A stretch of 64,000 nt of DNA from Tellurirhabdus bombi (GTDB lineage Bacteria > Bacteroidota > Bacteroidia > Cytophagales > Spirosomataceae), in assembly GCF_021484805.1 (NCBI RefSeq), contig NZ_CP090557.1:310001-374000 (forward strand), in the 5' to 3' direction. Both the position numbers and the translations under genes were made by a program. The notes under the pieces were generated by a model. The model did no database searches. It was not told where the DNA came from and worked only from the letters and a program-made list of their open reading frames with translations. This document shows positions 1-64,000 of this stretch, in pieces. How positions within the stretch are numbered: position 1 is the stretch's first letter; each line of letters starts with the position of its first letter.

Positions 1-215
1 CAAAATAATTGGTTAAGTGCTGTTTTTATTAAACTTTAATATAATTAGTATATATTCAGGTATATTTTGAAGCTTTTACCCATTTACTCCTCCCTAAAAC
101 TAAAATCTTAACCAGAGAAACTAATCTATCTCTCTGTCATTTAACGTTTTAACAGCACTACCTCCCGGTGCACTCGCAGCTGATTATTGCTTATTAATCA
201 TTGTAACCGCCGCCT

Positions 216-1724
216 ATGAGAGGACTGCTACTATTAGTGCTATGCCCGGCTTTGGCTTTTGCCCAGCCGGTGATGGAAACTAAACCTACCAAAATTTTTA
301 CTGAAGTTGGTGGCTACTATGCTACCGACAGCCGCACTCCTTTCTGGATGCAGGCCAACCAGTTTGGCATTGTTCCCAAGGAAATTCCTCGTGCTTCTTT
401 GAGAGCGGGGATTCAGATGGACTCCTGGCATAATACACTCTCTGCTCGCCTAAAGAAAAAAAGGGTTATTGGTTGGGGATACGGCGTGGAAGCAGTTGCC
501 AATGCAGGTGCACAAACGATCACCTGGGTATTGCCCGAAGCGTATATAAAAGGGCGATTAGGCGCCTTTGAACTCATGGCTGGGCGCCGACGGGAGGTTT
601 CCGGGCTTGCCGATTCCACTTTAGGTATTGGCCCTTATTCCATCTCCAGCAATGCGTTGCCTGTTCCCAAAATCCAGCTTTCGTTGCCAGAATACACCGC
701 TATTCCCTTTACCAAAGGGGTGGTTGCTATCCGGGGCTCTTACGCGCATGGCTGGTTTGGCAATAGTGGCAACATCATTCAGAATTATTTTCTACACCAA
801 AAAACGCTGTATGGCCGCTTTGGTAAGCCAACCTGGCCGGTCAAATTCTATGCTGGATTTAACCATCAAGTCCAGTGGGGTGGCCGGACGAATGTTTTAC
901 CCGAACTATTGGCGCGAAACGGGCAACTTCCTTCTAGTTTTAAAGACTATGGCGACATCGTAACCGGTTCCAGTTTGGGCTACCGCTCAGTTGTTGATAC
1001 CACCCGAATTAGTCCATTTGATCGCGAACACCGGATTGGCAATCACCTGGGTACGATTGATGTAGGTTTAGAACTAACACTAGCCAAGCAGTACTCGGTT
1101 TTTCTGTACCGGCAAAGTATTTACGAAGATGGATCGCTATATTACCTAATCAACATTCAGGATGGCCTGCATGGCCTACGTTTGCACAATTTAAAACCTG
1201 CATCGACGGCATTCCGAATTCAGGACGTAGTAGTGGAATATTTAACAACCATGAGCCAGGGCGGCGAGGTTTTTGGTGATCTGGCGGACAATCGAGGTCG
1301 GGACAATTACTTCAACCACAGCCAGTACCAGAGTGGATGGGCTTATCAGGGCCAAACGCTGGGAACGCCATTTATACCGCCGGGAAACGACACGTACCCT
1401 AGTTTACCTCGCTATAACTTCACGAATAATAACCGGGTCAAAGTAGCTCATCTGGGCGTATCAGGCAGCTTCGGGCAAGGTAACACATTTGCTCTTCGTT
1501 GCTCTTACAGCCTGAATGCAGGAGTTTATGACAAACCGTTTCCGGATAACATCTGGCAGTTTTCAACCGCTCTGAAGCTGGGCGTGCCTATTTCGGCCCG
1601 CAACGGCTGGCTTGCCACAGCGACTATTGCTACGGATCAAGGCAAACTTTACGAAAATAGTACCGGAATGTACTTAGGCATCCGGAAAACCTGGGAATAT
1701 TATAAATACCGGATTAGAAATTAA
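216..1724 (+). CDS. Capsule assembly Wzi-family outer-membrane protein
   Basis: A 502-residue protein with a cleavable signal peptide (hydrophobic residues 3-16, cut after AFAQ). The mature part has the alternating aromatic/polar strands of an outer-membrane beta barrel and ends in a strand-like segment. The N-terminal pattern (GGYYATDSRTPFWMQANQFG) is typical of Bacteroidota proteins annotated as capsule assembly Wzi family. In Escherichia coli, Wzi is a surface lectin that anchors capsular polysaccharide; the role here is inferred from family only. It stands alone with a strong terminator after it and no capsule cluster in view. The upstream 215 bases are AT-rich; I could not assign a full promoter. 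Confidence 0.75.
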   Translation: MRGLLLLVLCPALAFAQPVMETKPTKIFTEVGGYYATDSRTPFWMQANQFGIVPKEIPRASLRAGIQMDSWHNTLSARLKKKRVIGWGYGVEAVANAGAQTITWVLPEAYIKGRLGAFELMAGRRREVSGLADSTLGIGPYSISSNALPVPKIQLSLPEYTAIPFTKGVVAIRGSYAHGWFGNSGNIIQNYFLHQKTLYGRFGKPTWPVKFYAGFNHQVQWGGRTNVLPELLARNGQLPSSFKDYGDIVTGSSLGYRSVVDTTRISPFDREHRIGNHLGTIDVGLELTLAKQYSVFLYRQSIYEDGSLYYLINIQDGLHGLRLHNLKPASTAFRIQDVVVEYLTTMSQGGEVFGDLADNRGRDNYFNHSQYQSGWAYQGQTLGTPFIPPGNDTYPSLPRYNFTNNNRVKVAHLGVSGSFGQGNTFALRCSYSLNAGVYDKPFPDNIWQFSTALKLGVPISARNGWLATATIATDQGKLYENSTGMYLGIRKTWEYYKYRIRN

Positions 1725-1729
1725 CAATA

Positions 1730-1776
1730 AAAAAGGCGTGTCAAATTGCAAAATACACAATTTGACACGCCTTTTT
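1730..1776. terminator. Bidirectional terminator between convergent genes
   Basis: Perfect 19-bp inverted repeat (arms 1730-1748 and 1758-1776) with an A-run on one side and a T-run on the other. It lies between the Wzi-like gene and the reverse-strand gene that follows, so it can end both transcripts. Confidence 0.85.
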
Positions 1777-1790
1777 GACTATTTATTGGA

Positions 1791-2195
1791 TCAGTCTTCC
1801 GGGAAGGGAATAAAAATAAACCCAGCAAAGTCATTCTCAACCACGAACAAGCAACAATACTCGTCCGGGTTTTTGTAATTCTCTTTAAACAAGTCAATGG
1901 ATTCGCCTCCAATCAACTGCCGCTGAATGAATTCGTCCAGAAGCGAGGCGCGATAATCCCATTCATTGGCCAGCTCTTTTTTCCCAATCAATAACTGGCC
2001 TAATTCAACGGCGTGGCGAGCGGCCACAAAAACTGGATGCTCAGAAAAACCCCGCTTACGGATCTGATACGATGCCTCGCGGAGCTGATCAGCAACCTTC
2101 ACAAAATCGGTTGACACCTGACTCATCAACTTCCGGTTTATGTCCGGCGAATTGGCATCGTCAAGGAGGGTATTTTCGTTACTATGGTGAATCAT
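1791..2195 (-). CDS. Conserved hypothetical protein, 134 residues
   Basis: I do not recognise a family. It is a soluble, mostly helical protein with no signal peptide or membrane segment; a central part (about 25-95) looks helical and the C-terminus turns hydrophobic and aromatic (CCLFVVENDFAGFIF). It starts 5 bases after the ald stop codon on the same strand, so it is almost certainly cotranscribed with ald and tsaE as the last gene of that operon. Function unknown. Confidence 0.6.
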   Translation of the reverse strand: MIHHSNENTLLDDANSPDINRKLMSQVSTDFVKVADQLREASYQIRKRGFSEHPVFVAARHAVELGQLLIGKKELANEWDYRASLLDEFIQRQLIGGESIDLFKENYKNPDEYCCLFVVENDFAGFIFIPFPED

Positions 2196-2200
2196 TGATT

Positions 2201-3415
2201 TTAAATTCTGGCGGCTAATAATAGGCTTAAATCTTTGTAACGCATGCCAAATTTCTTGGCAATGTACATGTTCGTCAATAAGCCTTTATGACTATAAACA
2301 CCTTTCATAAACCAACGGTTCGCATACATCATTTCTTCAATGCCGCCAATCGTTCCGGTCTGTAGCAAAAAGGGTAAAAAGATGTTACTCAGCGCTAAAC
2401 TGGCCGTGTGTGCAACCCGGGACGGAATGTTAGGAACGCAGTAATGAATCACGTCGTGCTTCTTAAAGACGGGTTCTTTTAGCGTCGTCATCTGCGAGGT
2501 TTCAAAATTTCCGCCCTGGTCAATCGATACATCAATCAGCACTGAATCAGGCTTCATTTTCATCACCATATCCTCCGTCACCACAATCGGGCTAACACCA
2601 TCTTCGGCACGCATGGCTCCAATCACCACGTCAGCGCGCTGGACGGCTTCGGTTAAAGTATCCGATTCGATAATAGACGTGTAGACGTGCTGCCCAATGG
2701 CGTACTTGAGCCGCTGAAGTTTGTAGATGTATTTATCAAATATCTTGATTTCGGCTCCGAGTCCTAAACCCGTTCGGGCAGCGTATTCAGCGACCGTACC
2801 GGCCCCCAGAATCACCACTTTTGTTGGAGGTACGCCCGTAATACCGCCTAAAATAAGTCCTCGACCGTTGTTGGCACTGCTAAGGTATTCGGCGGCTACC
2901 AACATGACCGTATTCCCAGCAATCTCACTCATCGCCCGAATAACGGGCATACCACCCACCCGATCCTGGATGTATTCGTAGCCAAGAGCAGTTATTTTTT
3001 TCTGGTTTAGCTTTTCGAAATAAGCCCGGTCATGATTGGGCAAATTTACTGCCGAAATCAGCGTGCTTCCCGGCTTAATGTGATCCAGTTCCTGCTCCAC
3101 CAGGGGCTCTACCTTCAGAATCAGATTTGCTTCGTAGACTTCTTTGGACGACTGGACAATTTGCGCCCCGGCTTCGGAGTAATCGCGGTCGAGCAGTTTA
3201 GCCCCCGCTCCCGCTCCTGTCTCCACCAGCACTTCGTGGCCATTTCGGATTAGGATAGCCACTGCTTCGGGGGTTAATGCAATGCGCTTTTCCTGCAAAG
3301 AAACTTCTTTCGGTAAACCAATTAACAAGCTACTTGCCTGTTTCTTGTCTTTCACAGGTGCTTCTTGCGGGTACAGGGCCGTTTGTTTGGCCAATGCGTC
3401 AAATCCGGTAACCAT
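2201..3415 (-). CDS. ald: Alanine dehydrogenase (AlaDh/PNT family)
   Basis: A 404-residue NAD-dependent alanine dehydrogenase-like protein, catalysing reversible deamination of L-alanine to pyruvate and ammonia. The N-terminal AlaDh/PNT domain contains GLPKEVSLQEKRIALTP (about 33-49) with the substrate-site Arg, and ILKVEP with a Lys at about 101. The Rossmann NAD domain has GAGTVAEYAART at about 204-215 followed by an acidic residue at about 227. The loop that carries a catalytic His in classical enzymes (YLHLA type) reads SAVNLPNHD here, so this is the longer, diverged Bacteroidota form. It lies 51 bases downstream of tsaE in the same direction. Confidence 0.82.
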   Translation of the reverse strand: MVTGFDALAKQTALYPQEAPVKDKKQASSLLIGLPKEVSLQEKRIALTPEAVAILIRNGHEVLVETGAGAGAKLLDRDYSEAGAQIVQSSKEVYEANLILKVEPLVEQELDHIKPGSTLISAVNLPNHDRAYFEKLNQKKITALGYEYIQDRVGGMPVIRAMSEIAGNTVMLVAAEYLSSANNGRGLILGGITGVPPTKVVILGAGTVAEYAARTGLGLGAEIKIFDKYIYKLQRLKYAIGQHVYTSIIESDTLTEAVQRADVVIGAMRAEDGVSPIVVTEDMVMKMKPDSVLIDVSIDQGGNFETSQMTTLKEPVFKKHDVIHYCVPNIPSRVAHTASLALSNIFLPFLLQTGTIGGIEEMMYANRWFMKGVYSHKGLLTNMYIAKKFGMRYKDLSLLLAARI

Positions 3416-3466
3416 ACAGGCTATTTGAAAAGTAAGAGCTAAGGTTTCGCCCGCTTAACTCTTCAC

Positions 3467-3877
3467 TTAAAGTGTTTCTATGATTCGATTTTGTTCTTCG
3501 ACACGTAAGTGGATTGTCCAGGCATCACTCGGTAACAAGCCAGCAATGCGTTCGGGCCATTCGACAAAGCAAGTCGCTCCTGAATCGAAGTATTCTTCAA
3601 TTCCAATATCGAACGCCTCCATTTCGTTTCGAAGTCGGTAACAGTCAAAATGATAGATGGGTTTTCCATCATTTGTAACATACTCATTAACAATTGAAAA
3701 GGTTGGACTCTGCACGACGTTCACTACCCCCATCTGCCGGCACAAAGCTTTGATGAGCGTTGTTTTCCCCGCCCCCATTTCCCCCTCAAACAACCATACC
3801 TGATGGTTCTGCCCTAGCTGAAGCAACTGTTCCGCCGCCGCATCCAGTTCACTGAGGTGCTGAACAATTAACTGCAT
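3467..3877 (-). CDS. tsaE: tRNA threonylcarbamoyladenosine biosynthesis ATPase TsaE
   Basis: P-loop ATPase of the TsaB-TsaD-TsaE complex that installs t6A37 on ANN-decoding tRNAs. Walker A reads GEMGAGKTT (about residues 32-40 from this start), followed by SPTFSIVNEY and the family motif IYHFDCYRL; FVEWPERI lies near the C-terminus. I chose the internal Met at 3877 (136 residues, usual family size) over an upstream Met at 3925 because an exact TAnnTTTG hexamer (TATCTTTG, 3902-3909 on this strand) sits between them and would place transcription start downstream of the longer start. tsaD is about 13 kb away in this window. Confidence 0.9.
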   Translation of the reverse strand: MQLIVQHLSELDAAAEQLLQLGQNHQVWLFEGEMGAGKTTLIKALCRQMGVVNVVQSPTFSIVNEYVTNDGKPIYHFDCYRLRNEMEAFDIGIEEYFDSGATCFVEWPERIAGLLPSDAWTIHLRVEEQNRIIETL

Positions 3878-3961
3878 ATCGTCTGGCTTGTTTTCAAGGC
3901 GCAAAGATAGCGTTTTCTGTAGCAAACTTTAACGCGCTTTTACCAACCCAAAAAAGGACAC

Positions 3962-5269
3962 TTATACCTTCCATTCTTTTTTGAGAGGGCGGCTAAGCCA
4001 TTTGTTTGCTTCATCGTCGTCCACGAATTTCTCTTTCTTCGGATCCCAGCGTAAGGGCCTCTTTAGTTCATACGCAATGTTACCAATGTTACACACCGTA
4101 GCCGTGCGGTGGCCTACTTCTACGTCACAGACGGGTGGTTTTCGCGAACGCATCGCATTCAGAAAATCAACGTAGTGGTTTTCACTGTGATAGATCTTCC
4201 GGTCACTTTCGGCAATGACTTTATCTTTCAGGCTGGCCGGCGTCGTTATCAAGCTTCCCCGTCCTACTTTTACTTCTCCTTCTGTGCCAATAAAATGGCA
4301 GAACTGGCCCCCCTGAACGGGTTCGTGGATCATCTTCACGCCATTGGCATAGGTATATACCAGGCCTTTGCCGCTGTTGTCGCTGGGCGGCGTCAAGGAC
4401 ACAGGTCCCGACTTATCCATATCTAGCCCCCACTGGGCAATGTCGAACATGTGTGCCCCCCAATCGGTCATGCCACCGCCCCCAAACTCTTTAATATTGC
4501 GCCAGCGTGCCCAATAGTCGGCTCCTAAGGGGGGAGCGAGCTGGCTGTTATAAGGCCGATCAACTGGATTAGGGCCTAACCACATATCCCAATGCAGGCC
4601 GTTCGGTAAAGTTTCTGCGGTTAAATTCCAGGCTTCCGGTGGGCCACCCACATTAACTTTCACCGTTTTTACTTCGCCAATTGCTCCGCTTCGTACCAAC
4701 TCGACTGCCTGACGAAATTCCTTCCACGACCGCTGCATACTACCGGTCTGAAAAACACGCTTGTACTTGCGGGTTGCTTTTACCATCGCCCGCCCTTCCG
4801 CAACCGTGAGCGAAAGGGGCTTTTCGCAATAAATATCTTTTCCGGCCTCTGCTGCCCGCACAGCAATGGCCGCGTGCCAATGATCCGGCGCCACAATGAC
4901 CACACCATCAACGTCAGAACGGTCTAACACAGCCCGGAAATCATCGTATGGTTTGCAGTTTTCAGCGGTGTTGTTGGTGCCGGCGGCAGGCGTTACGCCC
5001 GCTGCGGCCTTGACGTCAGTAATAAATTTCACCATCTTCGTGCGGTCAACGTCGCAGGCGACCGGAATACGGACTTGCCCTGTTTGCTGAAAATTGCGCC
5101 GCAATCCGCCGGACTGCCTACCTAAACCGATAAAGCCTAAACTGATTTGATCGCTAGGAGCCAGATAGCCCGGCCCTCCCAGAACATAGCGGGGAACAAT
5201 GAAGAAGGAAGCTAACGCAGTAGAACTCTTGAGAAATTGTCTTCGGGATTGGGAATGGTCAGTCTGCAT
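3962..5269 (-). CDS. Tat-exported Gfo/Idh/MocA family oxidoreductase
   Basis: A 435-residue NAD(P)-binding oxidoreductase. The N-terminus carries a twin-arginine signal (SRRQFLKSS, residues 8-16) and a hydrophobic stretch, so it is exported folded, as is common for secreted Gfo/Idh/MocA enzymes of Bacteroidota. The Rossmann motif is GFIGLGRQSGG (about 46-56); DHWHAAIAVRAAEAGKDIYCEKPLSL carries the characteristic EKP Lys. WDMWLGPNPVDRPY and GGGGMTDWGAHMFDIAQWGL belong to the C-terminal domain. The substrate is probably a sugar or sugar-derived compound. It is divergent from a second, cytoplasmic member of the family. Confidence 0.85.
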   Translation of the reverse strand: MQTDHSQSRRQFLKSSTALASFFIVPRYVLGGPGYLAPSDQISLGFIGLGRQSGGLRRNFQQTGQVRIPVACDVDRTKMVKFITDVKAAAGVTPAAGTNNTAENCKPYDDFRAVLDRSDVDGVVIVAPDHWHAAIAVRAAEAGKDIYCEKPLSLTVAEGRAMVKATRKYKRVFQTGSMQRSWKEFRQAVELVRSGAIGEVKTVKVNVGGPPEAWNLTAETLPNGLHWDMWLGPNPVDRPYNSQLAPPLGADYWARWRNIKEFGGGGMTDWGAHMFDIAQWGLDMDKSGPVSLTPPSDNSGKGLVYTYANGVKMIHEPVQGGQFCHFIGTEGEVKVGRGSLITTPASLKDKVIAESDRKIYHSENHYVDFLNAMRSRKPPVCDVEVGHRTATVCNIGNIAYELKRPLRWDPKKEKFVDDDEANKWLSRPLKKEWKV

Positions 5270-5316
5270 TTTTCAAAAGGTAAAAGTTAAAGTCGTACAA
5301 GTTACTATAAATCCGC

Positions 5317-6348
5317 ATGGCACAAACAATTAAGGTCGGGTTGATTGGTTTTGGATTATCAGGGCGCTACTTCCACGCTCCGTTTCTAAGCACCAACCCT
5401 AATTTTACCCTCGTTAAGGTAGTTGAACGGACCCGGAACGAAGCCCAGCTTTTTGATCCATCCATCATTACAGTGCGCAGTCACGAAGAGCTTTTTAGTG
5501 ATCCTGAGATTGACTTGGTGATTGTCGGCTCACCCAATGACACGCACTTTTCCTACGCCAAAGCGGCGCTGGAGGCGGGGAAACACGTTCTGATCGAAAA
5601 GCCCTTTGCCAACACCAGTGAAGAAGCCCGCCAGCTCCTTGATTTGGCTAAAGAAAAAGGTTTAGTCGCTATTCCCTACCAAAACCGCCGCTACGACGCT
5701 GACTTTCTGACCATTGAGCATATTCTGGCCGAGCAAACTTTGGGAGATGTTGTGGAATACGAAGCCCACTTCGACCGTTATCGTCCCGAAATCCTGAATA
5801 GCTGGAAAGAAAAAGATCCCGATGGCGGCGGCAACCTCCTTAACCTGGGCCCTCACCTGATTGATCAGGCGGTGGCGCTTTTCGGGATTCCTGAAGCTGT
5901 TTTTGGCGATGTCCGGGTAATTCGGCAGGGCGGTATCCTCGATGACTACTTCGACATTAAATTATTTTACGCCGATAAACGGGTCATTTTGAAATCGTCC
6001 ATGCTGGCACCCGATAACAGCTTGCGGTATATCATCCACGGAACGAAAGGCTCATTTATCAAGCACGGTCTGGATATTCAGGAAGAAACCCAACGGAAAA
6101 ATATCTTACCCAACACACCCGACTGGGGAATTGAACCCGAAAGTCAGTATGGTACGCTGACGACCGCCGACGGCCAGCAGACCATCACGAGTCAGGCGGG
6201 TAATTATCACCGTTTTTACGACAATTTGGCAAAAGCTATTCGGGGCGAACAAGCCCAGGAAGTTCAACCCGAACAGGCCATTGCGGTTATTCGAATTATG
6301 GAATTGGCGCTAGAAAGTACCCAGAGCGGAAAAATTTGCTCTTTTTAA
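5317..6348 (+). CDS. Cytoplasmic Gfo/Idh/MocA family oxidoreductase
   Basis: A 343-residue NAD(P)-dependent oxidoreductase without signal peptide. The Rossmann motif is LIGFGLSGRYFH (about 9-20), the central motif GKHVLIEKPFA carries the conserved Lys, and GGGNLLNLGPHLIDQAV provides the active-site His region. The overall pattern, including an HAPFL segment after the glycine loop, resembles the YdgJ/IolW-type branch that includes scyllo-inositol 2-dehydrogenases, but the substrate cannot be fixed from sequence. It is divergently arranged with the Tat-exported paralogue with only 47 bases between the starts, so the two likely share a control region. Confidence 0.82.
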   Translation: MAQTIKVGLIGFGLSGRYFHAPFLSTNPNFTLVKVVERTRNEAQLFDPSIITVRSHEELFSDPEIDLVIVGSPNDTHFSYAKAALEAGKHVLIEKPFANTSEEARQLLDLAKEKGLVAIPYQNRRYDADFLTIEHILAEQTLGDVVEYEAHFDRYRPEILNSWKEKDPDGGGNLLNLGPHLIDQAVALFGIPEAVFGDVRVIRQGGILDDYFDIKLFYADKRVILKSSMLAPDNSLRYIIHGTKGSFIKHGLDIQEETQRKNILPNTPDWGIEPESQYGTLTTADGQQTITSQAGNYHRFYDNLAKAIRGEQAQEVQPEQAIAVIRIMELALESTQSGKICSF

Positions 6349-6354
6349 TCCTCA

Positions 6355-6394
6355 AAAGCCAGAACAGTCGGTCTATGCCGACTGTTCTGGCTTT
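6355..6394. terminator. Bidirectional terminator
   Basis: Perfect 17-bp inverted repeat (6355-6371 and 6378-6394) with a 6-base loop, starting in A-rich and ending in T-rich sequence. It separates the convergent oxidoreductase gene and the susD-like gene. Confidence 0.85.
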
Positions 6395-6411
6395 CTAGCT
6401 GGCTCTATTTC

Positions 6412-8118
6412 TTAGTAGCCGGGGTTTTGCTTCAAGGTTTCTTTACCATCCAGTTTACTGTTCAGAATTTCCTGCAATGGAATCGGGTAATATTCGTGCT
6501 TGCCTTTGATGAAGGAAGCCCCTTTAAAATAAGTCCGCATCACCGATTCTTTCTGCATGTATGCATTCAAGGTTTCGGCGGCGATTCCCCAGCGAACCAG
6601 GTCAAAATAGCGGTGTCCTTCCAACGCAAATTCCAGACGATGTTCAAATTGCACGGCTTTACGGGCCGCCACTTTGTCCGACCAAGGCTGCGTATACAAA
6701 CCAATCACGTAATTAGCGGCCGGTTGTCCAGCATCGGTTTTTACAAAACCATCTGGATTGGATGCGCGTTTCCGAATGACGTTGACGTATTCCCGCGCTT
6801 TTTCCGGACTTCCGGCTTCAACTTCAGCTTCTGCCAGCCACAGGTAAATGTGCGACAGCTTAATCATCCGGAAGTTATTGGCGTTAAGACGGTTGTTGCT
6901 CGCAAAGGTATTGGTTCCAACGTCAGACTTGTAGAAAAGGTGCTTTTTAGCCACGTATGGCCCACCATTTCCTTGATCGCGCACCCAGGATTTACCCGGC
7001 ATAGCTCCCCAATCCAGGAAAGGAATTCCCCGACGGCCTACCGTCCAGTCCAGGCGCGGGTCCAGTGCTCCTGTATAAGGCGTAAATGCCTGCGTTGATT
7101 CAAGCCCCTGATCGCTGGTGATATCCGAATTATTGAACGTATCCACCAAAGGCAGCCCCGTTGCATCGGTTTTGAAGGCATTCACCAGGTTCTGTGACGG
7201 CTGGAAAAATCCGCAGCAAGTCGTTGGGCCACCGTATGGATAATTGAGCACATCGCCATTATTCCCATTTTCGCCCGTTCCGTCGTTGACCGAAAACTGC
7301 ACCTCAAAAATCGACTCAGTATTGTTGTTGGTGACCGTACGGAAATTGTCGTGGTACTTGTCCATCAACTTATACTGACCGCTGGCAATAATAGATTCCA
7401 GCAGGGGTTTAGCATCCGTCCACTTTTTCTGAAAAACATAGGCTTTCGCCAACATCGCCGTGGCCGCCCATTTGGTTGCTCGTCCTACCTGCGACTGTTT
7501 GGCTGGCAAATTTTCAGCAGCGAACTTTAGATCGGCCTCAATATTGCTCCAGATGTCTTTATCATTAGGTACTTTCGTGCTATTTAGATCCGTTGGATTA
7601 TAGGTTTTATCATCAATATACGGAGCCATGTTCCACATTTTTTTGGCTTCGAAGTGATAATATGCCCGCAGAAAACGGGCCTGCGCCTGCACCTGGGTTT
7701 TATCGGTAGCCGACATATCCGTGGCTTTTTCAACGGCCTGTAATACGTCGTTGGAGCGCGCTACCCCATCATAAACGGAGCGCCATTTACCCCGGAAATA
7801 ACCGTTGTCGGGCTGGATACTTTTGTATTCAATGTAGGAAATATCCGGCTGGTCACCCGTAGTTGATCCTTTGTAAGCATCATCCGCTGAGACGCTCCCA
7901 AAAACCCAGTTGCTAACTCCCGAATGGTAGCTCGTGCCGCCCGAACCCCAACCGTCTAGCAGGGAATAGGCTCCAACCAGCAGATAATTGACTCCGGTAC
8001 TGTTGTAAAAATTTTGCGCACCCAGCACCGCCTTGGGCTGCACGTCCAGAAAACTATCTTTACACGCTGTTAATGAACCAATTGTCAGGGCAACAGCTAA
8101 TAACGTATGTTTTTTCAT
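6412..8118 (-). CDS. RagB/SusD family nutrient-uptake lipoprotein
   Basis: A 568-residue outer-membrane lipoprotein that acts as the substrate-capturing lid of a SusCD transporter. The N-terminus is a lipoprotein signal with lipobox LTAC (Cys19), followed by the typical SusD opening DSFLDVQPK. The TPR-like helical region holds ARFLRAYYHFEAKKMW and the C-terminal end has FEHRLEFALEGHRYFDLVRWG and YYPIPLQEI, both hallmarks of the family. It follows the SusC gene by 29 bases on the same strand. The transported glycan or peptide is not identifiable; no hydrolase or anti-sigma gene is adjacent. Confidence 0.93.
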   Translation of the reverse strand: MKKHTLLAVALTIGSLTACKDSFLDVQPKAVLGAQNFYNSTGVNYLLVGAYSLLDGWGSGGTSYHSGVSNWVFGSVSADDAYKGSTTGDQPDISYIEYKSIQPDNGYFRGKWRSVYDGVARSNDVLQAVEKATDMSATDKTQVQAQARFLRAYYHFEAKKMWNMAPYIDDKTYNPTDLNSTKVPNDKDIWSNIEADLKFAAENLPAKQSQVGRATKWAATAMLAKAYVFQKKWTDAKPLLESIIASGQYKLMDKYHDNFRTVTNNNTESIFEVQFSVNDGTGENGNNGDVLNYPYGGPTTCCGFFQPSQNLVNAFKTDATGLPLVDTFNNSDITSDQGLESTQAFTPYTGALDPRLDWTVGRRGIPFLDWGAMPGKSWVRDQGNGGPYVAKKHLFYKSDVGTNTFASNNRLNANNFRMIKLSHIYLWLAEAEVEAGSPEKAREYVNVIRKRASNPDGFVKTDAGQPAANYVIGLYTQPWSDKVAARKAVQFEHRLEFALEGHRYFDLVRWGIAAETLNAYMQKESVMRTYFKGASFIKGKHEYYPIPLQEILNSKLDGKETLKQNPGY

Positions 8119-8147
8119 GATGACTCGTCAAAAGTTAAGCGGGTTAA

Positions 8148-11100
8148 TTAAAAAGCCAGATTCAGGCCGACCAACATGGATTTAGAAACTGGATATGCCC
8201 CTTCGTCCACACCAATATGGCGGTCGTTGCCCGTTCCTCCTGAATCACGCAGGTTAACTTCTGGATCCAGACCGGAGTATTTCGTCGCGGTGAATAAGTT
8301 TTGACCCTGTACGTAAACCATTGCGTTGCTTAGGCCTAAACGCGACATCAATCCTTTTGGCAGGTTATACGATAGCTGGATATTTTTCACCCGCAGGTAC
8401 GAGCCTGGCTCCAGGTAGTACGTTGATGGGTTGGAACTGATATTGTCGTTCGAACGAAGCTGCGGCAGCTTGGCGTCGGTTTTGCCGGGGCGCCATGAAT
8501 CTTCCAGCATGCGGCGGCTACGATTACCGGCGAACGTCTGGAAATCAGTCCAGTACCGGTTGTAGTTGAAAATCTGGTTACCGTATACACCCTGGCCGAA
8601 AATCGTCAGGTTAAAGTTTTTGTAACCTACATTCAGATTTAGGCCGTAAGCAAATTTCGGGTGTGGATTGCCGATCACCTGACGGTCGCTGGCGTTGATG
8701 ATGCCGTCCTTGTTAAGATCGCGGAAATGGAACTGCCCCGCTTTGTTGTTCAAGCCCCCGCCAAACTGCACCGGTGCCTGCGCCGCTTCTTCGTCTGTCT
8801 GGAAAATACCATCAATGACATACCCAAAGAAAGACGAGATTGGATAACCCTGCTGCGTCACCGTCATGGCCGGAATCCGTGGCGTGAAGCCGAAATACTG
8901 GGTGGATGGGTTTCCATCCGTGCGCGTTACCAGATTACGGTAGGTTGAGATATTGGCCCCAACGCTATAAGTAAAGTCCCCATTCATCAGGGCTCCGTTG
9001 TGGTTCAGGCCCAACTCGACACCACGGTTCCGGAACGACGCAATGTTCTGGAACGGGTTGGTCGCCTGACCTTGCGTATACTGCACCTCAACCGGGAACA
9101 AAGCGTCGGAAGTCACCCGATTGAACCAGTCGAATGTTACGTCCAGTTTACCTTTGAACAAGGAAGCATCCACCCCAAAGTCTACCGACGTTGTAGTTTC
9201 CCACTTGGCGTTGGCGTTACCAAATTGCTGTAATTCGTATCCCTGAATAGATGAAGTCCGCGACCCATTTAAGTCATAGAAAGCCGTGGTTGGGCTTGTT
9301 CCGTAAATCAGATAGGAGTTGTAGTTACCAATTTCCTGATTACCCGTTTGGCCGTAAGCAGCCCGCAATTTTATGTCATTTACCCAGGTAACTGGTTTTA
9401 AGAAGTTTTCCTGCGAAATACGCCAGCCCACGGACACCGCCGGGAAGTAAGCCACCCGATTTACTTTGGCAAAACGCGACGAACGGTCACGGCGAATGGT
9501 TCCATCAATCAGATACTTGTCAAATAAAGAAAAGCTGGCTTTCGCAAATTCCGACGCTAATCGCCAGTCAGAACCGCCACCGCTGTTAGTCTGCGTACCA
9601 GCATTACCGGCATCCAGGTAGCGATTGTACAGATCATCGTTAGCAAATTTGCTCCGATCAGCCCGGAAAAACTCAAAATTGTTTTTGATGGCTTCCGTAC
9701 CGACCAACAAGTTATAGCGAATGTCGGAATTGATTTCGCCGTTGTATGCCAGTGTGTTATACCAGGTCCAGTTGTAACTGAACTCATTCCGGGCAAACAT
9801 AGAGTTGGCAGTGGCAGCCTCCGACGACTCAATATCACGGGGTGTATAGGCGCGAATGTTATAAATGTTGTAATCAACCCCAAAGCTAGTTTTAGCGGTC
9901 AGGTTTTTCAGGATGTCAACCTCGGCGTAAGCATTGCCGAAAAGTCGCATTTCTTTTCCCACGTTGTCTTTGTTGCGATACAGGAGGGCAACCGGGTTAC
10001 GGGCATTATCGAGGTCACCGCCTTTAGTTCCGGCAAAATTACCCGCAACGTCATACACAGGAATGATGGGCTGAATCCGATACGCGAAAGAAACAGCATT
10101 ACTTTCGTTGTTATTGGCTGTAATACTCTGAGTAGAATTACCCCCACCAACGCGTTCTCCGTAAGCAATCTGCAAGTTTTCTCCTACCCGAATGCGCTTT
10201 GATACGTTGAACTCCGTATTGGCCCGGATGGAATAGCGCTTATAGTATGTATACCGCATAATTCCCTCCTGATTGAAGTAATTCGCTGACATGGCATAGC
10301 GGCCATTTTCGTTGCCTCCTGATACACCAATCTGGTGGTTCTGAATCGGAGCCGAAGCGAAAATTTCGTCAAACCAGTTTGTCCCTTCTTTGTTGGCTTT
10401 GGTAATCAGCCATTGCGTTTTTTTGAAGTCAGAGCCGTCCACGTTTGTGGTGTAGTTCGCGTAGTTTCCGTTGGCATCTTTAGCCAACCGGGGATCGCCT
10501 TCCATTGCGCCATCCGGGAAAACATAATCGGGAATTACCGGTGTAGCTCCATTGCCAAACTGCGCGTGTTTCGGGTTGCCGTTAACCAGGTTACCCGCGT
10601 TCCGGCGCGACTCCCACACTAAACTGGCGTATTCCTGGGTGTTCAGCAAGTCTGGGAATTTGCCGGGCCGCTGGGTGCCGTAGTAGGCATCATAGGTCAG
10701 TTTAGGCTTGCCTGACTTTCCTTTTTTTGTCGTAATGATTACCACCCCATTCCCGGCCCGTGCTCCGTAAATAGAGGCTGCGGAGGCATCTTTCAAGACC
10801 TGTAGTGACTCAATATCGTTGGGATTCAGCGTATTCAGGTTTCCTTTGGTCGGAACGCCGTCAATTACGTAGAGCGGTGAGTTATCGTTGATGGTCCCAA
10901 ATCCGCGAATCCGCACCATAACGCCCCCGCCCGGTGAGTTATCATTGCCGATGGTCACCCCGGCTACGCGGCCTTGCAGAGCCTGCGCAACATTGGTAGC
11001 CGGAACCTTCAGCGCTTCCTTCATATCGACTGTGGCTACCGCTCCCGTTATGTCGCGCTTGGACTGGGCACCATAACCAGTTACGATTACTTCGGTCAAC

Positions 11101-11423
11101 GTTTTTGTATCCGCTACCAGCGCAACCGCCAAATTCGTTCGGTTTCCCAAGGCTACCTCCTGGGTAACAAAGCCAATGGCCGATACCGTCAAAATGTCCC
11201 GCCCTGCCGGAACGTTTAATGTAAACTGACCGTCTGAACCCGTAGACGCGCCAATCTGAGTACCTTTTACGAGAATGTTGACTCCTGGCAGCGGACTTTT
11301 CTCCGCACCGTCCGATACACTCCCTGTAATTTTCCGATCCTGTGCCCAGGCTGATAAAGCTAACAGCCATGTCAACATGGCTACGCCTCCTGCACGAGTT
11401 AATACGCAGTAATAATACTTCAT
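8148..11423 (-). CDS. SusC/RagA family TonB-linked outer-membrane transporter
   Basis: A 1091-residue TonB-dependent transporter, the channel partner of the SusD-like protein. After a signal peptide (to about residue 27) comes a carboxypeptidase-regulatory-like domain (ITGSVSDGAEKSPLPGVNILVKG), then the plug with TEVIVTGYGAQSKRDITGAVA, GRVAGVTI and DASAASIYGARAGNGVVIITTKKG, all diagnostic of the family, followed by the long beta barrel ending in an aromatic strand (LVGLNLAF). It is the first gene of the pair; the 222 bases upstream are AT-rich and probably hold its promoter, but I saw no full consensus match. Confidence 0.95.
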   Translation of the reverse strand: MKYYYCVLTRAGGVAMLTWLLALSAWAQDRKITGSVSDGAEKSPLPGVNILVKGTQIGASTGSDGQFTLNVPAGRDILTVSAIGFVTQEVALGNRTNLAVALVADTKTLTEVIVTGYGAQSKRDITGAVATVDMKEALKVPATNVAQALQGRVAGVTIGNDNSPGGGVMVRIRGFGTINDNSPLYVIDGVPTKGNLNTLNPNDIESLQVLKDASAASIYGARAGNGVVIITTKKGKSGKPKLTYDAYYGTQRPGKFPDLLNTQEYASLVWESRRNAGNLVNGNPKHAQFGNGATPVIPDYVFPDGAMEGDPRLAKDANGNYANYTTNVDGSDFKKTQWLITKANKEGTNWFDEIFASAPIQNHQIGVSGGNENGRYAMSANYFNQEGIMRYTYYKRYSIRANTEFNVSKRIRVGENLQIAYGERVGGGNSTQSITANNNESNAVSFAYRIQPIIPVYDVAGNFAGTKGGDLDNARNPVALLYRNKDNVGKEMRLFGNAYAEVDILKNLTAKTSFGVDYNIYNIRAYTPRDIESSEAATANSMFARNEFSYNWTWYNTLAYNGEINSDIRYNLLVGTEAIKNNFEFFRADRSKFANDDLYNRYLDAGNAGTQTNSGGGSDWRLASEFAKASFSLFDKYLIDGTIRRDRSSRFAKVNRVAYFPAVSVGWRISQENFLKPVTWVNDIKLRAAYGQTGNQEIGNYNSYLIYGTSPTTAFYDLNGSRTSSIQGYELQQFGNANAKWETTTSVDFGVDASLFKGKLDVTFDWFNRVTSDALFPVEVQYTQGQATNPFQNIASFRNRGVELGLNHNGALMNGDFTYSVGANISTYRNLVTRTDGNPSTQYFGFTPRIPAMTVTQQGYPISSFFGYVIDGIFQTDEEAAQAPVQFGGGLNNKAGQFHFRDLNKDGIINASDRQVIGNPHPKFAYGLNLNVGYKNFNLTIFGQGVYGNQIFNYNRYWTDFQTFAGNRSRRMLEDSWRPGKTDAKLPQLRSNDNISSNPSTYYLEPGSYLRVKNIQLSYNLPKGLMSRLGLSNAMVYVQGQNLFTATKYSGLDPEVNLRDSGGTGNDRHIGVDEGAYPVSKSMLVGLNLAF

Positions 11424-11581
11424 AATGTAAAGAGGAGTTAAGGGTTTTTAGGATACAAACTCAAATACCAGTATTTATTGAGTGTAAATACTTATTTATT
11501 TTAAAGCAAGATAGAATTCTAAATTTATAAATGTAAAATTTTTAGCAAAATATTTATATTTCATAGATCACTGTAAAACAA

Positions 11582-11614
11582 AAAAGGCTACAGCCATAAT
11601 GGCTGTAGCCTTTT
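11582..11614 (-). terminator. Terminator of the phosphohexose mutase gene
   Basis: A 15-bp perfect stem (11582-11596 and 11600-11614) with a 3-base loop; on the reverse strand it ends in a U-run. It lies just after the mutase stop and before the susC upstream region. Confidence 0.85.
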
Positions 11615-11645
11615 AGTTAATAGTACGTTAACTACTACATAGGGC

Positions 11646-13400
11646 TTATAAACCCAAATCAGCAGCTACTTTCTGTACCTTCTCTTTCAATTGAGTATAT
11701 ACTGCATCAAAATCCTCCTTGTTAGACAAAGGCTCGCTAACGCCCACGTAGAACTTGATTTTCGGCTCCGTACCGGAAGGACGCGCTGAAATTTTCGATC
11801 CGTCTGCCGTGAAGAACTGCAATACGTTGGATGATTCGATACCTAATTTTCCAGATTCAATGGCTGTCGTTTCGCCCGTTTGGAGATTTTTGCGGGTCAA
11901 GGCCTTATAATCATCAACCCGAACCACCGCCGAACCAGCAATTTCCTTCGGCGGATTGCTGCGGAAATCAGCCATCATCTGCTGAATTTCTTCTGCCCCG
12001 CTTTTACCTTTCTTGGTAATGGAGACTAGTCCTTCGTAGTAGAAGCCATATTCCTGATACATTTCCATTAACAAGTCGAACAGGCTCAGCCCTTTGTCTT
12101 TGGCGTAAGCAGTCAGTTCAGCAATCATGGCGCAGGAAGCAATTGCATCTTTATCGCGAACGAAATCACCGATCAGATACCCGTAGCTTTCTTCACCACC
12201 GCCAATAAACTGCTGCTGCCCTTCCAGCTCACGAATAACTTGTGCGATGTATTTAAAGCCCGTCAGCGTGTTGTAGCACGTAACGCCATATGTTTCGCAC
12301 ATTTTATCGATGAGATCCGTGGTCACAATCGTCTTGGCAACAAATTCCTTACCCGTCAGTTTCCCGGCATCTTTCCAGGCCCGAAGCAGGTAATAGATAA
12401 TCAGGCTGGCCATCTGGTTGCCGTTCAGCAACTCAAAATTACCGTGGTGGTTCCGCGCTCCGGCACCAACGCGGTCGGCATCGGGGTCGGTCGCCATGAC
12501 CAGATCCGCGTTGATGGCTTCGGCTTTTTCCAACGCCAGACGCATGGCATCGCGCTCTTCGGGGTTCGGGTAAACCACCGTTGGGAAATTACCGTCGGGC
12601 GTAGCCTGTTCCTCAACGATAGAAACCTGCTCAAAACCCAGCGCTTTCAGCACGCGCGGCACCAGCGTAATACCTGTTCCGTGAATCGGTGTATAAACAA
12701 TGTTCAGGTCTTTCTGCCGGGCAATTACGTCTGGATTGACGGCATTTGATTTGATCCGCTCGACGTATACCGAATCGATTTCCTCCAGAATTTCGTGAAT
12801 CTTCGACGGATCGCCTTCAAACTTGACGTCGTCAATCGACGTAATTTTGTTGACTTCGGTAATGATGTTTTTGTCGTGTGGCGCTACCACCTGACCACCG
12901 TCGTTCCAGTACGCTTTGTAGCCGTTATATTCCGGCGGGTTGTGCGAAGCAGTCACCACGATACCGCTCTGGCAACCCAGCTGACGGATGGCAAATGACA
13001 ATTCCGGCGTTGGCCGCAGTTCGGAGAACAGATAAACCTCAATGCCGTTGGCCGAGAAAATATTGGCGGCGATCCGGGCAAATTCCGGGCTCATCCGGCG
13101 GCTATCGTGCGCAATGGCTACTTTGATGGCTTCGCCCGTAAACGCCTGATTCAGGTAGTTGGCCAATCCCTGCGTGGCTGCACCGACCGTATAGCGGTTC
13201 ATGCGGTTGGAACCAATGCCAATGAGGCCCCGCAATCCACCGGTTCCAAACTCCAGATCCTTGTAGAAAGAATCAATTAGTTCTGTTGACTCGTTACCAT
13301 CAATTAATTTTTGAATCGCCGCTTTGGTATCAGCATCGTAATTACCGTTTAGCCAACGGTCTATTTTTTCTTGCGTAGAGGAGTCAATCGCAGTAGACAT
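11646..13400 (-). CDS. Phospho-sugar mutase (phosphoglucomutase/phosphomannomutase)
   Basis: A 584-residue alpha-D-phosphohexomutase that interconverts hexose 1- and 6-phosphates. All four signature sites are intact: the catalytic phosphoserine in TASHNPPEYNG (Ser152), the metal-binding DPDADR (305-310), the sugar-specificity loop GGEESYG (about 400), and the phosphate-binding SGTEPK near the C-terminus. Length and the N-terminal FGTGGLRG motif fit the PgcA-like long branch. It is a single-gene unit with its own promoter and terminator. Glucose versus mannose preference cannot be decided from sequence. Confidence 0.9.
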   Translation of the reverse strand: MSTAIDSSTQEKIDRWLNGNYDADTKAAIQKLIDGNESTELIDSFYKDLEFGTGGLRGLIGIGSNRMNRYTVGAATQGLANYLNQAFTGEAIKVAIAHDSRRMSPEFARIAANIFSANGIEVYLFSELRPTPELSFAIRQLGCQSGIVVTASHNPPEYNGYKAYWNDGGQVVAPHDKNIITEVNKITSIDDVKFEGDPSKIHEILEEIDSVYVERIKSNAVNPDVIARQKDLNIVYTPIHGTGITLVPRVLKALGFEQVSIVEEQATPDGNFPTVVYPNPEERDAMRLALEKAEAINADLVMATDPDADRVGAGARNHHGNFELLNGNQMASLIIYYLLRAWKDAGKLTGKEFVAKTIVTTDLIDKMCETYGVTCYNTLTGFKYIAQVIRELEGQQQFIGGGEESYGYLIGDFVRDKDAIASCAMIAELTAYAKDKGLSLFDLLMEMYQEYGFYYEGLVSITKKGKSGAEEIQQMMADFRSNPPKEIAGSAVVRVDDYKALTRKNLQTGETTAIESGKLGIESSNVLQFFTADGSKISARPSGTEPKIKFYVGVSEPLSNKEDFDAVYTQLKEKVQKVAADLGL

Positions 13401-13431
13401 ACGAAAAATGATTTGCGTTTAATATGTTCGC

Positions 13432-13462
13432 CAAAGTTACATTCTTCTTTCAGGTTGCCAAA
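13432..13462 (-). promoter_or_regulatory. Promoter of the phosphohexose mutase gene
   Basis: On the reverse strand TTTG (13462-13459), a 19-base spacer, and TAACTTTG (13439-13432) match the Bacteroidota primary-sigma consensus exactly. The predicted transcript would start about 25 bases before the ATG. Confidence 0.75.
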
Positions 13463-13589
13463 TCCAATAAATAAGGAAGTATAGCTATTCTTTTAAGACA
13501 GAAAATATTTATCGAATAACAATAAATTTTTATTGCTAAGCTAAAGTATTTTGTTCTACTTTGCTAGTACGAATAATGCCTCTACCCTT

Positions 13590-14291
13590 ATGAAAACCAG
13601 CCGTCTGATCAATTTTCTACGAAACGTTTTTTCAGGATTGTATTACCTGACCATCGGTGCCACACTCGCCCTTCTAGTCGTTCCTACTTTGCTTCATTGG
13701 GGCCAGAGCGAAAAGGAAGAGGGCAATGCCCGGTTTACCATCGACATACCTTACCGGGGTATTCTCCAGGCTGATGACCATTTTTCCCCTGGCAAATCCA
13801 GGCTACAGATTAGCGATCACCCAAGCGCTGACCTAACTGTACCAAACCAGCAGAATGAATACAATGTCGAGTTTCAGGTAAGCAGTTTTCAGGAGTTCTT
13901 GCAGCTTCCTCGCTTTGTTCAGGCCTTCGTGGTCTTCTTTTTTCTACTGACCGTGGGCGGCTTTCTACGGGTTACTTACCTACTTAGACGACTTTTCGAG
14001 GACTTTTCCGAAGGCGAGGTATTTAGCGTTATTCAGATAAAGCGGATCAAAACGCTGGGCTGGACGCTGGTTGGTCTGTTTCTGCTCAGTAGTGTCTTTA
14101 CCAATGTCAACCATTACTACCTCACTCGCTATCTTGAAGAACACAATTACGAGGTTTTCATGCCCATCGGCATTCCATTCGTTTTCCCGGATAACTGGCT
14201 TCTGCCGCTGACTGGCCTAATCCTGCTAGCCTTAAGCCATATTTTTCTGTATGGTCTTACGTTGCAACGCGAAACCGAGCTAACGATCTAA
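13590..14291 (+). CDS. DUF2975-family membrane protein
   Basis: A 233-residue integral membrane protein. The start is the Met at 13590 (MKTSRLINFLRNVF) because the paralogous next gene begins the same way; an upstream in-frame Met at 13551 overlaps the likely promoter (TTG at 13533, TACTTTG at 13557). There is one N-terminal membrane segment, an extracytoplasmic loop of about 70 residues, then three more segments (around FVVFFFLLTVGGFL, TLVGLFLLSS, LTGLILLALSHIFLYGL). DUF2975 proteins are usually paired with a small YozG-like XRE regulator, which is present two genes downstream. Function unknown. Confidence 0.75.
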   Translation: MKTSRLINFLRNVFSGLYYLTIGATLALLVVPTLLHWGQSEKEEGNARFTIDIPYRGILQADDHFSPGKSRLQISDHPSADLTVPNQQNEYNVEFQVSSFQEFLQLPRFVQAFVVFFFLLTVGGFLRVTYLLRRLFEDFSEGEVFSVIQIKRIKTLGWTLVGLFLLSSVFTNVNHYYLTRYLEEHNYEVFMPIGIPFVFPDNWLLPLTGLILLALSHIFLYGLTLQRETELTI

Positions 14292-14296
14292 ACGCC

Positions 14297-15001
14297 ATGA
14301 AGACCAATCGCCTAATCAACTTCTTGCACTACATTTTTCGGACTCTCTATGGGGCTAGCTTTTTTCTTGGCATTCTTTTTTTGATCATCATCAGCCCACT
14401 GTGGAGTGAGGGTCTCTGGCGTTGGAAGCTAAGTAAATACGTTCTGCCCACCAACGGTTCCCGAATCCTGCACGATTCAGCTGGCAGATCAAACGATATG
14501 GTTCCCTGGCTCACCCTTCGGGATAAGTCGAACAGTTTTCCGTATAAGCTTTTGCTCCAAGATGATACCTATACTTTACTGGATTCCAACAGCCATGTCA
14601 TCTGGGAAAAACCGGAAGACTCATTGCTACAGGAACCCGATAGCATCCAGCAATTGATCGCCAGCAGTTTGCTGATGTCAAAAAAGCAGCAAGAAGCGGA
14701 GATCGATTCTATCTTGCGCGTTGAACCAGAGATTTACATCGTACGAACGCCCAAGCGGTATTACAAACTGGAGCCTAATGCTTCATCTGGGTTTCAATTA
14801 CGGATGTCGAGTGGTAGCGTCCCTTTTCCGAATGATAGCAGAGCTGATTTTATGGATTGGGATATTGCGCCAAAGCCCTGGCAATACACGATTCAGCAAA
14901 TACCCAATGTTCTCGTGCACCGGGATGCCGAATTTTCCTCGGGTAAAGACTATTATTTACACTTCCGTTACCGGACCTGGCAAGAATTTAAAGCCAGCTG
15001 A
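14297..15001 (+). pseudogene. Truncated DUF2975 paralogue (C-terminal membrane half deleted)
   Basis: A 234-residue ORF beginning MKTNRLINFLHYIF, matching the N-terminus of the upstream DUF2975 gene, with one membrane segment and a longer periplasmic loop. It stops at TWQEFKAS, the point where the intact paralogue has SFQEF and enters its second membrane helix. Immediately past the stop, in another frame (14998-15027), lies LKEESELTI, the counterpart of the intact protein's last residues LQRETELTI; 15 bases are identical (14277-14291 and 15013-15027). The three C-terminal helices are therefore gone by internal deletion. A shortened, still-translated protein remains possible. Confidence 0.7.
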
Positions 15002-15036
15002 AAGAAGAAAGTGAGCTAACGATCTAACCACCGACC

Positions 15037-15267
15037 ATGCCCATAATTGTAAACGTTGATGTCATGATGGCCCGGCGAAAAATGTCGCTTACGGAATTAG
15101 CCGAAAAAGTTGGCATCACCCTGGCCAACTTGTCGATCCTGAAAACCGGAAAAGCCAAGGCCATCCGCTTCGAAACGCTGGAAGCCCTCTGCAAAGCCCT
15201 GAACTGCCAGCCGGGCGACCTGCTGGAATACGTTGAAGAGCCCGCCGAGCCGGTTGAGCAGGCATAA
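15037..15267 (+). CDS. YozG-like XRE-family transcriptional regulator
   Basis: A 76-residue helix-turn-helix protein consisting of little more than the Cro/C1-type domain: MARRKMSLTELAEKVGITLANLSILKTGKAKAIRFETLEALCKALNC in the middle, then an acidic tail. It follows the two DUF2975 genes by short gaps and should be cotranscribed. YozG-like regulators are commonly partnered with DUF2975 membrane proteins, so a membrane protein/regulator module is inferred; the target is unknown. Confidence 0.85.
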   Translation: MPIIVNVDVMMARRKMSLTELAEKVGITLANLSILKTGKAKAIRFETLEALCKALNCQPGDLLEYVEEPAEPVEQA

Positions 15268-15269
15268 AA

Positions 15270-16136
15270 CTATAAGATTAGGAAGGGAAGCCAGAAAACG
15301 CCGTCGCCAATCCAGCGGTAGCGGTTATTACGCAGAAAATAAGTTGGGTAGCGCTGGATGGTATACAACACGGCACTCATAATCCCTTCGATAACTGCCG
15401 CCCGCTGCGTAAAATGATCGTCTGCAAAAAGGAAAACTGCCAGCGTCAATAGCAGGACGATGCTCATCAAAATCCGCAACGTCGCATCGGTTCGCTCGGC
15501 CCCCCAGATGGTAGCCATCGAAAAACTGCTTTCTGGGTATTCGTAAAATTCCATGAGGGAAAAAAGAAGGATATTTTGCAGCGCAATCGCTAAAAAAGCA
15601 ACGCCTAACCCAATTTCTCCCCAACTAATTACTGGTTTCATTACCCAGGCACAGCCCCAGATGGCGGCGGCATAAACCACCCCGACAATCGGCTCTTTCC
15701 AGATCAGAGCTGGATGCAGGGCCGGCAAACGAGCCACGCCCCAGATGTATAACCCACAAATGATGGCTAAAATAACACCTAAAATAAGCACAGGTTTGGG
15801 CAGCCAGAATAGCAAAACAGCCGACACAACGACCAGCCCAATCAGAATGCGAACCAGCCAGTTTTTCAATAAGCCATGAAAGCGATGGCGCGGCGTCAGC
15901 GGACCCCGAGCGGGCTGGTACGTAGCCACATCCAGCAGCCGGTCGGCAGCATAAATAATGAAGACACAAAAAGCCAGTAAAAGAGGAATTGCCCAGGCTT
16001 CGGGCTGGTGTCCGTCGGGCAGGCGGGCCGCCATGCGGTGCGATACCACCGCCCCAAGCGCCACATCCAGACTCAGCCAGTGTGCCTGTAGAAGTCGTTC
16101 CTGTATTTTATAAATGATACTCATCTGTAAACTCAA
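15270..16136 (-). CDS. UbiA-like polytopic membrane protein
   Basis: A 288-residue protein with about eight or nine membrane helices. The segment IYAADRLLDVATYQPARGPLTPRHRFH near helix 2 resembles the first aspartate-rich motif of UbiA-type prenyltransferases (NDxxDxxxD), but only part of it is kept, and a second motif is weak (MEFYEYPESSFSMATIWG). It may be a diverged member that has lost or altered prenyltransferase activity. It is convergent with the XRE gene with only 2 bases between stops and no terminator visible. Confidence 0.5.
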   Translation of the reverse strand: MSLQMSIIYKIQERLLQAHWLSLDVALGAVVSHRMAARLPDGHQPEAWAIPLLLAFCVFIIYAADRLLDVATYQPARGPLTPRHRFHGLLKNWLVRILIGLVVVSAVLLFWLPKPVLILGVILAIICGLYIWGVARLPALHPALIWKEPIVGVVYAAAIWGCAWVMKPVISWGEIGLGVAFLAIALQNILLFSLMEFYEYPESSFSMATIWGAERTDATLRILMSIVLLLTLAVFLFADDHFTQRAAVIEGIMSAVLYTIQRYPTYFLRNNRYRWIGDGVFWLPFLIL

Positions 16137-16216
16137 ACTTCCGCCCGGTCGCCTCTACAGCTAATGTTCCTGAGGGAAGTCGTGTAATTCAATAACCAAT
16201 CCGGCCATTAATTGTC

Positions 16217-17050
16217 TTAAGCCGGTTCAAAAGCGAGTCGTGGCTCTTTGTATTCGGTAATGTTGATGACATCGCCAACGCGCAGAACACCCGTTACATC
16301 CGCAATGCAATTTTCCCCAAAATATATTTTCCCGTTGGCCCGTCGATAGGTTGCCAGCGTCTTTAGCGGCTCTTTTCCTTTTTCGCCCGTTGCCGGATCA
16401 ATGGTGGTTAGCACGCACCGGGCGCAGGGTTTTACGCCCCGAAACGCAATATCACCAATCGAAAACCGGCTCCAGGTATCTTCTTCGTGTGGTTGGCTGC
16501 CTTCAATAATCAGGTTGGGTCGGAAGCGGGTCATGCTTAATTCTTCCGGAATGCGGCGGTTCAATTCTTCGAGCGATGAAGCACCGATCATCAGATACGG
16601 ATATCCATCGGCAAAACTGACTACATCGCCCGGCTGGGCATAGTCTTGATCGGCAGTCCGATGTGTTGTCTCCGGCATCCGCACTAACCGACAGGGGAAC
16701 CCCAGCACGTGGCTAAACCACTGGTCGGCTTCGGCACTCACGACATTAGCAAGGATTGTATCGTCCCACACGGTCACCGATAAGATTTCGGTTGTCATTA
16801 GGTCGAGGGGCACTTCCAATGCATTGGCAGGCTCATTCCGGTGCCAGACGCGCAGCGATGAATCGGTGAGGGCCACATCAATGAGCGACATGGGAAAAAT
16901 CGTCCGTTGCGTCAGAAATTTACCTTCCGGGGTCACCAGCATCCAACGGCGGTCATAGCGAAACCCGCGTTCTTCAACAATGGCTTCCGACAGCGCGATT
17001 CCTCCCAGCGATTTGATGGGATAAATGCGAATTTCTTTTAGAACAGGCAT
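16217..17050 (-). CDS. MOSC domain protein with N-terminal beta-barrel domain
   Basis: A 277-residue protein. The N-terminal MOSC_N part has IYPIKSLGGIALSEA and GFRYDRRWMLVTPEGKFLTQR; the C-terminal MOSC domain has FRPNLIIEG and GVKPCARCVLTTIDPATGEKG, whose Cys is the expected molybdenum-cofactor ligand. Related proteins (YcbX, mARC) reduce N-hydroxylated compounds with molybdopterin cofactor. I use the Met at 17050 (MPVLKEIRIYPIKS) rather than the one nine codons earlier, since the family begins at the IYPIKSL strand. A single reverse-strand -7 match (17075-17082) lies upstream. Confidence 0.85.
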   Translation of the reverse strand: MPVLKEIRIYPIKSLGGIALSEAIVEERGFRYDRRWMLVTPEGKFLTQRTIFPMSLIDVALTDSSLRVWHRNEPANALEVPLDLMTTEILSVTVWDDTILANVVSAEADQWFSHVLGFPCRLVRMPETTHRTADQDYAQPGDVVSFADGYPYLMIGASSLEELNRRIPEELSMTRFRPNLIIEGSQPHEEDTWSRFSIGDIAFRGVKPCARCVLTTIDPATGEKGKEPLKTLATYRRANGKIYFGENCIADVTGVLRVGDVINITEYKEPRLAFEPA

Positions 17051-17101
17051 AAGTATGGTGGGATTTATCGGCAGCAAAGATAGGGGTTTGCGCGAAAAAT
17101 A

Positions 17102-18100
17102 TTAAAATTCCATGCGGGGCAGGGGGCTTACTTCCTGCGATGTAAAATCGCCTTTCAGGTACTTAAAATGAGCCGCCATCGCAATCATCGCCGCATTGTC
17201 GGTGCAGTATTCAAAGCGGGGGATATAGACGTTCCAACCTTGTTTTTCGCCCATTTCGGTCAGGGCTTTCCGCAAGCCGGAATTGGCCGATACACCCCCA
17301 GCCAGCGCAATTTCACGGATTCCGGTCTCCCGCGCCGCCCGCCGTAACTTGGTCAATAAAATCTGAACCAAGGTGTATTGAATGCTGGCACAAATATCAG
17401 CTAGATTTTCGTCAATAAAGGCGGGATTAAGCTTTGTCTGATCGCGCAGAAAATACAGAATTGCCGTTTTAATGCCACTAAATGAATAATCCAGGCCCGG
17501 CATTTCGACCAATGGAAACTTAAACGCGAGTGGGTTTCCCTGCTGCGCATACCGATCAATCAGGGGGCCGCCCGGATAGGGTAGATTCAGGAGCTTGGCC
17601 GTTTTGTCAAAGGCCTCCCCTACGGCATCATCGCCAGTCTGCCCAATGATTTCCATGCTCAGGTGATCGCGCACCAGCACAATCTGCGTATGTCCTCCGC
17701 TAACGGTCAGGCACAGAAACGGAAATTTAGGTTCGGGGGCTTCAATAAAATGCGCCAGCACGTGCGCCTGCATGTGGTTCACTTCAATCAGCGGAATGTC
17801 CAGCGCCAGTGCCAGCGCCTTGGCGAACGAGGCACCCACCAGCAGAGCGCCCAGCAAACCCGGCCCCCGCGTGAAAGCCACGGCACTTAGCGCGTTTTTT
17901 TGTATCTTTGCATCGGCCAATGCCTGTTCTACCACGGGTACAATTCGTTGCTGGTGCGCGCGCGAAGCCAATTCTGGCACAACACCGCCATACTGTTCAT
18001 GAACGAGTTGCGTAGCTACAACATTCGATTGGATTTTACCGTTAACACAAATAGCCGCCGATGTCTCATCGCAGGACGACTCAATTGCCAAAATAATCAT
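17102..18100 (-). CDS. tsaD: tRNA N6-adenosine threonylcarbamoyltransferase TsaD
   Basis: A 332-residue ASKHA-fold enzyme that transfers threonylcarbamoyl to A37 of tRNA. The N-terminus is IILAIESSCDETSAAI; the metal-binding HMQAHVLAHF gives the two conserved His; LCLTVSGGHTQIVLV and ALAGGVSANSGLR are the nucleotide-binding motifs; the C-terminus has CTDNAAMIAMA. I use the Met at 18100, which starts directly at the conserved first strand, rather than the one ten codons upstream. It is divergent from the TamB-like gene, an arrangement I recall as common in Bacteroidota. Confidence 0.95.
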   Translation of the reverse strand: MIILAIESSCDETSAAICVNGKIQSNVVATQLVHEQYGGVVPELASRAHQQRIVPVVEQALADAKIQKNALSAVAFTRGPGLLGALLVGASFAKALALALDIPLIEVNHMQAHVLAHFIEAPEPKFPFLCLTVSGGHTQIVLVRDHLSMEIIGQTGDDAVGEAFDKTAKLLNLPYPGGPLIDRYAQQGNPLAFKFPLVEMPGLDYSFSGIKTAILYFLRDQTKLNPAFIDENLADICASIQYTLVQILLTKLRRAARETGIREIALAGGVSANSGLRKALTEMGEKQGWNVYIPRFEYCTDNAAMIAMAAHFKYLKGDFTSQEVSPLPRMEF

Positions 18101-18237
18101 TCTACAAAGGTAACGGATAATAAAAATCAATGCTATTTAAACCACTGCCTAAGTTGTATTCTCTAAACCATACTTTTTGAGCATTATTATTCATTAATTC
18201 GTTGTACCTTATTTAATTATTCGTTCGTCTGCCGTAA

Positions 18238-21200
18238 ATGCGTTCTTTCATCACTATATTCCTTAAAACACTGCTTTACACGCTTATCGTGGTTTTGCTG
18301 TTGTTAGGAACAGTGGTTATTGGGTTGCAAATACCGGTTATACAGACGAAAATTGCCCAGTACGCGGTAAAAAAAGTATCGACCGTTCTACAGTTTCCGG
18401 TCCGGATTGAGCGCGTTGCCATCCGCTGGTTCGATACACTTTCGCTCGAAGGGGTCAGCATCCAGAACCGTGACCAGCAACCGATGATTGATGTTGGACG
18501 CCTGGAAGTCAACTTCGACCTGAAAACCCTTATCGATAACCTCTCAACCAACGTTCATCTGGACGAGGTCCTGCTTTATCGTCCGGATGTCAAACTGAAA
18601 AAAAACGCTAAAACCGGTGATCTGAATATTGACGAGTTTATTGTCCGCATCAACGAACTGCTCAGCGATACAACCAAGCCGTCCATTCCAAACCAGAACG
18701 TACCTTTTACGATTGGCAAAGCCACGCTTCTCGAGGGTAAATTCACCTACGATGACCCCCGGGAGGGAAAAATGAAGGGGCGCGTTTTTGATTATAATCA
18801 CTTCACGATTAATAATATCAGCTCCCGACTGGAGAATTTTTTGCTGCTAGGTGATACCATTTCGATGGATGTCAGCCGACTGAAAGGCATCGACCGCCAG
18901 GCGCAACTGCGTATCCACCAGATCAATACTAAATTTCTGTACTGCGCCAAGCAGATGCGGCTAGACGATTTGTACGCGCACATCAACGGCTCTACGGTTC
19001 GCAACAAACTCATTTTTGATTACAAGCAATTTTCGGCCTTTAATGAATTTAACGACGAGGTGACCATGCGGGTCAACCTGCGGAATTCGACGGTGCGGGC
19101 GCAGGACCTGATTCCATTTACAGACTACTTTGTTAGGAATTTTGACGTGGCCAAAGCACAGGGCGACTTTGTCGGAACGGTGCGGAATTTTAAATTTAAA
19201 AACGCCGACATTCAGTTTGGCAAAGGCAGCCGGTTGGTGGGCGACATTGCGTTTAAAGGCTTGCCGGATGTTGACCGCACCACGGTTGATTTCCAATTTA
19301 AGCCTTCTTCCGTTCAGCTCGCTGACCTCAAGCCCTACTACTCTGACCCGGATTTTGACCGGGTTATGCAGAAGCTGAAAATTCTGGACTTCAATGCTAG
19401 CTACGTCGGCAAGTTCACCGATTTCAAAACCAAAGGCACCTTCAAGACCGCGCTGGGAGCCGTTGCGGGTGAATTAGCGCTCAAGCTGGCGGGAGATAAC
19501 GGGACATCTTACAGCGGCGATCTGCGGGTTAGTGATTTCAACGCCGGTGAGCTATTCGACGAGCAGGAACTCGTGCAACGCGTTGACGGACAAGCTAAAT
19601 TCAACGGGCGTGGGCTAACGCTTGCTACCGGTCGTCTGGATCTTGATGGTCGCTTTAACCGCATCGGATTTAAAGAATATAATTACCGCAATCTGGCTGT
19701 CCGGGGAAACTTCCAACAGTCGTATTTTGATGGACACATTAGCGTGCGGGATACCAATCTTTCCATCAACCTTGACGGAGAATTTGACCTGCGTGGGGAA
19801 AAGAATCAATTTGATGTCCACGGGCTGGTGCAACGAGCCGACTTGCGGGCGTTGGGTTTTCTGGGCGATTCGCTCACCATTCACAGTGAAATCGACGCCC
19901 AGCTAATCGGGAACAAACTGGATGAATTGGTTGGCACGGCCCGCTTTCGGAACGGCTATCTGACACTGGGTAAACGGAGCCTGATTGTAGATACCCTGTC
20001 CGTTTATTCCGAACTGGAAGGCCGGGAGCGCACCCTCACCATCGACTCCGATTTGCTGCGGGGAACGTTGCTGGGTGATTATCAAGTAACCCAGGCCGTG
20101 GACGACCTTCAGCGACTCGTTAAGGAATATAGCCTGAATTTTGCGGGAGATGCCGCCGGAATGGCCACTTATTACCGCAACAAACGGCCCACAACGGCCG
20201 CGCCTTACAGCATCGATTACGCCCTGCTGCTTAAAAACATTCAGCCGTTATTTAATTTTCTTTACCCAGATTTATACATTTCGCCCAATACGCACCTATT
20301 CGGTCGGTTTACGGTTGGGCGGACATCGCTGCTTACGCTGAATGGCTTTGTCGATACCCTGAAAGTGGACGATTATGCTTTCTACAAATCGTCCATTGAC
20401 TTGAACACGTCCAAATTCGTCAATTCGCCGGACGTTCTGGCATCGCTCATTTTCAACGCCAAACGGCAACAATTAGGGCCGCTGGCGCCTACAGAAGGGC
20501 TGGAAGCGGAAGCCTCCTGGGATGTTAATCACATTGATTTTACCAGTAGTTTGAAGCAGGTATCCAGTACGAACCGCGCCAACCTGAATGGTTCGCTTAC
20601 CTTCAAGGGTGATGCCATTGATCTGGAGCTTCGTAATTCGCGGTTCCGGCTGCTGGACAGCCTCTGGACTGTTTCGCCGGATAATCTGATTCGGATTGTG
20701 GGCAATGATGTGTATGTGAATAACCTCGCTATTTCCAACCAGAATCAATTCATCGCCGCCAGTGGGAATATTTCGGGAGATACCGCGCAAACGCTAAAAG
20801 TTGAGGCACGGAATTTTTTGCTGCAAACCCTGAATCCGGTTTTAAACACCAACATTTCCGGAACCGCCAACGGAACGGCCAGCCTGCGCGACCTTTATGG
20901 CCTGAAGCTACTGGACGGTCAGATGCGGATTGACTCGTTAAAGTACAATAATTTTCTGGTCGGGAATGTCACCAACCGCAGTGTACTGGATCGATCCAAC
21001 CGCGTCAATATCGAAGCAAAAATAAATCGGTACAATCGGGATGTAGTGAACGTGACTGGTTTTTACGACCCCAGCAAATCGTCCGAAACCCCGCTGAATT
21101 TGAAAGCCTCCCTGAACGGGGCCGATTTGCGCTTATTGGAGCCGTTTACAAAAGGCTATTTCTCCAATCTGGCAGGCTCAGCCGCCGGTGTCGTGACAAT

Positions 21201-22824
21201 TTCGGGTAAGCCAACAGGTCCCTTGATGAACGGTTCTATTGATGTCAAAGGCGGTCGGGTACGCATTGACTACCTGAAGGCGGACATTGCCTTTGAGGAT
21301 AAAATTTATTTCGAAGAACACGAGATTCGGGCCCGGCGCATGGAGCTAACCGACCCGGATGGCAACAAAGCCATTCTACGGGGCGGGGTGTATTTTCCGG
21401 ATTACAACTATTTCCAGCTTGATCTGACGGCAGAAATGAAGAATTTCAAAATCCTGAATACGACCGCTAAAGACAATGAACTGTTTTACGGAACGGCGAT
21501 TGCAACGGGCCGTGTCAACCTTTCCGGTCCCGTTGATAACCTAAGCATCAAGGCTGACGTAACCAGCAACCGGGGAACACGCATTTTCATTCCGCTTGAC
21601 CAAGCGGTAAGTGTCAGCGACGAAAGTCTTATCCGCTTTATCAACGTAAAAGCGCCCGTTGACACCACCAAACACCCAGAGGTCGATATGTCGGGGATTA
21701 AGATGGATTTTAACCTATCCATCACGCCAGATGCTTATTGCGAAATCCAACTCGACCGGCAGACCGGCGATATTATTAAAGCCTACGGAAACGGCCAGAT
21801 TGGAATGCGGATCGATACCAAAGGGGATTTTACCATGACGGGTACGTATGAGATTGAGCGCGGCGAATACACGTTTACCTTTGAAAACATCATTAACAAG
21901 AAATTCCAGATTCTGAATGATAGCCGCATTACCTGGACCGGCGATCCTTACGAAGCAATGGTTAACGTCAAGACGGCGTACACGCAGTTTGCTTCGCTAA
22001 AACCCCTGCTTCAGACAACGCCCACCACTGCTAATGCGCTTGACCAGAACCGCCGCTACCCCGTCGATTTGCTGATTGATCTGAAAGGTCGTTTACTGGC
22101 TCCTGAGATTGCGTATGATCTGAAAGTAAAGGAATATCCGCAGCAGCCTGATTTCCGGCAGGCGGTTACCGCTTTTGAATCGCGGCTTAAAAGCAACGAA
22201 CAGGAACTGGGCCGACAGGTAAGTAGTATTCTGTTGTTCAGCCAGTTGTTGCCACCTGATGGTGGTTTCTTTGATCCTGCTACTACAGGAACGGGGGGCA
22301 CTGTGGTTGGTTCTGGCGTAACTAATAGTTTAAGCGAGCTTATTTCCAACCAGTTAAGTCGTCTGGCTTCCACTTTAGACAAAAACCTCGACGTTGGCGT
22401 CTCACTGAATGGCCTGGACCAAAACCTGGTTAATAACCTGCAGGTGCGGCTCTCCTACCGCTTTAACGACCGTTTTCGGATAAGCCGGGACGGTGGATTT
22501 ACGTACGGTCAGAACCAGACAAATGCCGCTAGTCTTCTGGGTGAGTGGACGCTGGAATATTGGGTTACGCCCGATGGCAAGGTAAAATTGAAGATGTACA
22601 ACCGCAACCAGATGAACCAGCTGGCCACGCTCAGCACCATCGGGCCGGGTACGTTTACGACGGGTGGTGGCATGAGTGTTCAGTATACGCGCTCCTTCAA
22701 TACCCTCTTTGGAAAGCAACCGGAACCGCCCCAACCCGGTATCCGTTCAGCGCAGCCGAACACGCCCCGCCGCACCTCTTCTGCCTCCAGCGACGCTTCG
22801 CTTTTGCAGGACCTCGACTTGTGA
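18238..22824 (+). CDS. tamB: TamB-like translocation/assembly module protein (DUF490)
   Basis: A 1528-residue inner-membrane-anchored periplasmic protein. One N-terminal membrane helix (about 8-30) is followed by a very long series of amphipathic beta strands, the AsmA/TamB bridge fold, and a C-terminal TamB domain recognisable from about residue 1100 on (GDFTMTGTYEIERGEYTFTFENIINKKF, ITWTGDPYEAMVNVKTAY, DLLIDLKGRLLAPEI). Such proteins span the periplasm and are thought to move phospholipid or assist outer-membrane protein assembly. No TamA/BamA partner is adjacent. The low-complexity Pro/Ser/Thr tail after residue 1495 is typical. Confidence 0.88.
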   Translation: MRSFITIFLKTLLYTLIVVLLLLGTVVIGLQIPVIQTKIAQYAVKKVSTVLQFPVRIERVAIRWFDTLSLEGVSIQNRDQQPMIDVGRLEVNFDLKTLIDNLSTNVHLDEVLLYRPDVKLKKNAKTGDLNIDEFIVRINELLSDTTKPSIPNQNVPFTIGKATLLEGKFTYDDPREGKMKGRVFDYNHFTINNISSRLENFLLLGDTISMDVSRLKGIDRQAQLRIHQINTKFLYCAKQMRLDDLYAHINGSTVRNKLIFDYKQFSAFNEFNDEVTMRVNLRNSTVRAQDLIPFTDYFVRNFDVAKAQGDFVGTVRNFKFKNADIQFGKGSRLVGDIAFKGLPDVDRTTVDFQFKPSSVQLADLKPYYSDPDFDRVMQKLKILDFNASYVGKFTDFKTKGTFKTALGAVAGELALKLAGDNGTSYSGDLRVSDFNAGELFDEQELVQRVDGQAKFNGRGLTLATGRLDLDGRFNRIGFKEYNYRNLAVRGNFQQSYFDGHISVRDTNLSINLDGEFDLRGEKNQFDVHGLVQRADLRALGFLGDSLTIHSEIDAQLIGNKLDELVGTARFRNGYLTLGKRSLIVDTLSVYSELEGRERTLTIDSDLLRGTLLGDYQVTQAVDDLQRLVKEYSLNFAGDAAGMATYYRNKRPTTAAPYSIDYALLLKNIQPLFNFLYPDLYISPNTHLFGRFTVGRTSLLTLNGFVDTLKVDDYAFYKSSIDLNTSKFVNSPDVLASLIFNAKRQQLGPLAPTEGLEAEASWDVNHIDFTSSLKQVSSTNRANLNGSLTFKGDAIDLELRNSRFRLLDSLWTVSPDNLIRIVGNDVYVNNLAISNQNQFIAASGNISGDTAQTLKVEARNFLLQTLNPVLNTNISGTANGTASLRDLYGLKLLDGQMRIDSLKYNNFLVGNVTNRSVLDRSNRVNIEAKINRYNRDVVNVTGFYDPSKSSETPLNLKASLNGADLRLLEPFTKGYFSNLAGSAAGVVTISGKPTGPLMNGSIDVKGGRVRIDYLKADIAFEDKIYFEEHEIRARRMELTDPDGNKAILRGGVYFPDYNYFQLDLTAEMKNFKILNTTAKDNELFYGTAIATGRVNLSGPVDNLSIKADVTSNRGTRIFIPLDQAVSVSDESLIRFINVKAPVDTTKHPEVDMSGIKMDFNLSITPDAYCEIQLDRQTGDIIKAYGNGQIGMRIDTKGDFTMTGTYEIERGEYTFTFENIINKKFQILNDSRITWTGDPYEAMVNVKTAYTQFASLKPLLQTTPTTANALDQNRRYPVDLLIDLKGRLLAPEIAYDLKVKEYPQQPDFRQAVTAFESRLKSNEQELGRQVSSILLFSQLLPPDGGFFDPATTGTGGTVVGSGVTNSLSELISNQLSRLASTLDKNLDVGVSLNGLDQNLVNNLQVRLSYRFNDRFRISRDGGFTYGQNQTNAASLLGEWTLEYWVTPDGKVKLKMYNRNQMNQLATLSTIGPGTFTTGGGMSVQYTRSFNTLFGKQPEPPQPGIRSAQPNTPRRTSSASSDASLLQDLDL

Positions 22825-22957
22825 TCTCTATAGATTCAACCATTGGGCTTTCTTGCTCTAATTTCTCACTCTTTTCAAACTTTCAGTAGGCTGCTCAGTT
22901 TTAGTGATACTTACCCAAGTACGCTTATTTTCATTCTGTATTTACGTTAAAACGATC

Positions 22958-23155
22958 ATGGCAACTGAACTTAATAACGACCTGACCGAAGAGCCTACAA
23001 CAGGGGCGCATTATCCAAGTGATATGGCAAACAGTGGGTACGGTGGCTCTGCTGCTGCGCCAAATGATGATGATGATCTGGATCTAGAAGATGAAGAAGC
23101 TCTGGATGATGATGACGAAGAATTCATCGACGACGAAGACCTTGAAGATGAATAA
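22958..23155 (+). CDS. Small highly acidic protein, 65 residues
   Basis: Starts at the Met preceding ATELNNDLTEEP; an upstream Met at 22904 gives an unlikely hydrophobic extension. The second half is almost entirely Asp/Glu (DDDDLDLEDEEALDDDDEEF and onward), with no Cys, no membrane segment and no recognised family. It is probably disordered. It precedes another small hydrophilic ORF on the same strand. Function unknown. Confidence 0.6.
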   Translation: MATELNNDLTEEPTTGAHYPSDMANSGYGGSAAAPNDDDDLDLEDEEALDDDDEEFIDDEDLEDE

Positions 23156-23196
23156 ATAAGCTCGTTACTGGATAATAACCCATAAACACCAACACG

Positions 23197-23349
23197 ATGG
23201 AATCCCAACAGGAACCGAACGAAGAAAACCAGGAAAATCCCGAAGATACGGCACCCGATAGCGAAACGCAGTCTTCCGCTGCCAGCTCGCGCGGTACCCG
23301 GGGCACCGACGATCATAAAGCGCCGAATGCACCAGCAGAAGGAGAGTAA
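23197..23349 (+). CDS. Small hydrophilic protein, 50 residues
   Basis: ATG at 23197 opens a 50-codon frame starting MESQQEPNEENQENPEDT and ending NAPAEGE, rich in Glu, Gln, Asn, Ser and Pro. It lies 41 bases after the acidic protein gene and directly before a strong terminator, so the pair probably forms one small transcript. Composition suggests an intrinsically disordered protein. No family recognised. Confidence 0.5.
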   Translation: MESQQEPNEENQENPEDTAPDSETQSSAASSRGTRGTDDHKAPNAPAEGE

Positions 23350-23351
23350 AC

Positions 23352-23380
23352 GAAAAGGGTCGCTTCGAAGCGACCCTTTC
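23352..23380. terminator. Bidirectional terminator
   Basis: A nearly perfect palindrome centred on TTCGAA with GGGTCGC/GCGACCC arms, flanked by A- and T-runs, between the small ORF and the convergent menF gene. Confidence 0.85.
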
Positions 23381-23382
23381 CA

Positions 23383-24603
23383 TTATAAAGCGTTTAATAA
23401 AGTTTGACACTTAAGCTCCGTTTCGCGCCATTCTTTGGCTGGCACCGAGTCTTCTGTGATGCCCGCTCCCGCATACAGCAACCCTTCCCGTCCTTCCAGT
23501 TTCATGCAGCGCAGATTAACAAATAGATTGGTTTCGTGCCGCACATTCACCGGCCCGAGGTAACCGCTATATAATTCACGGTCATAGCCTTCGTTTGCCA
23601 GAATAAAATCAATAGCCTGGTCGCGGGGCATTCCACAAACTGCCGAAGTCGGATGCAGCAGTTGCAGCATCACGGTTGCCAGTTGCGGAAAATTAACGGC
23701 CTGTGTATCTACCGAAAAATCCGTTCTCAGGTGCAGCAGATTGCCCGCTACGACGGTTTTTGGTCCTTCTTCCGTAAATTCACGGAGCCGTATTTTTTTG
23801 AAACAGCTAATAATATACCGACAAACCAGGGCTTGTTCTTCAATTTCTTTCTGCGTCCATTGCGCCTCCGAAGGTCGTTTGAGCCGCCCTTCTGAATCAT
23901 ACGCCGACTGGGTTCCGGCCAGGGCTACCGTTCGGAAAATACCGTTTACATCTTGGCTAACCAACCGTTCGGGCGTGGCACCGAGCCAGATCTGGTTACG
24001 GTCGGGCAGGTAAATCGCCGAAACAAAAGCCGTTGGATAGGCCAGACAAAGCCGGTTGAAGAGATCAATCACATCCGGATACTGCGCAAAACGAATGGCT
24101 TTAGTCCGCGAAAGCACCACCTTGCGCATCTCGCCCCGACCCAGCATCCGCACCGCGCGCTGCACGATTTCCTCGTAGCGTTCCTGGTCGTGAATGGTAG
24201 GCGGCGTCAATCCCGATTTATCAGCTGACGGTGTAGGCTTGAGCGGTTGCGTCACTTTTTTCCAGAAAGGAGCAACCACAGGATGATCAGCGGCGTAGCG
24301 ACTTTGCTCATTCTGAAGACTCCCTTCTTCTCCAAACTGCCAGTATAAATCAGCCTTCAGAAAAAGCGTCTGCTGGTTTTCAGAATTGATAAACGGGCTA
24401 ACGGCAAAGCCCATTGGCAGCTCATCAAAATCCATGGCTGCGGCTTCTACTTTACCCGATGTATCAACAAGAAGTTCTTTGCTTTTTTGGTTTGGCAACC
24501 GCCAGAGAGCGGCAGCAAAGCCCGATGAACAGGCCGCCTGCCAAAGCGTATGCGGAGTGGGTACGGTGGTAACGATCGTTGAAGAAGTTTGGCGACTTTT
24601 CAT
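23383..24603 (-). CDS. menF: Isochorismate synthase
   Basis: A 406-residue chorismate-utilising enzyme that converts chorismate to isochorismate, the first dedicated step of menaquinone synthesis. The N-terminal 130 residues are variable; the catalytic domain runs from about 140 to the end with GEMRKVVLSRTKAI, IWLGATPERL, VALAGTQ, ELYSGYLGPV and LYAGAGITEDS, the usual chorismate-binding motifs. Downstream context supports menaquinone rather than siderophore synthesis: the gene preceding it on this strand is a hotdog thioesterase of the DHNA-CoA hydrolase type. Bacteroidota rely on menaquinone as respiratory quinone. Confidence 0.88.
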   Translation of the reverse strand: MKSRQTSSTIVTTVPTPHTLWQAACSSGFAAALWRLPNQKSKELLVDTSGKVEAAAMDFDELPMGFAVSPFINSENQQTLFLKADLYWQFGEEGSLQNEQSRYAADHPVVAPFWKKVTQPLKPTPSADKSGLTPPTIHDQERYEEIVQRAVRMLGRGEMRKVVLSRTKAIRFAQYPDVIDLFNRLCLAYPTAFVSAIYLPDRNQIWLGATPERLVSQDVNGIFRTVALAGTQSAYDSEGRLKRPSEAQWTQKEIEEQALVCRYIISCFKKIRLREFTEEGPKTVVAGNLLHLRTDFSVDTQAVNFPQLATVMLQLLHPTSAVCGMPRDQAIDFILANEGYDRELYSGYLGPVNVRHETNLFVNLRCMKLEGREGLLYAGAGITEDSVPAKEWRETELKCQTLLNAL

Positions 24604-24702
24604 TTACTACAAAAAACAGTAGAGTATATAGGGATAACAAGTCGATTCACGTTTTTATCCCATGAGCCAGAAATTTTTCTAGTTTATAGTTAAGGTCTAG
24701 GA

Positions 24703-25125
24703 TTATTTCCGAATATCTACAACGGCCGTGGTTAGTCGGCTGATGCATACCAGCCTGTCTTCTTCGTCGGTGATGCGAATATCCCAGACATGGGTAGTAC
24801 GGCCCCGGTGTATGGGCGTGCATTTGCCGTAGACCCAGCCTTCGCGCACGGATCGGATGTGATTGGCATTGATTTCAACGCCCACTGCCCGCTGCTCTTC
24901 TGGATTTTCCAGGGACAAAAAAGAAGCAATACTCCCCAGTGATTCGGCCAGCACAACCGAGGCTCCTCCGTGCAAAAGTCCGAAAGGCTGGTGCGTTCGC
25001 TCATCAACGGGCATGCGGGCAACAATAAAATCTTCCCCGATTTCGGTAAACTCAATCCCCAAAAGAGTTACAATTGATTTGTTATGAAAGGGTTTAAGTG
25101 ATTCTAATGTCCATTTATGCTTCAT
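24703..25125 (-). CDS. menI: PaaI/YdiI-type hotdog thioesterase, probable DHNA-CoA hydrolase
   Basis: A 140-residue single-hotdog protein. THQPFGLLHGGASVVLAESLGS carries the family's substrate-binding HGG and the catalytic Glu of the YdiI/PaaI group, and VGVEINANHIRSVREGWV is the second conserved strand-helix unit. Because it precedes menF on the same strand, hydrolysis of 1,4-dihydroxy-2-naphthoyl-CoA is the likeliest role, though the enzyme class is promiscuous. I use the Met at 25125 (MKHKWTLESLKPF); the longer form adds a Lys/Arg-rich stretch that lies across the opposite gene's promoter. Confidence 0.75.
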   Translation of the reverse strand: MKHKWTLESLKPFHNKSIVTLLGIEFTEIGEDFIVARMPVDERTHQPFGLLHGGASVVLAESLGSIASFLSLENPEEQRAVGVEINANHIRSVREGWVYGKCTPIHRGRTTHVWDIRITDEEDRLVCISRLTTAVVDIRK

Positions 25126-25207
25126 CTTGTGCTTATTTTTTCGTAATTTTGCCCTCGTTTTCAGCCGGCCTTTATTCCGGTTCAACTTAGTCAGCAAAAG
25201 TAACAGC

Positions 25208-25849
25208 TTGAAACAAAAAAAAATATACCTGATTCGCCACGGAGAAACGGATTACAACCGCCGGGGGGTAGTACAAGGCAGTGGCGTTGATGCTGATTTG
25301 AACGCGATGGGTCGTGCCCAGGCGGCAGCTTTTTATCAGGCTTACCAGCACATTGCCTTCGATAAGATTTATACCTCGAAACTCAGACGCACACTCCAGT
25401 CCGTCGAGCAGTTTATTGAAGCAGGTATTGCCTACGAAAGCCACGAAGGGCTGAACGAGATTAGCTGGGGCCTGCGTGAAGGCAAAATGCCCAATAGCCT
25501 CGATAACGAATACTACCGGGATTTGATTAATAACTGGAACAACGGCAACACGGACATGCCAACCGAGCAGGGCGAAAGCCCGGAGGATGTCATGCATCGG
25601 CAGAAGCCCGTTATCGATCTCATCATTTCCCGTCCCGAAGAAAGTACGGTTTTGGTAGCCATGCACGGCAGAGCCATTCGGATTCTGCTGCCCTGGTTAA
25701 TTGGCCAACCGCTTTCCACCATGGATCAGTTTGAACACAGCAACCTGTGCCTGTATATTCTGACCTATTCATACGAAACCTCTGAGTTTACCATTGAAGT
25801 CTCCAACGACAGCACGCACCTGATGACGCTGGTTGTTCCCCAGGCTTGA
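25208..25849 (+). CDS. Histidine phosphatase family protein
   Basis: A protein of 213 residues from a TTG start, beginning with KQKKIYLIRHGETDYN, the RHG catalytic motif of the phosphoglycerate-mutase-like superfamily. IYTSKLRRTLQSVEQF, LNEISWG and VLVAMHGRAIRILLPWL supply the other catalytic Arg, Glu and His. The annotated-looking ATG at 25127 would add 27 unrelated residues and lies upstream of an exact TAATTTTG hexamer (25144-25151), so I prefer TTG at 25208. Substrate unknown; candidates range from phosphoglycerate to cofactor phosphates. It is divergent from menI. Confidence 0.8.
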   Translation: MKQKKIYLIRHGETDYNRRGVVQGSGVDADLNAMGRAQAAAFYQAYQHIAFDKIYTSKLRRTLQSVEQFIEAGIAYESHEGLNEISWGLREGKMPNSLDNEYYRDLINNWNNGNTDMPTEQGESPEDVMHRQKPVIDLIISRPEESTVLVAMHGRAIRILLPWLIGQPLSTMDQFEHSNLCLYILTYSYETSEFTIEVSNDSTHLMTLVVPQA

Positions 25850-25857
25850 TGCAAATA

Positions 25858-25923
25858 AATCATGCACAAGGCGTAATTTAAAGCTATCCAAGTGGCTTTT
25901 TTCATTACGCCTTGTGCATGATT
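25858..25923. terminator. Long inverted repeat, probable terminator
   Basis: Perfect 20-bp arms (25858-25877 and 25904-25923) around a 26-base loop that ends in a T-run. It directly follows the histidine phosphatase stop codon. The arms are longer than in the other terminators here. Confidence 0.6.
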
Positions 25924-26025
25924 CGTTTACCCTCTAAATTCCCCACCGGTGTAATAAACGCCTACATACATCCAAAAAATTGTATCTTCGACTTTTAGTA
26001 ACTTTTATTGAGAGTCATGTAGACG

Positions 26026-27096
26026 ATGTCGAAAAGGAAGACTTATTGGTTATGTCAAATAATCGGGTGGACCTCACTCGTGATGTTTGAATTTGGTGCT
26101 TATACACTTGAATATGGCTTTGTCCAGGAATATTTTTTTCTGGCTTTAGCCAATATATTGTTAGGAATTATTCTGACTCACCTTTACCGCCTTATGATTC
26201 AGCGGTGGAATTGGGTGCGGCTGCCTCTTATCCAGTTAATCCCACGCGTTCTTGCATCGGTTTTTGTGCTGTCGGCCATTATGACGATGGTCAATTTACC
26301 GATTGACCACGTTCTGGTTCCAGAAACGCTGGTGCACGAGCCTTTGATCATCATGGGTTATTTATTATCCTGGGGGAAAAGTATCCTGGCGTGGGTGCTG
26401 AGTTACACGGTCTACCTCTATACGGAGCAGAATCGGAACGCGGCCATTGAAACAATCCTGCTGAAAACGTCCATCCGGGAAACCGAGGCGAAAGTGCTTC
26501 GGTCGCAATTGAATCCGCATTTTGTCTTTAACGCCCTGAATAGCATTCGGGCGCTGGTGCTGGAAAACCCGTCTAAAGCGCAGCAGGGCATTACGCAACT
26601 TTCCAACATCCTGCGCAACTCGTTGCTGGCTGATCGCCGCAAAACGGTTGAATTACGGGAAGAGATAAAGACCGTTGAAGATTATCTGGAGTTGGAAAAA
26701 GTCCGGTATGAAGACCGTTTGAACGCGCGCCTGAAAGTTGACCCCAAAACCCATTATTTGCAGGTCCCACCCATGATGTTGCAAACGCTCGTCGAAAATG
26801 CCATCAAACATGGCGTTCAGAAGGCCATTGGCGGTGGATTTGTGGAACTGACAAGCTGGTTGGAAGACAATCTTCTTCACATCCGCATTCGAAATACAGG
26901 CGCACTGGGCGACACAGAAGCATCCAATGGATTTGGGTTAAAGAATACATCCCAGCGGCTGGAACTACTCTACGGTCCCGAAGCCAGTTTTCGGATCCGG
27001 CAGGAAACGCCCGATGTGGTGTGCGCCGATGTCGTTATGCCCATGCAATCAGACAGCATCTTAAAAAGAACAGACACACAGAAAGTAACTAGTTAG
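26026..27096 (+). CDS. LytS/YehU-type sensor histidine kinase
   Basis: A 356-residue membrane histidine kinase. Four hydrophobic helices fill about residues 8-132, followed by the His_kinase motif RSQLNPHFVFNALNSIRALV with the phosphoacceptor His165, and an HATPase domain (MMLQTLVENAIKHGV, RIRNTGALG, NGFGLKNTSQRLELLYG). It has no separate periplasmic sensor domain. The LytTR response regulator starts one base after its stop, so the two form a cognate pair. The signal is not evident. Confidence 0.93.
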   Translation: MSKRKTYWLCQIIGWTSLVMFEFGAYTLEYGFVQEYFFLALANILLGIILTHLYRLMIQRWNWVRLPLIQLIPRVLASVFVLSAIMTMVNLPIDHVLVPETLVHEPLIIMGYLLSWGKSILAWVLSYTVYLYTEQNRNAAIETILLKTSIRETEAKVLRSQLNPHFVFNALNSIRALVLENPSKAQQGITQLSNILRNSLLADRRKTVELREEIKTVEDYLELEKVRYEDRLNARLKVDPKTHYLQVPPMMLQTLVENAIKHGVQKAIGGGFVELTSWLEDNLLHIRIRNTGALGDTEASNGFGLKNTSQRLELLYGPEASFRIRQETPDVVCADVVMPMQSDSILKRTDTQKVTS

Positions 27097-27097
27097 C

Positions 27098-27832
27098 ATG
27101 AAAGCCCTTATTGTAGACGACGAACGGTTAGCCCGGAATGAACTGCGCCGCTTGCTGGACAACTTCCCCAAAATTGAAATCATCGGTGAAGCACCCAACG
27201 CCGACGAAGCCCTGAAACTGATTGATGAACTACAGCCTGAGTTGCTGTTTCTGGATATTCAGATGCCGGGTAAGAATGGCTTTGAGCTCCTATCATCTAT
27301 TGAAGGAAAGTCGCCTGAGGTAATCTTCACGACTGCCTACGACGAATACGCCATCAAGGCTTTTGAATACAATGCGCTGGATTACCTGCTGAAACCCATT
27401 GATTTGCCCCGGTTATCGGAGGCCATTCACCGCGTTGAAGAGAACCAGCATCAGCACACGGAGCCAGAAGCTATCCCCCGCGAAAACACCCGGATGTTGG
27501 GCGAGAACGATCAGGTTTTTGTTAAGGATGGCGAAAAATGCTGGTTTGTCAAGTTGGGTAAGGTGCGGCTATTCGAGTCAATGGGTAATTACGTTCGCCT
27601 GCATTTCGACGACCAGAAGCCACTCGTTCTGAAGTCGCTGAACAGCCTGGAAGATCGCCTGGACCCCAACACGTTTTTCCGCGCTAACCGCAAGCACATC
27701 ATTAATCTGCAATGGATTGAAAAAATTGAACCCTGGTTCAGCGGGGGCTTGCTTGTTAACCTTCGTGGTGGCGATAAAATTGAAATCAGCCGTCGGCAGG
27801 CCATTCGGTTTAAAGAACTGATGAGCCTTTAA
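27098..27832 (+). CDS. LytTR-family response regulator
   Basis: A 244-residue regulator. The receiver domain (1-120) has acidic residues DDE at 7-9, phosphoacceptor Asp53 in LLFLDIQMPG, and a Lys in DYLLKPI; the LytTR DNA-binding domain follows from about 145 (VFVKDGEKCWFVKLGKVRLFES, FRANRKHIINLQWIEKIEPW). Cotranscribed with the kinase gene. Its target operon cannot be told from this window. Confidence 0.95.
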   Translation: MKALIVDDERLARNELRRLLDNFPKIEIIGEAPNADEALKLIDELQPELLFLDIQMPGKNGFELLSSIEGKSPEVIFTTAYDEYAIKAFEYNALDYLLKPIDLPRLSEAIHRVEENQHQHTEPEAIPRENTRMLGENDQVFVKDGEKCWFVKLGKVRLFESMGNYVRLHFDDQKPLVLKSLNSLEDRLDPNTFFRANRKHIINLQWIEKIEPWFSGGLLVNLRGGDKIEISRRQAIRFKELMSL

Positions 27833-27839
27833 TACCTTC

Positions 27840-27875
27840 AAAGCACATTGTTTAGTGAACTGAACAGTGTGCTTT
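27840..27875. terminator. Terminator after the two-component genes
   Basis: Thirteen-pair stem with one G-T wobble (27840-27852 with 27863-27875) and a 10-base loop, between the regulator gene and the convergent TPR gene. Confidence 0.75.
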
Positions 27876-27881
27876 GCTCCT

Positions 27882-29378
27882 TTAATCGCCTCCAATCTCA
27901 TTCAGAGCCGCCCTGGCTTTGTTATCCACACTGTTTTTGTACTCGTGTTTCTTAAAGCTAATGGCTTTCTGGAAATAGCGACGCGCCTGCGATACGTTCC
28001 GTTTCTGCTGATAGACGTAGCCTAGTTGCAAAGCCGCCGTGGCACCAAACGAAAGCTGGCTCTTTTCACTCAACGCAATGGCACGCTCAAACAAAGGTAT
28101 GGCTTCGTCCATCTCCTCACGACGTTGCAGAATGCGGCCTTTTCGGTAATTAAATTCCGCCTTTTCAGCCAATAACGAGAAGTTTGCTTCCGTATAAGGC
28201 CGCAGCACAGCCAAAGCTGTATCCAGATACCCCCCGTCGGTAGCCAGCCGGGAGCGCATCAAGACTTTCTGGTTCGCCGATACGCCTTTTTTGAAATACA
28301 AATCCGCAAACTTTTGGGCTGCTTTATCGCCTTCCACCACCGATGCGCCCACGTTGGAAACCTGACGCAGCAACTGCACGCTCGCCGCATCGTCCCCCGG
28401 GTTATCGGTTAACCAGAAGCATAGAAACTGTTTGTAGTAGGTATCTTTCAGAAAATTAAGGCCCTTGTATTGGCCTAGGAAAAGCCGGTAGTGCTGATTA
28501 GCCTGTTGAAAAGCCCCTTTTTGCAGGAAAATTTCCCCTTTCAGGTATTCCGTAAAAGGGAACGGCAGGTAGTCGGGTCCCGTGGGCCGGTTTAGCAAAT
28601 AAGGCAGGGCTTCTTCACTGCGTGCATCCTTCATCAGGATTGTTGTGGCGAAAAAATGCAGCATTAGATTGTCCGGATTTTCGCTCACAAACTGCTTTAA
28701 GTTCGTTACATCCGCATTATCAAATTTCAAGATATAAGCCTGAACAAGCAGCTCGATCAAGCGGGCTTCCGTACGGAAAAGAGCATCTTTGCGAGCCACC
28801 ATCTGAATTTCCTGAATGCCTTGCTTCACATTTCCTTTCAACCCCAGCAGGTTTGTCACCCAGGTATAGCTTTCTGGTACAGAGCCAATTAAAATATGCA
28901 GTACCCCTAATGATTTATAGGTAGGCCAAAAATTTGGAAACTTTTTACGGTTTTCCTCCAATAGGCGATAGGCCCGAATGATATCCCAGGAGGCGCTTAC
29001 CTCCTGCCCGAACTTTAGCTTGACAAACGCCCAATGCAGGCGTACTTCTGCCTGTAACAAACGCTGCCAGGGCGAATTAGCATCCAGATTACGAAGGGCG
29101 TCCAAACGCTGGTCTTCCCGCGCTTCGAAACGCGCAAAAGCCTTCCGATCATCAGAGATCAAAAGCGTAATCATGTCGGCATAATTGTCCAGATAGAGCG
29201 CCACGCCATTTCGACGGGTTACTTCCGGCGCAATGACACGCTGTGCTCCTTGAACTTTCAGCTTTAGAATATCCGCATAAGCACGCTGGAGAGCAGGCGT
29301 AAACTCAAAATCAGCAGCCAGAACAGGCGATATAGCTCCCGCAAGGCAAAAGAGCAGGAAAGCAATTAATCTTCTCAT
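27882..29378 (-). CDS. Secreted tetratricopeptide-repeat protein
   Basis: A 498-residue protein with a signal peptide (MRRLIAFLLFCLAGAISPVLAAD). The mature part is all-helical; TPR-type repeats are clearest near the C-terminus (GRILQRREEMDEAIPLFERAIALS and the following LGYVYQQKRNVSQARRYFQKAI). It resembles the large periplasmic TPR proteins common in Cytophagales, with no assigned function. It begins 20 bases after a terminator that ends the upstream operon, so it must have its own promoter near or within that hairpin. Confidence 0.7.
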   Translation of the reverse strand: MRRLIAFLLFCLAGAISPVLAADFEFTPALQRAYADILKLKVQGAQRVIAPEVTRRNGVALYLDNYADMITLLISDDRKAFARFEAREDQRLDALRNLDANSPWQRLLQAEVRLHWAFVKLKFGQEVSASWDIIRAYRLLEENRKKFPNFWPTYKSLGVLHILIGSVPESYTWVTNLLGLKGNVKQGIQEIQMVARKDALFRTEARLIELLVQAYILKFDNADVTNLKQFVSENPDNLMLHFFATTILMKDARSEEALPYLLNRPTGPDYLPFPFTEYLKGEIFLQKGAFQQANQHYRLFLGQYKGLNFLKDTYYKQFLCFWLTDNPGDDAASVQLLRQVSNVGASVVEGDKAAQKFADLYFKKGVSANQKVLMRSRLATDGGYLDTALAVLRPYTEANFSLLAEKAEFNYRKGRILQRREEMDEAIPLFERAIALSEKSQLSFGATAALQLGYVYQQKRNVSQARRYFQKAISFKKHEYKNSVDNKARAALNEIGGD

Positions 29379-29397
29379 CGTACGCACAAGCAAACAA

Positions 29398-29425
29398 AAA
29401 AGGCTGCCATTGCTGACAGCCTTTT
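29398..29425 (-). terminator. Terminator of the zinc-ribbon gene operon
   Basis: Nine-bp stem (29398-29406 and 29417-29425) ending in a U-run on the reverse strand, directly after the zinc-ribbon gene stop. Confidence 0.75.
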
Positions 29426-29441
29426 GACGTATCTTTTGAGT

Positions 29442-30194
29442 CTACCGGCGGCCCGACGAAACCTGCTCAGGAGCGCCTTCCACATCGGCAAAAATCCGTC
29501 CGCAATGTTCGCAGACAATGATCTTCTTTTTATCCCGAATGTCAGCCTGACGCTGCGGTGGCACCACGTTAAAGCAACCGCCGCACGCACCCCGCTTCAC
29601 CATCACTACCGCCAAGCCGTTGAGGGCGTTATCCCGAATCTTGTTGTAAGATTTTAACAAGCGTTCTTCGATATGCGTTGCCTGCTGGTCACGGCTGTCG
29701 ATCAGGGCTTTTTCTTCATCCTGGCTTTCAGAGGTGATCTGATTCAATTCCTGCATTTTGGCTTTCAAGTCCGCCTTACGCTCATCGAGCGCAGACTGCG
29801 TTGCCTTGATCTCCTCCTGCTTATTCCGGATTTTGAACGCCGACTCATTTGTTTTCTTATCAGCCAGTTCAATTTCCAACGTCTGAAGTTCTATTTCTTT
29901 CGAAATCGCATCGTATTCGCGGTTGTTCCGAACGTTCATCTGCTGATCCTTGTACTTGGTAATCAGCTTCTCGGAATCCTTCTTTGCATTCTTGTTCCGA
30001 TCGATTTCTTCATCGAGCGTTTGAATGTCGTTGTTGAATTTTCCGATGCGAGTTTCGAAGCCAGCAATGTCGTCCTCCAGATCCCGAACTTCTTCGGGCA
30101 GGTCGCCACGGATTTTTTTTATCTCATCTAGCTGTGAGTCAATTTGTTGTAATTTAAGAAGTGCTTCTAGTTTCTGAGCAATCGTAAGTTCCAT
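29442..30194 (-). CDS. Coiled-coil zinc-ribbon protein (DUF164/zf-RING_7)
   Basis: A 250-residue soluble protein: a long antiparallel coiled coil (about 1-185, heptad-like Leu/Ile, Lys/Glu-rich) followed by a C4 zinc ribbon, CGGC and CEHC spaced by about 24 residues (about 204-231). This combination is typical of the conserved family often annotated as zinc ribbon domain-containing protein, thought to bind nucleic acids. It follows the Nif3-like gene by 18 bases, as it does in many genomes, so the two are probably functionally linked. Confidence 0.85.
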   Translation of the reverse strand: MELTIAQKLEALLKLQQIDSQLDEIKKIRGDLPEEVRDLEDDIAGFETRIGKFNNDIQTLDEEIDRNKNAKKDSEKLITKYKDQQMNVRNNREYDAISKEIELQTLEIELADKKTNESAFKIRNKQEEIKATQSALDERKADLKAKMQELNQITSESQDEEKALIDSRDQQATHIEERLLKSYNKIRDNALNGLAVVMVKRGACGGCFNVVPPQRQADIRDKKKIIVCEHCGRIFADVEGAPEQVSSGRR

Positions 30195-30212
30195 TCCGCG
30201 AAGGTTTTGCTG

Positions 30213-31334
30213 CTATGCGAAGTAATTCACCGGATTAGTGATCACTTCGGATAAAATTACCGCAAAATTAGGATTTTTTTTCAATAAATACTGAGAAATC
30301 AATTCTTTAGTGAACTGTTCGCTCTCATAATGTCCAACGTCAGCGATCACAATGCGTCCGTCAGCGTCGAAGAACTCATGGTATTTATAATCAGCGGTTA
30401 CAAAAACATCCGCTCCTGCCCGAATCGCGTCGTTCAACAGAAAGCCTCCCGCTCCTCCACAAACGGCAATTCGCTTTACTTTCTGCCCGCGCAAAGGTGT
30501 ATAGCGAATGACATTAACGGCCAGTGATTTCTTCAAATATGCCAGAAATTCAAGCTCTTGCATCGCTTGCGGCAAATCTCCGACGGCTCCAGACCCAACC
30601 TCCTGATTTTGATTGTCCAGCAAAGTTAAATAATAAGCTACTTCCTCATAGGGATGTGCCTTTTTGAGCGCCTTCAGAACCGAGTAGCGCTGCTGAACAG
30701 GCAAAATTACTTCAATGCGGTCTTCGTGAGCCTTCTTGTCTTCTCCCACGTTGCCCAGCACTGGATTCGCTCCATCTTCCCCCCGAAACGTACCCGTACC
30801 TTCCTGCTTAAAACTGCAATGGCTGTACTGGCCAATATGGCCCGCCCCCGCCTCATATAACGCATCTAGCACCTTTTGCGTGGCCGTTGCATACTGCTCG
30901 CCTTCTTTGGCATTCGGGACGAACGTGACCAGCTTCATCAGCACCTGGCTTTTCGGCGCAAGAATCTGTACATTTTCCAGATTCAGCTTCTCGGCAATTT
31001 TAAAATTTACCCCGCCCACCACACTATCCAGGTTGGTATGGCTAGCATAAATGGCAATATCCGCTTTAATGGCTTTAATCACCGTCCGTTCTACATAGCT
31101 GCGGCCCGTTAACTTTTTAAGCCCTTTAAAAACGATAGGATGGTGCGCTACGATGAGATTGCAACCTTTTGCGATGGCTTCATCGACCACGGCTTCCGTG
31201 GCATCAAGAGTAACCAGAACACCTGTTATTTCCGTTTCAGGATCGCCCACTAGTAACCCGGCATTGTCATAACTCTCCTGATAAGCCAGCGGAGCCCACT
31301 TCTCAAGAGAAGTCGCTATCTGTTTAATTTTCAT
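30213..31334 (-). CDS. Nif3-like dinuclear metal centre hexameric protein (YqfO type)
   Basis: A 373-residue Nif3/YqfO-family protein. Metal ligands are visible in NLIVAHHPIVFKG (about 60-72), IYASHTNLDSVVGGVN, and the C-terminal GADVFVTADYKYHEF and ADVGHYESE. The central insertion (about 120-230, VTFVPNAKEGEQ to HPYEEVAYY) is the PII-like domain of the longer form. Often annotated as GTP cyclohydrolase I type 2, but the true activity is uncertain. It sits between dinB-like and zinc-ribbon genes in an operon. Confidence 0.9.
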   Translation of the reverse strand: MKIKQIATSLEKWAPLAYQESYDNAGLLVGDPETEITGVLVTLDATEAVVDEAIAKGCNLIVAHHPIVFKGLKKLTGRSYVERTVIKAIKADIAIYASHTNLDSVVGGVNFKIAEKLNLENVQILAPKSQVLMKLVTFVPNAKEGEQYATATQKVLDALYEAGAGHIGQYSHCSFKQEGTGTFRGEDGANPVLGNVGEDKKAHEDRIEVILPVQQRYSVLKALKKAHPYEEVAYYLTLLDNQNQEVGSGAVGDLPQAMQELEFLAYLKKSLAVNVIRYTPLRGQKVKRIAVCGGAGGFLLNDAIRAGADVFVTADYKYHEFFDADGRIVIADVGHYESEQFTKELISQYLLKKNPNFAVILSEVITNPVNYFA

Positions 31335-31345
31335 GGGTACAGTTC

Positions 31346-31867
31346 TTAGTGAAAGCCATATCGTTCAGCTAGAATATCCAGATGGTGGCGCTCGTGCCCC
31401 GCAATGATCGAAAACATAGCCCGGGCCGAAACCGGGTGGCCATTGGCCGAGCCAACGCGTAGCTGTGCCTCTTCAGTCAAGCTACGGCCCAGCGCAATGG
31501 TTGCTGAGCGCACATGGTGATAATGCTCCAACAAACTTTCAAGGGACAACTCATCGAAGTTAGCCCCATCAACGTAGTCGTTTTCATCAAATCCGGGTAA
31601 GGGTACTTTTTCGCCTCTGGCAATGCACATAGCCCGGTACGCAAAGATGCGTTCTGTGTCGGTCATGTGTCCTAAAATTTGTTTAGGCGACCATTTTTTT
31701 TCAGCGTACCGGAAAATTAATTCAGCGCTCGACAATTTTTTGTATAAATTTTCTACTTGTTTTTTTTGCTGACTAAGGCAGTCAATAACGTTCTCATCAT
31801 CAACCTTTTCGATGTAATTTGCAAAGTATTTCAGCTCTGGATATTCACCTATTTGCGGCTTTTTCAT
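31346..31867 (-). CDS. DinB-family protein
   Basis: A 173-residue four-helix-bundle protein. Predicted metal-ligand histidines are in KQILGHMTDTERIF and AGHERHHLDILAERYGFH, the arrangement of the DinB/YfiT group, whose members include thiol transferases and many uncharacterised metalloproteins. I use the Met at 31867 (MKKPQIGEYPE) rather than the one eight codons upstream. First gene of the operon with the Nif3-like and zinc-ribbon genes (gap 11 bases). A TACCTTTG hexamer on this strand (31898-31891) is a likely -7 element, overlapping the tRNA promoter on the other strand. Confidence 0.85.
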   Translation of the reverse strand: MKKPQIGEYPELKYFANYIEKVDDENVIDCLSQQKKQVENLYKKLSSAELIFRYAEKKWSPKQILGHMTDTERIFAYRAMCIARGEKVPLPGFDENDYVDGANFDELSLESLLEHYHHVRSATIALGRSLTEEAQLRVGSANGHPVSARAMFSIIAGHERHHLDILAERYGFH

Positions 31868-31898
31868 GAAAATTATTGCGTTTTTTCTCACAAAGGTA

Positions 31899-31928
31899 TT
31901 GCAATATTAGAAAAAGCCTTTACCTTTG
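31899..31928 (+). promoter_or_regulatory. Promoter of tRNA-Asp
   Basis: TTG (31899-31901), 19-base spacer, TACCTTTG (31921-31928): an exact match to the Bacteroidota consensus, about 47 bases upstream of the tRNA. It overlaps a -7-like element for the opposite dinB gene. Confidence 0.8.
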
Positions 31929-31974
31929 CACCACGATTTCAGAGAACGGAAACGCAAAATGAAGTCAAAAATAA

Positions 31975-32051
31975 GGTCCGGTAGTTCAGTTGGTTAGAAT
32001 ACATGCCTGTCACGCATGGGGTCGCGGGTTCGAGTCCCGTCCGGACCGCCA
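31975..32051 (+). tRNA. tRNA-Asp (anticodon GTC)
   Basis: A full cloverleaf of 77 bases including encoded CCA. The acceptor stem GGTCCGG pairs with CCGGACC (32041-32047); the anticodon stem CATGC/GCATG encloses loop CTGTCAC with GTC at 32009-32011; the T arm is GCGGG-TTCGAGT-CCCGT. The adjacent integrase marks it as the probable prophage integration site. Confidence 0.97.
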
Positions 32052-32070
32052 ACACATCAAAGAGGCCTTT

Positions 32071-32097
32071 CCCGCTGGTAAAACACAGCGGGTTTTT
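32071..32097 (+). terminator. Terminator after tRNA-Asp
   Basis: CCCGCTG (32071-32077) pairs with CAGCGGG (32086-32092), followed by a T-run. If the phage attachment core lies in the tRNA end, this hairpin came with the phage or was displaced by it. Confidence 0.75.
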
Positions 32098-32217
32098 CTT
32101 TTTTAGGCCATTCTGTAAAAGCCTTAATCTAGGTCACCCGTCTGCTTCACGTAGGTCATACCAACACAAATGACCGATAATACAATTGTTTGTTATAATC
32201 TTCATATGACACACTTC

Positions 32218-32231
32218 TAGGTTTAAACCTA
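32218..32231. promoter_or_regulatory. 14-bp palindrome upstream of the integrase
   Basis: TAGGTTTAAACCTA is a perfect palindrome 27 bases before the integrase ATG, between the tRNA terminator and int. It could be an operator or a recombination-directing site. Its first eight bases also resemble a -7 element (TAGGTTTA), but no correctly spaced -33 element is present. Confidence 0.35.
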
Positions 32232-32257
32232 AATTTTACTGTCATGCTAAAAAACCA

Positions 32258-33502
32258 ATGGAATTGCTGTACTACTTTGCTCGGTCCAAAAAGGATAAAC
32301 AGTACGGCACTATCAAGCTATCAGTTGTTATTCCTGGCCAAATAGAATCGGTTTACTCGACCGGTATTCAAATTGATCGGAAACTTTGGGGTGGAAATTT
32401 GCGCCGATTCGTGGAGAAAACGGATTGGGCCAAAAGACGAAACACTGAGCTACGTCAGATTGAGTCAGATGTCGAAGTTGTGCGGGATTTGTTGGTTATG
32501 GCTGGGTATGAATTAATGCCTGCATTGATTACAAAGGCTTACCGGAATTTAGCAAGTAGTAACCTGCCGTTAACGCTAGATAACATTACAGAAGCTCTTG
32601 GGGATTCGGCTAGGCCGGACCTGCAACTCATTGAAGCTATAGACTGGCTTATAAAGCACAAGCAAAAAGACATTAAAGATGAATCGACCGGAGATACTTA
32701 CCGAGCCAGGCGAAAAAACTTTGTTAACTGGGTCCAGTCTATAAAACGCCCCAAGTTCTTAGCTTCTGATTTCAATGTAGAGAAAGCTTTGCTTTTTTGT
32801 GACTGGTTGCGGTGTCAACCCAATGGCAAAGGAGGCTTAATGAGTCAGAATCACGTAGCAAGGCATATTATATTTATAAAGGAGGCTATTGAAAAGACTG
32901 TAGGTCGTGGACTTGTTCGACAGGATCAAATTTCAAAATTTGTCTACAGTCGCAAAGAGGTAAAAGATTTACGTCATTTCAATCCCGACGAAGTTGATCT
33001 GCTTTACAAATTAGATATTGAATCTTGTTTCGCTGATCAGCAATTGGCTGAAAAGGTTATAATTGTCAGAGATCTATTCATTTTCTGTTGCTATACAGGC
33101 TTTCATTACGTTGACAGAAATGGCTTATCCGGCAATAATATCAAAATACGCAACGGGTCGCCTTGGATTTACAAGCAACGCGGCAAAACGGGTATAATGG
33201 CAAAACAGAAAATACACCCTGTTGCCCTAGATATTATTGATAAATATGGCGGCGTTGATTATTTGCCTAAGGTCAATAAGAATGACAATAATGACTGGTT
33301 AAAGTTATTGGAGTCCGCAGCAGGCCTTAAGATTGGGCTTAGTACGAAGATTGCCCGGAAGACTTTTGCCTATATGTGTCTTAATGTCTGGCATATTGAT
33401 AAAGACACGGTAGCGGTGATGATGGGCCTGAAATCTCCAAGGCATATTTCCGATTACGCGGAGATTGACGAAAATAGAATTGAACACGCCATCAACTGGT
33501 AG
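32258..33502 (+). CDS. int: Phage tyrosine-type integrase
   Basis: A 414-residue tyrosine recombinase of the Bacteroidota type: an N-terminal arm-binding region (1-100), a SAM-like core-binding domain (about 120-230), and a catalytic domain. Expected catalytic positions are diverged: YTGFHYVD has His where Arg I usually sits, IARKTFA keeps Arg II but is preceded by Lys where His is expected, and MMGLKSPRHISDYAEID keeps the nucleophile Tyr but lacks the LGH motif. Some Bacteroidota integrases such as IntDOT also lack Arg I. Position next to tRNA-Asp supports integration there. Confidence 0.88.
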   Translation: MELLYYFARSKKDKQYGTIKLSVVIPGQIESVYSTGIQIDRKLWGGNLRRFVEKTDWAKRRNTELRQIESDVEVVRDLLVMAGYELMPALITKAYRNLASSNLPLTLDNITEALGDSARPDLQLIEAIDWLIKHKQKDIKDESTGDTYRARRKNFVNWVQSIKRPKFLASDFNVEKALLFCDWLRCQPNGKGGLMSQNHVARHIIFIKEAIEKTVGRGLVRQDQISKFVYSRKEVKDLRHFNPDEVDLLYKLDIESCFADQQLAEKVIIVRDLFIFCCYTGFHYVDRNGLSGNNIKIRNGSPWIYKQRGKTGIMAKQKIHPVALDIIDKYGGVDYLPKVNKNDNNDWLKLLESAAGLKIGLSTKIARKTFAYMCLNVWHIDKDTVAVMMGLKSPRHISDYAEIDENRIEHAINW

Positions 33503-33562
33503 CACTTGCGGGAGCAATCCCGCTTTTTTTGGCATTTTATTTTCATAATTACTTGTATATAG

Positions 33563-33593
33563 TTTGATTTTAGTTTGAAGTTAATTACTTTTG
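33563..33593 (+). promoter_or_regulatory. Promoter of the prophage left operon
   Basis: TTTG (33563-33566), 19 bases, TACTTTTG (33586-33593): an exact match to the Bacteroidota consensus, about 30 bases before the first small ORF. It probably drives the early genes through at least the annealing protein gene. Confidence 0.75.
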
Positions 33594-33624
33594 AATCATC
33601 AAATCACTTACAACTGCTACCAAC

Positions 33625-33825
33625 ATGCACTTACTCGAAAAATTCTACCTATCCTTTTTCTGCACTCTGGCGTTCCTGCTCCTTCTGGGAGCCTGCCTGA
33701 GTGATTCAGTCCTGACCCGTCCCGAAGAAGTGTTTCTGGTGTCTTACCTGCTGGCCACGGTGCGGGTGTTTGTGAAGGAGTTCAAGGCGGCACGTAACAA
33801 GGGAGTCAACAACAACTGGCGGTAA
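33625..33825 (+). CDS. Small membrane protein, 66 residues
   Basis: Hydrophobic N-terminal segment (FYLSFFCTLAFLLLLGACL) and a second apolar stretch (VFLVSYLLATVRVFV), ending in basic residues. Unrecognised. First gene behind the left-operon promoter; the next gene starts one base after its stop codon. Confidence 0.55.
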   Translation: MHLLEKFYLSFFCTLAFLLLLGACLSDSVLTRPEEVFLVSYLLATVRVFVKEFKAARNKGVNNNWR

Positions 33826-33826
33826 G

Positions 33827-34105
33827 ATGAAATTCGAAAGCTACCACTATTACCCGATTGGTAGCGATCCGATCCCAGTTCAGTTGCCGGCGCTATTTGA
33901 CACGAAGGATGGCGATTACCTGTATGTGTCTGTAACGGGAGTGCTGTATTATCTGAACACGGGTGGTGACTGGAAAAGGTTTGTGCAACTACCCGACCCG
34001 ATCCGGTGGGTGCATCACAACAAAGTTGATCTGGAAGACATGCGCTGGGTCGCTCCGAAAGACTGGCCTGCGGATATTAAGCAACTTATTCAATCAAAGC
34101 AATAG
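33827..34105 (+). CDS. Hypothetical phage protein, 92 residues
   Basis: Soluble, aromatic-rich small protein (SYHYYPIGSDPIPVQLP, YLYVSVTGVLYYLNTGGDW), probably all-beta. No family recognised. Tightly packed between neighbours (gaps of 1 and 2 bases), so part of the early operon. Confidence 0.6.
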   Translation: MKFESYHYYPIGSDPIPVQLPALFDTKDGDYLYVSVTGVLYYLNTGGDWKRFVQLPDPIRWVHHNKVDLEDMRWVAPKDWPADIKQLIQSKQ

Positions 34106-34107
34106 CC

Positions 34108-34311
34108 ATGAAAACGCAAATCGTCAACTACGAAGACAGCCTGGAAGACCGCATCATCATTGGCGTCGAACGGCTGGAACAGATCGGCAAGACTCGGCTA
34201 ACGCTGGGCAGCGAAGGAGACACGAAGGCCGGCGACGAAGTCAAGGCCGACTTGTCCCGGCATGAAGTGCTGGCCCTGATTGGATTACTACAAGCCTCCA
34301 TCGCGTCCTAA
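34108..34311 (+). CDS. Hypothetical phage protein, 67 residues
   Basis: Charged small protein with an ERLEQIGKTRLTLGSEGD segment and a helical C-terminus (LSRHEVLALIGLLQASI). No family recognised. In the early operon. Confidence 0.55.
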   Translation: MKTQIVNYEDSLEDRIIIGVERLEQIGKTRLTLGSEGDTKAGDEVKADLSRHEVLALIGLLQASIAS

Positions 34312-34343
34312 GCATACCTACTATTCAAAATCAAATCCATAGC

Positions 34344-34607
34344 ATGAAACCAATTGAACTTACTGAATGCGCAGCCATCGAATTTGATCAAACCTTCATG
34401 GAGCGTGAGTTCGATCCCGAAAAGCTGACGACCATCGAACAAGAAGGTCTGACCGTGACAATGGGCGGGGCCGAAGTGCCGGGAACCTACCGCCTGATGA
34501 AAACCGATGAAGATTACATTTTTCGGATGATCCCGCAAGGATGGGATGATGGCTTTAATATATATCGAGTAAAGCGTTCAACTCTTACAGAATCAAATCC
34601 ACAATGA
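34344..34607 (+). CDS. Hypothetical phage protein, 87 residues
   Basis: Acidic protein without membrane segments. Its stop overlaps the start of the annealing-protein gene by ATGA, indicating translational coupling, so it may work with or regulate that protein. No family recognised. Confidence 0.6.
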   Translation: MKPIELTECAAIEFDQTFMEREFDPEKLTTIEQEGLTVTMGGAEVPGTYRLMKTDEDYIFRMIPQGWDDGFNIYRVKRSTLTESNPQ

Positions 34608-35224
34608 AAGAACTATCCGCCGAGCAGCAACTGCTCATCAAAAAGCCACTCCCCGCCGAAGCGGTCAAGCCCCACCCGACTAAACAGGGGATGTCTACCA
34701 TTAAAGCGATCTATGTCACCGAGCGGCTGAACGATGTTTTCGGCATCGGTAGCTGGGCACTGAAAACGCATTTACTCGCCACGGCCGGGGATGGGGCGCT
34801 GTTCACGACCCGCACCTACACCACTTCCAACGGGAAAGAGCGAACCGAATACTTTGCGGTTGCCAAGACGACGATTGAGGTACCCGAATACGGCATTTAT
34901 TACGAGTGCATCGCCGGGGCATCGAATGATGACATGGGGGATGCGGCCAAAGGAGCGACGACCGATGGGATCACTAAAATCTGCTCCTACATCGGTATCG
35001 GCATTGATGTCTTCAAGGGCCAGCATGACCAAGCATTGAAACTGGAAGAAGCCCGGGTCAAGCTGGAAATCAGCAAGGCAGTGCTGGCCATCAAGAAGTG
35101 CGAAACGGTGGAGCAGTTGAAAGATGCCAAAGCCAAGTTCCCGGAGCATGTACTCAATAGCCGGGACTTTAAAGAGGCGGCAACGGAACGGTTCAATCAG
35201 ATCAGTGCTAAACAGGCGGCGTGA
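34604..35224 (+). CDS. Rad52/Sak-family single-strand annealing protein
   Basis: A 206-residue protein. TIKAIYVTERLNDVFGIGSWAL (about 32-53) and, after a beta region, the segment MGDAAKGATTDGITKICSYIGIGIDVFKG (about 111-139) match the Rad52_Rad22/Sak pattern of phage recombinases, in which this helix-loop follows a central sheet. The C-terminal 60 residues are helical and charged. Such proteins anneal complementary single strands in phage recombination-dependent replication. No exonuclease or SSB partner was recognised beside it. Confidence 0.75.
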   Translation: MKELSAEQQLLIKKPLPAEAVKPHPTKQGMSTIKAIYVTERLNDVFGIGSWALKTHLLATAGDGALFTTRTYTTSNGKERTEYFAVAKTTIEVPEYGIYYECIAGASNDDMGDAAKGATTDGITKICSYIGIGIDVFKGQHDQALKLEEARVKLEISKAVLAIKKCETVEQLKDAKAKFPEHVLNSRDFKEAATERFNQISAKQAA

Positions 35225-35514
35225 TGAAACCAAAATTCGGACAAAAAATAACCTTCAAAGAGGTTTTAACCCGCGTAACGATTCCGGCACCCGACTACGT
35301 CAGTCCACCTTTACGGGCATGGGTGCCCCGGCCAAAACCCGGTACGGGGATCATCATCGGAGTTCGCCAGCTTCAAAACGGGAACCTGTCCCGACCCCTT
35401 GAAGAAGAAGGGCGGCACCTGTTCAATACGGTGGACATCAAAGCTTATCTGGTAGCTTCTAACCTTCGGGATAAGCCGTTTTATGTCAGGGCCGATTCCG
35501 TGAGCCTGGAATGA
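35224..35514 (+). CDS. Hypothetical phage protein, 96 residues
   Basis: Starts at ATG 35224, overlapping the last base of the preceding stop (TGATG). Contains FGQKITFKEV and GIIIGVRQLQNGNLSRP, an SH3-like small-barrel flavour similar to several small ORFs further on. No assigned function. Confidence 0.55.
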   Translation: MKPKFGQKITFKEVLTRVTIPAPDYVSPPLRAWVPRPKPGTGIIIGVRQLQNGNLSRPLEEEGRHLFNTVDIKAYLVASNLRDKPFYVRADSVSLE

Positions 35515-35876
35515 CCCCCGAAGCCTTGCAGCCCGGAACCACCTATTTCTACGTAGACGGGCTGCACATTACCCCAGTCGGCTACGTGGGACGGTCGCAC
35601 TTGAAACCCAAACTATTCCGCTTCGAGAATCAGGATGCCAGAACTGTCACCATTGATGAAATGAGTCTTAGGCGGGTGTTTGATTCGGAGCTAGAAGCGC
35701 GGATGTGTCTTCGGGAGCTATTGACCGATGAGCATAACCAGAACGAAACCAAGATAACCTATCTGACAGAACTTCAAACCGATGAAAAGCAAGCTTTTAA
35801 AGGAACACGGCGCTCTGATGAACCATGTTCGGATAACGATAAACAAAGCAACCAAAAAGATAACGTGTCAGCATGA
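35511..35876 (+). CDS. Hypothetical phage protein, 121 residues
   Basis: The N-terminal half (LQPGTTYFYVDGLHITPVGYVG) is beta-rich; the C-terminus is polar and probably disordered (SDNDKQSNQKDNVSA). It overlaps the preceding gene by 4 bases and the next by 95. No family recognised. Confidence 0.5.
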   Translation: MTPEALQPGTTYFYVDGLHITPVGYVGRSHLKPKLFRFENQDARTVTIDEMSLRRVFDSELEARMCLRELLTDEHNQNETKITYLTELQTDEKQAFKGTRRSDEPCSDNDKQSNQKDNVSA

Positions 35877-36189
35877 GCGCGTTCCGGTAGTTGCGTCTAG
35901 TGAAAAGGAATTGGTATACGAAATAGGTGGTCGTTTCTGTACACTTAAACGCAAAAAAGACCCCTACGCCAAGTACGACACGGTGCTTGGAAAGGCGAGT
36001 GTGCATGAGAACAAATGGAATAGCCGCTACATAGACGACGAATTAGTTGCGTACTGCTACTCTTTCCATTCCCAGAAGATAACCACGAACACCGTCAAAA
36101 AGGCACTCTTCGCCTTTATTCAACGGGAGTCCTATTTCTACAACAATCTGATTCCCCAGATTGAAAAAAGTATCAAAGAATCTCTGTAA
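35782..36189 (+). CDS. Hypothetical phage protein, 135 residues
   Basis: Soluble basic protein with a helical C-terminal half (TVKKALFAFIQRESYFYNNLIPQIEKSI). It overlaps the previous gene by 95 bases if the first Met is used; an internal Met at 35818 would reduce this. No family recognised. Confidence 0.55.
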   Translation: MKSKLLKEHGALMNHVRITINKATKKITCQHERVPVVASSEKELVYEIGGRFCTLKRKKDPYAKYDTVLGKASVHENKWNSRYIDDELVAYCYSFHSQKITTNTVKKALFAFIQRESYFYNNLIPQIEKSIKESL

Positions 36190-36202
36190 CCCCCTTACCA
36201 CA

Positions 36203-36574
36203 ATGAGACATTTCACACCCCTTTTCGTCCTACTGCTACTGTCAAACATCGCTGCGGCTCAGCTCGCGCCGGAACACCAGATTAGCCAGCCGCTACCGAC
36301 GGGCGATCCAATCGCTTTCAATCAACCTCTAATCAATACGCCAATGGATTTTCAAAAAGATGCTCCCGGAACCAAGAACAACGATTCTTGCATTGAAAAT
36401 GCCGCCGAAAACGAACCAATCTTCGTTTTGCGGGCGCAGGATGCTTCCAGCCCTAAAGTGATCCTACACTGGATTGCTAAGAACTTCGAAACCTGTCCCG
36501 ATGATAAGCTGATTGATGCCTTCAATCACGCGATCAAGATGAAGAACTGGCCTGACCGGAAAAACGCGGACTAA
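36203..36574 (+). CDS. Exported small phage protein, 123 residues
   Basis: Starts at Met 36203 with a clear signal peptide (MRHFTPLFVLLLLSNIAAAQ). The C-terminal part, EPIFVLRAQDASSPKVILHW ending KNWPDRKNAD, resembles a short segment recurrent in cytoplasmic phage proteins (EPxFxLRAQD, then WPxRK); here it is attached to an export signal, which is unusual. It may have been borrowed for a periplasmic role such as exclusion. Function unknown. Confidence 0.6.
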   Translation: MRHFTPLFVLLLLSNIAAAQLAPEHQISQPLPTGDPIAFNQPLINTPMDFQKDAPGTKNNDSCIENAAENEPIFVLRAQDASSPKVILHWIAKNFETCPDDKLIDAFNHAIKMKNWPDRKNAD

Positions 36575-36579
36575 GCTCA

Positions 36580-36612
36580 TTGCCGCTTACTCGATCACGT
36601 AGTAAGTGGCAA
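36580..36612 (+). terminator. Strong hairpin, possible terminator
   Basis: Twelve-pair stem (36580-36591 with 36601-36612, one G-T wobble) and 9-base loop, six bases after a stop codon. It lacks a T-run, so it may instead stabilise or process the transcript. Confidence 0.45.
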
Positions 36613-36613
36613 T

Positions 36614-36739
36614 ATGTCAATCACATACGATCATATTCCTTTTTCCAGTCAAGTAGCCATGAAACCAGACTTTGAAGCCTTATTCGCCGCTTATATCAAA
36701 GCGTATACGCGGGAAATAGCTCACATAACAACCAAGTAA
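36614..36739 (+). CDS. Small ORF, 41 residues
   Basis: ATG at 36614 opens 41 codons (MSITYDHIPFSSQVAMKPDF and on) between two exported-protein genes. An internal Met at 36659 is an alternative start. No family; coding status is uncertain. Confidence 0.3.
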   Translation: MSITYDHIPFSSQVAMKPDFEALFAAYIKAYTREIAHITTK

Positions 36740-36775
36740 ACTTAATCAACCAAACCTTTAAACTTTCGCAACACA

Positions 36776-37330
36776 ATGAAAAAACTAGTAGCACTCCTTA
36801 TCCTTACTTTCGCTTTTGCCTGTACAGAATCGACTGTTATTCCGCAAAGTAAACCAGCTCAGAAAGCTACAAAAAGCAGGGCCAATGCCCGCATCGCAAC
36901 GGGCACGATCTGGAAATTTGAGGACTACGAAATAAACGTGGACTTCCTCAATTTGTACGGAAACCAGCCCGTGAATAAGGATGATTTCGAGGCTCAGTAC
37001 AGTAGCTGTTTAACGGGCAATGTTCATTTGCACTTTGACGACTACCAGACAGCGCACCTGGTAAATGGCAACTGCCCTACGTATATATCTACGCATAGTA
37101 ATACTGCATTGAGTCACTGGATATATTACGAAACATATCCGTATGGTGGTCAGCAGATTATGTATCTAGTAGAAAACGGATTATTCAGAATGACGCGGAT
37201 TCTAGGGCAGAGCTTCAACTTTGAAACTCGCAGCTATATGCTGGATTACTACGAAAACGACACCCTAATGGTGTGGACGTATCAGGATGGCAATGCCATT
37301 AAAAAAGTGTACTGGCGTCGTATACAATAG
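36776..37330 (+). CDS. Prophage lipoprotein, lipocalin-like
   Basis: A 184-residue lipoprotein with signal and lipobox AFAC (Cys16). The mature region is beta-rich with TGNVHLHFDD, SHWIYYET, MYLVENGLFRMTRIL and a final NDTLMVWTY...KKVYWRRI, a layout resembling the lipocalin-like lipoproteins of Bacteroidota that end in a similar aromatic strand. It is in the early prophage region with its own terminator. Lysogenic conversion or superinfection exclusion at the envelope is possible but unproved. Confidence 0.6.
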   Translation: MKKLVALLILTFAFACTESTVIPQSKPAQKATKSRANARIATGTIWKFEDYEINVDFLNLYGNQPVNKDDFEAQYSSCLTGNVHLHFDDYQTAHLVNGNCPTYISTHSNTALSHWIYYETYPYGGQQIMYLVENGLFRMTRILGQSFNFETRSYMLDYYENDTLMVWTYQDGNAIKKVYWRRIQ

Positions 37331-37334
37331 GGAA

Positions 37335-37362
37335 TTAGCCCCGTAAACGTTTACGGGGCTAA
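37335..37362. terminator. 28-bp palindromic terminator
   Basis: Perfect palindrome centred on ACGT with TTAGCCCCGTAAA arms, right after the lipoprotein gene. Confidence 0.75.
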
Positions 37363-37390
37363 ACTAAAAAGTAATAAACTAAACCTCGGT

Positions 37391-37597
37391 ATGGCAACTA
37401 AAAAATTAGAAGTAGGTGATAGGCTTTTTTCGGAGGGTAGCTGGTCAGATTGGATAATCACTATTCAATCGGTTACGGAGACAGAGGCAATCGGCGAAGA
37501 TGGAAGGGTTCGATTTCCGCGAGTGTTTACAGAGGGAAATGGCTACCTAGACATGCAATCGACACTTGATCACACATCTTGGTATTTAATCAAATAA
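37391..37597 (+). CDS. Small-ORF array, member 1 (68 residues)
   Basis: Begins MATKKLEVGDRLF, a small-barrel type opening, and ends WYLIK. First of six consecutive tiny genes separated by 7-18 bases with a recurring spacer motif (AATAACCTCGG/GTCCG). No family assigned. Confidence 0.55.
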   Translation: MATKKLEVGDRLFSEGSWSDWIITIQSVTETEAIGEDGRVRFPRVFTEGNGYLDMQSTLDHTSWYLIK

Positions 37598-37604
37598 CCT
37601 CGGG

Positions 37605-37790
37605 ATGGAAACACTCAAGCCCGGAGACAATGTAGTTACCAAGACAATAAGAAGAGTTTGGCTATGGGGCAAACTTTGGCCCGTACTAGACCGTCACATT
37701 GGCCTTGTCGTTGCCGTAGAACCGCAAGGCATTCTGTTAAATGATGGGCTGTATTATCCTGTCTCTGAATTAGAAAAAACATTCAAATAG
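37605..37790 (+). CDS. Small-ORF array, member 2 (61 residues)
   Basis: Begins METLKPGDNVVTKTIRRVW, with HIGLVVAVEPQGILLNDG following: a short beta-rich protein resembling SH3-like barrels (PGDxV opening). Separated from member 1 by 7 bases carrying CCTCGGG. Confidence 0.55.
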   Translation: METLKPGDNVVTKTIRRVWLWGKLWPVLDRHIGLVVAVEPQGILLNDGLYYPVSELEKTFK

Positions 37791-37800
37791 CGTCGGCAAA

Positions 37801-38004
37801 ATGAAAACATCTGAAATTTTCGCAGCCCTTGAAGAAGGTAAAAAAATTATCCTAGAGGGACAAAATGTGCCAATAGAGCCAAAAATATATTACGGAAAAT
37901 TACAGGGAGTTACGCCATCAGGACCGGGCACTATTTTTTATAGTGAAATAGGTATAATAACAAGCATTGTTAAAAATCCAGAACGCTGGAATATAGTCCA
38001 ATAA
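37801..38004 (+). CDS. Small-ORF array, member 3 (67 residues)
   Basis: MKTSEIFAALEEGKKIILEG then a beta-rich C-terminus ending NPERWNIVQ. The opening resembles short phage proteins with an N-terminal helix and two or three strands. No family assigned. Confidence 0.55.
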   Translation: MKTSEIFAALEEGKKIILEGQNVPIEPKIYYGKLQGVTPSGPGTIFYSEIGIITSIVKNPERWNIVQ

Positions 38005-38016
38005 CTGTCCGAAAAA

Positions 38017-38163
38017 ATGGAAAACGAAACCTTAGAAAATATAGCCTCCGACTTGGAAGAAGCACTGGGGGAATGGATAGGCGTGGATGAAGTCTATTGC
38101 CCCGAACGACTGGTTCCAGTTAAGCGAGCTTACGACAAAGTTCAAGAACTACTCACTCAATAA
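38017..38163 (+). CDS. Small-ORF array, member 4 (48 residues)
   Basis: ATG 38017 opens a 48-residue acidic helical protein (MENETLENIASDLEEALGEW) that ends VQELLTQ. The preceding spacer is AATAACTGTCCG. A longer ORF in another frame overlaps it, but the spacer pattern and tight spacing favour this one. Confidence 0.45.
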   Translation: MENETLENIASDLEEALGEWIGVDEVYCPERLVPVKRAYDKVQELLTQ

Positions 38164-38176
38164 TCGTCCGAATAAA

Positions 38177-38371
38177 ATGGCAGAAATTAAGAGAGAAGCT
38201 AAGATGTTTATGGTGACCTACGTGTGTGACAAATGCGGAGAAGGAGAAATGGTTCTACAAAGGAATAAACCAGTCCTAATGAGTAATCCACCTCAATACT
38301 CGCATGAATGTGACAAATGCGGTGATGTGCAACGACTCAACAAAGCATACCCATATCCTGATATTCACTAG
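38177..38371 (+). CDS. Small-ORF array, member 5: zinc-ribbon protein (64 residues)
   Basis: Starts at Met 38177 (MAEIKREAKMFMVTYVCDKCG). Two CDKCG knuckles 33 residues apart, at about 17-21 and 50-54, form a C4 zinc ribbon. A longer in-frame start at 38087 would cross member 4 and is not favoured. Possible nucleic-acid or protein-binding role. Confidence 0.6.
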   Translation: MAEIKREAKMFMVTYVCDKCGEGEMVLQRNKPVLMSNPPQYSHECDKCGDVQRLNKAYPYPDIH

Positions 38372-38387
38372 TCCAATAACCTCCGCT

Positions 38388-38612
38388 ATGGAAACAAAAT
38401 TTAAAGTAGGTGAGAAAGTTCAACACATTGATGGCGAATATGGCACCATACAGGCCATAAGAAGCCAAGATCGAAGTGGGGAGCAAAACTATCTGGTTTC
38501 AGGGCTAAGAGATGAAAATAAGCGACCGTACGGGTATCCTATAGTCGCAGGGGAGTCTCGCCTTAGAAAGACCGTCAACCAAGACAAACAACTCAAAAAT
38601 CAAGTCCAATAA
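38388..38612 (+). CDS. Small-ORF array, member 6 (74 residues)
   Basis: Starts at Met 38388 (METKFKVGEKVQHIDGEYGT), the KFKVGxxVxHxxGxxGTI pattern of SH3-like small-barrel proteins such as the YodC/DUF2158 group, then a basic tail. Preceded by AATAACCTCCG spacer and followed by a terminator that is duplicated 705 bases downstream. Confidence 0.55.
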   Translation: METKFKVGEKVQHIDGEYGTIQAIRSQDRSGEQNYLVSGLRDENKRPYGYPIVAGESRLRKTVNQDKQLKNQVQ

Positions 38613-38613
38613 T

Positions 38614-38657
38614 GTCCCAATAATTGACACCAAGCCCTACCCACCAGTAGGGCTTTT
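38614..38657 (+). repeat. 44-base terminator repeat, copy 1
   Basis: Nearly identical (one mismatch) to 39319-39362. It contains the hairpin GCCCTAC/GTAGGGC followed by a T-run, so it works as a terminator. Confidence 0.85.
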
Positions 38658-38689
38658 TTTATTGCTAAAAAATAAATTCTTATTTTCGC

Positions 38690-38720
38690 TTGCGTAAATA
38701 AAATACAATCACTTACTTTG
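38690..38720 (+). promoter_or_regulatory. Promoter of the 102-residue gene
   Basis: TTG (38690-38692), 20-base spacer, TTACTTTG (38713-38720), one mismatch to TAnnTTTG. About 80 bases of GC-rich, foldable leader follow before the ATG. Confidence 0.55.
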
Positions 38721-38743
38721 TAGAGAAGAAAGGATAAACTAAA

Positions 38744-38806
38744 GCCGCAACGTCGCGGCGACCCCCGACTGAGGGTAATCAGCACAGGGTGGAACTCCCG
38801 TACCCG
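38744..38806 (+). promoter_or_regulatory. GC-rich structured 5' leader
   Basis: Hairpin GCCGC/GCGGC (38744-38748 with 38755-38759) and at least two further short G/C stems (CCCC/GGG near 38763-38775; GGGT/ACCC near 38787-38805) lie between the promoter and the gene start. It stands out against the AT-rich flanks and may regulate translation. Confidence 0.4.
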
Positions 38807-38807
38807 G

Positions 38808-39116
38808 ATGGTAACTCGTCCTTTCTTCCTGACCCGCGCCAACGCAGAGCGCCAGTACCATCTCGGATTTTTTATCTGGGCAAGCGAGTACGCTGCTCGG
38901 GTCGCAAAAGGCTTCTCGGCAAAGGAGGCCATGCGCTCCGCTGGCGAAATAGCTTTCGCGGTGTGCAGCACTGATTGGGAGCAGGATGCGCTGTACGACC
39001 TGATCATGGTATGCTTCCCCGACCACGAGTCGCCAGTCGAGTTTCTGGTGGGCGGACAGAAGGTTCGTGGAACGATTCGTTGGCGGCTTGAAGACGCTTA
39101 TCCAGAAGTCGTTTAA
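38808..39116 (+). CDS. Hypothetical phage protein, 102 residues
   Basis: Helical, GC-rich-coded protein: GFFIWASEYAARVAKGFSAKEAMRSAGEIAFAVC followed by an acidic segment and a beta-rich end. No family recognised. It is followed by a small hairpin (GGGC/GCCC, T-run) at 39119-39141 that overlaps the next gene's leader. Confidence 0.6.
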   Translation: MVTRPFFLTRANAERQYHLGFFIWASEYAARVAKGFSAKEAMRSAGEIAFAVCSTDWEQDALYDLIMVCFPDHESPVEFLVGGQKVRGTIRWRLEDAYPEVV

Positions 39117-39118
39117 CC

Positions 39119-39141
39119 TGGGGGCAAAAGCCCTCTTTTTT
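39119..39141 (+). terminator. Short terminator
   Basis: GGGGGC-AAAA-GCCCTC stem-loop followed by seven T, four bases before the next ATG; leaky termination or attenuation is possible. Confidence 0.5.
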
Positions 39142-39145
39142 TGTT

Positions 39146-39328
39146 ATGGAAGAGAAAAAAAAGAGAAAGCCGGGCGGCGGACGAAAACCAAAAGACGCAT
39201 CTGGCAAAAAAGAACAGGCTAGCTGGTGGCTAGCGCCAGACGTGGTAAACCAGATCAGACTACAGCCCAACCAGGCTGAATATATCGAATCGTTGGTAAG
39301 AAAGGATATGGATTCGACGTCCGAATAA
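39146..39328 (+). CDS. Small basic RHH-like DNA-binding protein, 60 residues
   Basis: A Lys/Gly/Arg-rich start with GGGRKPKDASGKKEQ, then ASWWLAPDVVNQIRL and QAEYIESLVRKDM. The strand-helix-helix order with a final E(S/x)LVR helix suggests a ribbon-helix-helix protein. Two other prophage genes (39921 and 55091, reverse) share the GRK/GRR-then-D-V/L-I layout. Confidence 0.5.
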   Translation: MEEKKKRKPGGGRKPKDASGKKEQASWWLAPDVVNQIRLQPNQAEYIESLVRKDMDSTSE

Positions 39329-39362
39329 TTGACACCAAGCCCTACCCACCAGTAGGGCTTTT
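39319..39362 (+). repeat. 44-base terminator repeat, copy 2
   Basis: Copy of 38614-38657 with one mismatch; overlaps the stop of the RHH-like gene and ends it with the same hairpin and T-run. Confidence 0.85.
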
Positions 39363-39389
39363 ACCGTTAAATCAATACAAGAATTAATC

Positions 39390-39414
39390 TTGATAAAAAT
39401 ATTGTTTTTATCAA
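39390..39414. promoter_or_regulatory. Operator-like inverted repeat over the -33 element
   Basis: Perfect 10-bp arms TTGATAAAAA (39390-39399) and TTTTTATCAA (39405-39414) around TATTG, which contains the TTG of the promoter below. A bound repressor would block polymerase. Confidence 0.6.
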
Positions 39415-39431
39415 AAAGGGGCTTATCTTTG
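39402..39431 (+). promoter_or_regulatory. Promoter of the 126-residue gene
   Basis: TTG (39402-39404), 19-base spacer, TATCTTTG (39424-39431): exact Bacteroidota consensus. It places the start of transcription just before a small CGATC/GATCG hairpin and about 38 bases before the ATG. Confidence 0.8.
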
Positions 39432-39475
39432 TAATGTCGATCAGGGAGATCGGCGCAACTCAAAACACAAAAAAA

Positions 39476-39856
39476 ATGCAAACTGCAATCGCTTCTTTCG
39501 TCTCTTTAAACCTGCCAGAAGTTAAATCTTACGTTCATAAAGCTGACGGCGGCATGATGACTCAAAACCGTACTGTACGGTTGGATTGGGAACATAAGTT
39601 CGATATGTACCAATCAGATTGGCTTAATGATCTACTGGCTAAATATGGTGAAATTATCCAGAACCGTCTTAAACTGACCGATGATGAGATTAGTAAATTC
39701 GAAATCCTTGGCCCTGTACTACGTAGCGAATTAGAATACGTTTTTTCTGGTGCTGGCGAAACAGCCTTAAGTTTGGTACTTGAAAGAATGTTTGAGTACG
39801 CAAGTATCCAAGTAGCGAAAGGCAATCCCGATCCAGAAAAAGCTTACACCGCCTAA
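39476..39856 (+). CDS. Hypothetical prophage protein, 126 residues
   Basis: Starts at Met 39476 (MQTAIASFVSLNLPEVKSYV); the upstream in-frame Met at 39434 would lie at the transcription start. Mixed alpha/beta, no membrane segment or known motif. It has its own promoter with an operator-like palindrome and its own terminator, so it is an individually controlled gene, perhaps expressed in the lysogen. Confidence 0.6.
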   Translation: MQTAIASFVSLNLPEVKSYVHKADGGMMTQNRTVRLDWEHKFDMYQSDWLNDLLAKYGEIIQNRLKLTDDEISKFEILGPVLRSELEYVFSGAGETALSLVLERMFEYASIQVAKGNPDPEKAYTA

Positions 39857-39863
39857 CAACAAC

Positions 39864-39902
39864 AAGCCCCCTGACCTACTTGCACTAGGACCAGGGGGCT
39901 TT
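39864..39902 (+). terminator. Terminator
   Basis: AAGCCCCCTG (39864-39873) pairs with CAGGGGGCTT (39892-39901); strong stem directly after the 126-residue gene. Confidence 0.8.
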
Positions 39903-39920
39903 CAAAACACGCCCAAAGAT

Positions 39921-40160
39921 ATGGAAAAAGAGAAAACCCACGGCGGGAAACGCCAGGGCGCTGGCAGGAAAGAAGGGAAAACAAAAATCTCCATACCTGT
40001 TACCCTCGATACGGATCTGATAGAGTACATTGATACATTAGGCAAAAAACGCTCAGCTGTGATTAACAAAATCATTCGCACGCATAAGGATCGTATTGAG
40101 CAGATGATCCGGGAAGCGGATGAAGCTAATGAACGCTTTGAGTCCGTGCTAGGACTATAA
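39921..40160 (+). CDS. Ribbon-helix-helix-like DNA-binding protein, 79 residues
   Basis: KRQGAGRKEGKTKISIPVTL followed by DTDLIEYIDTLGKKRSAVINKIIRTH matches the CopG/MetJ-type strand-helix-helix layout with a Gly/Arg-rich N-terminal arm; the C-terminus is a charged helix. A candidate regulator for the nearby palindromic operators. The gene starts only about 20 bases after a terminator, and no promoter was identified. Confidence 0.6.
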   Translation: MEKEKTHGGKRQGAGRKEGKTKISIPVTLDTDLIEYIDTLGKKRSAVINKIIRTHKDRIEQMIREADEANERFESVLGL

Positions 40161-40180
40161 AAGACATCTTTTTCATCCGT

Positions 40181-40414
40181 TTATTTGACCGTCGCCTGAA
40201 GCGTACTCAGGTCAATTTCCGCCTCCTGAGCGAAATCCGCTAGAGCCTCTTTTGCGTCAACAAATCCAATCAGGCCAGACCGGTCATTATAGCCCTCAAT
40301 GGATTTATATTTCGTGTAATGGAGTGAATAGACTGGGTTGATGATGTAAAAAGCACCGGACTTGCCAACGAACTGGGCCTTTTCTTTGGGAATTTTAACG
40401 ATGGGTTGTGACAT
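40181..40414 (-). CDS. Hypothetical protein, 77 residues
   Basis: Starts at Met 40414 (MSQPIVKIPKEKAQFVGKSG); the longer frame to 40468 would translate through a perfect hairpin. Soluble mixed alpha/beta protein (SGAFYIINPVYSLHYTKYKS). Third gene of a reverse-strand unit with the tail-fibre-like gene. No family recognised. Confidence 0.5.
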   Translation of the reverse strand: MSQPIVKIPKEKAQFVGKSGAFYIINPVYSLHYTKYKSIEGYNDRSGLIGFVDAKEALADFAQEAEIDLSTLQATVK

Positions 40415-40431
40415 GGGGCGAAGATAAAGCA

Positions 40432-40463
40432 AATTCACTCGACATACGTGTCGAGTGAATTTT
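40432..40463. terminator. 14-bp perfect hairpin between reverse-strand genes
   Basis: Arms 40432-40445 and 40450-40463 around a 4-base loop, with a long T-run on the forward side and A-run on the other. It can end forward transcripts efficiently; on the reverse strand it lies between the tail-fibre-like gene and the 77-residue gene. Confidence 0.7.
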
Positions 40464-40464
40464 T

Positions 40465-41376
40465 TCATTGGATCACCGTGACCCCAAACGCCCTGGTGCC
40501 CCCGGCCAGTGCCAGACCCGCCTTCAGATACAACCTGACGTATCCATCCTGCTCAACCTTCCCGTAGAAATAGGCCAGCGATCCTAATAGCGAACTGGGC
40601 AGCTCAATTGACACCATGCTTGGCTTTGATGCCACGATCCCAGGCACCGCAATATCATACGATGCCGTACCGCCGAGTGCCAGTAGCCCCATGGCCACAT
40701 TGCCGGTGCCATTATACAGGGTTAAGCTACTGGCCAGCCTGGTACGCTCCTGAGCCGTGAGTAGTCCCGCGTGGGTATGATCGCCCGCTGCGGCGGTGGT
40801 TGCCGTGGTGCCGATCTGAAGTAGTACGGGTTTGCCCGTTAAGTCTCCGTACGCCCCGGAAGTAGCGACTATGGCCAGATTGGGCAATGCAGCAATGGTT
40901 GGCTTGCCGATCAGATCGCCGTAGAAACCCGAAAACGCCACGGGGGCAAAGCTGGGCTTTCCCGTCAAATCTCCGTAGTTACCCGTGAGGGCCACGGAAG
41001 CCAAAGCCGGTATGACGGGGATAGTGGGCTTATCACTCAGATCATTATACGAACCCGACCGGGCAACCTGAGCAAGCCCAGACAGACTAGCCGTGTGTTG
41101 ATTCACCAGGCCAATAAGGCTGTTTATTCCTGCCGTATTGCTGGATACTGTCGCACTCAGGCTATTAATCTGACTCGTATGACTAGATAATATCCCCCCT
41201 TGAATGGCTAGTATCGCCTGTTGATTGTTGGTCTGAAGCGTAACGGCTCTAACAGAGTCCGAAGCCTGCTTGGAATACAGGGCTTTGCCGGACTGGGCTT
41301 TTATGTGCTGCTCCAGCGTCTGGGCACTACCGGCCAGACTAAGCAGGGATAGCGAAAGGATGAGTAGCTTTTTCAT
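40465..41376 (-). CDS. Tail-fibre-like repeat protein with signal peptide
   Basis: A 303-residue protein opening with a signal peptide (MKKLLILSLSLLSLAGSAQT). A heptad-like helical stretch (about 40-100) leads into four copies of an SGxYGDLxGKP repeat (about 107-117, 131-141, 149-159, 173-183), typical of phage tail-fibre shafts, then GDHTHAG (about 198-204) and a beta-rich C-terminal domain. Fibre-type proteins are normally cytoplasmic, so the export signal is unusual: it may be displayed on the cell or act as a secreted decoy. Start overlaps the previous stop (ATGA). Confidence 0.7.
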   Translation of the reverse strand: MKKLLILSLSLLSLAGSAQTLEQHIKAQSGKALYSKQASDSVRAVTLQTNNQQAILAIQGGILSSHTSQINSLSATVSSNTAGINSLIGLVNQHTASLSGLAQVARSGSYNDLSDKPTIPVIPALASVALTGNYGDLTGKPSFAPVAFSGFYGDLIGKPTIAALPNLAIVATSGAYGDLTGKPVLLQIGTTATTAAAGDHTHAGLLTAQERTRLASSLTLYNGTGNVAMGLLALGGTASYDIAVPGIVASKPSMVSIELPSSLLGSLAYFYGKVEQDGYVRLYLKAGLALAGGTRAFGVTVIQ

Positions 41377-41846
41377 GCGGTCTGTTTGAAGAAGAGTGCG
41401 ATTTCTAAGGGAGTGCCGGGTTTGTAGCGGTACAGGTCGCCCGTGATCTGGTTAAAAATCAGCTTCGGCGTGGAACCGCTGGCTGCTGAATCGCGCTCAG
41501 TGTCACTATCGACCGGCACCACGACGCCGGCATCGCCGCTACCCATCTTTTCCATCTGGGTTCCAATCATGCTGAATAGCTGCTCAATGGCTGCTTTGAG
41601 GTTTTCCCGATCCGTATCGTTTTTCAGGTTTGGGGCAATGATATTGACCGGCACCCCATTGATGGACTCAATGGTATTGTACATAATGCCCACGGAGTTG
41701 CTGCGGGGAGCGCTCATGTTTACGCCCAGGTAAAAACCATCGTCGGTGAAAGAGATATTGAGCCGGGTATTGAAGGCGTAGAACCTTTTCCCGTTCCGAA
41801 GAACACACACGCCATCGGCGGCGCGGTAAAAAGCGAATGTGGTCAT
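41373..41846 (-). CDS. Hypothetical prophage protein, 157 residues
   Basis: I use Met 41846 (MTTFAFYRAADGVCVLRNGK); a Met 20 codons earlier would lie at the predicted transcription start. Contains FTDDGFYLGVNMSAPRSNSVGIMY and a helical NDTDRENLKAAIEQLFSMIG segment, then an acidic Ser/Thr region. Translationally coupled to the tail-fibre-like gene by ATGA overlap, so probably a partner or chaperone. No family recognised. Confidence 0.55.
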   Translation of the reverse strand: MTTFAFYRAADGVCVLRNGKRFYAFNTRLNISFTDDGFYLGVNMSAPRSNSVGIMYNTIESINGVPVNIIAPNLKNDTDRENLKAAIEQLFSMIGTQMEKMGSGDAGVVVPVDSDTERDSAASGSTPKLIFNQITGDLYRYKPGTPLEIALFFKQTA

Positions 41847-41887
41847 AGCTGCTAAGTAGATAAGTACATTGCAGCCGGGAGGAATTA

Positions 41888-41918
41888 TTGATTCAAATTT
41901 AATCAAACTTTATTGATT
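41888..41918. promoter_or_regulatory. Divergent control region with three TTGATT half-sites
   Basis: TTGATT (41888-41893), AATCAA (41901-41906) and TTGATT (41913-41918) alternate in orientation at about one-helical-turn spacing between the reverse-strand fibre unit and forward terS. A reverse-strand TAAATTTG (41901-41894) matches the -7 consensus exactly for the fibre unit. A shared regulator is inferred. Confidence 0.45.
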
Positions 41919-41948
41919 ATAATTGTATAAATTTTGAATGACAGAATT

Positions 41949-42494
41949 ATGGCCGCGCCGACGGGAAATAAGTTTGCTGTAGGAAATAGTGGGGGGAGGC
42001 CTCCGATATATGCTGATGCGACAGTTTTGACTGAAAAGATTATAGAGTTTTTTGAGTGGTGCAAGGGGGAGTCCCACACTGAAACTAGAACGAGAACCAA
42101 AATCGATAAGGAGACTAAACAGCCCATTATTGAAGACTACGATATTGTAGTTTGGGACAGGCTACCCGAGCAGCCGAATATAACAAATTTGGCTTTGTTT
42201 TTAGGCTTTGATTCAAGGCAGTCTTTTTATGATTACGGCAACATTGAAGAGTTTTCTTACACTATAAAAAGGGCGAGACTAGCGATTGAAAACTACTATG
42301 AAGATCACCTTCTTGGAGACTCGGCAACAGGTGCCATTTTTGCTTTAAAAAACTTCGGATGGAATGACAAGACTCAACTCGAACACTCTGGTAAAGATGG
42401 AGGTCCGATTGAACACAGTAGGAAAGTAAACTACGACGATTTAACCGACGAAGAATTAGAAATCATTATCGCCCGTGGTAAGCCCACTCAGTGA
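41949..42494 (+). CDS. terS: Terminase small subunit
   Basis: A 181-residue protein starting at ATG 41949 (MAAPTGNKFAVGNSGGRPP). The N-terminal NKFAVGNxGGRPP basic start and helix-turn-helix-like region (about 55-105), then the C-terminal helical oligomerisation part with ATGAIFALKNFGWNDKTQLEHSG, are typical of phage DNA-packaging proteins that bind pac/cos sites. It overlaps terL by 20 bases, supporting the pairing. Confidence 0.82.
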   Translation: MAAPTGNKFAVGNSGGRPPIYADATVLTEKIIEFFEWCKGESHTETRTRTKIDKETKQPIIEDYDIVVWDRLPEQPNITNLALFLGFDSRQSFYDYGNIEEFSYTIKRARLAIENYYEDHLLGDSATGAIFALKNFGWNDKTQLEHSGKDGGPIEHSRKVNYDDLTDEELEIIIARGKPTQ

Positions 42495-43893
42495 AATACA
42501 GATAGCCGAATCGAAACTGGCTGAACGAGCCTATGCCCGTCGTAACTTCCGAAACTTTGTTCCCGTAGTTCGGCCTGGTTACGACATGCGCTGGTTTCAT
42601 CGGGTTATTGCTGATGAGTTGCAGAAGGTCTATGAGCGCAAGACGCGAAAACTGATGATCTTCGTCCCGCCCCAGCATGGCAAATCAGAACTGTCTACCC
42701 GTTCGTTTCCAGCCTGGGTGCTCGGCAAAAACCCCAATGAGAAAATAGCTATTGTTTCTTACGCCGCCGGTATCGCTTCAAAGTTTAACCGGGATATTAA
42801 ACGCCGGATGGAAATCAGTGCCTATCGCAACCTGTTTCCAAAAACGAGGCTATCCGACGGGCGGGATGGATATACTAAAAATAACCTGGAATTTGAGATT
42901 GTCGGTGCTGATGGGTACGGTTACTCTGTTGGGGTTGAAGGTGCGCTGACTTCAAAAACGGTAGATATGGGTATCATTGATGATCCTGTAAAAGACCGGC
43001 AAGACGCCCAATCGCTTACAATCCGCGAAAACACTTGGGATTTCTACACCGACGTATTCGAAACCCGCCTGCATAACGAATCCGTTCAGGTGCTGATTCA
43101 GACGCGTTGGCACGATGATGATTTATCGGGGCGCTTGCTCGTTCGCGATGGCATCTATAGCGAATATAATCCGACCGGTTGGCGGGTTGTCTCCTTCCCT
43201 GCCCTAAGAACCGAAGATCAGAACGACTTTGATCCCCGCCCCGTCGGTGTTGCCCTTTGGCCCGAACGTCATTCACAGGAGAAGATCGAAAAGATCAAAA
43301 AAGATAGCCCAGTCACCTTTAACGCGCTTTACCAGCAAGACCCTAAACCGTCACTTGACGCTTTGGTTTATCCGAACTGGCTGCAATGCGAAGCTTTCCC
43401 CAAATACTGCAACCGTGTTGTGTACGGCCTTGACTTTGGATTCACTAATGATCCGACCGCTTTGGTTCGCGTTGGTGTTGATCGCAAAGCCTGTTATTTG
43501 GAAGAACTAATTTACCAAACCGGCCTGACTACCTCAAAGTTGGCCGAACTAATGAAGGCTATCGGTATCAAGCCTTATGATCTCATCATTGCTGACAGCG
43601 AAGAGCCCAAAACCATCGCTGAACTTCAGCAACTCGGATTCACGGTATTGCCTGCCATTAAGGGGCCAGGTTCACTTAATGCGGGCATCAACAAAATGAA
43701 CGAGTATCAGGTCTGGTATACCGCCGCAAGCTCTCACATTGCTAAAGAATCAAAGCGATACCAGTGGGTAATGGTCGGAAATAAGCCCACTAATATCCCC
43801 GTCGAAGGTCACGATCACGCTCTGGACGCCGCCCGTTACGCAGTTTACACTTTATTCAAACAAGATTCCTTCGGAGAAATTGAGGTTTACTAA
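42475..43893 (+). CDS. terL: Terminase large subunit
   Basis: A 472-residue packaging motor. The ATPase has Walker A PPQHGKSE (65-72) and Walker B MGIIDDP (165-171); the coupling region follows (QVLIQTRWHDDDLSG). The nuclease domain begins with VVYGLDFGFTNDPTALV (about 320) supplying the first Asp, and LIIADSEEPKT and GHDHALDAARYAVYT supply later acidic residues. All catalytic residues appear intact, so the prophage may still package DNA. Confidence 0.95.
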   Translation: MVSPLSEIQIAESKLAERAYARRNFRNFVPVVRPGYDMRWFHRVIADELQKVYERKTRKLMIFVPPQHGKSELSTRSFPAWVLGKNPNEKIAIVSYAAGIASKFNRDIKRRMEISAYRNLFPKTRLSDGRDGYTKNNLEFEIVGADGYGYSVGVEGALTSKTVDMGIIDDPVKDRQDAQSLTIRENTWDFYTDVFETRLHNESVQVLIQTRWHDDDLSGRLLVRDGIYSEYNPTGWRVVSFPALRTEDQNDFDPRPVGVALWPERHSQEKIEKIKKDSPVTFNALYQQDPKPSLDALVYPNWLQCEAFPKYCNRVVYGLDFGFTNDPTALVRVGVDRKACYLEELIYQTGLTTSKLAELMKAIGIKPYDLIIADSEEPKTIAELQQLGFTVLPAIKGPGSLNAGINKMNEYQVWYTAASSHIAKESKRYQWVMVGNKPTNIPVEGHDHALDAARYAVYTLFKQDSFGEIEVY

Positions 43894-43902
43894 TTTTTAT
43901 CA

Positions 43903-43931
43903 ATTCAAATAATTTTGACTGTTATTTGAAT
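43903..43931. promoter_or_regulatory. Inverted repeat overlapping a late promoter
   Basis: Perfect 10-bp arms ATTCAAATAA (43903-43912) and TTATTTGAAT (43922-43931), the right one containing the promoter -33 TTTG. Same layout as the operator at 39390 but with a different sequence. Confidence 0.5.
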
Positions 43932-43955
43932 CAACTTTGAATTAGTGTATTATTG
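43925..43955 (+). promoter_or_regulatory. Candidate late promoter after terL
   Basis: TTTG (43925-43928), 19-base spacer, TATTATTG (43948-43955), one mismatch to TAnnTTTG. It would transcribe a foldable leader and then the structural genes. Confidence 0.5.
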
Positions 43956-43956
43956 C

Positions 43957-44084
43957 AATGCAGTTCTGGAGGAAACCCCAACCCCACGCTTGAACTACCG
44001 CCCGTTCAGCTGGAGCGGGGCATCTAAGACTGCACTGCATTACTTCCCCAGAGCGGCGTTCACCAAAAACGCTTTCGTTTTCTC
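43957..44084 (+). promoter_or_regulatory. Structured leader upstream of the structural genes
   Basis: Several helices can be drawn: AATGCAG (43957-43963) with CTGCATT (44035-44041) closing a domain, or TGCAGT with ACTGCA in an alternative register; TGG-GG/CC-CA around GAAA at about 43967-43980; a nested stem CCC-CGC-GAAC with GTTC-GCG-GGG (43983-44020); and GCGTT/AACGC (about 44056-44072) just before the ATG. The alternative registers would suit a regulatory RNA. No known family recognised. Confidence 0.4.
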
Positions 44085-44726
44085 ATGTCAGAACGTCTTT
44101 ACGCCATATCGGACCAGATTGCCGGTATGCCTGCTCCGCCCGATGATCCCGGCTACGACGTAGTTCCGGGTAATGTCATTAAGATGGCGATAGTTCTTCT
44201 GTCTATTAACCCGTTCACGGGTGCTACCATCATTACCTCGAACGGTTGGCAGACCGCCTTGACCGCCGATCCGCTGGGTGTCTACATCACCAAATACATC
44301 GACAATTTCACTATTCCAGCCAGCGAAGTAATCGCTGAAGGGGGTGGCGATTCCACGACCTGGAACGGCGTTCGCCGGGTTCGGGCCTTGAACTCCGTGA
44401 CGGGCACCGGCATGATTTCCGGCATCTCGCATCTGGAATACAAGGCCATGAAGAAATTCATTTCGTTGTCGGGGAATTTCCAGCAAGGAACGCGACTGGG
44501 TCTGATCTTCTTCCACGAAGGCACGGCCATTACGGCACTGTCTACGGGAAAAGCGATTCCAGCCTACAACATCGTGGTTACTGATCCGCCGCTGGGTGGC
44601 AAACTGGGGGCTTCGTTTGATGTCAATATCAGCTTTGACCTGCCGGGTGGATGGGCCAGCGACATTGGCCTTTTCGAGGCCGCAGCGGGATTTGCCCCGT
44701 CGAACCTGGAAAATGCCCCCGCCTAA
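44085..44726 (+). CDS. Putative phage structural protein, 213 residues
   Basis: Soluble, Gly/Thr/Ser-rich, mostly beta protein lying between terL and portal. LEYKAMKKFISLSGNFQQGTR and a C-terminal beta region with GGKLGASFDVNISFDLP are visible, but no family was recognised. Position and the leader suggest a virion protein, perhaps a decoration or neck component. It has no signal peptide. Confidence 0.55.
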   Translation: MSERLYAISDQIAGMPAPPDDPGYDVVPGNVIKMAIVLLSINPFTGATIITSNGWQTALTADPLGVYITKYIDNFTIPASEVIAEGGGDSTTWNGVRRVRALNSVTGTGMISGISHLEYKAMKKFISLSGNFQQGTRLGLIFFHEGTAITALSTGKAIPAYNIVVTDPPLGGKLGASFDVNISFDLPGGWASDIGLFEAAAGFAPSNLENAPA

Positions 44727-44931
44727 AAAAACGGTATTGATCCGGCTTTCGAACGGGAAGCCGGTAAAGTTTCCACCCAAACAGGCCATTAAGCTTTTGA
44801 AACTTCAAGAACGCACTGGCTTTGTCGATTACAAGTTACCCGACACCACCACCAATGAGCCTGACAGCCCAGCAGATAATCCAGCGAATAAAACAGCCCG
44901 TCAACGCGGACGCTCTTCAAAAGGGAGCTGA
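44713..44931 (+). CDS. Small basic phage protein, 72 residues
   Basis: ATG 44713 overlaps the end of the previous gene. MPPPKKTVLIRLSNGKPVKFPPKQAIKLLKLQ is basic and the C-terminus is polar (TNEPDSPADNPANKTARQRG). It overlaps the portal start too, so translation is coupled. It resembles the short genes often found before portals, with no known role. Confidence 0.5.
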   Translation: MPPPKKTVLIRLSNGKPVKFPPKQAIKLLKLQERTGFVDYKLPDTTTNEPDSPADNPANKTARQRGRSSKGS

Positions 44932-46693
44932 AGACAACGATAGGCAGCGTTTTCATTCCAAGCTGGCAGGCAATAAAGGCGAGGCGGGGCCTTACTACGC
45001 CAAGTTTATCAAGTACATCGGCGGGGTGTTGGATGAGTTGGACCGGCCCGAGAACGAGAATTTCAAGACCCAGCGTTTTGAATCCCTGATGACCTGGCCG
45101 CTCACGTCGTCCCGCATGGTGTCGGATTCCGCCGATGGGTATTCCAAATGCTTTACAGCGGAAGACCGGCTCATTGAAACCGACTTCACCGATGAAGCCC
45201 TGAGCGAAGACTGGCAGGGGTTTCTGGCCCAGATACGCTTTGAAGACACGCTGCGCAAGCGAATATTCACCCAGGCGTTGCAGGCGGCCAACGCGGTTTG
45301 GGTGGTGGATTTACCCCAGGTACAAAAATCAGATTACCCCGAACCAGCGATTCTGATTCGGGAATTTGGCGCTATCAAGGACATTGAAGCCGATAAGTTC
45401 GGCGGCGTGGCCTGCGTCATCTACTCGATTTCATCACTGGTTGATGCCGATGGTAAAGAGACCACCAAGCGGTGGGTTGGGGTTGATGACCAGTCTTACC
45501 GGTTGATTCACCAGCCCATAAACTCGGAAGCCTACACGGTGCATCTGGACATCCTGCACAACCTGGGCCGGTGTCCGGCGGGTTTTGTGTGGCACGAAGT
45601 CTTAGACCCCAACAGTCCTTTGCGGCGCGAGTCGCCGATTCACGGGCTTATGGGTTCCTTCGATGAGTTCATTGCTACGCGGGGATTCCGGGAACACAGC
45701 GATACCTACGCCGCCTGGAAGATCATTCGCCAGTACAAAACCAAGTGCGATTACGTCAGCAACCAGGGCGAACGCTGCGAGGAAGGCGTTGTTCGGATAA
45801 TCCATTACTACTCCGACGGGATAACGGCCAAGGGGTCAACTAGCCGGGCTTGTCCGTCCTGCTCCAAGAGAAAGCCCATTGGTCCCGGTACGACGTTCAA
45901 GGTGCCGATGCCCACCAGCAAAGACCAGCCCGACCTGAAAGACCCGATTGGGTTTGTGGAAGGGTCTCGGGAAATACTGGACTACGTAGCCGAAAAGATC
46001 AAGACGCAGGAAGAAAGCCTGCATTTTGCGTTGACGGGCGACCGGGGCAATGTAGACCAGACCGCCCAGCCGGTCAATGCCGATCAGGTAGCGGCGCGAA
46101 TCGAAAGCCGGAAAGACGTGGTGAAATGGTGGGCTACCAACATGGAACGCGTCAATGCGGAGTTGTTCGACGCTTTAGCCGGGCTTCGCTACGGGGATCA
46201 GTACCTGGGTTCGACGGTCAACTACGGGGATGAGTTTCACTTGGTGAGCGTAGCCGAAGCGGAACTGGCCTACCTAGATGCCCAGAACAAGGGGATGCCC
46301 ATGTACATTCTGGGTGAAAAGCGGGCCAAACTCACGAGCCTGATTGCGGGGGCTTCCGAACGGCGTCGGCTCAGGCTGGACATTCTTTCGCAGTTGGAGC
46401 CCTACCCCGATGTTGCCCTCTCGAAGGTGCAGCAGGGCACGCCGGATCACGAGTTGAAAGCCGGATTTTCCAGCTACATCGCCCGGTTTGAACGGGAGTA
46501 CTTACCCATTGAGCAGGTTGCCCTGGGTAAAAGCATGGCCGCCCGCATTACGTTTATCCGTACCGAACTGCTCAAATACGTCAAAGAAACGATGGATTCC
46601 TGGCCGGTGCCGGATCCCGTAGATCAACCTTTTAATTCCAACAAAAATGGGAAAGCAGCAAGAAAACCAGCCACTGCAAACGCCGGGGCTTAA
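44855..46693 (+). CDS. Portal protein with a Cys4 insertion
   Basis: A 612-residue protein starting at Met 44855 (MSLTAQQIIQRIKQPVNAD). The helical N-terminal clip/wing region, SPIHGLMGSFDEFIATRGFRE, and the C-terminal long helix with EFHLVSVAEAELAYLDAQNKGMP support a portal, as does its place between terminase and scaffold/capsid. An insertion at about 298-336 has Cys298, Cys308, Cys333 and Cys336 (CPSC), which looks like a zinc-binding knuckle uncommon in portals. Start overlaps the preceding small gene. Confidence 0.75.
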   Translation: MSLTAQQIIQRIKQPVNADALQKGAEDNDRQRFHSKLAGNKGEAGPYYAKFIKYIGGVLDELDRPENENFKTQRFESLMTWPLTSSRMVSDSADGYSKCFTAEDRLIETDFTDEALSEDWQGFLAQIRFEDTLRKRIFTQALQAANAVWVVDLPQVQKSDYPEPAILIREFGAIKDIEADKFGGVACVIYSISSLVDADGKETTKRWVGVDDQSYRLIHQPINSEAYTVHLDILHNLGRCPAGFVWHEVLDPNSPLRRESPIHGLMGSFDEFIATRGFREHSDTYAAWKIIRQYKTKCDYVSNQGERCEEGVVRIIHYYSDGITAKGSTSRACPSCSKRKPIGPGTTFKVPMPTSKDQPDLKDPIGFVEGSREILDYVAEKIKTQEESLHFALTGDRGNVDQTAQPVNADQVAARIESRKDVVKWWATNMERVNAELFDALAGLRYGDQYLGSTVNYGDEFHLVSVAEAELAYLDAQNKGMPMYILGEKRAKLTSLIAGASERRRLRLDILSQLEPYPDVALSKVQQGTPDHELKAGFSSYIARFEREYLPIEQVALGKSMAARITFIRTELLKYVKETMDSWPVPDPVDQPFNSNKNGKAARKPATANAGA

Positions 46694-47264
46694 CCCGACC
46701 GACGATAAGAAGACCGAAGGGCAAACCAGTCATTTGCCGACCAGTGATCCGAACCAAAAGGATTCCGAGAAGAAGGACGACAATAAGGATTCGGAATTGG
46801 AAACCCTGCGGAAGCAACTGGAAGAATCTAACAAAGAGCGCGACGAGTTAAAGTCGAAGAACGCTGATCTGGAGCAGACCAACGCCGACCAGAGCGCCCT
46901 TTTGACCAAGAAAGCCGCCGAAGAAACGTCTTCGAAACCGGAAAATAACCCGATTAATGCAGGGGTCACTACGGCGACCAATACGCCTACCCGTAAATAT
47001 CCCGTGTTTTTGAAAGGCGACAAGAAAAAGCAGTTTCCGATCACAACCGAGGGCCAGTTGGATGGGGTTATTGTTCGCCAGACCCGCATGGAAAAGCTCC
47101 GGGACCGTAGCGTAGAAGTACCGGCCGATGATCTGAACGAGTTCGCGATCTATTCGAAAGAAGAGTTCGTGCGCCATTCCGAAAAGGGCGGCACGTTCGA
47201 CAAACTGAAAGTCAAATACGAAGTACTGCATGAGCCGGGCCAAACCGACTCGATTGCTGACTAA
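46647..47264 (+). CDS. Coiled-coil phage protein, 205 residues
   Basis: Strongly polar: a disordered N-terminus (GQTSHLPTSDPNQKDSEKKD), a heptad coiled coil (about 45-90, SELETLRKQLEESNKERDEL), a linker, and a small C-terminal folded part (KYPVFLKGDKKKQFPI). Overlaps the portal 3' end by 47 bases. Possibly a head-assembly protein, given its place before the scaffold candidate. Confidence 0.55.
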   Translation: MGKQQENQPLQTPGLNPTDDKKTEGQTSHLPTSDPNQKDSEKKDDNKDSELETLRKQLEESNKERDELKSKNADLEQTNADQSALLTKKAAEETSSKPENNPINAGVTTATNTPTRKYPVFLKGDKKKQFPITTEGQLDGVIVRQTRMEKLRDRSVEVPADDLNEFAIYSKEEFVRHSEKGGTFDKLKVKYEVLHEPGQTDSIAD

Positions 47265-47309
47265 TGGTCTGTAACCATTCGCTAACCTCCATAACTGCAA
47301 CCATTACCC

Positions 47310-48191
47310 ATGAGTGACGTAGCCATTACCGTTGATGCCGTGAAGCAGGCCATTGCTTCAAATCCCGAGTTACAGGGACAGCTTTTTGAGACATTCGAGC
47401 CGGATTTTACGACCTATCTGACTGGAACCAAAAAGATGATTGTCGCTAGTGAAACAGACTTTGCCGCTGACCGGCAAAAGCTGATCAATGACACGACCAA
47501 AGCCATGCATGAGAAATGGGAAACTGTCTTGCAGCCCGTATTGGGCAAAAAGCCAGATGGCCCTAATGTTTTGGCCTGGGCCGATCAGACTTTCAAAACC
47601 AAGAAGCTGATAGCCTCAGATAGCGATGGCCCTGACGGTCAGGTAAAGAATCAACAGATTGACCAACTCACTCAGGAAGTCAATAAGCTTAAAACAAGCT
47701 TAGAAGAAAAAGACAAAGCTGTTTTTGGGGCCAAAGTGAACAGTTCGGTAACGTCGGCTATTGACAGCCTGAATTTCCCGGTACCTGCACACTTAGCCAA
47801 AGACGAAAAAGCCAAAGCCGCCTTTCTCAAAGACCAGAAAGCCGCTGCTAAAGCGCTGTTCGGCGGACTATACACCCCCGAAGAAATGAAAGACGGTGCT
47901 GTTGTTTTTAAAGACTCAGAAGGCAACGTGCTGGCCGACAATGGTACGCCACTGACAGCGGCCCAAATCTTCGAGAAAAACCACAGCCATATGCTGGCCC
48001 CGAAAGGTCGTCAACAGAACGGCACGGGTTCCGCAGACGATGCAAATCACTCGGAAAGCCCTGACTATAAAGGGGCGACCGAAGACGAGATCATTGATAA
48101 GCTCGCAGAAGAGAAGCTGGCAGCCGGGTCAATGGCTTGGCAGGAAGCCTACAAGAAGGCGATGGCCGCTGCGGGTATTCCGATCAAGTAA
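47310..48191 (+). CDS. Probable scaffold protein, 293 residues
   Basis: Helical, acidic, low-aromatic protein immediately before the major capsid gene. A coiled coil at about 115-140 (IDQLTQEVNKLKTSLEEKD) and a basic/acidic helical C-terminus with AEEKLAAGSMAWQEAYKKAM are typical of scaffold proteins that are removed from the prohead. No protease was recognised. Confidence 0.6.
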   Translation: MSDVAITVDAVKQAIASNPELQGQLFETFEPDFTTYLTGTKKMIVASETDFAADRQKLINDTTKAMHEKWETVLQPVLGKKPDGPNVLAWADQTFKTKKLIASDSDGPDGQVKNQQIDQLTQEVNKLKTSLEEKDKAVFGAKVNSSVTSAIDSLNFPVPAHLAKDEKAKAAFLKDQKAAAKALFGGLYTPEEMKDGAVVFKDSEGNVLADNGTPLTAAQIFEKNHSHMLAPKGRQQNGTGSADDANHSESPDYKGATEDEIIDKLAEEKLAAGSMAWQEAYKKAMAAAGIPIK

Positions 48192-48212
48192 TCGACCCGC
48201 ACCAAAGTAAAA

Positions 48213-48245
48213 CGTGAAGCTCCGGACTGCAATCATGGTTTCACG
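48213..48245 (+). promoter_or_regulatory. Hairpin between scaffold and capsid genes
   Basis: CGTGAAGC (48213-48220) pairs with GTTTCACG (48238-48245) including one G-T. It lies in the 5' leader of the capsid gene and may set its translation or mRNA processing. Confidence 0.35.
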
Positions 48246-48262
48246 CTAATTAAGTTACCACT

Positions 48263-49291
48263 ATGGCAGGCTTAGCCGCTACCGTCCTGCAAAAAGCCAT
48301 TTTCAAGGCTACGCAGAACTTTATGAAATTCGAAACCCGCCGTCCTGATCTAGGATTGGTGGAAGCGTACGACAAATACAAAGACATGGTTGTCCCTACG
48401 ACTGCCATGGCCGCCGCCCGCGCATCGGCATCCCGTCCGCTGGAAATCTCCGTACTGAAACGTAAACAGACGGAGATTCTGGAAGAACGCAGTCCGACGC
48501 TAACGGGGGGCAACTCAGAATCGGCCCGTGTGCCACTGAACTTTAAAACGTTCGGTTTCGAGGTGGGTTTAACCCGTGCCGTGAATGCGGATAACGACTT
48601 TTCGGCCACGGAAGATTTGGCCAACCAGATCGAACAGGGTATTCGAGACATGCTGATTGAAGTGGATGAGTGGCTGGCTGGTGTTACGGAGCTTAGCAAA
48701 TATTCGGCACTACCGGCATCAAGCCTGATGAATGTCAGTGCGGGTGCTTACGAGACAACCACAAAAGACATCTTCGTGAATCTTCCTGCGGTGATGCGTA
48801 AGCTGATGCTGCGCGGCCCGTACCAGATGATGACTAACGTGGAATCGCTGGCCAACTTCACCAATATGTCTACTTACGGTGCCCAGAACGCCCGTAACCT
48901 GGAAAAATTGCTGGCTGGCTACGAGTTCACCTACTCGCACAACCTGACGCCGGGGGCGGGCAACAAAGAGGTGTATTTCGCTACGCCGGTCGGCTCACTG
49001 GCAATTGTGCCTTGGGTTGAATGGGATGCTCGCAACCCGCCTGAAGCGTCGAATCAGCTGGGCTATGGCACAATGGAAATGGAGTTTGCCTCGCTCTCGG
49101 GCTACAACTTCAATTTACCAATGGGCTACATGATGCTAGGTGGTCCGCAGGACAAATCGGCTATTCGTAGCGGGTTAGAGCGGGCCTACACGCAGGCATG
49201 GGGTTTCTTCGTGGACTTGGCTGCTATCCACTCCTTTAGCTCGGAGGCTGGAAAATCGCCAATCGTGAAGTACAACGCCAGCGACATCTAA
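48263..49291 (+). CDS. Major capsid protein
   Basis: A 342-residue protein after the scaffold candidate. The N-terminus is helical (LAATVLQKAIFKATQNFMKF), an E-loop-like beta region (FKTFGFEVGLTRAVN) and long helix (LANQIEQGIRDMLIEVDEWLAG) follow, and a beta-rich P-domain-like core ends with YAFFVDLA-type strands. Order and length suit an HK97-fold capsid, although specific family membership is not certain. Flanked by hairpins. Confidence 0.75.
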   Translation: MAGLAATVLQKAIFKATQNFMKFETRRPDLGLVEAYDKYKDMVVPTTAMAAARASASRPLEISVLKRKQTEILEERSPTLTGGNSESARVPLNFKTFGFEVGLTRAVNADNDFSATEDLANQIEQGIRDMLIEVDEWLAGVTELSKYSALPASSLMNVSAGAYETTTKDIFVNLPAVMRKLMLRGPYQMMTNVESLANFTNMSTYGAQNARNLEKLLAGYEFTYSHNLTPGAGNKEVYFATPVGSLAIVPWVEWDARNPPEASNQLGYGTMEMEFASLSGYNFNLPMGYMMLGGPQDKSAIRSGLERAYTQAWGFFVDLAAIHSFSSEAGKSPIVKYNASDI

Positions 49292-49312
49292 GCCTTACGG
49301 CACTAAGTAATC

Positions 49313-49353
49313 AAGTGCGGGCGGCGGGTCCAACGACTCACGCCCGCCTACTT
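49313..49353 (+). promoter_or_regulatory. Strong hairpin after the capsid gene
   Basis: AAGT-GCGGGCG pairs with CGCCCGC-CT-ACTT (2-base bulge), 17-base loop, no T-run. Likely stabilises or processes the capsid mRNA rather than terminating it. Confidence 0.45.
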
Positions 49354-49383
49354 AAATCAACTGTTGTTACCAGATTTATCAAC

Positions 49384-49737
49384 ATGAAAAAGCTACTGTT
49401 TTTACTATTCGCGTTCGCTCTGGCCATTGTTGCGGCATCCACCGAATCCAAGGCTCAAAGCCAGACACTGCCAACAGCGAATAAGGTGATCTATACGACG
49501 AATGCAGTCGAATTGCAGGATTCCACCAACAAGATTGCGATTGTCTTCCGCAAAGGCACCGTGCGCGTCCATACGCGGGGGTTTGGCGGCGGGCAGGCCA
49601 CGTTTGTCGAGCAGGGTTCAGGGGCGGTGCTGTTCAAAGCGCCGGTGCGCAACTTCCGAATCGTGGGGGTTTCCAACGCCGCAACGAATGCATCGGACAG
49701 TTTAAAGATACTTAGCTTGAAGGCGACGCCTTTCTAG
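49384..49737 (+). CDS. Small exported prophage protein, 117 residues
   Basis: Starts at Met 49384 with a signal peptide (MKKLLFLLFAFALAIVAAST); the mature domain is beta-rich (VIYTTNAVELQDSTNKIAIV, RVHTRGFGGGQATFVEQG). No family recognised. It is the first gene of an accessory insertion between capsid and connector genes. Confidence 0.55.
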   Translation: MKKLLFLLFAFALAIVAASTESKAQSQTLPTANKVIYTTNAVELQDSTNKIAIVFRKGTVRVHTRGFGGGQATFVEQGSGAVLFKAPVRNFRIVGVSNAATNASDSLKILSLKATPF

Positions 49738-49809
49738 CTGGGGTTGAGATTGATAGGGTTTAGGATAGGTGCCCGGTTGCTGATTTTCGGTAGCCGGGAT
49801 TTTACATAC

Positions 49810-49883
49810 AGGCGGGTAGTTCAGTGGTAGAATGTCGGTCTCCAAAACCGTTGATGCAGGTTCGATTCCTGCCCCGTTTGCCA
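49810..49883 (+). tRNA. Prophage tRNA-Trp (anticodon CCA)
   Basis: A 74-base cloverleaf with encoded CCA. The acceptor AGGCGGG pairs with CCCGTTT (two G-T pairs); D arm GTTC/GAAT; anticodon loop CTCCAAA with CCA; T stem GCAGG/CCTGC with TTCGATT. The anticodon stem has a T-T mismatch at its top (TCGGT/ACCGT). It lies on the coding strand inside the late region. Confidence 0.9.
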
Positions 49884-49913
49884 AATTTTCACTCCAATCA
49901 AACCTCCAATTTT

Positions 49914-50141
49914 ATGTCAAGCCTTGGCGAATCACGCGTACGGACATCGTTCAACCCATCCCAGAATGATACTGTTTCAACTATCAAACAGGACTCAGCA
50001 GCCCTAATTAACAAGATCAATGAGTTGCCAGTGCCAGAAAAATGCACTCAGAATCCTGGTGAATTTCTGCGTTTAAAGTCTCTGGCTTTAACTGCCATTG
50101 AGGAAGCAGCAATGTGGGCCGTAAAAGCGGCTACAATCTAA
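49914..50141 (+). CDS. Probable Acb2/Tad1-family cyclic-nucleotide sponge (anti-CBASS/anti-Thoeris candidate)
   Basis: A 75-residue protein starting at Met 49914. RVRTSFNPSQNDTVSTIKQD (residues 8-27) and the C-terminal helix IEEAAMWAVKAAT (62-74), joined by a helix with ALINKINELP, match the small phage helical-hairpin family that I recall being called the Acb2/Tad1 hairpin domain. Characterised members bind cyclic dinucleotides or cyclic ADP-ribose signals and thereby disarm CBASS or Thoeris. Function here is inferred from family resemblance only. It is followed by a 12-bp perfect hairpin (50143-50170). Confidence 0.6.
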   Translation: MSSLGESRVRTSFNPSQNDTVSTIKQDSAALINKINELPVPEKCTQNPGEFLRLKSLALTAIEEAAMWAVKAATI

Positions 50142-50142
50142 G

Positions 50143-50170
50143 AATTAAGCCCGGTCAGCCGGGCTTAATT
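50143..50170 (+). terminator. Strong hairpin after the Acb2-like gene
   Basis: Perfect 12-bp stem AATTAAGCCCGG / CCGGGCTTAATT, 4-base loop. A-rich sequence follows rather than a T-run, but the stem itself ends in TTAATT; probably a terminator or a processing stem. Confidence 0.65.
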
Positions 50171-50207
50171 AACCTAAACCATCTCACTCATCAAAAACAC
50201 ATTAGTT

Positions 50208-50501
50208 ATGAATGCTAAATCAAAAGCAGCGCCTAAGGCTACTGATAATTCAAAAGAAGTTGCCCAGAAGTTAATCGGATTGAAGCCTGAGAGCAACAAT
50301 AAATTAACTGATGCGGTGAATGTGCTGACCGATGCTTTGAAAAAAGATCCTGACTTGTATTTCGCGTGGCAATCCAATATCGCTATGCCGTTTCAGGATG
50401 AAGCGGCTCGCCAAAACGTAGCCATTGAGCCTAAAAAGCTGCATGAGATCGCCAACAAGGCCGCAAAGAACTTTTTGGATGTACTGATTAATCAGAAGTG
50501 A
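50208..50501 (+). CDS. Small phage protein with YFAWQSNIAM motif, 97 residues
   Basis: A basic N-terminus, a helix (KLTDAVNVLTDALKKDP), then YFAWQSNIAMPFQDEAAR and a helical end (ANKAAKNFLDVLINQK). The W..NIAM.F.DE..(A) pattern recurs in short phage proteins of unknown function. Its stop overlaps the next gene's possible GTG start, so it is part of the late transcript. Confidence 0.55.
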   Translation: MNAKSKAAPKATDNSKEVAQKLIGLKPESNNKLTDAVNVLTDALKKDPDLYFAWQSNIAMPFQDEAARQNVAIEPKKLHEIANKAAKNFLDVLINQK

Positions 50502-50503
50502 GT

Positions 50504-51553
50504 ATGAACCGCGCCGCACTCACCGCCTTACTATTGCCCTTAATCGGGTTCCGCGAAAACCCGAATCTAGCCCCGTTCCCGGAAGAATTGAAGGGAACAA
50601 CAACGGGCCAGTACGTAGATGGATTGCACGAGCTGCTTTCCACGCCCCGGCTGCTCAACACCGCCAAACCGTTTTCAAACCAGATCGAAGCCACGGACTG
50701 GTTGGCCCAAAAGCGCAATGATGCCATTTCTGCGGTACTTACGGCGGTGGAAGGTCGGTTTGCGTCTGAGGGTTGGCAGTCGATCCGGGTCGGAGCTAAA
50801 CCCCTGCTTACTGAGATAGCCAACCCGTCTCCGATTGGTCGGTCGTCCATGCGGCGATTGGGGCTACTTCTGGAGCTAAGCCAGCAGGACGTTTCGGCAA
50901 CGATCAAACGGATTCGTCTAACAACATCATTGCCGGCTACCCTAACGGTCTACCTGGTGGAAGAAGGTTCGTCGGAAGCCATAGCCACGATGGAACTTAC
51001 ATCGGGCGTCTGGACAAACGTTAACTGGCCCTCTTTATCCCCAGATACGGCGTATTCGCTGGTGTATTTGGAAGACGATCTGGGGACAGCGGGCATTCTG
51101 AACACGTTGGGCGGTTGGCCCAAAGCGGGTGCCGGGTGTGGCAATTGCACGACCGGCCTATGCAACTACGTCAAGGTGTCGGGCCTTGTTATCAATGCGT
51201 TTGGATTGGCCGAAAAGCGATTGGATGCCAACTTCGGGCTGAATGTGGTCATGGAAGTGCGGGGCGATGCCAGTGCAAGACTGATTCAGGATCCGGCACT
51301 GCTCATGCCCGCCTACGCTGCTCAGCTCAAACACACCTTGTTGAACGCGATCGCTTTTTCGGAGCGTCATTCTGGACAAGCCGACGAAGCGATGACAGGG
51401 GCCATTTTCTCGCTGTATGACAAAGACAACAAGCATACGGTAGTGGCTGAAGTGCAGGCAGCCATTGATAAAATGGTACTGGGGCTATCCAAGCAGGTGA
51501 ACCCGCAGCTATCGGAGAGCTACGTCGAACAGATTGAAGTCGGACATATCTAA
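50504..51553 (+). CDS. Putative head/connector structural protein, 349 residues
   Basis: Starts at ATG 50504 (MNRAALTALLLPLIGFREN); GTG 50498 is an alternative. Mixed alpha/beta, with beta-rich TVYLVEEGSSEAIATMEL, a Cys cluster CGNCTTGLC, and a helical C-terminus (AEVQAAIDKMVLGLSKQV). Its place after the capsid region suggests a connector or baseplate-related virion protein, but no family was recognised. Confidence 0.5.
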   Translation: MNRAALTALLLPLIGFRENPNLAPFPEELKGTTTGQYVDGLHELLSTPRLLNTAKPFSNQIEATDWLAQKRNDAISAVLTAVEGRFASEGWQSIRVGAKPLLTEIANPSPIGRSSMRRLGLLLELSQQDVSATIKRIRLTTSLPATLTVYLVEEGSSEAIATMELTSGVWTNVNWPSLSPDTAYSLVYLEDDLGTAGILNTLGGWPKAGAGCGNCTTGLCNYVKVSGLVINAFGLAEKRLDANFGLNVVMEVRGDASARLIQDPALLMPAYAAQLKHTLLNAIAFSERHSGQADEAMTGAIFSLYDKDNKHTVVAEVQAAIDKMVLGLSKQVNPQLSESYVEQIEVGHI

Positions 51554-51561
51554 CTAAAGAA

Positions 51562-51705
51562 ATGGGAACTGGATTTGGGAATGATTGGGGCAAAGGTTGC
51601 GGCTGGCTTTTATTGATTATTGGGCTTCTGTTGATGGGTGTTGGTATCGGCATCTGGGAAGTTTTTAAGTGGCTATATGTGCATGTCGATATAAATGTCA
51701 AGTAG
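51562..51705 (+). CDS. Small single-pass membrane protein, 47 residues
   Basis: MGTGFGNDWGKGCGWLLLII opens a short N-terminus and one membrane helix (about 15-35), then a polar tail. The start lies 8 bases after the preceding stop and its own stop abuts the next ATG. A holin-like or exclusion role is conceivable; unrecognised. Confidence 0.45.
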   Translation: MGTGFGNDWGKGCGWLLLIIGLLLMGVGIGIWEVFKWLYVHVDINVK

Positions 51706-52140
51706 ATGAAAAAAGTCGCCTTAGCCAAGGTGTTTGCCCGCCCGCTGGAACAACTCAACCCTGAGCGGGCACTGGCTGAAGCGATGCGTCAGCACAGGCA
51801 GGACATCATTGATGTGCAGCAGGATCAGATGTATTCTGGTGTCGAATCAACGGGTAGCCCCATTGAGCCGTTTTATTCCCACTTTACCAAGCAAATCAAG
51901 GAAGAGAAAGGGCAACCGACTGACCGGGTAACGCTGAAAGACACGAGTAGCTTTTACAACAAGATGCGGACCAAGACGACCCAGAAGCAAACGGAGGTCA
52001 CGTCATCTGATTCAAAAACGGGCGAACTGGTCGAGAAATACAGCGAAAACATTTTCGGACTTACGCCTGCCAACACCAACACCGTGGGTCAATGGGTTAA
52101 GCCCACCTTTCAGAAAATCATCAAGAATCAGCTCAAATGA
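51706..52140 (+). CDS. Hypothetical phage structural protein, 144 residues
   Basis: Mostly helical and basic (KVFARPLEQLNPERALAEAM, RQDIIDVQQDQMYSGV) with a Ser/Thr-rich middle. Overlaps the next gene by 4 bases. Position in the connector region suggests a head-completion or neck protein. Confidence 0.5.
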   Translation: MKKVALAKVFARPLEQLNPERALAEAMRQHRQDIIDVQQDQMYSGVESTGSPIEPFYSHFTKQIKEEKGQPTDRVTLKDTSSFYNKMRTKTTQKQTEVTSSDSKTGELVEKYSENIFGLTPANTNTVGQWVKPTFQKIIKNQLK

Positions 52141-52688
52141 ACGAACCGGCGCACTTAGACGAAGCGATTAACCGCGTGATCTGCCAGTTGAACAGATTGC
52201 CCTGGAAAGGCAAGATACTGGGGCGGGTCTGGGAAGCTGAGCGGTCCATCGTGGGCAAAGACCGCCCGACGTTGATTCCCCGCGCTCATTTGCAGGGATC
52301 GGAGTACGAAGATGCCCGGCCCAGTGATAAGTTCGATAGTTTACTCGCTTTTTATCCCATTCCGTCCGAAGGGGAAAAAGCGGATTTCTACCGGCTGAAC
52401 CACTCCAAACGCCACGCCATACGCTCGGAGCGCAAGATTCACTTGCTGGGCTGGATTAACCTGCAACAGACAGCCATGCAGTTAGAGCGCTGCAAGATTG
52501 ACCTGTACAAAGCCCTGAAAGAAGAACCTTGTGTCATTCGGATTGAAAGCTGGCTAGATGGCCGGTTTACCGAGGTTTGGCGACCTTTTGAACTGGTTGA
52601 TGCTGAACGCAAATACGACCTGTATCCTTTTGCTTGTTTCCGCGTAGAAATAACCCTGTTTTACATCGAACCCCACAAAAATGCTTAA
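52137..52688 (+). CDS. Putative tail-terminator/neck protein, 183 residues
   Basis: Starts MNEPAHLDEAINRVICQLNRLPW; helical N-terminus then beta-rich second half with GRFTEVWRPFELVDAERKYD and PFACFRVEITLFYIE. The place in the connector block supports a neck/tail-completion role. No family recognised. Confidence 0.45.
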   Translation: MNEPAHLDEAINRVICQLNRLPWKGKILGRVWEAERSIVGKDRPTLIPRAHLQGSEYEDARPSDKFDSLLAFYPIPSEGEKADFYRLNHSKRHAIRSERKIHLLGWINLQQTAMQLERCKIDLYKALKEEPCVIRIESWLDGRFTEVWRPFELVDAERKYDLYPFACFRVEITLFYIEPHKNA

Positions 52689-53454
52689 ATACTCCGTCCA
52701 CGGCCTAACGTTCAATCTCTATGATTCGATCAAAGAATTACCTTCGTCTGTATACCAGAAAGCGAAACAATACGATGTCCTGGCTTCGGAACTGGCATAC
52801 ACTAAGGAGATGCTTGACCAGCAAAAAGCGCAGCTAGGTCTGCTCCGGGAACTGGGCAGCAAGCCCCAGGCCGCGCAACTGGAAATCAATATCCGGCTGT
52901 CCGAGGGACTGATCGAAGCGAATTTTCGCCCTGACCGGTTGGCCTGGGCAACCTACGTGAAGTGGAATCGCCGGATGTCGGAATCAGAACTGGATGAACA
53001 CATCACGGAGCTACTGGGTAAGGGCTTGACGGACGAATACATCGGAGATATGATGAGCCGGGTCAATCAGAAGATTTCCGGCGAGGTCAGGCGGTATTTT
53101 AAGAGTCGAAACAAACAGGGCAAAACGCTGAACGAAGCCGAGCGGTACCGCCAATACTTACTGGCCAAGCTCACATGGTATCAGGAGCCGACGGATGAGA
53201 ATAAGCAGAAGTACAAAAGCCTGCTCCGTCAAATGCTGGAAGCCCGCCCCATCCTGAGCTTTGACGGGGAAGACAGCGTGATTGTCGAACTGGAAAAAAA
53301 CTACGCCAAGCTGTGCGTATCGCTCACCGAATGCGGGTGCCCGGACCCGGCCCGCCTGACGGTGTTTGAGTTATATACCTGGCTGGAAACGCAGGAAGAA
53401 AAATACGAAGCCCACAAAAAAGCCTTGACAAAAGATGCCCCTAAACGACGCTAA
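52681..53454 (+). CDS. Hypothetical phage protein, 257 residues
   Basis: Start overlaps the previous gene by 8 bases. Long charged helices (QKAKQYDVLASELAYTKEML, LDEHITELLGKGLTDEYIG) and a Cys-containing end (SLTECGCPDPARLTVFELYT). The helical, chaperone-like composition just before a tail gene would suit a tail assembly protein; inferred only. Confidence 0.45.
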   Translation: MLKYSVHGLTFNLYDSIKELPSSVYQKAKQYDVLASELAYTKEMLDQQKAQLGLLRELGSKPQAAQLEINIRLSEGLIEANFRPDRLAWATYVKWNRRMSESELDEHITELLGKGLTDEYIGDMMSRVNQKISGEVRRYFKSRNKQGKTLNEAERYRQYLLAKLTWYQEPTDENKQKYKSLLRQMLEARPILSFDGEDSVIVELEKNYAKLCVSLTECGCPDPARLTVFELYTWLETQEEKYEAHKKALTKDAPKRR

Positions 53455-54220
53455 TTTTTTGATGTGGTTTGACGAAGCCGAAGACCCTTTTGCCTGGGAG
53501 ATTCCCCGTCCGTTCGTGCGGGAGCCGGAAGTACTAAGCCCTGTTGTGTGGCTGTTACCGGGGGAACGGACGCATATCTACATCAATACAGTGGATAATA
53601 CCCCTATTCAATACAATGATGGCGTAGGGATTATTATCTATGACGAAAAGGGAACGCCTACGCTGCTTGAAACAGCTTTGTATCTGGCTGAATTTCCGGG
53701 CGGATCGCATCTCTACGGCTCCTTTGTAACACCGGGGGGTGCCAAGCAGGGACTTTGCCGGTTGAAGCTGGGTAACAAGTTGACCCAGTGGCTTTGGGTA
53801 TGTAGTCCTGAACAGGCTCAGCAATTCACGGTGCTGGCCAAGTTTCGCAATTCGCGGCGGTTACAGAACATCCGCTACGCCTATTTGCCGGATGATTTCT
53901 ACCAGCAGATCAGAATCCGCCTGGCCAACCGGGGTGAAGAACCTGCGCACGATAAAGAGGTATATACCGAGGCTAGTACGGGCAAGCGTCGCCATTATTA
54001 CTCAGAACCCAATCTGGTTACCACATTCATTACGCCGGAATATTCCCGTTGGGCGCACCGGGCAATGGCATCGCTACTGGAACACGATACGCTATTGCTG
54101 AACGGTCGGAAATACAGTTATGACGGGGGTTATAAAGCCAACATGACCGAAGCGGACGAGCTGTCGACCGGGGAGTTTACGGTAAGGGATGAATCGTATA
54201 GCACGTTACACCGAGCGTAG
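53435..54220 (+). CDS. Putative tail protein, 261 residues
   Basis: Overlaps the preceding gene by 20 bases. Beta-rich (PIQYNDGVGIIIYDEKGTPT, HLYGSFVTPGGAKQGLC) with a C-terminal KYSYDGGYKANMTEADELST segment. Layout and gene order suggest a tail component such as a baseplate or tube protein; no family recognised. It is convergent with a reverse-strand gene that overlaps its 3' end by 15 bases. Confidence 0.5.
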   Translation: MPLNDANFLMWFDEAEDPFAWEIPRPFVREPEVLSPVVWLLPGERTHIYINTVDNTPIQYNDGVGIIIYDEKGTPTLLETALYLAEFPGGSHLYGSFVTPGGAKQGLCRLKLGNKLTQWLWVCSPEQAQQFTVLAKFRNSRRLQNIRYAYLPDDFYQQIRIRLANRGEEPAHDKEVYTEASTGKRRHYYSEPNLVTTFITPEYSRWAHRAMASLLEHDTLLLNGRKYSYDGGYKANMTEADELSTGEFTVRDESYSTLHRA

Positions 54221-54403
54221 ATACTCGGGAAGTTGGGGTAACTTGATCGGGTTGTTGTGGGTTTTAGCGCATGCGCGGGCAAAGTCCCCAATGGCGTCTG
54301 TACTAATTTCTCCGATTTGTCGCTCAGCCTTTTTTAAATCATCTAAGGCTTGTAAAAAGGAAGGAGATAGGGCGAAGGTAAAACTTAATGATTCTCTTTT
54401 CAT
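54206..54403 (-). CDS. Hypothetical protein, 65 residues (reverse-strand island)
   Basis: Helical small protein (LSPSFLQALDDLKKAERQIG). Last gene of a reverse-strand cluster; overlaps the end of the tail gene. No family recognised. Confidence 0.45.
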   Translation of the reverse strand: MKRESLSFTFALSPSFLQALDDLKKAERQIGEISTDAIGDFARACAKTHNNPIKLPQLPEYLRSV

Positions 54404-54427
54404 TATGGTGGGGAAACTAAAAGATTT

Positions 54428-54706
54428 CTATTCCTCAATAAATACAAGCTTCGTATTCAGCGAAACACTCATTATACCCATTTTGCCACCATTATTCAAT
54501 ACTAATAGCATTTGGGGTTGCTTGCCATGTTTGATGCGAAGTTGTTCGATTTTGCAAATTTGTTCAGAGCTATAATCACCCGATACAAAATTATTTGTAT
54601 AAATATCCGAATTGGGGTCAATATCCTGCTTGAAGCACCGTATTTTTTTACCTATTAATAAGTCAGAAAGTAAATACTCAATTGATTTTGTATCCAATTT
54701 GATCAT
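54428..54706 (-). CDS. Hypothetical protein, 92 residues (reverse-strand island)
   Basis: Basic N-terminus and a beta-rich C-terminus (QMLLVLNNGGKMGIMSVSLN). AT-rich coding compared with the flanking tail genes. Unrecognised; part of the cluster. Confidence 0.5.
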   Translation of the reverse strand: MIKLDTKSIEYLLSDLLIGKKIRCFKQDIDPNSDIYTNNFVSGDYSSEQICKIEQLRIKHGKQPQMLLVLNNGGKMGIMSVSLNTKLVFIEE

Positions 54707-54744
54707 GTTATGGTTGATGTTTACTTTTTGGGCCTAATTTAAGG

Positions 54745-55101
54745 TCAGCTCGCCAGTTCTTTAAGATAGTAGTAGATAAACTTACCATCTACACTAATTA
54801 CCCTTTCGTCTATAATAAAATAAGAGTTACATTCTGTACTAATTAGAACATCTTTATATACGGGTAAAGCTCGAAAAGATGCATAGAACACCTCTATGCA
54901 TTCAAATATTTCTTTGACAAATTGACAAAAACTATTAAAATCTTCCCAGTCTTTTGATTTAAGAAAATCATCGCCAAGTCCTCTAATATAAACCTTCCAA
55001 CCATTTACCATGGTGTAGGAGTTGTGAATTGTATAATAAGCTCGAACTTCAAAATCACAATCCTGTTCTCCTTTTAAAATAGAAATATTCTTAGCGACCA
55101 T
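54745..55101 (-). CDS. Hypothetical protein, 118 residues (reverse-strand island)
   Basis: Starts at Met 55101 (MVAKNISILKGEQDCDFEV), overlapping the RHH-like gene's last codons. Aromatic, Cys-rich, mixed alpha/beta (GWKVYIRGLGDDFLKSKDWE). Such composition is seen in immunity-type or host-interaction proteins, but there is no family match. Confidence 0.5.
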   Translation of the reverse strand: MVAKNISILKGEQDCDFEVRAYYTIHNSYTMVNGWKVYIRGLGDDFLKSKDWEDFNSFCQFVKEIFECIEVFYASFRALPVYKDVLISTECNSYFIIDERVISVDGKFIYYYLKELAS

Positions 55102-55282
55102 CTCGTGTGCTTTTCTCCCGAACCGCGCTTTCCACATACGCGGTCTTGTCGGATTGTTTATCAAGAATTTCAATGACATCGGTGGCAAGCTTAGCGTTAA
55201 ATCGCTTGCCCTCTTTAGCTCTTCTGCCTGAATTTGAAGGTCTTTTTTTTGGCGTACCGTCCGCGTTTATCCCTTTTGGCAT
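55091..55282 (-). CDS. RHH-like DNA-binding protein, 63 residues (reverse-strand island)
   Basis: NSGRRAKEGKRFNAKLATDV then IEILDKQSDKTAYVESAVRE: strand, helix, helix order as in ribbon-helix-helix repressors, with a Gly/Arg-rich arm. Related in layout to the 39146 and 39921 genes. Probably regulates its own cluster. Confidence 0.5.
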   Translation of the reverse strand: MPKGINADGTPKKRPSNSGRRAKEGKRFNAKLATDVIEILDKQSDKTAYVESAVREKSTRDGR

Positions 55283-55821
55283 TACAGGGGATTTAGTTTA
55301 AAGGTGGATGTTATATCCATTACAAACATATTGTTGAGTATATCAGTATAATACTGATTCTCTTTAAAATAATTAATAATGCTCGTGAAGGGGTCTTTAT
55401 CATCCATAATTTCACGTCCATTGGCCTGCCGAGACCATTTACGGACTTGTTCTGCACTAGCCCCCGTTCTCAGGTTATTACCCATAGTGAGTCGCAATAA
55501 GAATAACTTCCCCCAAAACGCTGAAATATCTTCCACTTGTCTTGTATCGCGAATGGTGTATAACTCAGCGATTTCATACAGACGCTCGGGCTCTTTCGGC
55601 TTTGGTTGTTCCCATTTTTTAGTAGATGGAAAGGCGCCTATTATCTCCCATCCGGCCTGGAACATTATTGATTTTCCGGCGCAATCTCTGTCAATCTCTT
55701 TAAAGACTGCGATTTTATGAGAGTCAATTAACTTGCGCCACAATTCTGCTTGCTTAAACATTTCATCGGCCCTTTTTTCTAATTCTAAGCATTCTTTAGC
55801 GCTTATTACTGAGGTTTGCAT
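55282..55821 (-). CDS. Hypothetical protein, 179 residues (reverse-strand island)
   Basis: Mostly helical (AKECLELEKRADEMFKQAEL, ISAFWGKLFLLRLTMGNNLR), no membrane helix. First gene of the reverse cluster, directly behind its promoter; stop overlaps the RHH-like gene's start. No family recognised. Confidence 0.5.
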   Translation of the reverse strand: MQTSVISAKECLELEKRADEMFKQAELWRKLIDSHKIAVFKEIDRDCAGKSIMFQAGWEIIGAFPSTKKWEQPKPKEPERLYEIAELYTIRDTRQVEDISAFWGKLFLLRLTMGNNLRTGASAEQVRKWSRQANGREIMDDKDPFTSIINYFKENQYYTDILNNMFVMDITSTFKLNPL

Positions 55822-55839
55822 ATTCTTTTTGGGTTTTTA

Positions 55840-55870
55840 TAAAAATACAACTTCTCTCATTTATACACAA
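55840..55870 (-). promoter_or_regulatory. Promoter of the reverse-strand island
   Basis: On the reverse strand TTG (55870-55868), 20 bases, TATTTTTA (55847-55840), one mismatch to the consensus, about 20 bases before the first gene. It would allow expression independent of late genes. Confidence 0.45.
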
Positions 55871-55954
55871 GTTTGAATTATGAATTTTCTGCTTGTAAAT
55901 AGATTTTGCTCGTTTGTCTGAAAATGCGTAGAATTGAGAAATCAAATCCCTGTC

Positions 55955-56275
55955 ATGGCTATATTTTTCTCTTGGATTGTCTTTGCTTTTGTTGCGGCTG
56001 CAATTGGTTCTAGCCGAAAAATTGGCGGCATCGCCACGTTCTTTATCTCAATTTTTTTTAGCCCCATTGTAGGCATTATAGTTGCCCTGGCCTCAAAGCG
56101 CAAAGATCAGGAGAAATTCGAGCAGGAATTGCTGAAAACCCAACGGCGAAACGAGTACGGGAGTGAGTATCTGGGAAAATCAAATGAGCTTTACCGACTC
56201 AAAGATTTGCTGGATAAAGGCGTGATTACCGAAGACGAATTTCAGGATCAAAAAAGAAAGCTTTTGGGTGAATAA
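55955..56275 (+). CDS. Membrane protein with SHOCT-like C-terminus, 106 residues
   Basis: Two membrane helices (AIFFSWIVFAFVAAAIGS, IATFFISIFFSPIVGIIVAL), a polar linker, and a C-terminal LKDLLDKGVITEDEFQDQKRKLL, the short SHOCT motif (L..LxxxGxITxxEFxxxKxxLL). I use Met 55955. SHOCT is an oligomerisation or protein-interaction tail in many membrane proteins. Role in the prophage unknown; envelope exclusion is possible. Confidence 0.65.
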   Translation: MAIFFSWIVFAFVAAAIGSSRKIGGIATFFISIFFSPIVGIIVALASKRKDQEKFEQELLKTQRRNEYGSEYLGKSNELYRLKDLLDKGVITEDEFQDQKRKLLGE

Positions 56276-56297
56276 TGAATAATCCGTAAATTAAGGC

Positions 56298-56633
56298 ATG
56301 CTTTACCTGTGGTTAATTGGGATGGTTGTATATGGTGTTTACTGTTACCGAAAAGCGAACCCATCCAATGAAGAGATCGAGCGTGGCAACCGGGCGCTGT
56401 TAAATCGGTGTGATCATCTGATCAATAACGCCCGCAGTGTCCAGCAGCAGCGCGAAGAAGCGCAATTGGACAGCTACCGCGCCGAATTAAAAGCGATCAG
56501 CGACGGGATTGTCTACAAAGACCTTGACCACCTGAATCATTTGCTTAAAACGGGGCAGATTTCAGAATCCGAATTTGAGCGTCGCGCATCGGCGTTGGTT
56601 GAGCAGCTTCCACCCTCCCGGAATACTAAATAA
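56298..56633 (+). CDS. Membrane protein with SHOCT-like tail, 111 residues
   Basis: One N-terminal membrane helix (LYLWLIGMVVYGVYCY), a coiled-coil linker, and an end LDHLNHLLKTGQISESEFERRASALVE, again like the SHOCT motif. Adjacent to the previous SHOCT protein and to the tape measure. Probably a pair acting together at the inner membrane; unrecognised function. Confidence 0.6.
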   Translation: MLYLWLIGMVVYGVYCYRKANPSNEEIERGNRALLNRCDHLINNARSVQQQREEAQLDSYRAELKAISDGIVYKDLDHLNHLLKTGQISESEFERRASALVEQLPPSRNTK

Positions 56634-56687
56634 TTACTATCTTTACCCCACCTCCTGCGAACTGCAACCACCCGAAAGCCGGTTGCC

Positions 56688-59600
56688 ATGTCCGCTATAC
56701 AACACAATGACGTTTTCGATTTCGACGGCTATTTTAAAAAGCTGCATGACCTCGAAGCCGAAACCCAAGATTTCGCCAATTCTTCCGCTGAAGCCGCTAA
56801 GCGAATAAAGTCAGCTTACCATGAGGTCAAACAGGAGTTGGCCGAAATTGAACGAAAGCTAAAAGCCTTCAATCTCGTTCCTAATGGCGCTATCCCTAAG
56901 CTGAAAGAGTTTGAGGATGAGATCGAAAAAACCGGGAAGCAGGCCCAGGCGACCCGTGACGCTATCGACTCCCTGACCGATGCCAATAAAGCCAATGAGT
57001 TATCGGTTAAAGAGCTTGATCTGGTTTTAAAACAACTCAAAAAAGACTACGATGCCCTGAAGCCGGGGCAGGCCGACTACGCCGCCAAGCAGCAGGAGAT
57101 CATCAACAAAACCAAGATTGCCGGGCAGGTTATTGACGGGCAGAATGCGGCGTTGAAAGAAGCCCGCAAATCGGTTAATACGGTCACCAACTCCTACAAT
57201 GAGCTTTCCCGAAAAACCGCCGAGATGCGGAAGGAGCTCAACAATATGTCGGGGGCCTATGATCTGAACACGGGCAAGATCAACAAGAACAACCGGGCGG
57301 CGGTCGAGATGCAGAAGCAAATCGACAAAAACGACCGGGTTTTAAAGAAAATGGACGCCTCGGTTGGTGTTCACACCCGCAACGTGGGCCATTATCAACT
57401 GGCTCTACAAGGGCTGGTTGGCGGGGGCTTGCAGGGTATGCTGATGAGCCTGGGGCTGGTGGGTGCCGCCGCCGCCGCCCTGATTAACCCGTTCCAGGCC
57501 GCCGTCAGGGTCATGGAGAACATGGACCGGATGGATTCGGGCCTGAAAGCCGCCCTGGGCTCGCAGGAAGCTTTCGAGCGGGGCCAGTCGTTTCTGGTAA
57601 AAACGTCGTTGTCGCTGGGGCTTAACTACGAATCACTGGCCAAGTCCTATAAAGGACTCGCCGCCGCAACCCGCAATACGAGTCTGGAAGGCAAATCCAC
57701 GGAGCAAATATTTCTGGGCATCTCCAAGGCCGGGGCGGCACTCCAGCTTTCCAACGAAGAAGTTGAAGGCTCTCTGTATGCTATCTCCCAGATGGTCAGT
57801 AAAGGGACTGTTTCGATGGAAGAGCTACGGCAACAATTGGGCGAACGTCTTCCAGGGGCCATGCGGCTACTCGCCGAAGGAATGGGCATATCTCAGGGTG
57901 AACTCAACAAGCTGGTTGAATCCGGGCAGCTAATGGCCACGGAAGTCTTGCCCAAACTGGCCTCACAGCTGGATAAAACTTACGGAGCCGATGCCCAGAA
58001 GAATCTGGATACAATGGGCGGGCAGTGGAATAACCTGACCACAACGGTGCAGCTGTTTCTTAAAGCGCTGAACGAAGACAAAGCCGTGACGGGGTTTTTC
58101 GCCCGAATGATGGGTGGACTTAGCGGCGTTCTCAAAAAGTGGGGCGAACTGCGAGCCGTGGGGGGTGGATTCGGCACCATGATTGGCGCCAAGGTGGACG
58201 GTTTGTTTGGGGGTGTTGGTGCCGACTCGGAGCGCATGCGGGCCGCCGAGAATCGAACCCGTATCATGGATACCTATAGTCAGGCTACCCCACTCTACCA
58301 GCAAAAGGTCATTCAGAAGCTCAATGATGAACTAAATGCCGCCCGCAAAAAGCTAATGACCGATGTATCGGGCGCTGAGCAGGCAGGCTTGCAGGTCCGC
58401 ATTGATACGACCAAAAAGCTGATTGACGAACTACGGGGGCTTACTGCGTCAAACCGTCGTCAGGAACGCCGGGAAGCCGAAGCCCACGACAAAGCGCTAG
58501 CCGTTGAAAAGGCCGACCGGGACAAAAAAGCCGCCGAAAAAGCTGGTAAGGATAAAGAGAAGCAGGATAAAAAGGACGAAGCCGCCCGGCGTAAACGCAT
58601 TGCCGCTGAAAATGCAGCCCTATCCAGCCAGTTGCAGGTTGCCCGCGAAAAAACGGGGACGAACATCAACCGGGTCGGGATCGATAAGGAGTCCGGCGAA
58701 CTTGATGATTCGGCGGCGCTGAAAAAAACGTATCAGGCCCGCATCGAAGGGGCGTATGCCCAGATGCGTCTGATCAAAAAGGCGGGCAAGGAAAACAGTC
58801 AGGAGTTCCGAGATGATTTCCTGAAAGCCCAGAAAGAGGTCGCCGATGCCCAGCAGGATTACCTGCGGGAAGTGAACAAGCTGGAATCGGCCAAGTGGGA
58901 TAAAACCATTCAGGTAACCCGCGATGCCTTAAAACAAATTGATTCAGACAGCAAAGACAGACTGACTGAGCAGCTGGGCACGTTGGATGCCGCCTACGAA
59001 GAACAGCGGGGCAAGATCGAGGCCAATGTCAAGCTGCGTAAAATCTCGGAAGAAGAAGGCGAAAGGCAGATTTACGACCTGCGGATCAAGTATTTGCAGG
59101 ACACCCAGAAAGCGGTCGAAGCGTCGGCGCTGGCCGACAAAACGGCCTCGCTGAGCCTGATTGATGGCAAGATTGCGGATTTGGAAGCCTGGCGCGATTC
59201 GGCGGGGCGCACGGCCAAGCAGGTTTCGGAAGCCAACCTGCAAATCGCCGATTTGGAACGGCTGCGGCAAAAAGAGATTGACGACGAAAAGCTGGCCCGC
59301 ACCAAGGCCAATGCCGAGCAGGAGAAAAAGACCGCCAAGGATAAATCGGATTACGAGATTGCCCAGGCGCAGCGGGCGGCCCAGATGCAGGCCCAGATTC
59401 AGCAGGCCGCAATCGATACCTACCGCCAAGCCGTTGAAGGCTATTTCGAGTTTTTGAGTGGCAACCGGGAACACGATCTGGAAATGCTGGAAACCCAGAA
59501 ATCCAATGAACTAGCATTGGCCGGGGATAATGAGGAAGCCAAGGCCAAGATTGAAGAAGACTTCATGAAGAAGCAGCGGGAGATCAAGCGCAAACAGGCC

Positions 59601-60212
59601 ATTGCCGACCGCGCCGCCGCGCTCTTCAATATCTACATGAACATGGGGATGGGGATCATGTCGGTACTCAGTACCGGGGGTGGTACGCGGTACGCCGACT
59701 TTGGGGTGTCTGCCGGAATCCTCAGTGGCTTTGTGGCCGCCCAGGGGGCGCTGCAAGCGGGCCTTATTTTGTCCAAACCGTTACCGGCCTATAAGATGGG
59801 TAAAGATGCTTCTGATCCCTATACGGGCTGGGCTATTGCCGGTGAAGCGGGGGCAGAGATCCACGTACAAAATGGCAAAGCGACGCTGGTGGACAAGCCC
59901 TCATTGATTTACACCCAGGTTGGCGACACGATCTTTCCGGCCAATGAAACCGCCCAGATCATGAGCGGCTTGCAGGAGTCCCGGCAATGGCGAGAAGCGG
60001 GCGAACAGCTACAGCAGGCCCATTTACAATTCCTGGCTTCGTCGGGGCTTGATGAGCAGGCTATCGAGCGGGCATTTGACAAGTCGTTGGTTAAGGCTTT
60101 TGCGAGCCAGCCGATTCACCAGACGATCTACGACCGGGACGGTATCCATTCCAGGATTATCGAAAACGGCAACAAAACGACGCATCTCCACACAAATAAA
60201 TTCACTTCCTGA
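56688..60212 (+). CDS. Tail tape measure protein, 1174 residues
   Basis: The longest phage gene. Long N-terminal coiled coils (about 10-240), an apolar segment (GLVGGGLQGMLMSLGLVGAAAAALI, about 242-270), the tape_meas domain (SLYAISQMVSKGTVSMEELRQ, TEVLPKLASQLDKTYG), an extended Ala/Lys-rich helical rod (about 570-960), and a C-terminus with GEAGAEIHVQNG. It sets tail length; at about 0.15 nm per residue it would specify roughly 175 nm (inferred). Its stop overlaps the next gene's start. Confidence 0.92.
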   Translation: MSAIQHNDVFDFDGYFKKLHDLEAETQDFANSSAEAAKRIKSAYHEVKQELAEIERKLKAFNLVPNGAIPKLKEFEDEIEKTGKQAQATRDAIDSLTDANKANELSVKELDLVLKQLKKDYDALKPGQADYAAKQQEIINKTKIAGQVIDGQNAALKEARKSVNTVTNSYNELSRKTAEMRKELNNMSGAYDLNTGKINKNNRAAVEMQKQIDKNDRVLKKMDASVGVHTRNVGHYQLALQGLVGGGLQGMLMSLGLVGAAAAALINPFQAAVRVMENMDRMDSGLKAALGSQEAFERGQSFLVKTSLSLGLNYESLAKSYKGLAAATRNTSLEGKSTEQIFLGISKAGAALQLSNEEVEGSLYAISQMVSKGTVSMEELRQQLGERLPGAMRLLAEGMGISQGELNKLVESGQLMATEVLPKLASQLDKTYGADAQKNLDTMGGQWNNLTTTVQLFLKALNEDKAVTGFFARMMGGLSGVLKKWGELRAVGGGFGTMIGAKVDGLFGGVGADSERMRAAENRTRIMDTYSQATPLYQQKVIQKLNDELNAARKKLMTDVSGAEQAGLQVRIDTTKKLIDELRGLTASNRRQERREAEAHDKALAVEKADRDKKAAEKAGKDKEKQDKKDEAARRKRIAAENAALSSQLQVAREKTGTNINRVGIDKESGELDDSAALKKTYQARIEGAYAQMRLIKKAGKENSQEFRDDFLKAQKEVADAQQDYLREVNKLESAKWDKTIQVTRDALKQIDSDSKDRLTEQLGTLDAAYEEQRGKIEANVKLRKISEEEGERQIYDLRIKYLQDTQKAVEASALADKTASLSLIDGKIADLEAWRDSAGRTAKQVSEANLQIADLERLRQKEIDDEKLARTKANAEQEKKTAKDKSDYEIAQAQRAAQMQAQIQQAAIDTYRQAVEGYFEFLSGNREHDLEMLETQKSNELALAGDNEEAKAKIEEDFMKKQREIKRKQAIADRAAALFNIYMNMGMGIMSVLSTGGGTRYADFGVSAGILSGFVAAQGALQAGLILSKPLPAYKMGKDASDPYTGWAIAGEAGAEIHVQNGKATLVDKPSLIYTQVGDTIFPANETAQIMSGLQESRQWREAGEQLQQAHLQFLASSGLDEQAIERAFDKSLVKAFASQPIHQTIYDRDGIHSRIIENGNKTTHLHTNKFTS

Positions 60213-62920
60213 TGACTGATCTATTTATAGACCACAAGGGGGCCGTGCACGAGTTGCCGGGCTTCTACGAAGATTTTGAGCAGCGCTTCCAATTGGTACA
60301 CCGTTCCAGGTCGGGAAGTGAAGCCGTGCTGGTTATTCAGGAGCCGGCGGGGTGGAATAAGATTTCGTTCCTGTTGGAGCGGGACCCGGAAGCGCACGGG
60401 GTAGACTCGGAAGAGTCCAGCAAAGAAACGCCCCTGTCCTATGATGGGTATTCGGGGCGGGACTTTATCGAAGCGATCCGGCTCTCGGAAGGTCCGGGGG
60501 CGATTATCCTGCTTCAGCAGGGCATTGTTGTCAATGGCGTATTTCTGATCGAGTACGAAGGTCGGCTGGATTTTACCAAATACAACCGCACCCGTCGGCG
60601 CGTGAGCTGCGGCTTGATTCGTAACAGTCTAAAGCGGGATGTGCTGGCTCGTTGGGATACGAAGCTTAACCTGTTTGGCCAGTATGACCTTGACAACAAA
60701 CCCATGGACGGGGCGGCGGGTAAACAGTATCAGTTGCCCCTTTCCGGTCAGGCTCTTTCGGAGCGTTTTTACAGCAACTCGAAAGCGGGCCGCAAGATAG
60801 AGCAAGCCTTTCTGGGCGACACCAACGGCCACGTCTGGATTCAGTTTGACACCTCGGAGCCGGAAGTTTCGGACATCGCTGATCTGGCCACGGGCAAAAC
60901 GCTGGGTTTGTCTGAATCCGAAGGGCCGGTGCACTACAAAGAATGGCTGTTCAAGTTTCGCAGCGGCGGCAAACGGAAAGTGTCGATTAGCCTGTCTTAC
61001 CGCTTCTGGGCATCGGTGAAAAAGCGCACGATTTCCGTGGGCAAAGCCCTGGTGACGGGCTGGGACTTACAAACTGTTTTGGTGCTCAAAAAAGCGAACG
61101 GCACCGAGCAGCGCTTCAATGTATTGCCCACGGCCGCCGAAGGGATTTTCGCCACACCGGCCAACAAAAAATACGGACAGGCCGACGTGTCCAAAACCGT
61201 GACGGGCACCTTTACCCAGGAACTGGACACGGCGGCGGGCGATGAGTTGTACTTGTTTGGGCTCTGGCGCATGCGGCACAACAAAAACGAGTTGCAGCAA
61301 ACCCAGGTACAGGTAACAGTGTTGCAGTGCCTGATTGATATTTCGGGCATTACGTCCAACAAATCCACGTCTGCCCCGGCGATTACCCCCGAAACTGCTT
61401 TTCAGGTCGGGATTCAGATGTTGACGGGGCTTGAAGACCGGTTCCGGTCCAACTTCTACGGACTAGCAGGGGAACGTTACGCGCAGGACGGCTGCGGAAG
61501 TCTGGCCATGCTCAGCTCAGGCAAGCTTATCCGGGGAATCCCCTACGATGAACGGAGTATTGCAATTTCGATTCGCGACCTGACCAACAGCTTTAAAGCC
61601 ATTCACAACATCGGCATGGAGTTTGGTTACGCTCCCGACGCTCAGGGTAACATTGTGGATGTGGTGCATGTGGAGCCTGCCGAAGCTTTTTATCGGAATG
61701 TTGAACTGCTTCGAATTGAGGATGTAGCCGATTACAGCGAAGAAATGAACCCAGATCAGCTGTTTAGTCGATTGGAGGTGGGTTACGAAAAAAGCATTAC
61801 GGAGGGCCAGCGGGGCCGGGAAGAGATGCACGCCAAAATGGAAGCCAGTACGCCCTTAAAAGCCCAGGCAGCCAGTTACGAGCGTCGTTCCATGATTGTA
61901 GCCAGTGGCTTAGCCCTGGAACTTACGCGGCGGGAGCAATTCAGCGACAAACCCAAAGATTCGACGGACTACGACGAAAATATTTTCGTGATTCAGTCCA
62001 AGCGGATTGAAAGTTACAGCGGCGGGGTGCGCTTCAAGCCATTGATCTTTCAGATTGTTGAAGTCGACCAGGCGATTCCGTGGCTGGTGCCGGGAATGAT
62101 TATTACGTTCCCGGAAAGTGTGCTGAACAGCGGGCAATTCACGGTGACGGCGGTTTCAGACCCGCTTAAAAGTCCCTGGACATTCAACGTTGACCGGATT
62201 ATTAAGCCCGAAACGCTTCCGAATGCCCAGATTATATCGGAGAACGTGCCGATGCAGCCCGAAACGGGACTGGACTTCGCCGCTGTGGCAGGGTCGGCAA
62301 CAGCTTCGGGCGCCTATAACTTACGCCATACGCCGGGTCGGATGCTGTTTCGTCACCGGAAAATATGGGGCTGTTGCCTGGATTCCCAGCCCGCAACCGC
62401 GCAGGTAATTAAAACCGTGGTGCCGGTCGGTGGCGAGCGCTTGTCTACCCGGCTTCCGTCAACAGATGCCTGCGATGAGATGGTCGGCGGTAGTTTGGTG
62501 GAAGCGGCCCCAATTGATGCCGATGTGGTGCAGGTGAGCAATCCGCACTTTGCGCCCTACACGATCCGGTTCAGTACACGACTTTCGCGCTCGGCGGTGC
62601 AAAGACTGCGCGTAGCGATGCAGGGGCGGCTGGCGATGGAAACCGACGAGCAGGGACAACCCATTGATCGAAACCGGGGTTACATCACGTTTCCCGACGA
62701 ATCGGGTAACCTGGTTGAAGGCTGGATAAGCAAATTGGAGTGGGGGCCATTTCGGGAGAAAGCCGTTTTTGAAATTCAGAAAAAACCGCTAGCTTTGGAT
62801 TCCTCTAGTAACTGCGCCCAATTTCTCGGTATCACGGTCGAACAGGCTGAATCCCTGCCTGATGACCTTCGCCGAAAATTGGAGCTTTGCCGGTTTATCG
62901 ACGTCGATGATCCGCTGTAG
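60212..62920 (+). CDS. Tail hub/baseplate protein, 902 residues
   Basis: Large multi-domain protein directly after the tape measure, overlapping it by one base. The beta-rich N-terminus (FYEDFEQRFQLVHRSRSGSEAV) and the middle domain with VKKRTISVGKALVTGWDLQ suggest a distal-tail or hub protein (inferred by synteny and beta-rich composition). The C-terminal part carries several Cys and a final KLEWGPFREKAVFEIQKKPL. No exact family name recognised. Confidence 0.65.
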   Translation: MTDLFIDHKGAVHELPGFYEDFEQRFQLVHRSRSGSEAVLVIQEPAGWNKISFLLERDPEAHGVDSEESSKETPLSYDGYSGRDFIEAIRLSEGPGAIILLQQGIVVNGVFLIEYEGRLDFTKYNRTRRRVSCGLIRNSLKRDVLARWDTKLNLFGQYDLDNKPMDGAAGKQYQLPLSGQALSERFYSNSKAGRKIEQAFLGDTNGHVWIQFDTSEPEVSDIADLATGKTLGLSESEGPVHYKEWLFKFRSGGKRKVSISLSYRFWASVKKRTISVGKALVTGWDLQTVLVLKKANGTEQRFNVLPTAAEGIFATPANKKYGQADVSKTVTGTFTQELDTAAGDELYLFGLWRMRHNKNELQQTQVQVTVLQCLIDISGITSNKSTSAPAITPETAFQVGIQMLTGLEDRFRSNFYGLAGERYAQDGCGSLAMLSSGKLIRGIPYDERSIAISIRDLTNSFKAIHNIGMEFGYAPDAQGNIVDVVHVEPAEAFYRNVELLRIEDVADYSEEMNPDQLFSRLEVGYEKSITEGQRGREEMHAKMEASTPLKAQAASYERRSMIVASGLALELTRREQFSDKPKDSTDYDENIFVIQSKRIESYSGGVRFKPLIFQIVEVDQAIPWLVPGMIITFPESVLNSGQFTVTAVSDPLKSPWTFNVDRIIKPETLPNAQIISENVPMQPETGLDFAAVAGSATASGAYNLRHTPGRMLFRHRKIWGCCLDSQPATAQVIKTVVPVGGERLSTRLPSTDACDEMVGGSLVEAAPIDADVVQVSNPHFAPYTIRFSTRLSRSAVQRLRVAMQGRLAMETDEQGQPIDRNRGYITFPDESGNLVEGWISKLEWGPFREKAVFEIQKKPLALDSSSNCAQFLGITVEQAESLPDDLRRKLELCRFIDVDDPL

Positions 62921-62934
62921 CAGCAGTTACTACC

Positions 62935-64000
62935 ATGCTCCCCAATCCCCTTAAGGTACAACTTACTGATGTCATAAGGACAGTCAAAGAGGCGGTTAAC
63001 CACAACGCCGATTTGCAGATTGTCAACATTGACGCGAATAAACTGCTCAATTCCGGCACACTCTCCTTTGTTACCGAAGGAGGTGATCTGCTCGAAGTCG
63101 ATCTGAAGCCCTTTTTTGTTACCCGCAATGAGGCCGCCGATTTACTGGGAGATTCAGGTACGCCAGCAAGTGAAGATAATCCAGGCCTACTCAGAATTGT
63201 TGATCTTCCAACCGCTATCGAGGGACTTGATGATACCAAGGCACTCACGGCGGCCAAAGGAAAAGCGCTGTTAGAGGTGTTGTTAGACCTGCTCCTAGAG
63301 GCGGCACTACAGGGTAAAACTAATCTAAATGCTACACTTCAGGGTGGCCGAGAAAGCTCGCTCACTCCCGTTGTTGGGGGCATGCAGATCAAGGCAGCGG
63401 GGCAAAAACGCTTCGATGTCATTGACGAAAACGGCGTTTACCTGGCTTCTTTTATTTACACGGTCGGCCCCGATGGGGGTTGGGCGATGGTCAACGAAAG
63501 AACGGGGGTTGTGGTCCGGCTGGAAAATGACGGACAACTGCACATGAACCGGGAGCTATCCCTGACCAACCAGCCGCAGGTGCCTGAGATCGCCATGGGA
63601 ATGGGGGTTGAGTTTGTTGGGGGTCGGGCCAGGACGCGCCTGATACCCCTTGATAAGTTGGCCGATCAGATGTATAATCAGATCAAGCAGCGGCTTATCA
63701 ACGAAAACCTAATCGAAGGGACACCCGGCGCGATCAATCCTTCACCCGTAATTAATACGGGCGTTGTTTTGCAGCCGATCATATTCGTCATCGGCAATAA
63801 CCCCTACGTTCATAAAATCCCTAAGGGTTGCATCATTGACACCGACGCGTTGGTGTTCGCGGTTACGCAGCTACCCGGCGGCATTAATGTTCAGTCCGAA
63901 GACGAGCAATACATTAACATCAACGTTGCGCCTACGTCGCCCTATAGCGGCAACGGGCTGGTAAAGGCCACGGACACCATCGGGCAAACCAACCAGGTGC
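62935..64000 (+). CDS. Tail-tip/fibre protein, cut by the window end
   Basis: ATG 62935 (MLPNPLKVQLTDVIRTVKEA) opens a frame with no stop up to the window edge, at least 355 codons. The N-terminal portion is helical and the rest is beta-rich with AFVTEGGDLLEVDLKP-like strands, GGMQIKAAGQKRFDVIDENG and repeated Asn/Gly/Thr segments. By position it should be a tail-tip or receptor-binding protein. The C-terminus, normally the host-specific part, is not visible. Confidence 0.7.
   Translation, partial: MLPNPLKVQLTDVIRTVKEAVNHNADLQIVNIDANKLLNSGTLSFVTEGGDLLEVDLKPFFVTRNEAADLLGDSGTPASEDNPGLLRIVDLPTAIEGLDDTKALTAAKGKALLEVLLDLLLEAALQGKTNLNATLQGGRESSLTPVVGGMQIKAAGQKRFDVIDENGVYLASFIYTVGPDGGWAMVNERTGVVVRLENDGQLHMNRELSLTNQPQVPEIAMGMGVEFVGGRARTRLIPLDKLADQMYNQIKQRLINENLIEGTPGAINPSPVINTGVVLQPIIFVIGNNPYVHKIPKGCIIDTDALVFAVTQLPGGINVQSEDEQYININVAPTSPYSGNGLVKATDTIGQTNQV

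Follow-up and report, generated by a model that had tools for sequence, protein, structure and literature searches.

The window, by which we mean the whole stretch of 64,000 nucleotides analysed here, carries on its forward strand an intact open reading frame (ORF) at 49914-50141, which runs over 76 codons including the stop, from ATG to TAA, and encodes a protein of 75 amino acids, MSSLGESRVRTSFNPSQNDTVSTIKQDSAALINKINELPVPEKCTQNPGEFLRLKSLALTAIEEAAMWAVKAATI. Over the same positions the reverse strand is interrupted by stops. Both motifs named in the first-pass annotation are present in the 75-residue translation, RVRTSFNPS at R8-S16 and EEAAMWAVKAAT at E63-T74. The gene and its parts are as follows.

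49914..50141, plus strand: Acb2/Tad1-hairpin-domain protein of 75 aa, putative cyclic-nucleotide sponge (PF24729, translation, AlphaFold2 pLDDT 97)
49923..49937, plus strand: predicted short N-terminal helix, residues 4-8 (LGESR; DSSP on the AlphaFold2 model)
49935..49961, plus strand: RVRTSFNPS motif, residues 8-16, with F13 at the position of Vs.4 Y8 and Acb2 Y11 (alignments)
49968..50021, plus strand: predicted hairpin helix 1, residues 19-36, with K25 at the position of Vs.4 K23 and Acb2 K26 and L31 at that of Vs.4 L29 (AlphaFold2 model; K25 and K26 are also paired in hhalign)
50055..50135, plus strand: predicted hairpin helix 2, residues 48-74, with R53, A58, M67, W68, A69, K71 and A72 invariant (AlphaFold2 model, alignment of 115 relatives)
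50100..50135, plus strand: EEAAMWAVKAAT motif, residues 63-74, with A65 and A69 at the positions of the Vs.4 hexamer-interface residues A73 and A77 (alignments, hhalign)

As had been proposed, the gene belongs to the late region of a prophage. Genes for the terminase large subunit (42475-43893), the portal (44822-46693) and two virion structural proteins (47310-48191 and 48263-49291) are found upstream, and downstream follow a tail protein gene at 51706-52140 and the tape-measure gene at 56688-60212. The GC content of the gene is 45.8% as against about 54% in the flanking genes. A tRNA-Trp (CCA) gene (49810-49883, plus strand) also sits within the late region, and the ORF begins 30 bases after it; among the other copies of the gene that were examined, none has a tRNA-Trp beside it. 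The left end of the prophage is likely represented by a tRNA-Asp gene (31975-32051) and the integrase-like frame that follows it (32258-33502), which was called by eye, has no Pfam match and resembles a stretch in another phage-carrying locus. Phage-like genes extend beyond the end of the window, and the right end of the prophage was not located because no attachment-site repeat of the tRNA-Asp 3' end was found in the window or the next 19 kb. In the region at 374-393 kb of the host genome, the prophage switches strand after lysis and amidase-like genes, ahead of two DNA methyltransferase-like genes of 359 and 363 aa that were recognized by sequence only (L270, 10983-13150).

The protein had been assigned to the Acb2/Tad1 hairpin family on the strength of its motifs, and a profile search bore the assignment out: PF24729 (Acb2_Tad1_hairpin) matches residues 13-74 with E=7.2e-13 and 49 bits, above the curated cut-off of 27 bits, and the match covers positions 2-57 of the 58 in the profile. 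All 115 clade members tested match PF24729 as well, and so do the positive controls T4 Vs.4, PaP2-type Acb2 and SBSphiJ7 Tad1. No paper naming PF24729 was found in the literature searched. PHROG 717, which contains T4 Vs.4 and its homologues (PMC10097602), gives a weak match (E=1.1e-4), and NCBIfam gives none. Profiles were needed because a single-sequence phmmer search against PDB sequences found nothing. With hhalign, the 115-row profile of the clade aligns to the Acb2 clade with E=3.2e-9 over 56 columns, to the Vs.4 clade with E=3.6e-7 and to SBSphiJ7 Tad1 with E=1.3e-5 over 24 columns; as a yardstick, Acb2 aligns to Vs.4 with E=8.4e-11. Homology of the clade to Acb2, Vs.4 and Tad1 is well supported by these profile comparisons. 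A tree built from about 160 short sequences has low support where the query clade joins and served only to show that Vs.4 and Acb2 form clades of their own. No experimentally tested sponge was found within the query clade. The family is one of known phage sponge proteins, some of which take up the alarm molecules that bacteria make against viruses, and this gene is a further member of it, in a large, mostly untested branch.

A comparison of the predicted structure with Acb2 and Tad1 had also been suggested, and it bore out the likeness in part. With the 115-row alignment, AlphaFold2 returned a model with a mean pLDDT of 97 and helices at residues 4-8, 19-36 and 48-74, that is, a single domain composed of a short N-terminal helix and an antiparallel two-helix hairpin. 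The Acb2 protomer has the same layout, a short N-terminal helix and a helical hairpin, to which Tad1 adds an N-terminal beta-sheet (PMC12043709). No beta strand is present in the model of the 75-aa protein, and since the N-terminal antiparallel beta-sheet domain of Tad1 is thus missing, the protein is Acb2-like and not Tad1. The part that did not hold is the link to solved structures: a Foldseek search of the PDB found no Acb2, Vs.4 or Tad1 chain at E<=10, while a model of PaP2 Acb2, run as a control, retrieved its own structures and Vs.4 (E=2e-3, TM 0.73), which indicates that the solved hairpins resemble one another more closely than the query resembles any of them. Among predicted viral proteins (BFVD), the best Foldseek matches carry the name Acb2/Tad1 hairpin protein (E=7e-5, TM 0.90). 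The fold class is right, but the PDB search gave no sign of a close structural identity with the solved proteins.

The closest known proteins compare with the query as follows. Acb2 of Pseudomonas phage PaP2 (p26; PDB 8H2J, 8H2X) matches PF24729 and is, like the protein here, a single domain with a short N-terminal segment and two antiparallel helices; by profile alignment K25 corresponds to its K26, R53 to R67, K71 to R85 and T60 to T74. PaP2 Acb2 is, however, 93 aa long, whereas the protein here has 75 aa with a shorter loop and shorter helices. Its opening reads GYRDLSQEEID where the clade has GExRVxxFNPS, it bears an AQPxxF tail where the protein here ends soon after the AAT motif, and Foldseek did not link the model to 8H2J. 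With T4 Vs.4 (an Acb2; PDB 7UQ2), the protein has in common PF24729, the hexamer-interface alanines and a closely similar stretch (EASMWACRA in Vs.4, EAAMWAVKA here), with Y8, K23 and R79 of Vs.4 corresponding to F13, K25 and K71. It differs from Vs.4 in having S16 for H11, T74 for F82 and the invariant R53 for D61, and in its N-terminal motif, and it lacks the EEKY tail. In Tad1 (SBSphiJ7, CBTad1; PDB 7UAV, 8SMD), the second hairpin helix, RxNAxAxTxxEEAxMW, matches RLKSLALTAIEEAAMW here, but Tad1 has about 125-142 aa and an N-terminal beta-sheet domain that contributes to the pockets for gcADPR and dinucleotides, whereas the 75-aa protein is without strands. 'Acb2 homolog 43' (PDB 9PTQ, 76 aa) is a similarly short hairpin with an R...T.EEA motif and a weak profile match (E ~0.006), and it has FFATKAAA where the query has MWAVKAAT; the literature searched yielded no paper on it. 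Hypothetical proteins of Flavobacterium phages (FCV-1 gp63, FCL-2, elemo phages) are 48% identical over nearly the full length with an identical N-terminal motif, but FCV-1 gp63 lies near helicase and RusA genes and not near head genes as here.

R53, A58, M67, W68, A69, K71 and A72 do not vary among the 115 relatives; F13 and N14 are kept in 113 and K25 in 114 of them, T60 and V70 are likewise at least 98% conserved, and G5 and V9 are conserved in more than 90%. The hexamer of Vs.4 depends on L29, A66, A73 and A77 (PMC10097602), which align with L31, A58, A65 and A69, and judged by residue identity only these positions are kept in 92, 115, 105 and 115 of the 115 relatives, respectively. The contacts of Vs.4 with cGAMP are Y8, H11, K23, R79 and F82 (PMC10097602), and the alignment places F13, S16, K25, K71 and T74 at these positions. 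F13, K25 and K71 of the dinucleotide pocket are thus kept and near-invariant, and H11 and F82 are changed; the pairing of F13 with Y8 and Y11 comes from the multiple alignment only, since hhalign stops short of F13. In Vs.4, F82 stacks on the base, with a more than 25-fold effect. The hhalign pairings are R53 with Acb2 R67, K71 with Acb2 R85 and Vs.4 R79, and K25 with Acb2 K26. R53, an arginine in all 115 relatives, thus stands at the position of Acb2 R67, which we take to be the arginine of the trinucleotide pocket; Cao et al. are said to have described in 2024 that R67 contacts the cyclic trinucleotide. Mean entropy is 0.50 bits at the 13 positions mapped to ligand or interface sites of Vs.4 and Acb2, whereas random positions average 1.84 bits and none of 20,000 random draws came as low; this permutation responds to ligand binding and to general helix packing alike. 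Going by the alignment, the positions that correspond to ligand or hexamer contacts of Vs.4 rank with the best conserved across the 115 relatives.

The 75-aa protein is probably an Acb2-type oligomeric sponge that would sequester cyclic oligonucleotides and so act against CBASS-like signalling, its ligand class, oligomer and anti-defence role being inferred. The small hairpin subunits would pair and trimerise, probably into a hexamer, with pockets between them in which cyclic oligonucleotide alarm signals would be bound and kept uncut. At prophage induction or superinfection, the effectors of CBASS-like systems, or of another system using such signals, would in this way be kept off. Of the two predicted pockets, the one for cyclic trinucleotides at the trimer interface is the part on which we would bet, because the invariant R53 occupies the position of Acb2 R67. 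The dinucleotide preference may differ from that of Vs.4, as F13, K25 and K71 are kept but the counterparts of Vs.4 F82 and H11 are missing.

Less probable, though the strongest of the alternatives, is a hairpin homologue with another ligand, in which the oligomer and central pocket are kept but the protein sequesters a signal outside the molecules tested for CBASS and Thoeris, or another nucleotide. The clade is separate and has a near-invariant signature of its own (G5, V9, F13-N14-P15, R53, M67-W68-A69-V70-K71-A72), the tested Vs.4 and Acb2 clades group on their own, and the replacement of H11 and F82 by S and T alters the known contacts. The same reading gains from the host genome, in which the profile models for SMODS CD-NTase, ThsB_TIR, TIR_2 and Cmr2 found no match and hence no CBASS or Thoeris cyclase; SMODS (CD-NTase) is present in 8 of 59 relatives and ThsB_TIR in 13 of 59. 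For the sponge reading, this absence of targets is neutral to mildly unfavourable, since the target of a counter-defence gene may be absent from the lysogen in which the gene resides. Against a new ligand, Acb2 and Tad1 bind many di- and trinucleotides (PMC12043709), so that a changed pocket may stay within the known range, and phosphate binding is in keeping with the retention of K25, K71 and R53.

The distribution of the clade bears on whether the protein is a sponge at all. A second copy, 77% identical, is present in the host genome at 2922820-2923038 (about 2.92 Mb; L006, 1492-1731), in a different prophage-like region and placed similarly among phage genes. Relatives in isolated phages are mainly from Flavobacterium phages (about 48% identity) and annotated as hypothetical, a motif scan of IMG/VR gave at least 526 contigs with confirmed clade relatives, and 57 contigs of bacterial genomes, mainly of Bacteroidota and Alphaproteobacteria, carry relatives. 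Within the host family the clade occurs in 9 of 200 genomes. The neighbourhoods vary, with helicase, HTH and RusA-like genes in other phages and, beside further relatives, phage PAPS reductase, portal and head-morphogenesis genes or a methyltransferase. Beyond distant terminases, essentially no synteny of this prophage's structural genes was found around the relatives.

It is improbable, in light of these patterns, that this small phage protein has the sponge fold but another function, such as helping in structure or assembly or acting as a regulator within the late operon. The gene does lie between head and tail genes, and the second host copy and a copy in another genome (G062, L010) hold comparable positions beside phage genes for proteins of about 300 and 156 aa; the almost invariant C-terminal helix would also be unusual in a protein engaged in an arms race. 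The varied neighbourhoods elsewhere, however, indicate that the gene is not tied to one module, the structural genes next to it here are not common to the relatives, and few related genomes carry it. An exchangeable accessory gene fits the variable neighbourhoods and the lower GC content, and an accessory gene for counter-defence would be expected to show such varied surroundings and sparse presence.

The reading as a decayed gene or an ORF arisen by chance was rejected: although the frame is short, lower in GC than its neighbours and close behind a tRNA gene, it is intact, 115 relatives align with it and share its start region, homologues occur in phages, IMG/VR and bacterial genomes, and the two host copies differ mainly at synonymous sites (pN 0.14, pS 0.78), which points to strong purifying selection.

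If the protein does work as a sponge, this prophage and the sister prophage in the same genome bear counter-defence against nucleotide-signalling immunity in a Bacteroidota host; no tested Acb2 from a Bacteroidota host was found in this analysis. The main interest lies in the size and uniformity of the clade, which spans hundreds of phage contigs with an almost invariant C-terminal helix. We tentatively propose that the GExRV-FNPS-MWAVKAAT clade might form a large branch of hairpin sponges whose ligand specificity is perhaps fixed by the invariant R53 and K71, possibly for a signal new to Acb2. The Acb2 family has been described as 'relatively rare' (PMC11722364), and if the proposal is true, Acb2-type counter-defence would be much commoner than described so far. 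The ligand of one clade member would show which signals a large set of environmental phages absorbs.

Several further hairpin genes were seen in the course of the survey. A related host genome (G076) carries a close clade member (L008) alongside a divergent hairpin protein (MTDRFRQQYTPVTDQQ...; contig G076:C9, L011, 1477-1725), which is about 31% identical and looks intermediate between the query clade and Vs.4. In two T4-like contigs (L185, 1495-1779; L188, 1495-1716), the C-terminal part of the Vs.4 gene is apparently frameshifted, with sequencing error possible, and these frameshifts agree with published work in which some phages lost acb2 when selected by Panoptes. Sponges make the Panoptes system OptSE toxic (PMC12657218). 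In the Rhodobacteraceae MAG CATOSB01, a related hairpin gene occurs seven times, spread over seven contigs (L123-L128, L130); every copy matches the query to the same degree (50% over residues 9-74), which suggests several related prophages in this MAG.
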